Shown piece after piece: positions 1-24,752 of a stretch of 24,752 nucleotides of DNA. Positions within the stretch are counted from its first letter, which is position 1. Each line of letters starts with the position of its first letter. The translations under genes were made by a program, and so were the position numbers. The notes beneath the pieces were generated by a model. That model saw only the letters and a list, made by a program, of their open reading frames with translations, had not been told where the DNA came from and did no database searches. This DNA is from a virus. The stretch lies in IMG/VR virus record IMGVR_UViG_3300023184_000491, positions 1-24,752 of that record; one strand, given 5' to 3'.

Positions 1-25
1 AAAAACAAGAATGTTAAATAGAAGA

Positions 26-51
26 TAAAAAAAAAGAGGGATAACCCTCTT
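26..51 (-). terminator. Rho-independent terminator of the 48-aa gene
   Basis: On the minus strand a 7-bp perfect stem (AAGAGGG/CCCTCTT, loop of 4) is followed by a run of T. It lies just after the stop codon of the small minus-strand gene at 74-220. Confidence 0.8.
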
Positions 52-73
52 CAATTCTGATAATGTAACACGA

Positions 74-220
74 TTACTTCTTATTGTAATACTTCTCAAC
101 TACTTTCTTGATTGACTCTTGAATAGTAGGAGATTTAACTTGTTGAGATTGGCTAGGTTGAGCATTTTGTGCTGGTTGAGCCTGAGTTCCATTATTTTTG
201 TTTTTACATCCACAACTCAT
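74..220 (-). CDS. Small Cys-containing, Gln/Asn-rich protein, 48 aa
   Basis: A 48-residue reading frame starts MSCGCKNKNN, continues with a Gln/Pro/Ala/Asn/Ser-rich linker (residues 11-29) and ends in a basic, probably helical tail (IQESIKKVVEKYYNKK). It is closed by a strong terminator, which supports it as a real gene despite its size. The CxC at residues 3-5 could bind metal or be modified, but nothing shows this directly. No family is recognised with certainty. Very short MSCGC-type proteins are common in large phages of Bacteroidetes, from memory. The function is unknown. Confidence 0.7.
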   Translation of the reverse strand: MSCGCKNKNNGTQAQPAQNAQPSQSQQVKSPTIQESIKKVVEKYYNKK

Positions 221-240
221 CTTAATTGTTTTTTTTTAGT

Positions 241-828
241 TTAGTTTATTATTTTAAAAATATGTTTATAACAAGTTTTTCTGATTGACCCTTGATACCC
301 GTTGTTTAATTTAACTCCACGTAAACAACTTGATATTTTCATCCTAATATTTCGAGGACTACCCTTTGTAAATCCGTTTTTAATAAGGTAATTGGCACCA
401 TCAACTAAACTCTCAAATATAAATATCTCCATAGTATCAATATTTGTCAATGAAAACTTAAAAAAATTTTTATTCTTAATTAAATTATATTTTGATAGTT
501 TAACTTTAACCTCATCATTGAAGGTATTTCGTCTAAACTCATTTACAGTTGCTAAGTTATACCCAAAAGATATAACGTTGGATTTATAATTAGATATATA
601 ATAATTTTCTTTATCAATTAACTTAGACTCGTCACAAATTTCCACTACCTCAAAAATAAATGAAGATTTACCGTATTTGTTGTATGATTTTTGTAAATGT
701 GGATTATCATGAACACCCCGACCTAACATCCAAAAATGTTTATATTCTCTGTTTTTAACATTAACGGAGCTCCCAACATATACTTTATTATTTTGAGTAT
801 TTTTAATAATATAAATTCCTGATGACAT
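241..828 (-). CDS. GIY-YIG homing endonuclease, 195 aa
   Basis: The protein opens with a GIY-YIG nuclease domain (about residues 1-90): GIY at 4-6, KVYVGS at 15-20, Arg27 and His31 in the helix, then the HLQKSYNKYG segment and Glu74-Asn75 as the metal-binding end. Residues 100-195 form a basic region that probably binds DNA, as in free-standing phage endonucleases of the SegA/I-TevI type. It is free-standing, not visibly inside an intron. A TATTTATA box lies just upstream of the ATG. It probably spreads by cutting a related phage genome at a nearby site; the target is not identifiable here. Confidence 0.88.
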   Translation of the reverse strand: MSSGIYIIKNTQNNKVYVGSSVNVKNREYKHFWMLGRGVHDNPHLQKSYNKYGKSSFIFEVVEICDESKLIDKENYYISNYKSNVISFGYNLATVNEFRRNTFNDEVKVKLSKYNLIKNKNFFKFSLTNIDTMEIFIFESLVDGANYLIKNGFTKGSPRNIRMKISSCLRGVKLNNGYQGSIRKTCYKHIFKIIN

Positions 829-833
829 ACCTT

Positions 834-841
834 TATAAATA
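834..841 (-). promoter_or_regulatory. TATTTATA late-type promoter box, GIY-YIG gene
   Basis: TATTTATA on the minus strand ends 5 nt before the ATG of the GIY-YIG gene. A sister box (TATTTATT, 864-871) points the other way for the next gene. Confidence 0.5.
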
Positions 842-863
842 TTAACTTATTTTAATTTTGAGG

Positions 864-871
864 TATTTATT
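864..871 (+). promoter_or_regulatory. TATTTATT late-type promoter box
   Basis: The box lies 3 nt before the ATG at 875, so any transcript starting from it would be nearly leaderless or would start upstream of it. Confidence 0.45.
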
Positions 872-874
872 AAT

Positions 875-2287
875 ATGAGAAAAAAAATCATACTAACTGA
901 AAGTAAACTACGTAAGCTAGTTAGGAGTATAATTGAACAAGTTGAAGACGAGTTTTATAAAATAAGTCCTGAAGAGTATTTGGAGTTAATGAAGTTATCT
1001 GGATATCATGGGAAAGGAATTAGTAAGTTACCAAAGTTCCAAGGCAAACCATTATGGATAACAGGAGATTTAAGACTTAACAATACGCCAACGGATTCTT
1101 TAGGTAATGTTGGATATATTGACGGTACGTTAGATATATCTCACACAAAAGTCTCAGATATCTCAGGTATAAAGGTAAAAAGATATGTGTGGGATAGTGA
1201 TACACCAATCGAAAGAAAAAGAAAAGCCCGTGAACTAGCCATAAAGATGGCTGATGGTGAGGAAAGAAGACAGAACAATGAATGGTCAATTGATGATACT
1301 GATGATGAAGGTCTTAAAGCAAATGCGTTATTTAAATGGTTAGTAGGTAATGGTGACCTTGAAGAGTTGGATGACGAACAAAAAGAAATCCTTAAAAATT
1401 TAAAGATTGAGTTAGAACGAGTAACTGAGGAGTACGACAAAGAAGAGGATTCTGATAGATATAATCAATTGTATGATAGAGTTAGTGAGATTGAGGGGGA
1501 AATAAGTGAATTGGAAGAAAACGTTGCAGACGTTTATAATATATCTCCATCCAATTATAAGTTCTATGGTATGGAACAATTTGAAGTTATTGGTGTTGAT
1601 GGTTTAGTAAATAGAATGTATTCTGTTGGTACAGAATCGGAAATGAATGAAGGGGCTTTAGATTATGCCGAGGGAGTTATTAGAGATTCAGGTATTGAGG
1701 GATTTAATGAAAGTTTTATTGAAAATCATATTGATACTGATTATCTTAAAAGTTATGTTGAAGATTGGTATACGGATGATGTTTGGCAAAATCCTGACGT
1801 ATTTTTTAATGACGATGACTTTGAGTTGACAAAAGAACAAGAAGAACGACAAGAACATTTGGAATCTTATATTGAAGAATTAGATGAGTATATCGAAAGA
1901 ATGGAAGGAGAACAAAATGATTTGGAGGACGAAATTGAAGATGCCGATGAATATTCTCAAAGACACGATGAAATTCAAAAGATGATTGATGAGGCGACCG
2001 AAAATCGTGATAAGGCTCAAGACGAATTAGATAATATTGAACCAGATAAAGAACCAACCCAAGAAATGGTTGATAAAGTTGTTGAGGATAAAGTTGACGA
2101 GGTATTGGATGACCCAATATCGTTTATTAAAGAAATGGGGTTGGATATTAAGAACTTTATTAATGAAAAAGATTTGGCCGAAGCCTTAGTTGAATCAGAC
2201 GGATGGGGAGTTATGAATAGTTATGACGGTAATTACGATTCGGAACGTGTTAACGATGAAACGTATTATATCATGAGAGTTGAGTAA
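875..2287 (+). CDS. Large acidic coiled-coil protein with N-terminal leader, 470 aa
   Basis: Residues 1-22 form the recurrent leader (MRKKIILTESKLRK... ending IIEQ) seen in several other genes here. It fits a capsid-targeting propeptide with a cleavage site of T4 prohead-protease type (I-x-E). Residues about 55-105 look like a short run of leucine-rich or beta-helix-like repeats (LWITGDLRL, GYIDGTLDIS). The rest is strongly acidic, with long Glu/Lys heptad stretches near 180-225 and 330-410 that should form coiled coils. No catalytic motif is visible. A virion or internal head protein is the likeliest role, inferred from the leader and the late-type promoter. It is monocistronic, between the divergent GIY-YIG gene and the following operon. 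Confidence 0.85.
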   Translation: MRKKIILTESKLRKLVRSIIEQVEDEFYKISPEEYLELMKLSGYHGKGISKLPKFQGKPLWITGDLRLNNTPTDSLGNVGYIDGTLDISHTKVSDISGIKVKRYVWDSDTPIERKRKARELAIKMADGEERRQNNEWSIDDTDDEGLKANALFKWLVGNGDLEELDDEQKEILKNLKIELERVTEEYDKEEDSDRYNQLYDRVSEIEGEISELEENVADVYNISPSNYKFYGMEQFEVIGVDGLVNRMYSVGTESEMNEGALDYAEGVIRDSGIEGFNESFIENHIDTDYLKSYVEDWYTDDVWQNPDVFFNDDDFELTKEQEERQEHLESYIEELDEYIERMEGEQNDLEDEIEDADEYSQRHDEIQKMIDEATENRDKAQDELDNIEPDKEPTQEMVDKVVEDKVDEVLDDPISFIKEMGLDIKNFINEKDLAEALVESDGWGVMNSYDGNYDSERVNDETYYIMRVE

Positions 2288-2311
2288 ATCTATTCATTTA
2301 TTATAAAACTT

Positions 2312-2319
2312 TATTTATA
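2312..2319 (+). promoter_or_regulatory. TATTTATA late-type box before the 2333-6191 operon
   Basis: TATTTATA lies 13 nt before the ATG at 2333, at the head of a run of seven closely packed genes. Confidence 0.45.
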
Positions 2320-2332
2320 TTTTTTGAGTAAA

Positions 2333-3124
2333 ATGAGTACAGTTAGAAAAAATAAATTAAAGTTTGTGATGGATACCGATTGGTTGTTTGAAGGAATTAT
2401 TGATTCCGAACAAAAACAATACATCTTACTTGGGTATTTCCAAAAACTAAATAAAAATCTTGAGGAGATGAAGGTGTACCCTATGTTCACCGAACTATCT
2501 CTACATTTAGGGAATATCCAAACGTTACTCAATCAAAACCAAATTCTGTATACTGAAAAAGTTTTATCGTCCTTTGACGATGAATTAATCATATCTGACC
2601 TTAAGGTTAAGAATATTCCTATCATGGCCGAAGATGAGTTTTTGGAATATAGAAAGATTCTAAAATATAGTCATCCAAAATTACAGGATTACTTCGGAAT
2701 AGCTAAGTCAATATGGTCTGTTGTGTACGACTCAATACACATTAATGTTAAAAAGAATAAGAACAATTTAGAGTCAAAGACTGGGTTTTTTTATTATAAA
2801 ACTAAAGAGACCTTATATGTTTGGAGATACGGTACAAGAAAAGTATCCAAAACAGATGTTCAAAGCAAAACATTTTTGAAATTAATACATCAAGGTAATG
2901 AAGATAATTTGACAATTAACGATATTATACTTAATTTTTTGTCAACTAAAGAAAAAGTTAAGATTCATAAATTTCCATTATTTGAAGTTTTATGTGACGA
3001 GATATTCCCTTTGGAGGAAACATTGGTTCCTATTTTCAAAAGAAAGATTATGTCCTATATTATTCAAACAGTTAAAAAAAAGAATAACCAAACTAAAAAA
3101 TTATTACCAAATGGGGTTCAATAA
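2333..3124 (+). CDS. Unknown protein, first gene of operon, 263 aa
   Basis: No family is recognised. The protein is mixed alpha/beta in composition, Lys-rich, with no signal peptide or membrane segment. Aromatic-rich stretches (FFYYKTKETLYVWRYGT near residues 150-166) suggest a folded cytoplasmic or virion protein. The ATG at 2333 is preferred over an in-frame TTG at 2324, because the TATTTATA box and an A-rich stretch sit just before it. The 3' end overlaps the next gene by 14 nt, implying translational coupling. Confidence 0.75.
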   Translation: MSTVRKNKLKFVMDTDWLFEGIIDSEQKQYILLGYFQKLNKNLEEMKVYPMFTELSLHLGNIQTLLNQNQILYTEKVLSSFDDELIISDLKVKNIPIMAEDEFLEYRKILKYSHPKLQDYFGIAKSIWSVVYDSIHINVKKNKNNLESKTGFFYYKTKETLYVWRYGTRKVSKTDVQSKTFLKLIHQGNEDNLTINDIILNFLSTKEKVKIHKFPLFEVLCDEIFPLEETLVPIFKRKIMSYIIQTVKKKNNQTKKLLPNGVQ

Positions 3125-3308
3125 AAGATTTGTTAAACTAGATAATGTGAAAGAGTTTTTAAAGAACAATTATCCGTTATCAAAAGTGTTTTCCGTTGAG
3201 GCCCTTATTTTTACAGATGAGGCCTCCACAAAAGTATTCAAACTATATAAAAAAGGGGTTGAAGATAAAGAAATTTTAAAAATGATTAAGAATGGAGAAA
3301 TCGTTTAA
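3111..3308 (+). CDS. Small unknown protein, 65 aa
   Basis: The ATG at 3111 (MGFNKRFVKLDNVKEF) is chosen over an upstream ATG at 2982. The upstream start would overlap the previous gene by about 140 nt and read an unlikely aromatic and basic sequence there. The product is a small helical basic protein ending KMIKNGEIV. It overlaps the preceding gene by 14 nt and the following one by 17 nt. The function is unknown. Confidence 0.7.
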   Translation: MGFNKRFVKLDNVKEFLKNNYPLSKVFSVEALIFTDEASTKVFKLYKKGVEDKEILKMIKNGEIV

Positions 3309-3480
3309 TACTAAATTACTTTTGTCAAAATTAAGGCAACCATTGGATTTGGAATTTATCTGTTCTAATATATTAAAGACAAATCAATTTGAGGCTAAAG
3401 AATATTTGGATGAGTTGGTTGAAGACGGAATCCTAACTAAAGAAAATAACTACTACACTATAAAAAATAAAAACAAATGA
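3292..3480 (+). CDS. Small winged-helix-like protein, 62 aa
   Basis: The C-terminal half (KEYLDELVEDGILTKENNYY) reads as the recognition helix plus beta-hairpin wing of a winged helix-turn-helix: helix, then G-I-L/I-T, then a polar turn and an aromatic beta strand. At 62 residues only a minimal wHTH fits. It may bind DNA or act as a small adaptor. It overlaps glutamine synthetase by 4 nt (ATGA), so the two are co-translated, and a link to nitrogen control is possible but not shown. Confidence 0.65.
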   Translation: MEKSFNTKLLLSKLRQPLDLEFICSNILKTNQFEAKEYLDELVEDGILTKENNYYTIKNKNK

Positions 3481-4679
3481 CAAGAATCGAATACATATGG
3501 GTTGACGGGTATACACCTGAACCAAATCTAAGAAGTAAAATTAAAGTTGTTAAAGAAGTAATCTATAAATTAGACGATATTCCTGAATGGAATTTTGATG
3601 GGTCGTCAACATTACAGGCGGAAGGTAATAATTCTGATTGTATTTTAAAACCTGTAAGAGTTTATTGGCCAGGAGTTGACACTTCTAAAATTTACGTTTT
3701 ATGTGAGGTTATGAATCCTGATGGGACAACTCATGAAACAAACCAAAGAGCCAAGTTAGGTGACGAAGATGTTGACATGTGGTTTGGATTTGAACAAGAG
3801 TTTTTTATCCGTGAAGGTAAAAACAAACCAATCTTAGGTCATGGTGAAGGGTCAATTGAAGGACAAGGTAAATACTATTGCGGTGTTGGGTCTAATGTTG
3901 TTGGTAGAGATATTGTCGAGGAGCATATGGATTTCTGTTTAAGAATGGGTATTGAGATAACAGGAGTTAACGCTGAGGTGGCTTTAGGACAATGGGAATA
4001 TCAAGTGTTCTCTAAGGGTAAGATAAAAGCGGGAGACGACCTTTGGATGTCAAGATATTTTATGGAAAAATTATCGGAAAAATATGGTTATTATATTGAT
4101 TACCATCCTAAACCACTTATCTATGGCGAATGGAATGGTTCTGGATTACACACAAATTTCTCAACAGATAAAATGAGAAATAAAGGAGGGGTAAGATACT
4201 TCACCGCACTATTCAATTCGTTAGAGTCAAGAAGACGCCAGCATATTGAGGTATATGGTTCTGATAATGAACTAAGACTTACAGGTAGACACGAGACACA
4301 ATCAATTGATAAGTTTAGTTGGGGTATCAGTGACCGAGGAGCGTCTATTCGAGTTCCCGTGTCAACGGCTAAAGAGTGGAAAGGGTATATTGAGGATAGA
4401 CGACCAGCGTCAAACGCAAACCCTTATGAAATAGTCAAAGTTATTTGTGAAACAATTAACATGGCGGATGAACTAGCCGAGACTGTCCACAACATGTATA
4501 CCAATGTTAGTATGAAAAACTTTGATGAGGTGGCAAAAAAATACAATGGAATTCTAACTAGTGATGAATTATTAAGGGAGTATCAAAATGATGAACAATA
4601 CGAACTTACATCTGAAATGATGGAGTCAAGAGCTAATGGTAAAACTGAAGAAGTAAAATTTAATATAAACGAGAAGTAA
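3477..4679 (+). CDS. glnII: Glutamine synthetase, type II (eukaryotic-type), 400 aa
   Basis: It should make glutamine from glutamate, ammonia and ATP. The GSII signatures are present in order: YIWVDG (6-11), DGSSTLQAEGNNSDCILKPV (41-60), NPDGTTHETNQR (80-91), the FGFEQEF metal site (103-109), GVNAEVALGQWEYQV (163-177), NGSGLHTNFST (220-230), RLTGRHETQSIDKFSWG (267-283), RGASIRVP (287-294) and EDRRPASNANPY (306-317). The catalytic and metal ligands therefore look intact. Bacterial and eukaryotic GSII enzymes are about 330-370 residues. This one carries an extra C-terminal helix-rich tail (about 335-400) ending in a repeated VKFNINEK segment. It is the fifth largest gene here and lies mid-operon, with a 4-nt overlap to the gene before. 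It is likely an auxiliary metabolic gene boosting nitrogen supply. Confidence 0.93.
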   Translation: MTRIEYIWVDGYTPEPNLRSKIKVVKEVIYKLDDIPEWNFDGSSTLQAEGNNSDCILKPVRVYWPGVDTSKIYVLCEVMNPDGTTHETNQRAKLGDEDVDMWFGFEQEFFIREGKNKPILGHGEGSIEGQGKYYCGVGSNVVGRDIVEEHMDFCLRMGIEITGVNAEVALGQWEYQVFSKGKIKAGDDLWMSRYFMEKLSEKYGYYIDYHPKPLIYGEWNGSGLHTNFSTDKMRNKGGVRYFTALFNSLESRRRQHIEVYGSDNELRLTGRHETQSIDKFSWGISDRGASIRVPVSTAKEWKGYIEDRRPASNANPYEIVKVICETINMADELAETVHNMYTNVSMKNFDEVAKKYNGILTSDELLREYQNDEQYELTSEMMESRANGKTEEVKFNINEK

Positions 4680-4704
4680 AATTTAATATAAACGAGAAGT
4701 AAAA
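4650..4704 (+). repeat. 23-bp tandem duplication at the 3' end of glnII (about 2.4 copies)
   Basis: The unit beginning GAAGTAAAATTTAATATAAA occurs at 4650-4672 and 4673-4695, and again in part from 4696. The first copy is coding, the second contains the stop codon, and the third part leads into the next ATG at 4707. This looks like a recent slippage duplication that lengthened the protein tail or the spacer between the genes. Confidence 0.9.
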
Positions 4705-4706
4705 AA

Positions 4707-5114
4707 ATGAGTATAGAATTTAGACCTATTGAGCCTTTAATGGAAAATAGATGGATTATTAGAACCCATCCGATAAACATTAACCCGTACTTGTTTAGAA
4801 AGTACAAAATGTATAATGAAGGTGAGACAATCATTTTCAAAACTGAGTTTTTTGAAACGGTTATGGATACGTATAACCCAAAAGAATTATTGGAGATTAC
4901 TGATATAACTGTAGAGTATTTGGACCCAACAGGAGTTGTTGTTGGTGGATTAAAAATGATTGTTAAGGGTATTAACTTTGAAAGAAAACATTCTTATTCA
5001 GGAAACGACTTGATGATAACAAAACTTAGAGTTATTATTGATATGATTGATTTATTAACGATTCCTGAACAAGAAGAAGAACACTCAATTAGTTATGGAC
5101 AACCAAAAGAATAA
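4707..5114 (+). CDS. Unknown protein, possibly structural, 135 aa
   Basis: The protein begins MSIEFRPIEPLMENRWIIRT and is rich in beta-forming residues (TDITVEYLDPTGVVVGGLKM). This composition and the N-terminal pattern fit small phage baseplate or tail-tube-like proteins, but no family can be named. No transmembrane segment is present. The C-terminus (EQEEEHSISYGQPKE) overlaps the following DUF3310 gene by 20 nt. Its place behind glutamine synthetase suggests co-expression, not a metabolic role. Confidence 0.7.
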   Translation: MSIEFRPIEPLMENRWIIRTHPININPYLFRKYKMYNEGETIIFKTEFFETVMDTYNPKELLEITDITVEYLDPTGVVVGGLKMIVKGINFERKHSYSGNDLMITKLRVIIDMIDLLTIPEQEEEHSISYGQPKE

Positions 5115-5328
5115 AGAACAAGTAGACCATCCCGAACATTACGGAGGGGAAAATAATCCATACGAAGCGATTAAAGTAATTGACGCTTGGGACTTAGGAT
5201 TCTCACTTGGTAATACGGTAAAATATATCTCAAGAGCGGGTAAGAAAGACCATACAAAAGAAATTGAAGATTTAAAAAAAGCGTTATTTTATTTAGAACA
5301 TCACATTAAAACATTAGAGAAGAAATGA
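5095..5328 (+). CDS. DUF3310-family phage protein, 77 aa
   Basis: The whole protein matches the DUF3310 pattern: VDHPEHY (11-17), EAIKVIDAWDLGFSLGN (24-40), VKYISRAGKK (42-51), then EIEDLKKALFYLEHHI (55-70). This small helical family is widespread in tailed phages and has no settled biochemical function, although some members are annotated as nucleotide-metabolism related. It overlaps the upstream gene by 20 nt and the downstream methyltransferase by 4 nt. Confidence 0.88.
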   Translation: MDNQKNKEQVDHPEHYGGENNPYEAIKVIDAWDLGFSLGNTVKYISRAGKKDHTKEIEDLKKALFYLEHHIKTLEKK

Positions 5329-6191
5329 TAGAAAATTATACGGGTAAAGTTATTAATGGTGATTGTATTGATATAATGTCAAAAATGCCGATAAACTCAA
5401 TTGACTTAATTGTGACTAGTTGTCCTTATGGTGTTGGGATTAATTATGATGTTCATAATGATGATGTATATTTTGATGAATATCTAAAATTTACTAAAGA
5501 ATGGTTAACTGAAGCGTATCAGTTATTAAAAGACGATGGTAGAATTGCGTTAAATATCCCCTACGAAATAAATAGACAAGATAAAGGTGGTAGAATTTTC
5601 TTTTGTTCTGAAGTCTACCAAGTTATGAAAAGAATTGGTTATAAGTTCTTCGGTATCGTTGACCTTGAGGAAGACAGTCCCCATAGAAGTAAAACAACTG
5701 CATGGGGCAGTTGGATGAGTCCGAGCTCGCCATATATTTATAACCCAAAAGAATGTGTTATACTGGCCTATAAACATAAACATATTAAGACTGTTAAGGG
5801 TGAGCCACAATGGAAGGGAGTTCCAACTGGTATTGAACAAGAGGATGGAACAATTAAGAAAAAAGTTGTTTATGAGGATGTGGATAAGAAAGAGTTTATG
5901 GAATTGGTGTTTGGGCAATGGAAATATTTTGCTGACACCAAATCATTAACCAAAGCAACGTTCTCGATGGATATTCCCACAAGGGCAATTAAGATATTGT
6001 CATACAAAAATGACGTTATCCTTGACCCATTCGCAGGTAGTGGTACCTCATGTGTGGCGGCAGAGATATTAGATAGACGGTGGATTGGGATTGAATTAAG
6101 TCCTGATTATTGTGAAATATCTCGTAAACGAATACAAGCATTTGTTGATGAGAAGAAACAAAATAAATTAGTTTTTGAAGAAGGGGTTTAG
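5325..6191 (+). CDS. DNA methyltransferase, beta-class N6-A/N4-C type, 288 aa
   Basis: The order is that of beta-class amino-methyltransferases: catalytic motif IV near the N-terminus (LIVTSCPYGVGINYD, about 28-42), a central target-recognition region, and the SAM-binding motif I near the C-terminus (VILDPFAGSGTSCVAAE, about 226-242, followed by WIGIELSPDYCEIS). The family is N6_N4_Mtase. The motif IV core reads SCPY where (D/N/S)PP(Y/F/W) is expected, so Pro to Cys needs a second look. No restriction enzyme gene adjoins it, so it is probably an orphan methylase protecting phage DNA from host restriction. It overlaps the DUF3310 gene by 4 nt and ends in a terminator whose stem begins before its stop codon. 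Confidence 0.9.
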   Translation: MIENYTGKVINGDCIDIMSKMPINSIDLIVTSCPYGVGINYDVHNDDVYFDEYLKFTKEWLTEAYQLLKDDGRIALNIPYEINRQDKGGRIFFCSEVYQVMKRIGYKFFGIVDLEEDSPHRSKTTAWGSWMSPSSPYIYNPKECVILAYKHKHIKTVKGEPQWKGVPTGIEQEDGTIKKKVVYEDVDKKEFMELVFGQWKYFADTKSLTKATFSMDIPTRAIKILSYKNDVILDPFAGSGTSCVAAEILDRRWIGIELSPDYCEISRKRIQAFVDEKKQNKLVFEEGV

Positions 6192-6206
6192 TCTACCCCT
6201 TTTTTT
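6181..6206 (+). terminator. Terminator closing the 2333-6191 operon
   Basis: A 7-bp stem AAGGGGT/ACCCCTT with a 7-nt loop is followed by seven or more T. The methyltransferase stop codon lies inside the loop. Confidence 0.85.
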
Positions 6207-6215
6207 ATTTCCATA

Positions 6216-6223
6216 TATTTATA
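6216..6223 (+). promoter_or_regulatory. TATTTATA late-type promoter box
   Basis: The box is 3 nt before the ATG at 6227, directly after the preceding operon's terminator. Confidence 0.5.
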
Positions 6224-6226
6224 GTT

Positions 6227-7336
6227 ATGAAAATTTTAGTAACAGAGGGTCAATATTTTAAATTATTACTTGAACAACAAATTGATATAGAGTTTCCTGA
6301 GGACATTGAGGTGAGGTACACTAATTTTAATCCCGACACAAAAAACCAAAGAACTTTTGTTTATATTAATGGTGTTAGTAAAGATGATGTTAATAAACTT
6401 AAAGAGTTAAAGGATACTAATGTTACAATTAAAGTTAAACTTATTAATGTTTTAACAAATGAGACTTTTGAATTTCCATTAGAGTTAGTTAAGATAACCA
6501 AATCCGGTAACGTTCCATATATCACAATTGATGAATACGATAAGATAAAGGGAGAACTTGAGACACATGAAATTAAACTAGATGAAAACTTTTTAAAGAA
6601 AAAAATATCAGGATTCCCTAAATTCATTACCAATACTCTACTAAATCTTTACCCTAATAATTTAGGTAAGAATAGTTTTGTTAATAGTGAAGGAATATGT
6701 AATAGTGAAGTTGGATTAATTAATATCGAAGGGACGAATGTACCAAACCAAACATGGTCAATTTTAAATTACTTCGACACCAATCCGATGGTTATTAAAA
6801 AATTAATTGAGTGGTATATGCACGGAGTATTTGATAATAGTCATATACCTGATGAAGTCACGATTAGTAAGTTTGAAGAATGGATAACAACTAATGGAAG
6901 TCGATTATTTAAAGAGGGGGATAGGTTAAAAGAACTTGTTGCCCTTAATATAAAATCTTATACTTCGGGAACAAAAACAGAAAATTTAACAATTCAAAGA
7001 TTAATTACTAGCCCATTTAATATCGACTCATCAAACATTAAACAATTTTGTTCTGGGTCAAACCAAGATAGGTACGATGGGAAGGACATCGAAATAACAA
7101 CTCCAAATGGAGTTAAATATGCTCAAATAAAACCATTAATATGGAGTAAATTTAATGAGGAAACAAATGAATACATTGTTAATTCTTATCAAATGAAGAA
7201 TTATAAAAGTAAGCCTTTAGACTACATCATATTCACCAATACTAAGGATATGTTAATCTTCGATAACAAAAACTATAAAGTTGAGGATAATCATTTTGCG
7301 ATATTTAAAGACCCACCATTGACTAACATAGATTAA
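6227..7336 (+). CDS. Leader-bearing protein with a possible PD-(D/E)XK-like nuclease site, 369 aa
   Basis: Residues 1-18 are the shared leader (MKILVTEGQYFKLLLEQQ), with a possible cleavage after LLLE. Residues 25-110 look beta-rich. The C-terminal third contains DGKDIEITTPNGVKYAQIKP (about 284-303). There an acidic residue (Asp287) precedes a beta strand ending in Q-I-K (300-302), the layout of a PD-(D/E)XK nuclease in a QxK variant. This is suggestive only, and the rest is unfamiliar. If both readings hold, this would be a nuclease packaged in the head and injected with the DNA. It has its own late-type box and its own terminator. Confidence 0.7.
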   Translation: MKILVTEGQYFKLLLEQQIDIEFPEDIEVRYTNFNPDTKNQRTFVYINGVSKDDVNKLKELKDTNVTIKVKLINVLTNETFEFPLELVKITKSGNVPYITIDEYDKIKGELETHEIKLDENFLKKKISGFPKFITNTLLNLYPNNLGKNSFVNSEGICNSEVGLINIEGTNVPNQTWSILNYFDTNPMVIKKLIEWYMHGVFDNSHIPDEVTISKFEEWITTNGSRLFKEGDRLKELVALNIKSYTSGTKTENLTIQRLITSPFNIDSSNIKQFCSGSNQDRYDGKDIEITTPNGVKYAQIKPLIWSKFNEETNEYIVNSYQMKNYKSKPLDYIIFTNTKDMLIFDNKNYKVEDNHFAIFKDPPLTNID

Positions 7337-7341
7337 AATTT

Positions 7342-7369
7342 AAAAAGAGGTATAATATCCTCTTTTTTT
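7342..7369 (+). terminator. Rho-independent terminator
   Basis: The stem AAAAAGAGG/CCTCTTTTT has an 8-nt loop and runs into a T tract. It separates the two leader-bearing genes. Confidence 0.85.
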
Positions 7370-7379
7370 GTTTCTATGA

Positions 7380-7387
7380 TATTTATA
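7380..7387 (+). promoter_or_regulatory. TATTTATA late-type promoter box
   Basis: It reads TATTTATAAATA, so both orientations of the box overlap here. It lies 16 nt before the ATG at 7404. Confidence 0.5.
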
Positions 7388-7403
7388 AATAAAAACATTT
7401 CAT

Positions 7404-8537
7404 ATGAATAAATTATTACTTACCGAATCGGAACTAAAAGAAACGATGGTTAAAATATACAAAGAAGAACAATTAAAACTTCTTGACGAAAAATGGAATA
7501 AACTATCAGGTATTGATAGACAATTTGTCCTTGAATTTTTAAAAGTAATCTATCCTGAAAAGGCTATGTTGGTTACAGAATCTCGTTGGTATAATACCTT
7601 AGGAGATATTGTGGGTATATTTGACCCAACAGGTGTTGTAGACACCGTTAATGGTATTAGTTATTGGAGACAAGGAGATAAATTATTTGCAATTTTATCT
7701 TGGATATCAGCGGTACCTTACTTAGGTGATTTAATTGCAAAACCCGTTATAGGTGTTATGAAATTTGGTGGGGGAGCGGTTAAAGCATTTAAGGCGGCAA
7801 CTATTGCAGGAGATGCGACTAAGATGGCAAAAACTGCAAGAGTTGCGGGAGGTCCGATTGCTAAGTTAGTTGAGAAGGTACCTTCTTGGGGAAGTAAATT
7901 AGTTGGAATGTTAAGGGCCTCAGTTGGAAAAGTTCCTTTATTAGGGACAGGATTAGTTAAAGTTGTTGAAGAGTTTGTTAATATTTTTGGTAAGGCTAGT
8001 AAAGAGATGAAAGCATCAAGTGAAATAACAAGTAAACTTGTTGCTAAAGGTGAATCCGCATTAAGTAAATCTGAAAAAGAATTATTGGCTTCCGAGTTAA
8101 AGAAACAAGGTTCATTTAGAGGTTTTAGAGATTATAAAGGTGAAGGACAATCTTTTGCTAGTAAATATGTTTCAGGTGGTATGGGTAGACTTTTTGGTAA
8201 TAGAGCGACAAGGTCACTTATGAGAAGAACTAAATGGTATTTAGGACTATTAGATTTTTTAGGATTGGCTAACTTTGTTGGTCCTGACGAATTAGAAGAA
8301 AAATATGGTAATATAGAAGATAGAATTGCTGAGTATGAAAAAACTGAACAGTCCAAACAATATGCCGAACAAGATTTAACACAAAGTGGAGGAGCAACAC
8401 CGCCACCACCACCACCAACAAGTTCTACCGCTCAAACTTCAGGAGGAGGAGGAATGGACCCAGTATCGGCATTAATGTCATTATTTGGAGGTGGGGGAGG
8501 AGGAACCGGAAGTAAAGTTATTGGAGCTTTAATATAA
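7404..8537 (+). CDS. Leader-bearing, hydrophobic/Gly-rich protein, 377 aa
   Basis: Residues 1-23 form the shared leader (MNKLLLTESELKET... ending KEEQ). Residues about 63-110 (GDIVGIFDPTGVVDTVNGIS, then FAILSWISAVPYLGDLIAKP) resemble the hydrophobic D-P-x-G-V-V-D...PYLGD segment found in pre-toxin or membrane-associating regions of large secreted or packaged proteins. Several amphipathic Ala/Gly/Lys helices follow. The C-terminus is low complexity: a run of six Pro near 330, then Gly-rich stretches around MDPVSALMSLF. It is probably a virion-associated or injected protein that interacts with membrane. It could instead be a tail or lysis accessory. It ends 1 nt before the HNH gene. Confidence 0.75.
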   Translation: MNKLLLTESELKETMVKIYKEEQLKLLDEKWNKLSGIDRQFVLEFLKVIYPEKAMLVTESRWYNTLGDIVGIFDPTGVVDTVNGISYWRQGDKLFAILSWISAVPYLGDLIAKPVIGVMKFGGGAVKAFKAATIAGDATKMAKTARVAGGPIAKLVEKVPSWGSKLVGMLRASVGKVPLLGTGLVKVVEEFVNIFGKASKEMKASSEITSKLVAKGESALSKSEKELLASELKKQGSFRGFRDYKGEGQSFASKYVSGGMGRLFGNRATRSLMRRTKWYLGLLDFLGLANFVGPDELEEKYGNIEDRIAEYEKTEQSKQYAEQDLTQSGGATPPPPPPTSSTAQTSGGGGMDPVSALMSLFGGGGGGTGSKVIGALI

Positions 8538-8538
8538 T

Positions 8539-9426
8539 ATGATTAAATCAGTTTGGAGACCAATAAATAAAAATTACAAAATTTCTCATTATGAGATTGT
8601 TGATAAAACGTCTTTAACGGTTAAAGAGGGGAAAAGTAATTATAAAGTAATATGGCTTTGTGATAACCCTAATTGTCGTACTCCAATGCAGAACCATTCA
8701 ATAAATGCTTGTCATTTAAAAAAAGAAAAGATGTGTTATGATGTTCAAATTTGTCGTCCTTGTCAATGTACAGGTGAGGGTAATGGGCGTTATGGTGATA
8801 GACGAAAATGGAATGACTTTTTTGATGAAAAAAAATTAATCAAATTAAAAGACATGTATTCTAATAAATGGAAGGGAGAATCAAATCCTTCAAAAATGGA
8901 TTATGTTAAAATTAAAAAAAATCAGTTAATAATTAATGATGAATCAATTAAAAAAATGTGTAATAATAAAGGGTTTGAATTAGTTGAATTCATTAAAATT
9001 GATGGTAAAAAAAGTAAATTTAAAGTTAAATGTTTTAATAATCATACAAGTGAAAAAAGTTATCAATCCCTTCAAAAAGGGTGGGGATGTAAACAATGTC
9101 ATTATGAGTCAACGAGACTTAATTTGTCAGATGAAGAATTATTAAAATTTGATAAATATAGGAAACAAGTTAGGTATTCAACTTCAAAAACATATAAAAT
9201 ATTTAAATTGGTTATAAACCCAAATAATTTGATAAATAGTAAGTATGGGTATCATATTGACCATAAATATAGTATTTACGAGGGGTTTAAAAATAATGTT
9301 GATGTCAAAATTATTAGTTCTAAGGAAAATTTAGAAATGTTATATTCTTTAGATAATTTGAGAAAAAACATAACATGTTCTATAACTTTAGAGGAGTTAT
9401 TATATAAAACTAAGTATTTATCATAA
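8539..9426 (+). CDS. HNH homing endonuclease, 295 aa
   Basis: The C-terminal domain carries an HNH-type active site: HIDHKYSIYEGF (His239, Asp241, His242), then ISSKENLEMLYSLDNLRKN with Asn264 and Asn277 (about 259-277). The N-terminal part has Cys pairs (CDNPNC, CRPCQC and a distant CKQC) that probably form zinc-stabilised DNA-binding modules. This is the layout of free-standing phage HNH enzymes. It is wedged between the stop of the preceding gene (1-nt gap) and the start of the DHH gene (10-nt gap), without its own promoter. The neighbouring DHH gene is the natural candidate target site. Confidence 0.85.
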   Translation: MIKSVWRPINKNYKISHYEIVDKTSLTVKEGKSNYKVIWLCDNPNCRTPMQNHSINACHLKKEKMCYDVQICRPCQCTGEGNGRYGDRRKWNDFFDEKKLIKLKDMYSNKWKGESNPSKMDYVKIKKNQLIINDESIKKMCNNKGFELVEFIKIDGKKSKFKVKCFNNHTSEKSYQSLQKGWGCKQCHYESTRLNLSDEELLKFDKYRKQVRYSTSKTYKIFKLVINPNNLINSKYGYHIDHKYSIYEGFKNNVDVKIISSKENLEMLYSLDNLRKNITCSITLEELLYKTKYLS

Positions 9427-9436
9427 AACATAAAAT

Positions 9437-10864
9437 ATGGCATCCAGTAAAAATAAATATGTCCTGGTTGAAAGTGGGTTAAAGGGAATTCATTCTCTCG
9501 CGGCTAGATATAATCTAGCAGAAATTTACTTTCACCAGGACCTTTAACTTGACGGAGTAACTACGGCAATCGCTATGAAAAAATATCTTGAGGATAACGG
9601 AATTAAAGTCGTTGATGCTCATGTTATACAATATGGTGATAAAGAGTTTTCCGTAAAAAAAAATGATGCTCGAGGAGATATAATGCCGGTTTTGGTGGAT
9701 TTTAGCCATTCAAAACCCATGTTTGTGATTCATACTGACCATCACGATAGGCAAGCGGGGGTCGAATCTGGAACGACAACAAATTTTAGACATTCAAGGT
9801 CTAATGTGGAAACTATTTCTCAAGTTGTTTCTCCAAGAGACATATTCCCAAATAGTGACATTTTATTAATTTCAACGGTGGATTCGGCAAATTTTGTAAT
9901 GAATGATATTTCTGTCGATGAGGTAATTAATTATTTATTTAAATTAGATAAAGATTCATCTTTGGCTAAAAATAAAATGGCCTTAGGTTTAGTTGCAAAT
10001 AAATTGTTATTAGCGTTTAAAAACAAACCAGGATTTTTAGAAGAACTTGTAATGAAATGTACACCATCTTTGATGAATATTTTACAGAATATTAAGAGAA
10101 TTATGGTTGAGAAGGGATATGCTAAAGTACCTGAATTAGAAAAGAATAAAGAACAATATATTAAACAAATGAAAACTAGCCCAAATGTTAAAGTTGAGGG
10201 AAATATCATTGTTCAATACGGTGGTGGTAATATGATGAAGCCGGGGTCTTATGACAGATATACACCATTCAAAAATAATCCTGAAGCGGATTTTATTGTT
10301 ATTGCTTGGCCGTTAGGTTTGGTACAAGCGTCTTGTAATCCTTATAAGAAAGAAAGAGAATTAAAAGGAGTTAACTTAGGTGAGATTGCCCAAGAAGTAC
10401 TTTCTAAATGGGAAGGTAGTTTAAAAGAAAAAGAAATCCCATTATCAACAATTAAGTGGATATCGGAAAGGTCAAAAGGTTTTGGACCTGAGTCTGTTGG
10501 TTTTACATTTAAAGACTTTGTTGCTTTATATGGTAACAAGTACAAAACAATGGACAACGGTAGAGAAACATTAACTCATATTGGGAAAATGATGGAAATA
10601 CCGTTCACAGAGTTACCTGAAGAACATAGATTAATGTTAGATAAGATAACAATTAATGCTTGGGATTTGATTCAGGCTAACAGTGGGGGTCATAAATGTA
10701 TCACTAACATTTCGGGTTTAAGTTATCTTGGAAGGTCAAAACGACCACCATCAGGAGCTTATAAATACGATTCTGAAAGTGAGGACTCTCCATATGTTAA
10801 ATTTACAAAAATGATTCAAAATGAATTTGTGAGAGTTTTACAAAGTAAGATTAATAACGGATAA
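9437..10864 (+). CDS. DHH-family phosphoesterase, frame interrupted by a TAA in motif I
   Basis: DHH phosphoesterases hydrolyse phosphodiester or cyclic-dinucleotide bonds with a two-metal centre. The continuous frame from the ATG at 9437 encodes MASSKNKYVLVESG... to IYFHQDL (residues 1-36). It then has TAA at 9545-9547 and continues in the same frame as LDGVTTAIAMKKYLEDNG. Removing six bases (TAACTT) restores HQDLDGVTTAIA, a textbook DHH motif I. The second motif VIHTDHHDRQAG (with VDFSH before it) lies downstream and is intact. The region after the TAA is open for about 440 codons to the stop at 10864. A restart at the ATG at 9575 would give 429 residues lacking motif I. The restored protein would be 473 residues. 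Recoding by hopping CTT-TAA-CTT, a damaged gene, or an assembly error remain open. Confidence 0.8.
9542..9550 (+). other. CTT-TAA-CTT: stop flanked by identical Leu codons
   Basis: An in-frame TAA is flanked by matching CTT codons, exactly within the sequence encoding H-Q-D-L-D-G. Identical take-off and landing codons around a stop are the minimal requirement for a ribosomal hop, as known from T4 gene 60. Confidence 0.5.
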
Positions 10865-10878
10865 CATCGCCCATAATA

Positions 10879-11199
10879 ATGAAATATATAATCACAGAAA
10901 ATAAATTAAATAACGTTGCGTTAAGTTGGATGAATCAAAACTTTAGTTCAGACCAATTGGAAATTGTTAAATCTAAAGAATATCGAGATTCAATTTTTTT
11001 TAAAAAAAATGGAAAAGTTTTGATGGAACAGAATAAAGAAAATAAACGTTTTTACTTTGACTATGATGGAATTTGGTCATTTTTTGAATCTTTTTTTGGT
11101 ATGGAATACGAACAAATAATGGAAGTTCTGAGCTACTGGTTGGAGGAGACTCTCAAATTAAAGGGTTATAGACCCCACCGGCACTTTGTGAAATTTTAG
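10879..11199 (+). CDS. Array-associated paralog A: leader-bearing small protein, 106 aa
   Basis: It starts with the leader-like MKYIITENKLNNVALSWM. A Gly/Lys/aromatic middle follows, and then the family core DGIWSFFESFFGMEYEQIM...SYWLEETLKLKGYRP (about 62-99). Two other genes here (11657-12085 minus and 12739-13035) share this core and the N-terminus, so this is a phage paralog family. The function is unknown and no catalytic residues stand out. The last conserved codons are repeat 1 of array A, and the final seven residues (HRHFVKF) plus the stop are encoded by the first spacer. It follows the DHH gene by 14 nt and probably shares its transcript, with the array as the 3' untranslated region. 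Confidence 0.8.
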   Translation: MKYIITENKLNNVALSWMNQNFSSDQLEIVKSKEYRDSIFFKKNGKVLMEQNKENKRFYFDYDGIWSFFESFFGMEYEQIMEVLSYWLEETLKLKGYRPHRHFVKF

Positions 11200-11293
11200 C
11201 ACAGTTGGAGGAGACTCTCAAATTAAAGGGTTATAGACCATTAATTGAATATATGAATCTCAGATTTACGTTGGAGGAGACTTTCAAATTAAA
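11139..11293 (+). CRISPR. CRISPR-like mini-array A (2 full + 1 degenerate 36-bp repeats, 2 spacers)
   Basis: Repeats at 11139-11174 and 11204-11239 are identical over 36 bp (begin GTTGGAGGAGACTCTC, end GGGTTATAGACC). A third copy from 11270 matches the first 24 bp with one change and then loses GGGTT, typical of a terminal degenerate repeat. Spacers at 11175-11203 (29 bp) and 11240-11269 (30 bp) are unrelated to each other. Repeat positions 11-15 and 24-28 can pair (ACTCT/AGGGT, one G-T wobble). The first repeat is inside the coding sequence ending at 11199, and the last runs into the stop of the convergent DUF192 gene. No cas gene is in the window, so CRISPR function is not established. Confidence 0.65.
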
Positions 11294-11630
11294 ATAGACT
11301 CTTATCCCCCTCTTTAATACTTAATTCCCCGCAAGTACCGCCTCTAAGTTCTAAAATAGTATCCCCTGTTCCAACATAACTAGGACAGTCTTCCGATTTA
11401 CATGGCGGACAACTATGGTGTATTTTAGTTATTGTATTACCGTCAATAAAAATAATATCCAATGGAATAATACAATCCTTCATCCAAAAACCGTGAGGAC
11501 CTTTGTCCATTAGAAATAACATACCATTAAAGTTAGAATCAAAGTCACGACCCATCATACCCTTTTGAGTATCTTTTTGAGTCATCATTACCATCACTTT
11601 AAATTTGTTATCGTTGATTTTTAATATCAT
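11289..11630 (-). CDS. DUF192-family protein, 113 aa
   Basis: It matches DUF192 over its whole length: KGMMGR (23-28), GMLFLM (36-41), GFWMKDCIIPLDIIFID (47-63), then a Cys-bearing loop (SCPPCKSEDC), and YVGTGDTILELRGGT (85-99) with a terminal GD. Bacterial DUF192 proteins are often exported, but this copy has no signal peptide, so it is probably cytoplasmic or packaged. The biochemical role of the family is not settled. A TATTTATA box precedes its start, and its 3' end collides with the degenerate last repeat of array A on the other strand. Confidence 0.85.
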   Translation of the reverse strand: MILKINDNKFKVMVMMTQKDTQKGMMGRDFDSNFNGMLFLMDKGPHGFWMKDCIIPLDIIFIDGNTITKIHHSCPPCKSEDCPSYVGTGDTILELRGGTCGELSIKEGDKSLF

Positions 11631-11633
11631 TCT

Positions 11634-11641
11634 TATAAATA
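11634..11641 (-). promoter_or_regulatory. TATTTATA late-type promoter box, DUF192 gene
   Basis: TATTTATA on the minus strand ends 3 nt before the ATG at 11630. Confidence 0.5.
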
Positions 11642-11656
11642 CTTTTTTTTTAAATT

Positions 11657-12085
11657 TTAGACCTCATCCAATGACAAATCATTAATGTACGAATCGGTGA
11701 AACATTTGATTCCCCTTAAATTGTATACCTCATCCAACCACATCTCTGTAAGTTCCTGAATTTCAGTATAGTTAAGTCCAAATCCTTTTTCCAAAAACGA
11801 CCAAATATCATCATAACTAATATAAACATATAAAGGATTTTTATCGTAAATCATTAAATTACGACCTTTTTTATAACGAAATAATGACCATGATTGACTT
11901 TTTATACTCTGAACAACGTCCAAATTGTTATATATATTTAAGAATTCTCTTGGATTATTGTTAAATGCGATTTTAACAAGTTCTTCAGGTCCCCCAACTA
12001 ACGACGCGGCAGTTCCCCATCCTTGGTTTTTAACTATGGACTTAAATAAATTTTCTTTTTGAGATTCTGTTATGATGATTTTCAT
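11657..12085 (-). CDS. Paralog C of the array-associated family, 142 aa, without an array
   Basis: The leader is MKIIITESQKENLFKSIVKN. The C-terminal core is DDIWSFLEKGFGLNYTEIQE...MWLDEVYNLRGIK (about 92-128), aligning with paralogs at 10879 and 12739. The middle (25-60) is longer than in the others. The DNA segment equivalent to the array repeats (11703-11738) is present once only and has drifted. No repeats follow the stop codon. The tail continues CFTDSYINDLSLDEV, showing what a normal unrepeated 3' end may look like. The function is unknown. A TATTTATA box lies just upstream. Confidence 0.8.
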   Translation of the reverse strand: MKIIITESQKENLFKSIVKNQGWGTAASLVGGPEELVKIAFNNNPREFLNIYNNLDVVQSIKSQSWSLFRYKKGRNLMIYDKNPLYVYISYDDIWSFLEKGFGLNYTEIQELTEMWLDEVYNLRGIKCFTDSYINDLSLDEV

Positions 12086-12089
12086 TATT

Positions 12090-12097
12090 TATAAATA
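12090..12097 (-). promoter_or_regulatory. TATTTATA late-type promoter box, paralog C
   Basis: TATTTATA on the minus strand ends 4 nt before the ATG at 12085. Confidence 0.5.
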
Positions 12098-12154
12098 TAT
12101 TATGTTTTTATAATAAAATATTAAACACTATATTTCTTTTTGAAAAGTTTGTTA

Positions 12155-12162
12155 TATTTATA
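12155..12162 (+). promoter_or_regulatory. TATTTATA box with no adjacent start codon
   Basis: The box is followed within about 80 nt by hairpins and a T-run instead of a gene, suggesting that a short RNA is made. Confidence 0.35.
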
Positions 12163-12243
12163 ACCTAAATAGCCCCAACAACCCCTTTCTTAGTTGGTTA
12201 ATATTAAACCCTGATAAATGTAAGAATTTGTTAGGGTTTTTTG
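12163..12243 (+). ncRNA. Candidate small RNA or leader, about 80 nt
   Basis: Between a TATTTATA box and the smpB promoter lie two potential hairpins: CCAAC...GTTGG around 12175-12197, and AAACCCT (12206-12212) pairing with AGGGTTT (12233-12239) just before TTTTTTG. No open frame with a start is visible. It could be a free-standing small RNA ending at the T-run. It could also simply be a terminator insulating smpB. Confidence 0.3.
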
Positions 12244-12246
12244 TTT
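12206..12246 (+). terminator. Terminator-like hairpin upstream of smpB
   Basis: A 7-bp stem (AAACCCT/AGGGTTT) with a 20-nt loop, then a T-run. No plus-strand gene ends nearby, so it would close the candidate small RNA. Confidence 0.5.
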
Positions 12247-12254
12247 TTTATATA

Positions 12255-12262
12255 TACCTTTG
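12255..12262 (+). promoter_or_regulatory. Bacteroidetes-type -7 box (TACCTTTG) of smpB
   Basis: TAnnTTTG ends 5 nt before the smpB ATG, so the transcript would start at or next to the start codon. No well-spaced -33 TTTG is seen (nearest at 12227-12230, spacing 24). Confidence 0.55.
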
Positions 12263-12267
12263 TGATT

Positions 12268-12693
12268 ATGAAGACAAAAGTTCGTATTGAGAATAGAAAA
12301 GTTAAGTTTGAGTACTTTATTGAGGAAACATTATCGGCAGGTATTAAATTAACTGGTGTTGAGGTGAAGAGAATCAGAGAAGGAAAAATCTCTATGACCG
12401 ACTCGTTCTGTTATTTTAATAATGGGGAGTTATATATGAAAGGGGTTCTTATCCAAGGAATTGGGAATGATAATATTGCTACCGATAAAAAATTGTTATT
12501 GAAGAAAAAACAATTAAGAAAACTTGAATCAGAGTTGGTTAAGGGATATACAATCATTCCTCATGTATTATATGAGAATGACAGGGGGTTACTTAAGGTT
12601 AATATTGTGTTAGCTAAAGGTAAAAAACTTTGGGATAAGCGCGAAAAAATTAAAGAGAGGGATATTGATAGGGAATCCAAACAATCTATATAA
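12268..12693 (+). CDS. smpB: SmpB, tmRNA-binding trans-translation protein, 141 aa
   Basis: SmpB binds tmRNA (SsrA) and brings it to stalled ribosomes. The family pattern is clear: IENRKVKFEYFIEETLSAGI (6-25), LTGVEVKRIREGKISMTDSF (27-46), KKLLLKKKQLRKLE (about 74-87), KGYTIIP (91-97), KVNIVLAKGKKLWDKREKIK (108-127) and RDIDRE (about 130-135). It is slightly shorter than host SmpB (about 150-160 residues), mainly at the N-terminus. The ATG at 12268 is chosen because upstream in-frame codons overlap the TACCTTTG promoter. No tmRNA gene is visible in the window, so it would act with the host tmRNA or one encoded elsewhere on the phage. Confidence 0.9.
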   Translation: MKTKVRIENRKVKFEYFIEETLSAGIKLTGVEVKRIREGKISMTDSFCYFNNGELYMKGVLIQGIGNDNIATDKKLLLKKKQLRKLESELVKGYTIIPHVLYENDRGLLKVNIVLAKGKKLWDKREKIKERDIDRESKQSI

Positions 12694-12738
12694 TATTTTG
12701 TTTTATGTTGAACAATATACTAAAGAATTAAAGATAAA

Positions 12739-13035
12739 ATGATTGAAAATAAATTAGATAAGGTCGCTTTAACATGGCTCAATAATAACTTTGGGAATTT
12801 AAAACCAGTCGTTATGGATGATAAAACATATTATGTTAATGAAGATAGATTACCATTATTTTATTATTATCAGGATGAAAAAAATGGATACAGTTACATA
12901 AATTACAATGAAATTTGGTCATTTTTAGAATCCATTTTTGGTATGAATTACCAACAAATACGGGGAGTTATAAGAGATTGGTTGGAAGAGACCTATAATT
13001 TGAAGGGTCTAACACCCAGGAAAAGAACCTTATAA
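12739..13035 (+). CDS. Array-associated paralog B, 98 aa
   Basis: It aligns with the 10879 gene from its first residues (MIENKLDKVALTWLNNNF against ITENKLNNVALSWMNQNF), so the leader has been trimmed by about four residues. The family core is NEIWSFLESIFGMNYQQIRG...DWLEETYNLKGLTP (about 58-94). Codons for the WLEETYNLKGLTP end (12981-13016) are repeat 1 of array B, and the remaining residues RKRTL and the stop come from spacer 1. It lies 45 nt after smpB and probably shares its transcript. The function is unknown. Confidence 0.8.
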   Translation: MIENKLDKVALTWLNNNFGNLKPVVMDDKTYYVNEDRLPLFYYYQDEKNGYSYINYNEIWSFLESIFGMNYQQIRGVIRDWLEETYNLKGLTPRKRTL

Positions 13036-13380
13036 TTATTATCTGGGTTGGAAGAGACCTATAATTTGAAGGGTCTAACACCCTTTTTTAATTCATAACA
13101 GATTACTTCTTGTTGGAAGAGACCTATAATTTGAAGGGTCTAACACCGGAAAAGCATCGTTTGTTGAACCGGCTCCAAGTTGGAAGACTTATTTACACTG
13201 CGTTAATTTAGGGGTGAAACCTATTTAACTAGTTGTCTAACGAATAATAGTCCCTGTTGTTGAGGAAAATTAGAACCTTTGGTTATATTCTCAATTGTGA
13301 TTCCAAGTCAGATAGGCAAGTCTGATTTTTAAGTCTTTTATGTTCCTAACATAGACCTATAATTTGAAGGGTCTAACACC
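12981..13380 (+). CRISPR. CRISPR-like array B (3 identical 36-bp repeats plus degenerate copies)
   Basis: Identical 36-bp repeats lie at 12981-13016, 13047-13082 and 13112-13147 (begin GTTGGAAGAGACC, end GGGTCTAACACC). The spacers are unrelated: 13017-13046 (30 bp), 13083-13111 (29 bp) and 13148-13178 (31 bp). A 9-bp repeat start (GTTGGAAGA) follows at 13179. A diverged copy fits at 13209-13244, keeping ACCTAT and GTCTAAC at the correct spacing. A copy lacking its first 8 bp lies at 13353-13380. Positions 9-13 and 26-30 pair perfectly (AGACC/GGTCT). Repeat 1 is coding and the rest is non-coding, and the tract decays away from the gene like the trailer end of a CRISPR array. Confidence 0.7.
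13307..13330 (+). terminator. Weak terminator-like hairpin inside the array B tract
   Basis: GTCAGA/TCTGAT (one wobble), 8-nt loop TAGGCAAG, then five T. It could end the paralog B/array transcript before the last partial repeat. Confidence 0.4.
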
Positions 13381-13402
13381 GGATATTTAGTCTTTAAATA
13401 AA

Positions 13403-13434
13403 TTTGGCCAATTAAAATAATGTGCTTATATTTG
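13403..13434 (+). promoter_or_regulatory. Bacteroidetes-type promoter with palindromic TTGGCCAA
   Basis: The -33 TTTG (13403-13406) and -7 TATATTTG (13427-13434) are separated by exactly 20 bp. The -33 box is inside AAATAAATTTGGCCAAT, a 17-bp sequence repeated at the 17955 promoter, and TTGGCCAA is a perfect palindrome that could be an operator. Confidence 0.75.
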
Positions 13435-13459
13435 TAAAACAAACACAAAAACTTCCACC

Positions 13460-14230
13460 ATGACCCTAAAAGAACACCAACAAAAACACATCAAAGACAA
13501 TATCGCCTCAGCTCAAAAAACTGCGGATAATTTCAAATCTGAACAGACAAAAATCGAGTCTGAGTGGGATAGGTACTTCAAAGAAATTCAAAAACATTCC
13601 GATAAATTTGAGTTGGTTAAAACTCAGAATATTCAAACTTGGCCTGTAAACGTTTATAAATTAGACTCTCAAGGTAACCGTATTGGTTATGACCAAGTTA
13701 AAATTGGGGAAATTTCCGAGAACTATAACAATTCTCAAATTGTTTATAAGGGGGAACTACCTGAAGGAGAGACTAACAATCGTATTACTGTTTCTGTTGA
13801 AGAGCACATGACAACTCCAAAAAATGGTTGGAGAAGTCAGAGTCATGGTTATAAGTTAAAAGTTAGAGTTGGTAATGGGGAGATTAGGTCTTATTACAAA
13901 ACAGGCAAACCTGTTGTAACAATTGTTGAGGACTACGTTAAAAACTTGTGGGAAGTTCATTACCGAAAAATTAAAGATAACGAAGTTCGTAATAATGCTT
14001 TCGGTGAAGCTTACAAACGTTACAGAAATTCTGATATTGATTTTGGCGGTAACAAAGTTAATAACGTTAGTACTAGGAGAAATCAAATGGTAGTAAAAAA
14101 CCCTAACGGAAGTGTGGTTATCCTTAACTACTCAGAGGTTGATGGTAAAATCGTATTCACTATCGCTCAAGTGTTTATAGGAGAAAATAGTGCAGATTCT
14201 GTTATCGAGGCATTAGGAAATATGAAATAG
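13460..14230 (+). CDS. Unknown protein, 256 aa
   Basis: The N-terminal 50 residues are charged and helical (MTLKEHQQKHIKDNIASAQK), probably a coiled coil. The rest is beta-rich and basic, with WPVNVYKLDSQGNRIGYDQV near 61-80 and repeated aromatic positions (RSYYKTGKPVVTIVEDYV). No catalytic motif or membrane segment is seen, and no family is recognised. It begins 25 nt after a well-formed early-type promoter and has relatively C-rich codon choice at its start, so it is likely an abundant early cytoplasmic protein. Confidence 0.75.
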   Translation: MTLKEHQQKHIKDNIASAQKTADNFKSEQTKIESEWDRYFKEIQKHSDKFELVKTQNIQTWPVNVYKLDSQGNRIGYDQVKIGEISENYNNSQIVYKGELPEGETNNRITVSVEEHMTTPKNGWRSQSHGYKLKVRVGNGEIRSYYKTGKPVVTIVEDYVKNLWEVHYRKIKDNEVRNNAFGEAYKRYRNSDIDFGGNKVNNVSTRRNQMVVKNPNGSVVILNYSEVDGKIVFTIAQVFIGENSADSVIEALGNMK

Positions 14231-14236
14231 TTTTTG

Positions 14237-14244
14237 TAAATTTG
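14237..14244 (+). promoter_or_regulatory. -7-type box TAAATTTG
   Basis: TAnnTTTG lies 19 nt before the ATG at 14264. No -33 element with proper spacing is seen. Confidence 0.4.
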
Positions 14245-14263
14245 TAAACTAAATTAAATAGAT

Positions 14264-14539
14264 ATGACAACTTCAACATACAACATCAGAATTGAGAACG
14301 AGAAATTTGGTAAATTGGTAAACGAAACATTCGTGGACGGGACACAGTTTAAATTGTTTCTTAAAATGGTCCACGGGTGTTTGGAACTGAAGAATGATTT
14401 AACGTTCTTCAACGGAGTGGACTTCTTGGTACACATCCCGTTCAAACACTTGGTTGATTCAATAGTTTTAACATCAGTAGATAGTTATGGTTTGGCTGAC
14501 CACATGAAAAGTAAAGTAGAGGCATTAGTAACAAAATAA
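14264..14539 (+). CDS. Unknown small protein, 91 aa
   Basis: It starts MTTSTYNIRIENEKFGKLVN and looks like a compact alpha/beta fold with a run of hydrophobic strands (FFNGVDFLVHIPFKHLV) and a helical tail. There is no Cys, no signal peptide and no known motif. It is followed after 12 nt by a small membrane protein gene, so the two may be co-transcribed from the box at 14237. Confidence 0.7.
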   Translation: MTTSTYNIRIENEKFGKLVNETFVDGTQFKLFLKMVHGCLELKNDLTFFNGVDFLVHIPFKHLVDSIVLTSVDSYGLADHMKSKVEALVTK

Positions 14540-14551
14540 AAATAAAATATT

Positions 14552-14785
14552 ATGGGATTTCTTATATTTTTAGCGGTGATTTTGTACATATTATTTAAGA
14601 CTTGGAAACAAGTCGTTAAGTTGATTTTAATAGGGATTATTCTTATGTTTGCTTTTACAGTGGTTAAGTTGAAGGAGGGGTATGATTATTTGTTAACACC
14701 AACTCAAACCGAACAGACTGTTGAAACCAAACCAAATGCGGATAGTGTTGTTACAAAAGTTGACACAGGTCTTGTTTCTGAATAG
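14552..14785 (+). CDS. Small membrane protein, 77 aa
   Basis: Two hydrophobic segments fill the first half (FLIFLAVILYILF at 3-15 and LILIGIILMFAFTVV at 24-38) with a Lys/Trp turn between them. A polar Thr/Glu/Asp-rich tail (about 48-77) follows. The topology is a hairpin in the inner membrane with a soluble tail. The size and shape fit phage holin- or spanin-like or superinfection-exclusion proteins, but nothing decides between them. Confidence 0.7.
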   Translation: MGFLIFLAVILYILFKTWKQVVKLILIGIILMFAFTVVKLKEGYDYLLTPTQTEQTVETKPNADSVVTKVDTGLVSE

Positions 14786-14845
14786 TTTTGTTTCCTTGTT
14801 TAGAAAAATAAGGTGGTGGATTCGCTGAATTATCGGCCCCAAACT

Positions 14846-14873
14846 AAGGAGGTGAGAAATCGCCTCCTTTTTT
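14846..14873 (+). terminator. Rho-independent terminator
   Basis: A 9-bp stem (AAGGAGGTG/CGCCTCCTT, one wobble) with a 6-nt loop and a T-run. It closes the 13460-14785 early unit and insulates the late-type gene that follows. Confidence 0.85.
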
Positions 14874-14887
14874 ATATTAATGTTGTA

Positions 14888-14895
14888 TATTTATA
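14888..14895 (+). promoter_or_regulatory. TATTTATA late-type promoter box
   Basis: The box lies 13 nt before the ATG at 14909, directly after a terminator. Confidence 0.5.
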
Positions 14896-14908
14896 CATAA
14901 AGACTAAC

Positions 14909-15226
14909 ATGAAAAATATTATTATATCGGAAAAACAATTGGAAAAATTAACTAACCGAGTTAAAAATTCCTTGACTGAAAATCAAGAAGAGGGGTCTTA
15001 TATGGCAAAACAACAATTGTTCACTATTGCGACTTTGGCACATAAAATGTGGGAAGAAATGGAGGACGGAGAACAACTTGAAGATTGGATGGAGACAAAG
15101 ATTGCTCAATCAGAACAAAGTATTATCTCAGTTGTTAAAACCTTTATGTATGACGAAGTCTCAAGTAAAACATCAAATGACGGTATGGGTAAATTAAGTT
15201 TTGATGATTTAATTATTGGTAAGTAA
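14909..15226 (+). CDS. Leader-bearing small protein, 105 aa
   Basis: The ATG at 14909 is chosen over an in-frame GTG at 14813, which would read through the terminator. The leader (MKNIIISEKQLEKLTNRVKN) ends SLTENQ. The mature part (SYMAKQQLFTIATLAHKMWE, then LEDWMETKIAQSEQSIISV) resembles a short family often found in T4-like and marine phages, with a helix-turn-helix of M-A-K-x-x-L...W-x-x-x-K-I-x-x-A/S-x-x-x-I-S-S/V pattern. The role of that family is unknown, but it is probably virion-associated. It has its own TATTTATA box. Confidence 0.75.
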   Translation: MKNIIISEKQLEKLTNRVKNSLTENQEEGSYMAKQQLFTIATLAHKMWEEMEDGEQLEDWMETKIAQSEQSIISVVKTFMYDEVSSKTSNDGMGKLSFDDLIIGK

Positions 15227-15258
15227 GTTATGAATAACTAATTATAGACCCCTCTAAC

Positions 15259-15519
15259 ATGGAACAATTTATTAAATACTATAGGGGTAAACCAATCTAC
15301 TTTAATATTCCATCTGAGGACGGGATAAAATTATCATTTAATATAATTGAAGTTGGTAATATTAATGAAGATATTATGGAGATTACCTTGTCTTTAACTA
15401 ATCCTGAGGACTACAAAATGTTTACTGAAAACATTATCCGACATTACATTAATGAAGAAATAAAAAACATAATGAAATTGTTTTCAATGGACGATGATTT
15501 TACGATTAATTTTTCTTGA
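15259..15519 (+). CDS. Unknown small protein, 86 aa
   Basis: It starts MEQFIKYYRGKPIYFNIPSE and alternates strands and helices (LSFNIIEVGNIN, ITLSLTNPED), ending in a helix (NEEIKNIMKLF). The composition is acidic to neutral and there are no motifs. It follows the previous gene by 32 nt and lacks its own clear promoter, so it is probably co-transcribed. Confidence 0.65.
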   Translation: MEQFIKYYRGKPIYFNIPSEDGIKLSFNIIEVGNINEDIMEITLSLTNPEDYKMFTENIIRHYINEEIKNIMKLFSMDDDFTINFS

Positions 15520-15527
15520 TTGTTAGG

Positions 15528-15535
15528 TATTTATA
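15528..15535 (+). promoter_or_regulatory. TATTTATA late-type promoter box
   Basis: The box lies 13 nt before the ATG at 15549, the same spacing as at 14888/14909. Confidence 0.5.
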
Positions 15536-15548
15536 GTAAAACATTATT

Positions 15549-15989
15549 ATGAACCAAGATTTTAAAGATAGACTATTTGAAGAAGTAACCAAACGAGGAT
15601 TGATTTCTGAACAAAAAACAGGTACTAAAGACTTTATTGAGATGGTGTCGTTATTGTTTCATTCAAGAACTCAAGCACATACTTTACATTTACAAACTAA
15701 ATCATTTGCTGAACACAGTGCATTGGGTGGATACTATGATGAGATTGGAGATATTGTTGACGGTTTAATTGAATCTTATCAAGGTAAGTATAGTATTATT
15801 AAAGGGTATAAAAAATATGACATTGAGGATTATAAAGACACCACAACAACGGTTAACTATTTTAAAGACTTATACAGTAAAGTTGAAGATTTAAGAGATT
15901 GTTGTAAAGATTCGTACATCCAAAATGAAATTGATAATGTTTGTAAGTTACTTAATTCGACTTTATATAAATTAAGATTCTTAAAGTAA
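15549..15989 (+). CDS. DUF5856-like, ferritin/Dps-like helical protein, 146 aa
   Basis: After a leader (MNQDFKDRLFEEVTKRGLISEQ, cleavable after LISE) the protein reads FIEMVSLLFHSRTQAHTLHL, TKSFAEHSALGGYYDEIGDI and VDGLIESYQGKYSIIKGYKK. The His/Glu/Asp spacing in the helices (H-x-x-T-K-S-F-A-x-H, Y-D-E-I-x-D) is that of a ferritin/Dps-like four-helix bundle. From memory it matches the phage family DUF5856. If it is packaged, a DNA-protecting or iron-binding role in the head is conceivable. Enzyme activity is not shown. It is followed by a terminator. Confidence 0.75.
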   Translation: MNQDFKDRLFEEVTKRGLISEQKTGTKDFIEMVSLLFHSRTQAHTLHLQTKSFAEHSALGGYYDEIGDIVDGLIESYQGKYSIIKGYKKYDIEDYKDTTTTVNYFKDLYSKVEDLRDCCKDSYIQNEIDNVCKLLNSTLYKLRFLK

Positions 15990-16008
15990 AAATTAAAAAA
16001 TAATCAAG

Positions 16009-16038
16009 ACCCTCACTATTTTTAGTGGGGGTTTTTTG
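16009..16038 (+). terminator. Rho-independent terminator
   Basis: The stem ACCCTCACTA/TAGTGGGGGT (one G-T wobble) with a 4-nt T loop, then six T. It lies immediately before the early-type -7 box at 16040. Confidence 0.85.
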
Positions 16039-16039
16039 T

Positions 16040-16047
16040 TATCTTTG
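16040..16047 (+). promoter_or_regulatory. -7-type box TATCTTTG
   Basis: The box ends 5 nt before the ATG at 16053, the same very short spacing as at smpB. It overlaps the tail of the preceding terminator, and no -33 TTTG is seen. Confidence 0.5.
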
Positions 16048-16052
16048 TGTTC

Positions 16053-16400
16053 ATGAATGAACTTATTCATCCTAAACGATTACGATTGTTTGTAGAGGAG
16101 ATTTATAAAAACTATCCTGAAGTCAAGAACCATCCTGACTATAGGTTCTATTACTTATACACTGATTACCCTGAGGCCAGTGAATATTTGTTTGTCGTTA
16201 TTTTACAATATCAATTATTTTATAAACTAAGCAAGGACCTAAACGAATCACTTGGGTTATATAAAGAAATGTTTGGGTTTACCGAATCAAGTATCTTAGG
16301 AGAAGATGATATTAATTCAAAAATACAAAAACAATTAAACGAATTATCAGACAAAATTAGAGGGACCAAATATACTTCCGTTTTTTACGAGGTGTGGTAA
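16053..16400 (+). CDS. Unknown protein, 115 aa
   Basis: The start at ATG 16053 (MNELIHPKRLRLFVEE) is preferred over GTG 16047, which lies in the promoter box. The protein is helical, rich in Tyr/Phe/Leu (YRFYYLYTDYPEASEYLFVV), with a Lys/Glu-rich C-terminal helix. No motif or membrane segment is convincing, and the function is unknown. It is a single-gene unit between a terminator and the next late-type box. Confidence 0.7.
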   Translation: MNELIHPKRLRLFVEEIYKNYPEVKNHPDYRFYYLYTDYPEASEYLFVVILQYQLFYKLSKDLNESLGLYKEMFGFTESSILGEDDINSKIQKQLNELSDKIRGTKYTSVFYEVW

Positions 16401-16418
16401 CAAATTCTTTTTCATGTA

Positions 16419-16426
16419 TATTTATA
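16419..16426 (+). promoter_or_regulatory. TATTTATA late-type promoter box
   Basis: The box lies 6 nt before the ATG at 16433. Confidence 0.5.
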
Positions 16427-16432
16427 TGTAAC

Positions 16433-17383
16433 ATGAAAAATCTAATTAAAAAAATATTAAGAGAACAATTGGAAGGTTCTGACGACAAACCATTGTCTGA
16501 GAAAGAAATTAGATTGTTCAAATACCTTAACACTCATAAGGAGGAAGCCAAAACTCAACCAAAATTACTTGAATTAATTAAGGTGATGATGCCAATGATT
16601 GGTAGAAGTCCTAATGACACAAGATTCTATTATGAGGTTTATACTGCAAATTACAGACCAGAAGGAGATTATGAAAAGATAGACGGTAAGAACTTTGTTC
16701 ATTATAGAGATTTCAAACAAAGAAGAACACCTAACAATAATGCGTATAATTATACGTCAGGTAAAATTCCGTTTAAAGGTTCTAATTTAGAAGGGTATTG
16801 GAATATTAACAGTAATAATGAATGGTATTATGTTGTTACATCATATAATTGGTACCCAATTTATTTATTTATAGAAAACCAATGGTACCGAGTAAGTAAT
16901 AGTTACTCATCATCAACATCAAAACATTTATCAGGGTCAAACCCCAGAAGAAATTCTTATGATAGTAATATAAAAGATGAGGTTATTTCTGTGACACCTG
17001 ATGAGATAAAGTCCATCATGAATGGTGAGAGTTTATCTAATGTTAAAACTAATCGAGTGCCCAACTTTAATGATAAGTTCGCTAAGGCATTAAAAGGGTC
17101 TAAGAAACTATTAACCATAGGATGGGGAGATGATAAGAAGAAAGTTGATTATACAATAACAAACGCTAAAAAAGTGAAAGATAAAATAAAATTTGAAATC
17201 ACAATTAATAAGGCGGGAAATGTTGAGGGGACCAATAAGATGGTTGTTAATCCTGATGGGTATATTCACCCTAGTCCATTCTCTGAGGACTTAGAAAGAG
17301 GTATTATGGATAGAATTATTTCTGATAATAGAGACTATTTGTCAGAAGATAATACTACCTTTGTGTTCCAACATCCACATTAA
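16433..17383 (+). CDS. Leader-bearing protein, 316 aa
   Basis: The ATG at 16433 is chosen because the TATTTATA box lies just before it; an in-frame GTG at 16394 would add 13 unlikely residues. The leader is short (MKNLIKKILREQ, possible cleavage after ILRE). The body has an Asn/Tyr/Trp-rich middle (about 100-170: WNINSNNEWYYVVTSYNWYP) and a Ser-rich loop. It has a basic C-terminal domain of mixed strands ending in FVFQHPH. No family is recognised. It is a candidate virion or injected protein on the strength of the leader and box. The next gene starts 2 nt after its stop. Confidence 0.75.
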   Translation: MKNLIKKILREQLEGSDDKPLSEKEIRLFKYLNTHKEEAKTQPKLLELIKVMMPMIGRSPNDTRFYYEVYTANYRPEGDYEKIDGKNFVHYRDFKQRRTPNNNAYNYTSGKIPFKGSNLEGYWNINSNNEWYYVVTSYNWYPIYLFIENQWYRVSNSYSSSTSKHLSGSNPRRNSYDSNIKDEVISVTPDEIKSIMNGESLSNVKTNRVPNFNDKFAKALKGSKKLLTIGWGDDKKKVDYTITNAKKVKDKIKFEITINKAGNVEGTNKMVVNPDGYIHPSPFSEDLERGIMDRIISDNRDYLSEDNTTFVFQHPH

Positions 17384-17385
17384 TC

Positions 17386-17943
17386 ATGTCCGACATAACA
17401 CCAAATAGAATTCCTGAGAAGGCGATATTAAGTTTCGCTCAAATGGGTAACCCTATGTTTGAGTTTAAAATTGAACAACATCATAATGATTTTTATTTAA
17501 TGTTGGTGGTTGATTGTGAGAAGATGGATAAGAATAGTGGTAAGTTTGACCTTGAATATAGAGAATCGTTGGTTGATGATTCCTTGACAGGTATACAGGC
17601 GTTTGTTAATAGACCTATCGGAAAGATAGAACGTATTGCTGAGGAAATTAAAAAGTTCTTTAGTGTCGAGGTTAGAGTTTCCTTCAACTTTAAAAATTAT
17701 AAATACTTAGACCAAATTGAACGAAAGATACAGAGAGCGATTAAACAAACTAGTCGACCTGAAATTAATGCGGTAATATCTGCGGAAGGGGATAACCCTG
17801 TTGTTAGAGTGGGGATGTACAACTTCAAAAATTCCAATAAGGACAAAATAGGTTTAAATTATATTGAAGAACTCCAAAAAGTTTTAGGTTCCGAAATAGA
17901 TTTAAATTCTTATAGATGGTTTACAACCGCGGCGGAAAAATAA
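17386..17943 (+). CDS. Unknown protein, 185 aa
   Basis: It starts MSDITPNRIPEKAILSFAQM. It alternates beta strands (FEFKIEQHHNDFYLMLVVDC) and helices (IGKIERIAEEIKKFF, LDQIERKIQRAIKQ). There is a possible internal duplication of a strand-helix unit, but it is weak. No catalytic signature is seen and the function is unknown. It lies 2 nt after the preceding gene and is co-transcribed with it. Confidence 0.7.
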   Translation: MSDITPNRIPEKAILSFAQMGNPMFEFKIEQHHNDFYLMLVVDCEKMDKNSGKFDLEYRESLVDDSLTGIQAFVNRPIGKIERIAEEIKKFFSVEVRVSFNFKNYKYLDQIERKIQRAIKQTSRPEINAVISAEGDNPVVRVGMYNFKNSNKDKIGLNYIEELQKVLGSEIDLNSYRWFTTAAEK

Positions 17944-17954
17944 CTTAAAATAAA

Positions 17955-17986
17955 TTTGGCCAATCGGTAAAAGTTATATATCTTTG
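17955..17986 (+). promoter_or_regulatory. Bacteroidetes-type promoter with palindromic TTGGCCAA
   Basis: The -33 TTTG (17955-17958) and -7 TATCTTTG (17979-17986) are 20 bp apart. The box context AAATAAATTTGGCCAAT is identical to the one at 13403, and the leader to the ATG is also 25 nt in both cases. Confidence 0.78.
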
Positions 17987-18011
17987 TGTAACAAAACTAA
18001 AACAAAGACAT

Positions 18012-18752
18012 ATGACAACTACAGTAACAACTACATCAAAAATCAAGAATTATCAAGGTGCTAACTCTTTCGTTCTTAAAATGAAGGACGCATTATCTAA
18101 ATACGGTCGTTTGACTGAGAAACAATTGGTTGCGGCTGAGAAGGCCTTAATGACCAAGTCTGAAGTGAAGGTAGATGAATTACCTGAGGACATGAAGAGA
18201 ATCGCTAACTACGTAGGTGAGAACTCTTTCGTATTGGACATCAAGAAAAAATTGTTGTCTTACGGAACACTTACTTTCCCTCAGACATCTGCGGCAGTTA
18301 ACCAAATCCAAAAAGAGGAGGACAAATCTAACACTCGTAAGATGAACATTCCTACTATTGGTGAGACAATCAAAGTTGGTCGTTTTATCGGACAAAAGAT
18401 GAAGGAACAATACGGTTTGAAATTCAACCCAATCCTTTTGGACATCACTAAGGTGTTGGCAGTATCTCCAAAAGCGGTTAAGTTCGCAGGTAAGATGACT
18501 GTAAAACGTGGAGATGTTTGTGTATGTTGTGCTAAAACTCTTACTGACGAGTTCTCTATGTTGACTAAAATGGGTAAGACATGTGCTAAACACGTGGGTG
18601 TTGAATACATCACTGACTCAAGTCAAGCAGAACGTTTCCGTAACGAGTACTTGGCGAAAGTTGAGGAAATAGGAATTTTAGAATTTTGGGTTCCTAAATC
18701 TAAAATTGTGAAGTGGGACGGTAAAACCGAAGTCATCTTGAAGATGATTTAA
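18012..18752 (+). CDS. DUF6011-like zinc-binding protein with two SFVL repeats, 246 aa
   Basis: Two copies of one unit occur: YQGANSFVLKMKDALSKYGR-LTEKQ (about 14-38) and YVGENSFVLDIKKKLLSYGT-LTFPQ (about 67-91). This is the F-x-x-S/K-L...G-x-L-T-x-x-Q pattern of many phage DNA-metabolism proteins. A probable zinc site follows, GDVCVCCAKTLTDEFSML then GKTCAKHVG (about 165-195), resembling DUF6011. Codon use is visibly different from its neighbours (more AAC, TTC, CGT), which with the strong promoter suggests very high early expression. It may be a DNA- or RNA-binding accessory. The biochemical role is unknown. Confidence 0.8.
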   Translation: MTTTVTTTSKIKNYQGANSFVLKMKDALSKYGRLTEKQLVAAEKALMTKSEVKVDELPEDMKRIANYVGENSFVLDIKKKLLSYGTLTFPQTSAAVNQIQKEEDKSNTRKMNIPTIGETIKVGRFIGQKMKEQYGLKFNPILLDITKVLAVSPKAVKFAGKMTVKRGDVCVCCAKTLTDEFSMLTKMGKTCAKHVGVEYITDSSQAERFRNEYLAKVEEIGILEFWVPKSKIVKWDGKTEVILKMI

Positions 18753-18760
18753 TTCAAACG

Positions 18761-18780
18761 GGGGGAGGTTGACTCTCCCC
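18761..18780 (+). terminator. Strong GC hairpin after the DUF6011-like gene
   Basis: GGGGAG/CTCCCC (6 bp or more, 7-nt loop) lies just after the stop. It is not followed by a clear T-run, so it may also serve as a 3' stability element. Confidence 0.6.
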
Positions 18781-18817
18781 ACTATTATTACTAACATTAA
18801 ACCAAAATATATATATC

Positions 18818-19036
18818 ATGCAAACATTAGTTTTCAATACAAAAGAAAAAACAATTTCCTTAACAGATGGACACAGAGGAGCGTCAATAATTATAGAAAG
18901 AATGGATAACGTGAGTACCGTTAAGGTTTCCCCTGAAGGTTTTTATGAGGTTATGCAAAAACCTAATGAGAACAGTAACGCTCTTCCGGTGATGAGATTA
19001 CCAATCGCAAACACAAACATGTTTATTGTTTCGTAA
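18818..19036 (+). CDS. Unknown small protein, 72 aa
   Basis: It begins MQTLVFNTKEKTISLTDGHR and is beta-rich (SIIIERMDNVSTVKVSPEGF, then MRLPIANTNMFIVS). It fits a small beta-sheet protein without catalytic motifs. It probably belongs to the same early transcript as the gene before, past the GC hairpin. The function is unknown. Confidence 0.65.
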   Translation: MQTLVFNTKEKTISLTDGHRGASIIIERMDNVSTVKVSPEGFYEVMQKPNENSNALPVMRLPIANTNMFIVS

Positions 19037-19090
19037 TTCAAATATCCCAACCCGACTAATCACAATAACTAACAAAAACAAACAAATAAA

Positions 19091-19303
19091 ATGGCAATAC
19101 TAATAGGATTAATAACAATAGGAATAATAATGCTAATAGCTTACGGGGTAGGACTAGTGATACTCTTAGAAGATAAGATAAAAAAGGACTACACATGGGC
19201 ACAATGCCTACTAAATGGGTTACTGGTACTAATAACATTGACATGGTTATTAGTAATGTCCTACGGGATAGGACGGTATGTAGAAAGTTTATTAAACAAA
19301 TAA
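19091..19303 (+). CDS. Small two-helix membrane protein, 70 aa
   Basis: Two transmembrane segments, ILIGLITIGIIMLIAYGVGL (3-22) and LLNGLLVLITLTWLLVMSYG (about 40-59), flank a short charged loop (EDKIKKDYTW). Codon use is rich in ATA/CTA, and the A-rich leader AACAAATAAA precedes the ATG. It could be a holin-like or membrane-remodelling phage protein. Nothing more specific can be seen. Confidence 0.7.
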   Translation: MAILIGLITIGIIMLIAYGVGLVILLEDKIKKDYTWAQCLLNGLLVLITLTWLLVMSYGIGRYVESLLNK

Positions 19304-19333
19304 AATAAAATGGTCGGTATGGGTTTTATGTTT

Positions 19334-20023
19334 TTAGAACTTTGTATAGAAAACTTGACCTAAACCATAGGATTCTTCAGTGTTCTCTTCAAATTCTAAT
19401 TCTAAATTACCATCATCGGCATTGAAAACAAATCGTCCTTGAGAACCTTCATTAATTTCCCAACCACCAAAATGGTTTTCTAACCATTCGTAAAAGAAAC
19501 TCTCAACACCCTTTGGAATTTGTTCTGTAAATTTACCATCATATTCTATTCCTGAGTTTATCTCACCACTATCTCCACCACCAGCAAACGTGACAACACC
19601 TTCACTGTAACCTTCGGATTTCATGTAGTTAAAAATCTTAACAAGGTCTTCGTGTTCCTCTCCTAAGTCAGATAATTCTAATACATCACCACTTGCGTTT
19701 GTATCGTATCTCCATTCAGACGCATCAATTTTCAAAGTCCTTTCAACACAATCAATATTAATGTCTAATTGACCTCTATTATCACAATCCGATACTGATT
19801 TCTCAAATAAATCGTGTTCCTCGATAATTTCATCAATGACACTATCGATTGCGTCATAAGACTCAACTCGAGTATGACCATCACCAAACCATTCCTCATC
19901 TCTCCAATCTTCTTGACAGTCTTGACTATAGATTGAAGTATTAACTTCTTTTTTTCCATAACCTTGGGCATAATATGCAAATAACTTTAATGTTTTCGCT
20001 TGTTCTTCTGTAACATTTTCCAT
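19334..20023 (-). CDS. Unknown acidic protein, 229 aa
   Basis: The protein is very acidic. An N-terminal helix (MENVTEEQAKTLKLFAYYAQ) is followed by a Cys/Trp/Asp-rich stretch (CQEDWRDEEWFGDGHTRVES). The segment VVTFAGGGDSGEINSG (about 143-158) then resembles the F-x-G-x-G-D-S-G-x-I motif seen in some phage and bacterial DUF6878-like proteins. The C-terminus is Glu-rich with an aromatic end. DNA mimicry is conceivable from the charge but not shown. A TATTTATT box lies just upstream, and it converges with the membrane protein gene. Confidence 0.72.
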   Translation of the reverse strand: MENVTEEQAKTLKLFAYYAQGYGKKEVNTSIYSQDCQEDWRDEEWFGDGHTRVESYDAIDSVIDEIIEEHDLFEKSVSDCDNRGQLDINIDCVERTLKIDASEWRYDTNASGDVLELSDLGEEHEDLVKIFNYMKSEGYSEGVVTFAGGGDSGEINSGIEYDGKFTEQIPKGVESFFYEWLENHFGGWEINEGSQGRFVFNADDGNLELEFEENTEESYGLGQVFYTKF

Positions 20024-20026
20024 ATT

Positions 20027-20034
20027 AATAAATA
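20027..20034 (-). promoter_or_regulatory. TATTTATT late-type promoter box
   Basis: On the minus strand, 3 nt before the ATG at 20023. Confidence 0.42.
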
Positions 20035-20036
20035 GT

Positions 20037-20387
20037 CTATTCTATATTTAAATCCATAGTCCTTAACATCCACATCGGACGTTCTTTGGCCTCTAACGCC
20101 ATAATCCATTCACGAGGGGTTGGAACATAATTATAACAATCTTCTTTAATATGGTCTGTTAAAATATATCTAGTGTACACAACTTTTCCGTCTGAATTGG
20201 TAAAATGAGTCCCAAACTTTATTTCTCCTTCATATATTCCCATTGTATGATGACGGAACATTCTATGGGTAGAACTCGGCATCCAAAGTTTAGGTTGGTC
20301 CAGCCATTCGTGTAGATGTAAATAATCTGTATAAACACCACCATATTTTTTAACCGATGATTTTGAATGTATTACTGCATGTGCCAT
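20037..20387 (-). CDS. DUF6915-like protein, 116 aa
   Basis: It matches the DUF6915 pattern throughout: MAHAVIHSKSSVKKYGGVYT (1-20), DYLHLHEWLDQPKLWM (21-36), HRMFRHHTMGIYEGEIKFG (41-59), then ITNSDG-type FTNSDGKVVYTRYILTDHIK and a terminal W-M segment. The family is common in phages and bacteria and rich in conserved His/Asp, which could bind metal, but no activity is settled. Start and stop are close to the HNH gene (2-nt gap) and the acidic gene (13 nt). Confidence 0.82.
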   Translation of the reverse strand: MAHAVIHSKSSVKKYGGVYTDYLHLHEWLDQPKLWMPSSTHRMFRHHTMGIYEGEIKFGTHFTNSDGKVVYTRYILTDHIKEDCYNYVPTPREWIMALEAKERPMWMLRTMDLNIE

Positions 20388-20389
20388 AG

Positions 20390-21040
20390 TTAATTTGTTA
20401 AAATTTTATTTGATTTTTTTAGATTATCTTCGGCCCATAATGGTTGAAGATTTGTGTAATGACAAAGTTTATAAACCTCATCTTCACTTGATACGGATGA
20501 CAATGGAATTATGTGGTCTATATGCCATCCATAATAACCGTAATTATCCCAAGACATACCATCTTTAAACTGAGACTCAAGATGAGATATTAACGACTCA
20601 ATGGAACACCCCAAAATATCTATGGACGATTTGTTTCGTTTAAAATTAACAATCTTATTGATTCTACATCTTAATAAATGTTTTAATTTAAAAGTTATGT
20701 CGTTATTATATTTTTCATTAATTTTTATTCGAGTCTTAACCTTATGAAGTGTTTCATTGGACTTTCTCCATTTTTTTAATTTTAAATTTAATGTTTCTCT
20801 ATTTTTTATATTATAAATTTTACCATATTCTTTCATATAGTCAGGATTTTTTTTTATCCATTCTTTTTTTTTAATATAGATTTTTTCTTTATTTATTAAA
20901 TGGTATTCGGCGTTTTTACTTTTTTCTAATTTTCGGCATTCTTTACAAATACTCTTAACCCCACTTTTAGACTTAGACATTTTATGGAATTCACAAACTT
21001 CCTTTTCAACCCTACATTTACTACAAATCTTTTTTTCCAT
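20390..21040 (-). CDS. HNH endonuclease, free-standing, 216 aa
   Basis: Zinc-ribbon Cys pairs lie at the N-terminus (C6-x2-C9 and C32-x2-C35). A long, very basic, Asn/Lys-rich helical region (40-130) comes next. The nuclease core is LGCSIESLISHLESQFKDGM, then GWHIDHIIPLSS (His173, Asp175, His176), then NLQPLWAEDNLKKSN (Asn197, Asn206, Asn211). This is the common phage HNH layout. It overlaps the 3' end of the ribbon-helix-helix gene by 20 nt, and its A-richness exceeds that of neighbouring genes, which fits a recent mobile insertion. Confidence 0.87.
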   Translation of the reverse strand: MEKKICSKCRVEKEVCEFHKMSKSKSGVKSICKECRKLEKSKNAEYHLINKEKIYIKKKEWIKKNPDYMKEYGKIYNIKNRETLNLKLKKWRKSNETLHKVKTRIKINEKYNNDITFKLKHLLRCRINKIVNFKRNKSSIDILGCSIESLISHLESQFKDGMSWDNYGYYGWHIDHIIPLSSVSSEDEVYKLCHYTNLQPLWAEDNLKKSNKILTN

Positions 21041-21173
21041 AATACTCTCTTAGTAATTTTTCAATTAACTTTGATTTATTCGTTAATTCGTCTTCTAATC
21101 TTTTATTGATATCAGGACTTAATGTTACCGATATTTTGACTTTCCTATCTTCAGGTTTTTTTGTTGGTTTCAT
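21021..21173 (-). CDS. Ribbon-helix-helix (CopG/Arc-type) regulator, 50 aa
   Basis: The reading frame gives MKPTKKPEDRKVKISVTLSP followed by DINKRLEDELTNKSKLIEKL and LREYYGKKDL. A DNA-binding beta strand (KVKISVTLS) followed by two helices joined by a turn (T-N-K-S) is the classic RHH fold, active as a dimer on operator DNA. It is too short for many gene finders. Its end overlaps the HNH start by 20 nt. A TATTTATA box lies directly upstream. It may regulate its own unit or the divergent HD gene. Confidence 0.78.
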   Translation of the reverse strand: MKPTKKPEDRKVKISVTLSPDINKRLEDELTNKSKLIEKLLREYYGKKDL

Positions 21174-21176
21174 AAT

Positions 21177-21184
21177 TATAAATA
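21177..21184 (-). promoter_or_regulatory. TATTTATA late-type promoter box, RHH gene
   Basis: On the minus strand, 3 nt before the ATG at 21173. A second copy lies at 21212-21219. Confidence 0.5.
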
Positions 21185-21227
21185 TCACTTAAATGTGTAA
21201 AATACTACTTTTATAAATATTTTTTCT

Positions 21228-21235
21228 TATTTTTG
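21228..21235 (+). promoter_or_regulatory. -7-type box TATTTTTG
   Basis: The box ends 4 nt before the ATG of the HD hydrolase gene. The divergent RHH gene begins 55 nt upstream. Confidence 0.5.
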
Positions 21236-21239
21236 TAGT

Positions 21240-21764
21240 ATGAAATCAACAGAAGAAAAAATAAAATGGGTTATCGCCCAACATAAGAACACTAATCACA
21301 TGTATGCGGAATACCTTCCATATGAATATCATTTAAGAATGGTGGTTGGAGTGTTCGAGAGATTCAAACATTTGGTAGAGGAGATAAAACGAGAAGATGT
21401 TAAGTTGGCTTGTTTTGGTCACGATTTAATTGAGGACACTCGTGTTACTTACAACGATGTTAAATCGGTATTAGGTTTTTATGTTGCTGATTTGGTTTAC
21501 GCCTTAACTAATGAGAAGGGTAAGACTCGTAAAGAACGTGCCAATGATAAGTACTATGAAGGTATTAGGTCAGAAAAATACGGTGTCTTTGTTAAGATGT
21601 GTGACCGAATTGCAAACGTTGAGTATTCTAAGATGTCAGGTAGTCGTATGTTCGAGATGTATAAGAAAGAGAACGAGGACTTCATTAAAAGTTTAGACAT
21701 TAAAGAATACCACATGTGCTATTCAATGAAAGTATATTTAAATAAGGTTTTTGAGGTGAACTAA
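21240..21764 (+). CDS. HD-domain hydrolase, SpoT/MESH1-like, 174 aa
   Basis: The metal-binding HD pattern is present: H31 (YLPYEYH), H61-D62 in GHDLIEDT, and D122 in VKMCDRIANV. The H-D-x-x-E-D-T sequence with E65-D66 and the later K-x-x-D-R-x-x-N are features of (p)ppGpp 3'-pyrophosphohydrolases (RelA/SpoT HD domain, MESH1), and the size fits a single-domain hydrolase. It may degrade host alarmones during infection, which would counter the stringent response. Other HD substrates, such as dNTPs or nucleotides, cannot be excluded. It ends inside a long hairpin. Confidence 0.83.
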   Translation: MKSTEEKIKWVIAQHKNTNHMYAEYLPYEYHLRMVVGVFERFKHLVEEIKREDVKLACFGHDLIEDTRVTYNDVKSVLGFYVADLVYALTNEKGKTRKERANDKYYEGIRSEKYGVFVKMCDRIANVEYSKMSGSRMFEMYKKENEDFIKSLDIKEYHMCYSMKVYLNKVFEVN

Positions 21765-21779
21765 ACCTCAAAACCTTAT
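21742..21779 (+). terminator. Long inverted repeat spanning the HD gene stop
   Basis: The arms ATAAGGTTTTTGAGGT and ACCTCAAAACCTTAT pair over 15 bp with one bulged T, around a 7-nt loop (GAACTAA) holding the stop codon. No T-run follows, but T/A-rich sequence does. It could terminate transcription in either direction. Confidence 0.65.
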
Positions 21780-21782
21780 ATT

Positions 21783-21790
21783 TATTTATA
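21783..21790 (+). promoter_or_regulatory. TATTTATA late-type promoter box
   Basis: TATTTATTTATATG: a double box that runs into the ATG at 21790. Confidence 0.45.
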
Positions 21791-22350
21791 TGAGAATTAG
21801 AATAACTGAAGACCAATTAGACAAAGTAAAAGAACAAGAGTCTTATAAAAAGATGTTGTTTAAATATTGGGACAAAGTTGGTCCTGGTATAACTGATAAT
21901 ATGACAAAATTATTTGGTTTTGATTATTATGGTGGACTTAATAATCAAACAGGAATTAGAATGGTTGACGTTCAAAGATGGTTAACCGAATATCTTGGTA
22001 CGGATAAAGCTCAAGAAATTGCCATGGAGTTCTTCAATAAGAAAGAACATACCATAAACAAATGTGGTGGTTATGAATTTAATTTTACTATTGATAATGT
22101 TGAGGATGATGGGGCACAATTTACTGTTACAGTAACAGTTGATGATATAAATGGTGAGGTTATGTTAATGTTGGTGGACGGTACTCTACATAAATTGAGG
22201 GCCGCTCGTGATAGTGATGATTATGGTTGGGATATTGAGAATGAAATTGAAGATTGTATTTACGACTACATTAGTGATAATGTTGAAGATAAAACAGGGA
22301 TTTCATTTGTAATGGATTCGATAAATTATAAGTCAGATATAGGAGTATGA
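21790..22350 (+). CDS. Leader-bearing unknown protein, 186 aa
   Basis: It begins with a short leader MRIRITEDQLDKVKEQ (possible cleavage after VKE). Two parts follow. Residues about 20-85 are helical with GITDNMTKLFGFDYYGGLNN, then MVDVQRWLTEYLG. Residues about 90-186 form an acidic beta-rich domain (YEFNFTIDNVEDDGAQFTVT) ending in helices rich in Asp. No known family is seen. A virion or internal protein is inferred. It overlaps the following gene by 4 nt (ATGA). Confidence 0.75.
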   Translation: MRIRITEDQLDKVKEQESYKKMLFKYWDKVGPGITDNMTKLFGFDYYGGLNNQTGIRMVDVQRWLTEYLGTDKAQEIAMEFFNKKEHTINKCGGYEFNFTIDNVEDDGAQFTVTVTVDDINGEVMLMLVDGTLHKLRAARDSDDYGWDIENEIEDCIYDYISDNVEDKTGISFVMDSINYKSDIGV

Positions 22351-22970
22351 GTGATAAATACTTAGAATTGTATACCAAATACATTAAAGGACATTTAAAT
22401 GTTAATGGGGTTTTATTACAACCACTTGGTTTTGATTATAGTAATACTATGGTGTTTGAAATAACTAACCCTAATGATGTGTCATATAGTTACTCGTCAT
22501 TAAAAGGATTTACTAATGAAAGTATGCAATTATTTCAAAAATTATTAGGGGTAGAAAAAGATGTCCGTACACTTATACAGTCTCCAAGTGACAATGAATC
22601 TTTATACATTAATGAAGAATTACTCACAAAAATAAAAAACTATCTTAAAACTGTTAAAGTATTAAAAGTTGGTCCTCACGAGATACAGATTAAACCTGTT
22701 AATGTTGAAATAGAGATTAATGATAATGGTTTAGTAATAAAAAATTATGTCAAACCTTTAAAAACCTTTTTATACACACAAAATAAAGGTAGAGGTAAAT
22801 CCGAAATTGAGTTTACTGTGAAACAATACCAGTCATTTCAAAAAAAAAGTAAATACGATGAAACAGACTATTTTTATTCTAATATTGATGAAATCTTAGA
22901 AGGAGAAATCGCATTAGTTGACAATGAATGGATGGTTGAATATGTTAAAACTAAGTTTATCGGTTTTTAA
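22347..22970 (+). CDS. Unknown protein, 207 aa
   Basis: It starts MSDKYLELYTKYIKGHLNVN and is mostly beta (VLLQPLGFDYSNTMVFEITN; VEIEINDNGLVIKNY), with a central helix. There is no signal peptide, and no Cys-rich or catalytic motif. It is translationally coupled to the gene before by a 4-nt overlap and converges with the minus-strand gene, overlapping it by 14 nt at the 3' ends. The function is unknown. Confidence 0.7.
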   Translation: MSDKYLELYTKYIKGHLNVNGVLLQPLGFDYSNTMVFEITNPNDVSYSYSSLKGFTNESMQLFQKLLGVEKDVRTLIQSPSDNESLYINEELLTKIKNYLKTVKVLKVGPHEIQIKPVNVEIEINDNGLVIKNYVKPLKTFLYTQNKGRGKSEIEFTVKQYQSFQKKSKYDETDYFYSNIDEILEGEIALVDNEWMVEYVKTKFIGF

Positions 22971-23349
22971 TTCTTCGTTCCCAATCTGTTCTACCTGAAC
23001 GACCAGAATTCATAGTACTTAGGTCGTACTCCCAATCAAAAATTGGAATACCACTTCCATTATAAACAATCAGTTGATAACCACTATCTTTGATTGGTAA
23101 TTGTTCAAAAGGAATTAGTTTGGTAATGGTTTTCATTACGTGATGGTCAATTAAATAAAAAGGGTCGACATCATCGTACATATCTTTTTTAGTGATATCC
23201 TTATCTTTTAAATACATCTTATAAATAAGATATGGTTCGTGTTCCTCATCAAAAGACACATCAATATGGTCAACATTGGGGTACACAGATAATATAAGGC
23301 CTGAGTTAATAATCTTGTTTAACGCTTGTATTTCTTGGTCTTTAGTCAT
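22957..23349 (-). CDS. Unknown protein, 130 aa
   Basis: It begins MTKDQEIQALNKIINSGLIL and has a long acidic/aromatic stretch (VSFDEEHEPYLIYKMYLKDK; DMYDDVDPFYLIDHH) and a basic tail (GRSGRTDWERRIKNR). No motif is recognised. Its ATG shares a base with the stop codon of the upstream lysin-like gene (1-nt overlap), so the two are co-translated. It may be an accessory or immunity-like partner of that gene, which is inference from position only. Confidence 0.68.
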   Translation of the reverse strand: MTKDQEIQALNKIINSGLILSVYPNVDHIDVSFDEEHEPYLIYKMYLKDKDITKKDMYDDVDPFYLIDHHVMKTITKLIPFEQLPIKDSGYQLIVYNGSGIPIFDWEYDLSTMNSGRSGRTDWERRIKNR

Positions 23350-23945
23350 TATTTAATATCGTTACTTTCTATTAAAGTATAAGTGAATGAGTTACCATGT
23401 ATATCTCTAGCCTTTCTACAGATTGACATGAATTCATCAAAATCTTTAGTTTTTTTGAAAACTTGACAACCCATTGACCAATCGTTAACATATGTTGAGT
23501 CGGCACCTGCATGGTGAATATTAATTCCAAAAACACCCTCCTCAATTTTAGTCTCGTCATATTTCATATCACGATTAGCGTCACGGTAGACTTTAACGTT
23601 CTTAGATTGACCTAACGCCTCATATTTACCTTGATGTAGTCTTATAGTGTGAGAACCACGATACTGACCTTCTACTAATCGAGCGATTCCACTCTTGTTA
23701 GTTGTTTCTAAAATACCCTTAGTTCCTGGGTCAGTTGTTGCTGGCCAAATATGGAATTTCCAAGAGCCATTCTCTTTGTATGATAACGTTAAGTAATCAT
23801 CGAATACATTTGTTACTTTATCACCTGTCGTTTCATTTCTAATACCAACAATGTTCACATCAAAACCTTTGTTGTTTGCGTCCTCAAACCATACGTGACC
23901 TTTACCTTTAACCGCTGATTCAATTTGTTCTCTAGTATAACTCAT
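23349..23945 (-). CDS. L,D-transpeptidase/lysin-like protein, 198 aa
   Basis: The C-terminal half has GVFGINIHHAGADSTYVNDW followed by SMGCQVF (about 138-163). The H-x...S-x-G-C pattern resembles YkuD-type catalytic sites and a phage family usually annotated as peptidoglycan-active. The preceding TIRLHQGKYEALGQSKNVKV and YRDANRDMKYDETKIEEG segments are also typical of that family. Such proteins may act as endolysins or cell-wall modifiers. No signal peptide is present, so it would need a holin. It is followed by a coupled gene and preceded by a TATTTATA box. Confidence 0.7.
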   Translation of the reverse strand: MSYTREQIESAVKGKGHVWFEDANNKGFDVNIVGIRNETTGDKVTNVFDDYLTLSYKENGSWKFHIWPATTDPGTKGILETTNKSGIARLVEGQYRGSHTIRLHQGKYEALGQSKNVKVYRDANRDMKYDETKIEEGVFGINIHHAGADSTYVNDWSMGCQVFKKTKDFDEFMSICRKARDIHGNSFTYTLIESNDIK

Positions 23946-23965
23946 AATTTAAATATTTTGTTTAT

Positions 23966-23973
23966 TATAAATA
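23966..23973 (-). promoter_or_regulatory. TATTTATA/TATAAATA box between divergent genes
   Basis: It reads TATTTATA for the minus-strand lysin-like gene (20 nt upstream) and TATAAATA for the plus-strand gene (10 nt before the ATG at 23984). Confidence 0.45.
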
Positions 23974-23983
23974 CTTATATAGT

Positions 23984-24367
23984 ATGGAAATGGACAAACA
24001 CACTGAACAAACTATTGAAATGATTCACAAATTGTTAAAAGACAAAAATCAATTTGATGATTGGTATTCTATGCCTTACTCGGATAATGAAGACCAAGTT
24101 GATGTTCACATTGAATATAAAATAAAAAAAGTTTTATTGAAAAAGAATAATAGTGACCCAGATTATCTATTTTTAGGGACCGTCATCATCCAACCAACAA
24201 AGGTTTCACTCGGTGCCAACGATGATTGGGAACACGGGTTTAAACAAGATGATATTTCCGAAAGTATTTGGGATAGATTAGGTGAGGATGTAGTTGAAGA
24301 TATTGATTCTATACTACCTCATGTCTATATGATACCTGAGTTTGACTTTACAAAGATAAATTCTTAA
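23984..24367 (+). CDS. Unknown protein, 127 aa
   Basis: It starts MEMDKHTEQTIEMIHKLLKD (an internal Met3 at 23990 is an alternative start). The middle has strands (VHIEYKIKKVLLKKN; YLFLGTVIIQPTKVSL). It ends with an acidic region and YMIPEFDFTKINS. No family is recognised. It is divergent from the lysin-like gene and is followed after 12 nt by a single-helix membrane peptide. Confidence 0.68.
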   Translation: MEMDKHTEQTIEMIHKLLKDKNQFDDWYSMPYSDNEDQVDVHIEYKIKKVLLKKNNSDPDYLFLGTVIIQPTKVSLGANDDWEHGFKQDDISESIWDRLGEDVVEDIDSILPHVYMIPEFDFTKINS

Positions 24368-24379
24368 GTTTTAAATAAA

Positions 24380-24472
24380 ATGGAAATAATAATTAATTTA
24401 ATGGTAATAGGGGTTGTTAGTCTAATGATTGTACTTCACTTAATGGTAAAATATAAAAACAGATTAAAATAA
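24380..24472 (+). CDS. 30-aa single-pass membrane peptide
   Basis: The frame encodes MEIIINLMVIGVVSLMIVLH then LMVKYKNRLK: one hydrophobic helix (3-22) with a basic C-terminal end. It is short, but the ATG follows an A-rich TAAATAAA stretch and the composition is clearly that of a membrane peptide. Such tiny phage membrane peptides often modulate lysis or exclusion. The role is unknown. Confidence 0.55.
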   Translation: MEIIINLMVIGVVSLMIVLHLMVKYKNRLK

Positions 24473-24473
24473 T

Positions 24474-24752
24474 TTAATATAATTTTATATTTTTATTGTT
24501 TTTATTTCTGAAATCAATGTCAGGTGTAAAAAACATCCATTCATTATCGAACAATAAAGGTAGGCCCCTAATAATGTCAAGCGTAGGGGAAAATAAATTG
24601 TACTCGTACTCACCATAATAATCAATATCCTCAACCAAGTCTATTAACGCATCTTTTAATTCCGTACCAATCAATTTGTGATGTTGTTTGTCCTGAGGAT
24701 TTAAAAGTTTCATTCCAATAGTAACTGTAAAATCTTCGGCAGGATAAATATC
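24474..24752 (-). CDS. Partial unknown protein running off the window end, at least 92 aa
   Basis: Read from the window edge, the frame is open: DIYPAEDFTVTIG continues straight into MKLLNPQDKQHHKL without a stop. The true start is therefore probably beyond the window, although the Met at 24713 is possible. The rest is acidic and aromatic (VEDIDYYGEYEYNL, FDNEWMFFTPDIDF) with no known motif. It converges with the membrane peptide gene, leaving 1 nt between them. Confidence 0.65.
   Translation of the reverse strand, partial: DIYPAEDFTVTIGMKLLNPQDKQHHKLIGTELKDALIDLVEDIDYYGEYEYNLFSPTLDIIRGLPLLFDNEWMFFTPDIDFRNKNNKNIKLY

Follow-up and report, generated by a model that had tools for sequence, protein, structure and literature searches.

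Two genes in the window, the whole 24,752-nt stretch of viral DNA analysed here, run at their 3' ends directly into CRISPR-like arrays, and such gene-end arrays are real and general across the phage family to which they belong. On balance, we judge it slightly better than an even chance that these are phage-borne, gene-embedded arrays of CRISPR type, which would be filled in trans by Cas1-Cas2-type machinery and may serve as guides. We could not find in the literature a described counterpart of CRISPR-like arrays at phage gene ends, and in this the first-pass annotation, which knew of no comparable system, has held up.

Arrays at gene ends in the window and its relatives

The features of the window are collected in Table 1. 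Repeat 1 begins on the third base of the codon for the invariant Trp, runs through 11 codons and closes with the CC of the next Pro codon, and so amounts to the gene's coding 3' end. The first-pass annotation had thus placed it almost exactly, and its reading of spacer 1 as the source of the final residues and the stop is correct for the window arrays. The terminal repeat of array A overlaps the 3' end of a minus-strand DUF192 gene, and that of array B is broken by an insertion, of which a copy elsewhere was looked for and none found. GGATATTTAG stands directly after the terminal repeat of array B, likewise in the related loci L005, L006 and L009, and with one-base variants in L007. The degenerate second copy behind the third paralog, at the same 66-nt period, is absent from the first-pass annotation. 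The AF2 model of the gene B domain is confident (pLDDT 93.9); comparison of the model with the PDB gave no fold match and no known nuclease fold for this ~95-aa protein.

Table 1 Genes, repeats and spacers of the three paralogous loci in the window
Feature	Position	Strand	Remarks
Gene A, 106 aa	10879..11199	+	domain, then LEETLKLKGYRP repeat-coded end, then HRHFVKF spacer-coded tail
Array A repeat 1 (coding)	11139..11174	+	GTTGGAGGAGACTCTCAAATTAAAGGGTTATAGACC; identical to repeat 2
Array A spacer 1, 29 nt	11175..11203	+	provides gene A tail and stop
Array A repeat 2	11204..11239	+	same sequence as repeat 1
Array A spacer 2, 30 nt	11240..11269	+	
Array A terminal (third) repeat	11270..11305	+	24/36 match, 5' part only; 3' half degenerate
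Third paralog terminal (second) repeat	11637..11672	-	degenerate; 66 nt from its repeat 1
Third paralog, 142 aa	11657..12085	-	WLDEVYNLRG end; own repeat 1 at about 11703-11738 (-)
Gene B, 98 aa	12739..13035	+	domain, then LEETYNLKGLTP, then RKRTL tail from spacer 1
Array B repeat 1 (coding)	12981..13016	+	GTTGGAAGAGACCTATAATTTGAAGGGTCTAACACC; identical to repeats 2 and 3
Array B spacer 1, 30 nt	13017..13046	+	
Array B repeat 2	13047..13082	+	
Array B spacer 2, 29 nt	13083..13111	+	
Array B repeat 3	13112..13147	+	
Array B spacer 3, 31 nt	13148..13178	+	
Array B terminal (fourth) repeat, first 9 nt	13179..13187	+	GTTGGAAGA; broken by insertion
Insertion of ~166 nt	13188..13353		within array B terminal repeat
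Array B terminal repeat, other 27 nt	13354..13380	+	GACCTATAATTTGAAGGGTCTAACACC

We catalogued 127 distinct copies of this domain (about 140 IMG/VR loci), which come from giant T4-like phages with genomes of up to ~300 kb. Arrays of two to eight 36-nt repeats lie 3' of the domain in 89 of the 127, with spacers of 27-33 nt (mode 30), and repeat 1 coincides without exception with the domain's coding end. Both the CRISPR geometry read from the window and the expectation that relatives would carry such arrays are thereby borne out. Many domain copies and many arrays occur per phage genome; the repeats differ between arrays of one genome, and the gene-embedded arrays are confined to one phage group. 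A second family of distantly related genes (family 2) is built of 66-nt units with a similar repeat in another reading frame. Identical arrays recur in several independent assemblies (L013-L016, L009-L011, L034-L036), which, together with the 89 array-bearing relatives, rules out a chance origin as well as the assembly artefact that the first-pass annotation had named as a possible refutation. We also rejected a plain tandem protein repeat, since the spacers inside one array are unrelated to each other while the repeats are identical.

Turnover, polarity and translation of the spacers

Spacers turn over between close relatives. The L005 gene is 98% identical to gene B, those of L006 and L007 are 89% and 84% identical, and in each the spacers that lie between this gene and a matching or nearly matching downstream flank are completely different; the turnover that the first-pass annotation had looked to relatives for is therefore found between near-identical genes. 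L190 and L183 have four distal spacers in common and differ in spacer 1 alone, L029 exceeds L028 by one gene-proximal unit, and the oldest spacer is common to L018, L026 (its last of four) and L032. Two versions of the repeat occur in L023, that of the current repeat 1 in the three repeats closest to the gene and another in the older ones. Over the 89 arrays, internal repeats are identical to repeat 1 at 35.3 of 36 positions, compared with 26 of 36 for terminal repeats, which are degenerate in their 3' half. With the gene-proximal unit gained or different, distal units shared and the terminal repeat degenerate, acquisition is polarised in the manner of CRISPR wherever arrays are comparable. 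The terminal repeat was considered as a preserved native gene end and rejected: 51 of 89 reach a stop in no more than 12 residues, which falls short of every present-day gene and is indicative of decay rather than ancestry.

The spacers are foreign in composition, being strand-symmetric and of 34.7% GC, compared with 30.8% in the phages. One 30-nt piece appears with the same ends and opposite orientations in two gene families from different metagenomes, and this shared spacer has a 26/27 match in MT836190. No convincing protospacer emerged from BLAST of 73 and then 154 spacers against collected phage DNA, INPHARED and PLSDB, or when single spacers were scanned against IMG/VR, both exactly and with codon degeneracy; an L038 spacer matched a related phage at 20/31, which was judged insufficient. 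Against genomes of their own phage family, the best matches by Hamming comparison equalled those of reversed spacers, and a peptide comparison with reversed controls gave nothing convincing.

Family 1 spacers, those behind the domain of the window, are translated, and a filter on reading frame acts on them; neither this nor the fully coding arrays of family 2 had been noticed in the first-pass annotation. Their first five codons contain 9 stops in the gene frame compared with 43 in the reverse-complement control, 42 of 154 spacers contain a stop where 75.8 are expected (p=4e-8), and 2% of arrays end less than 18 residues after the Trp, compared with 25% in the control. Apart from the missing stops, the amino-acid composition of these five codons is near random. 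The repeat is constrained at the nucleotide level as well: its 'GxTP' half is conserved only in array-bearing genes (G 0.84 vs 0.35, P 0.78 vs 0.21), and a number of synonymous positions do not vary. Family 2 arrays reach 18 units (up to 17 spacers), are translated, and are kept in frame and open, with spacers of exactly 30 nt in 102 of 126 measured; this openness speaks for a protein role. The AF2 model of family 2 is confident for the head and of low confidence for the array part. Synonymous and non-synonymous differences are expected at roughly 1:3 under neutrality, and old family 2 units common to phages differ at about 37:35.

Candidate mechanisms and the search for machinery

Cas1 (PF01867) was found in 0 of 28 phage records of up to 304 kb and Cas2 (PF09827) in 0 of 15, the records being fragments. 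No TnpB/Cas12f-type domain (PF07282) exceeded the cut-off in 15 records, and a 296-kb relative scanned with Pfam and PADLOC gave no Cas protein among the matches listed, the PADLOC output being mostly methyltransferases. The consensus repeat pattern was absent from 84,980 cellular genomes, an Rfam search returned no CRISPR family match for the repeats, and a search for a tracrRNA-like anti-repeat on the opposite strand returned only array positions and isolated single matches. RNAalifold gave no consensus pair, and hence no conserved repeat hairpin; array B alone has a 6-bp stem, and the top pairs by mutual information are mostly non-complementary. A Bacteroidota promoter motif was not significant in the window and was mildly enriched in two large relatives, not in a third. 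Alignment of family 1 repeats with two sequences taken as flavobacterial Cas13b repeats gave z scores of 5.3-6.9; those taken as Prevotella Cas13b repeats scored more weakly, and those taken as Cas12a repeats near background.

We propose that the domain's 36-nt coding terminus would act as a CRISPR-like repeat, with the preceding coding sequence in place of a leader. As no integrase was found in the phages, one of Cas1-Cas2 type would be provided in trans, a Bacteroidota host being the most likely source. It would integrate foreign fragments of ~30 bp at repeat 1, on the edge facing the gene, duplicating the repeat each time, so that older units shift away from the gene and the terminal repeat decays. 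The array would lie within the gene's own mRNA and may be processed to guide RNAs that a host effector would use; the best lead for this effector is RNA-guided Cas13b (type VI-B). Since translation continues through repeat 1 into spacer 1, every new spacer would give a new tail and would persist only if about five or more of its codons are open. In favour of this scheme, 36-nt repeats with mostly 30-nt spacers are the array geometry of Flavobacterium II-C/VI-B; the repeat differences within one genome would be odd for loading a single host effector. Of the mechanisms put forward in the first-pass annotation, a machinery adding captured spacers at the gene end gains from the polarity and turnover, while a guide-RNA array within the mRNA 3' UTR is something we only infer, given that protospacers, a phage Cas protein and a conserved hairpin were not found. 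Somewhat short of even, we tentatively entertain a dual-use element, in which the gene end would be both integration site of CRISPR type and coding repeat, captured DNA both guide and translated tail, and the old family 2 units by now conserved protein.

The constraint on translation could also be taken to mean that the units matter as protein. Inserted repeats and spacers would then swap or lengthen a hypervariable C-terminal tail by 10 variable residues per unit, in a protein perhaps packaged and injected, and a family 1 array would be a stack of former tails. The purged stops with their rarity of early array ends, the long open family 2 arrays, the codon differences of their old units, and the L019 and L024 polyproteins that read through mid-ORF arrays all favour this idea. 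We nevertheless regard it as rather unlikely, because as many as six perfect family 1 repeats follow the stop codon, out of frame (L017), family 1 spacer lengths are not multiples of three, the first spacer codons are near random, and there is fixation at the nucleotide level of the repeat 3' half and of some synonymous sites.

Phages do encode RNA anti-CRISPRs that mimic CRISPR repeats, the Racrs (PMC10651486), and the gene end might likewise mimic a host repeat and sequester Cas proteins, with spacers as accidental insertions by host adaptation; a possible likeness to Cas13b repeats fits this. Yet arrays that hold as many as seven spacers and occur many times in a genome are more than accident suggests, no host repeat turned up in the cellular genomes, and Racrs are solitary and non-coding, unlike these multi-unit arrays with changing spacers within an ORF, so we hold such a decoy to be improbable. 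Quite improbable, too, is a wholly new acquisition machinery distinct from Cas1-Cas2, encoded elsewhere in the phage and duplicating gene ends with captured DNA. The lack of Cas1/Cas2 in the phage records and of cellular repeat matches, and the restriction to one phage group, would suit it; against it, the 36+30 geometry, terminal-repeat decay and polarity are those of Bacteroidota CRISPR adaptation, and no candidate gene was identified.

Relation to known systems

CRISPR arrays are generally viewed as non-coding memory. The phage arrays share with them near-identical direct repeats, unique spacers of constant length, one-end acquisition and a degenerate terminal repeat; they differ in that domain coding sequence, not a non-coding leader, precedes repeat 1 and no cas1/cas2 was found in the same phage records, which are fragments and compatible with supply in trans. 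In TnpB/IscB systems, too, a protein gene shares its 3' end with an RNA scaffold, the reRNA (omega RNA); here there are many putative guides per scaffold and no TnpB domain over the cut-off. Spacers within an array are unrelated to each other, unlike the variants of one template that a diversity-generating retroelement produces.

The Sulfolobales viruses SPV1 and SPV2 carry intergenic, cas-less mini-CRISPR arrays with host-like leaders and repeats and 1-2 spacers that target sister viruses, with acquisition through host adaptation modules proposed (PMC6858448). Lack of cas genes and spacer turnover at the same genomic place are common to both; here the array lies in a gene, holds 1-7 spacers (family 2 up to 17), occurs in many differing versions per genome, and has spacers that do not match its own family beyond the reversed control. 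Flavobacterium II-C/VI-B arrays have 36-nt repeats beginning GTTG and spacers of 28-32 nt, mostly 30, and type VI-B acquires spacers in trans through the II-C Cas1 (PMC8092290). GTTG-initial 36-nt repeats, ~30-nt spacers and an array apart from cas1/cas2 recur in the phages, with the differences that the repeat is coding, coding sequence stands for the leader and no Cas13b is known to be linked; the likeness in repeat sequence is tentative. TIGR-Tas, whose units of two repeats and two ~9-nt spacers give 36-nt RNAs (PMC12045711), is also a phage-associated array beside a protein gene; each 66-nt unit here has a single 36-nt repeat and a single 30-nt spacer.

The arrays of two related gene families in these phages thus grow inside ORFs, under selection on the repeat and on the protein at once. 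Should host Cas1-Cas2 prove to be the integrase, the phages have made their gene ends a place where bacterial immune memory lands; should it be the tails that count, new protein sequence arises from captured DNA. Under either reading, the spacers would form a readable record of what uncultured giant phages encounter.

Repeat arrays at gene ends and their turnover

Re-reading the sequence of the window, an IMG/VR virus record of 24,752 bases, bore out the first-pass annotation, which had described two CRISPR-like arrays whose first repeat is the coding end of a gene. In the paralogous genes A and B, the 36-nt repeat runs from the last base of the invariant Trp codon to two bases into a Pro codon and encodes W|LEETxxLKGxxP, and the final residues and stop codon come from spacer 1. 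Array A consists of two perfect repeats plus a terminal one matching in its 5' part only; array B has three and a fourth broken by an insertion, for which neither a second copy in the fetched phage DNA nor an Rfam match was found. On the minus strand, a third paralog keeps a degenerate second repeat copy at the same 66-nt period. No tmRNA was found across the window. A 400-aa protein at 3477-4679, whose sole match is an unnamed PHROG, we take by eye to be glutamine-synthetase-like, an unusual metabolic gene in a phage.

Coordinates of array-associated features in the window and in related IMG/VR phage loci (L numbers)
Feature	Position	Strand	Remark
Gene A	10879-11199		3' end carries array A repeat 1
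Gene B	12739-13035		3' end carries array B repeat 1
Insertion in array B terminal repeat	13188-13353		about 166 nt
SmpB (PF01668) gene	12241-12693		adjoins arrays
DUF192 gene	11289-11630	-	adjoins arrays
Array-domain fusions	L019:1757-4633, L023:3484-4977, L025:3888-5288, L017:290-2095
Palindrome ACTTGTAAGTATTCCTTACAAGT	L075:1045-1068 / L216:4095-4118		captured as spacer in both families

Searches with gene B and then with an alignment as query gathered 35 and 79 viral-contig loci. The first-pass annotation had proposed recurrence in related phages and spacer turnover as checks, and both were found: 89 of 127 distinct copies of the domain (by domain profile) carry an array of 2-8 repeats, and the counterparts of gene B in L005, L006 and L007 (98%, 89% and 84% identity) have wholly different spacers, with a downstream flank that is identical or almost identical. 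Four distal spacers are common to L190 and L183, which diverge at the gene-proximal one alone; L029 exceeds L028 by one gene-proximal unit, and L018 and L032 have one spacer each, which is the last of the four in L026. In L023, repeats near the gene have the sequence now present in repeat 1, and older repeats a different version. Mean identity to repeat 1 is 35.3/36 for internal and 26/36 for terminal repeats, whose decay sits in the 3' half. Turnover, polarity and terminal-repeat decay are marks of CRISPR adaptation, and growth at the gene end is well supported. Spacers of this family (family 1) measure 27-33 nt, exactly 30 nt in 66 of 168. Flavobacterium II-C/VI-B arrays, with 36-bp repeats and new spacers of 28-32 bp, mostly 30, equal the phage arrays in repeat and spacer size (PMC8092290).

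Translation of spacers and constraint on the repeat

Stops in the gene frame occur in 42 of 154 distinct family-1 spacers, against 75.8 expected by shuffling (p = 4e-8) and 58 to 69 in the other five frames. The depletion is limited to the first five spacer codons (9 stops vs 43 in the reverse-complement control; 45 vs 41 for codons 5-9), and fewer than 18 residues follow the Trp in just 2% of genes, compared with 25% in the control. Amino-acid composition is near random except for the missing stops. Spacers no longer first are equally depleted, as expected if each was first at acquisition. Repeat 1 and spacer 1 are thus translated as real protein, and the need for a minimal tail filters family-1 acquisitions.

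The repeat is also constrained as nucleic acid. GxTP, in its second half, has pairwise identities of 0.84 (G), 0.63 (T) and 0.78 (P) in array genes and is unconserved in genes without arrays (0.35, 0.13 and 0.21), whereas the first-half residues Trp, Leu, Tyr and Leu are conserved with or without an array. In array genes only, several synonymous positions are frozen (synonymous difference, array vs array-less, for instance: Asn AAT 0.00 vs 0.37, Glu GAG 0.14 vs 0.49).

A second family and the carriers of the domain

Family 2, first met in a 304-kb relative and then at 20 more loci, has the repeat GTTGAAGATACCATTCAAAATGGGGTGAAACACACC, which aligns with that of family 1 (z about 4.6) in a reading phase one base off, giving VEDTIQNGVKHT where family 1 reads LEETYNLRGLTP. 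Its head domain is distantly related (hhalign E 1.3e-4), and scanning the fetched DNA for the common repeat core returned these two families only. Family-2 arrays run in frame for up to 18 units, with spacers of exactly 30 nt in 102 of 126 measured, and here the open-frame filter spans the whole array. Old units shared by phages differ synonymously and non-synonymously at about 37:35, a ratio that points to protein-level constraint. Across L204-L215, old units such as EDGDWLDGDER and IGTLRRTLLG recur in different phages with many synonymous changes, as if former spacers had turned into conserved protein.

The source contigs form one T4-like phage group (about 31% GC, conserved gene content), an assignment based on a 296-kb member with gp23 capsid, gp20 portal and prohead protease families. 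No domain relatives were found among 84,980 bacterial and archaeal genomes or in INPHARED, and the domain has no Pfam family. Its confident AlphaFold model (pLDDT 93.9) drew no match among solved structures; all that it matched were uncharacterised proteins from uncultured phages. The domain is also fused to the ends of what we take, by eye, to be other enzymes, such as a superoxide-dismutase-like polyprotein and a DHH-phosphoesterase-like homologue of window 9575-10864; some enzyme fusions hold the array mid-ORF, in frame. MKIIITE|S-like N-termini occur in many proteins (window 875, 6227, 7404, 10879, 11657(-), 21790), and INE|S links fused domains in the L019, L024 and L025 polyproteins. Given the T4-type prohead protease (PF03420) encoded in a relative, such motifs resemble signals for capsid targeting and cleavage, and the phage head may therefore contain the array proteins.

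Spacer origin, machinery and competing readings

Spacer composition is strand-symmetric, with a GC content (34.7%) above that of the phages (30.8%). Against 2.5 Mb of own-family phage DNA, the kind that predominates in an infected cell, spacers gave no excess over reversed controls at the nucleotide or peptide level, so essentially none of the array content comes from the phages' own family. Reference phages and plasmids and four spacer scans of IMG/VR gave no match. An identical 30-nt palindromic piece is spacer 2 of L006 (family 1) and spacer 1 of L216 (family 2), with both ends identical, in opposite orientation and from different metagenomes; within IMG/VR it lies only in these two arrays, and an uncultured faecal phage has a 26/27 match to it directly 3' of an ORF. 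The palindrome ACTTGTAAGTATTCCTTACAAGT is perhaps a common operator-like element; phage helicase genes and records from Proteus and Neisseria contain weaker matches.

The machinery search covered Cas1, Cas2 and TnpB/Cas12f-type domains. Cas1 was found in 0 of 28 phage records, no Cas2 or TnpB/Cas12f-type domain passed the cut-off in 15 (including the 304-, 296- and 261-kb records), and the repeat pattern occurred in 0 of 84,980 cellular genomes; the adaptation machinery thus acts in trans or is of unknown kind. Trans acquisition has a precedent in F. columnare, whose VI-B arrays use the II-C Cas1 (PMC8092290), and for virus mini-arrays the use of host modules has been proposed (PMC6858448). 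Aligning family-1 repeats gave z 5.3-6.9 for two flavobacterial Cas13b repeats and background values for Cas12a repeats; the likeness to Cas13b repeats is a lead only.

At slightly better than even chances, we favour CRISPR-type arrays embedded in phage genes, which would be filled by machinery acting in trans and presumably used as guides. The strongest rival, a generator of protein tails, would account for family 2 and for the filtering of spacers for translation, but not for the perfect repeats that lie out of frame in family 1; in L017, with eight repeats, the ORF stops within repeat 2. We regard it as rather unlikely, a decoy mimicking repeats as improbable, and an unknown integrase as a shade more so. 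The models may be combined, one element serving as both memory and protein tail. The nearest systems in the open-access literature, which yielded no coding array growing at a gene end, are mini-CRISPRs, Racrs and TIGR-Tas. Were Cas1-Cas2 proven to act in trans, this would, with no precedent found there, still be a coding CRISPR array.
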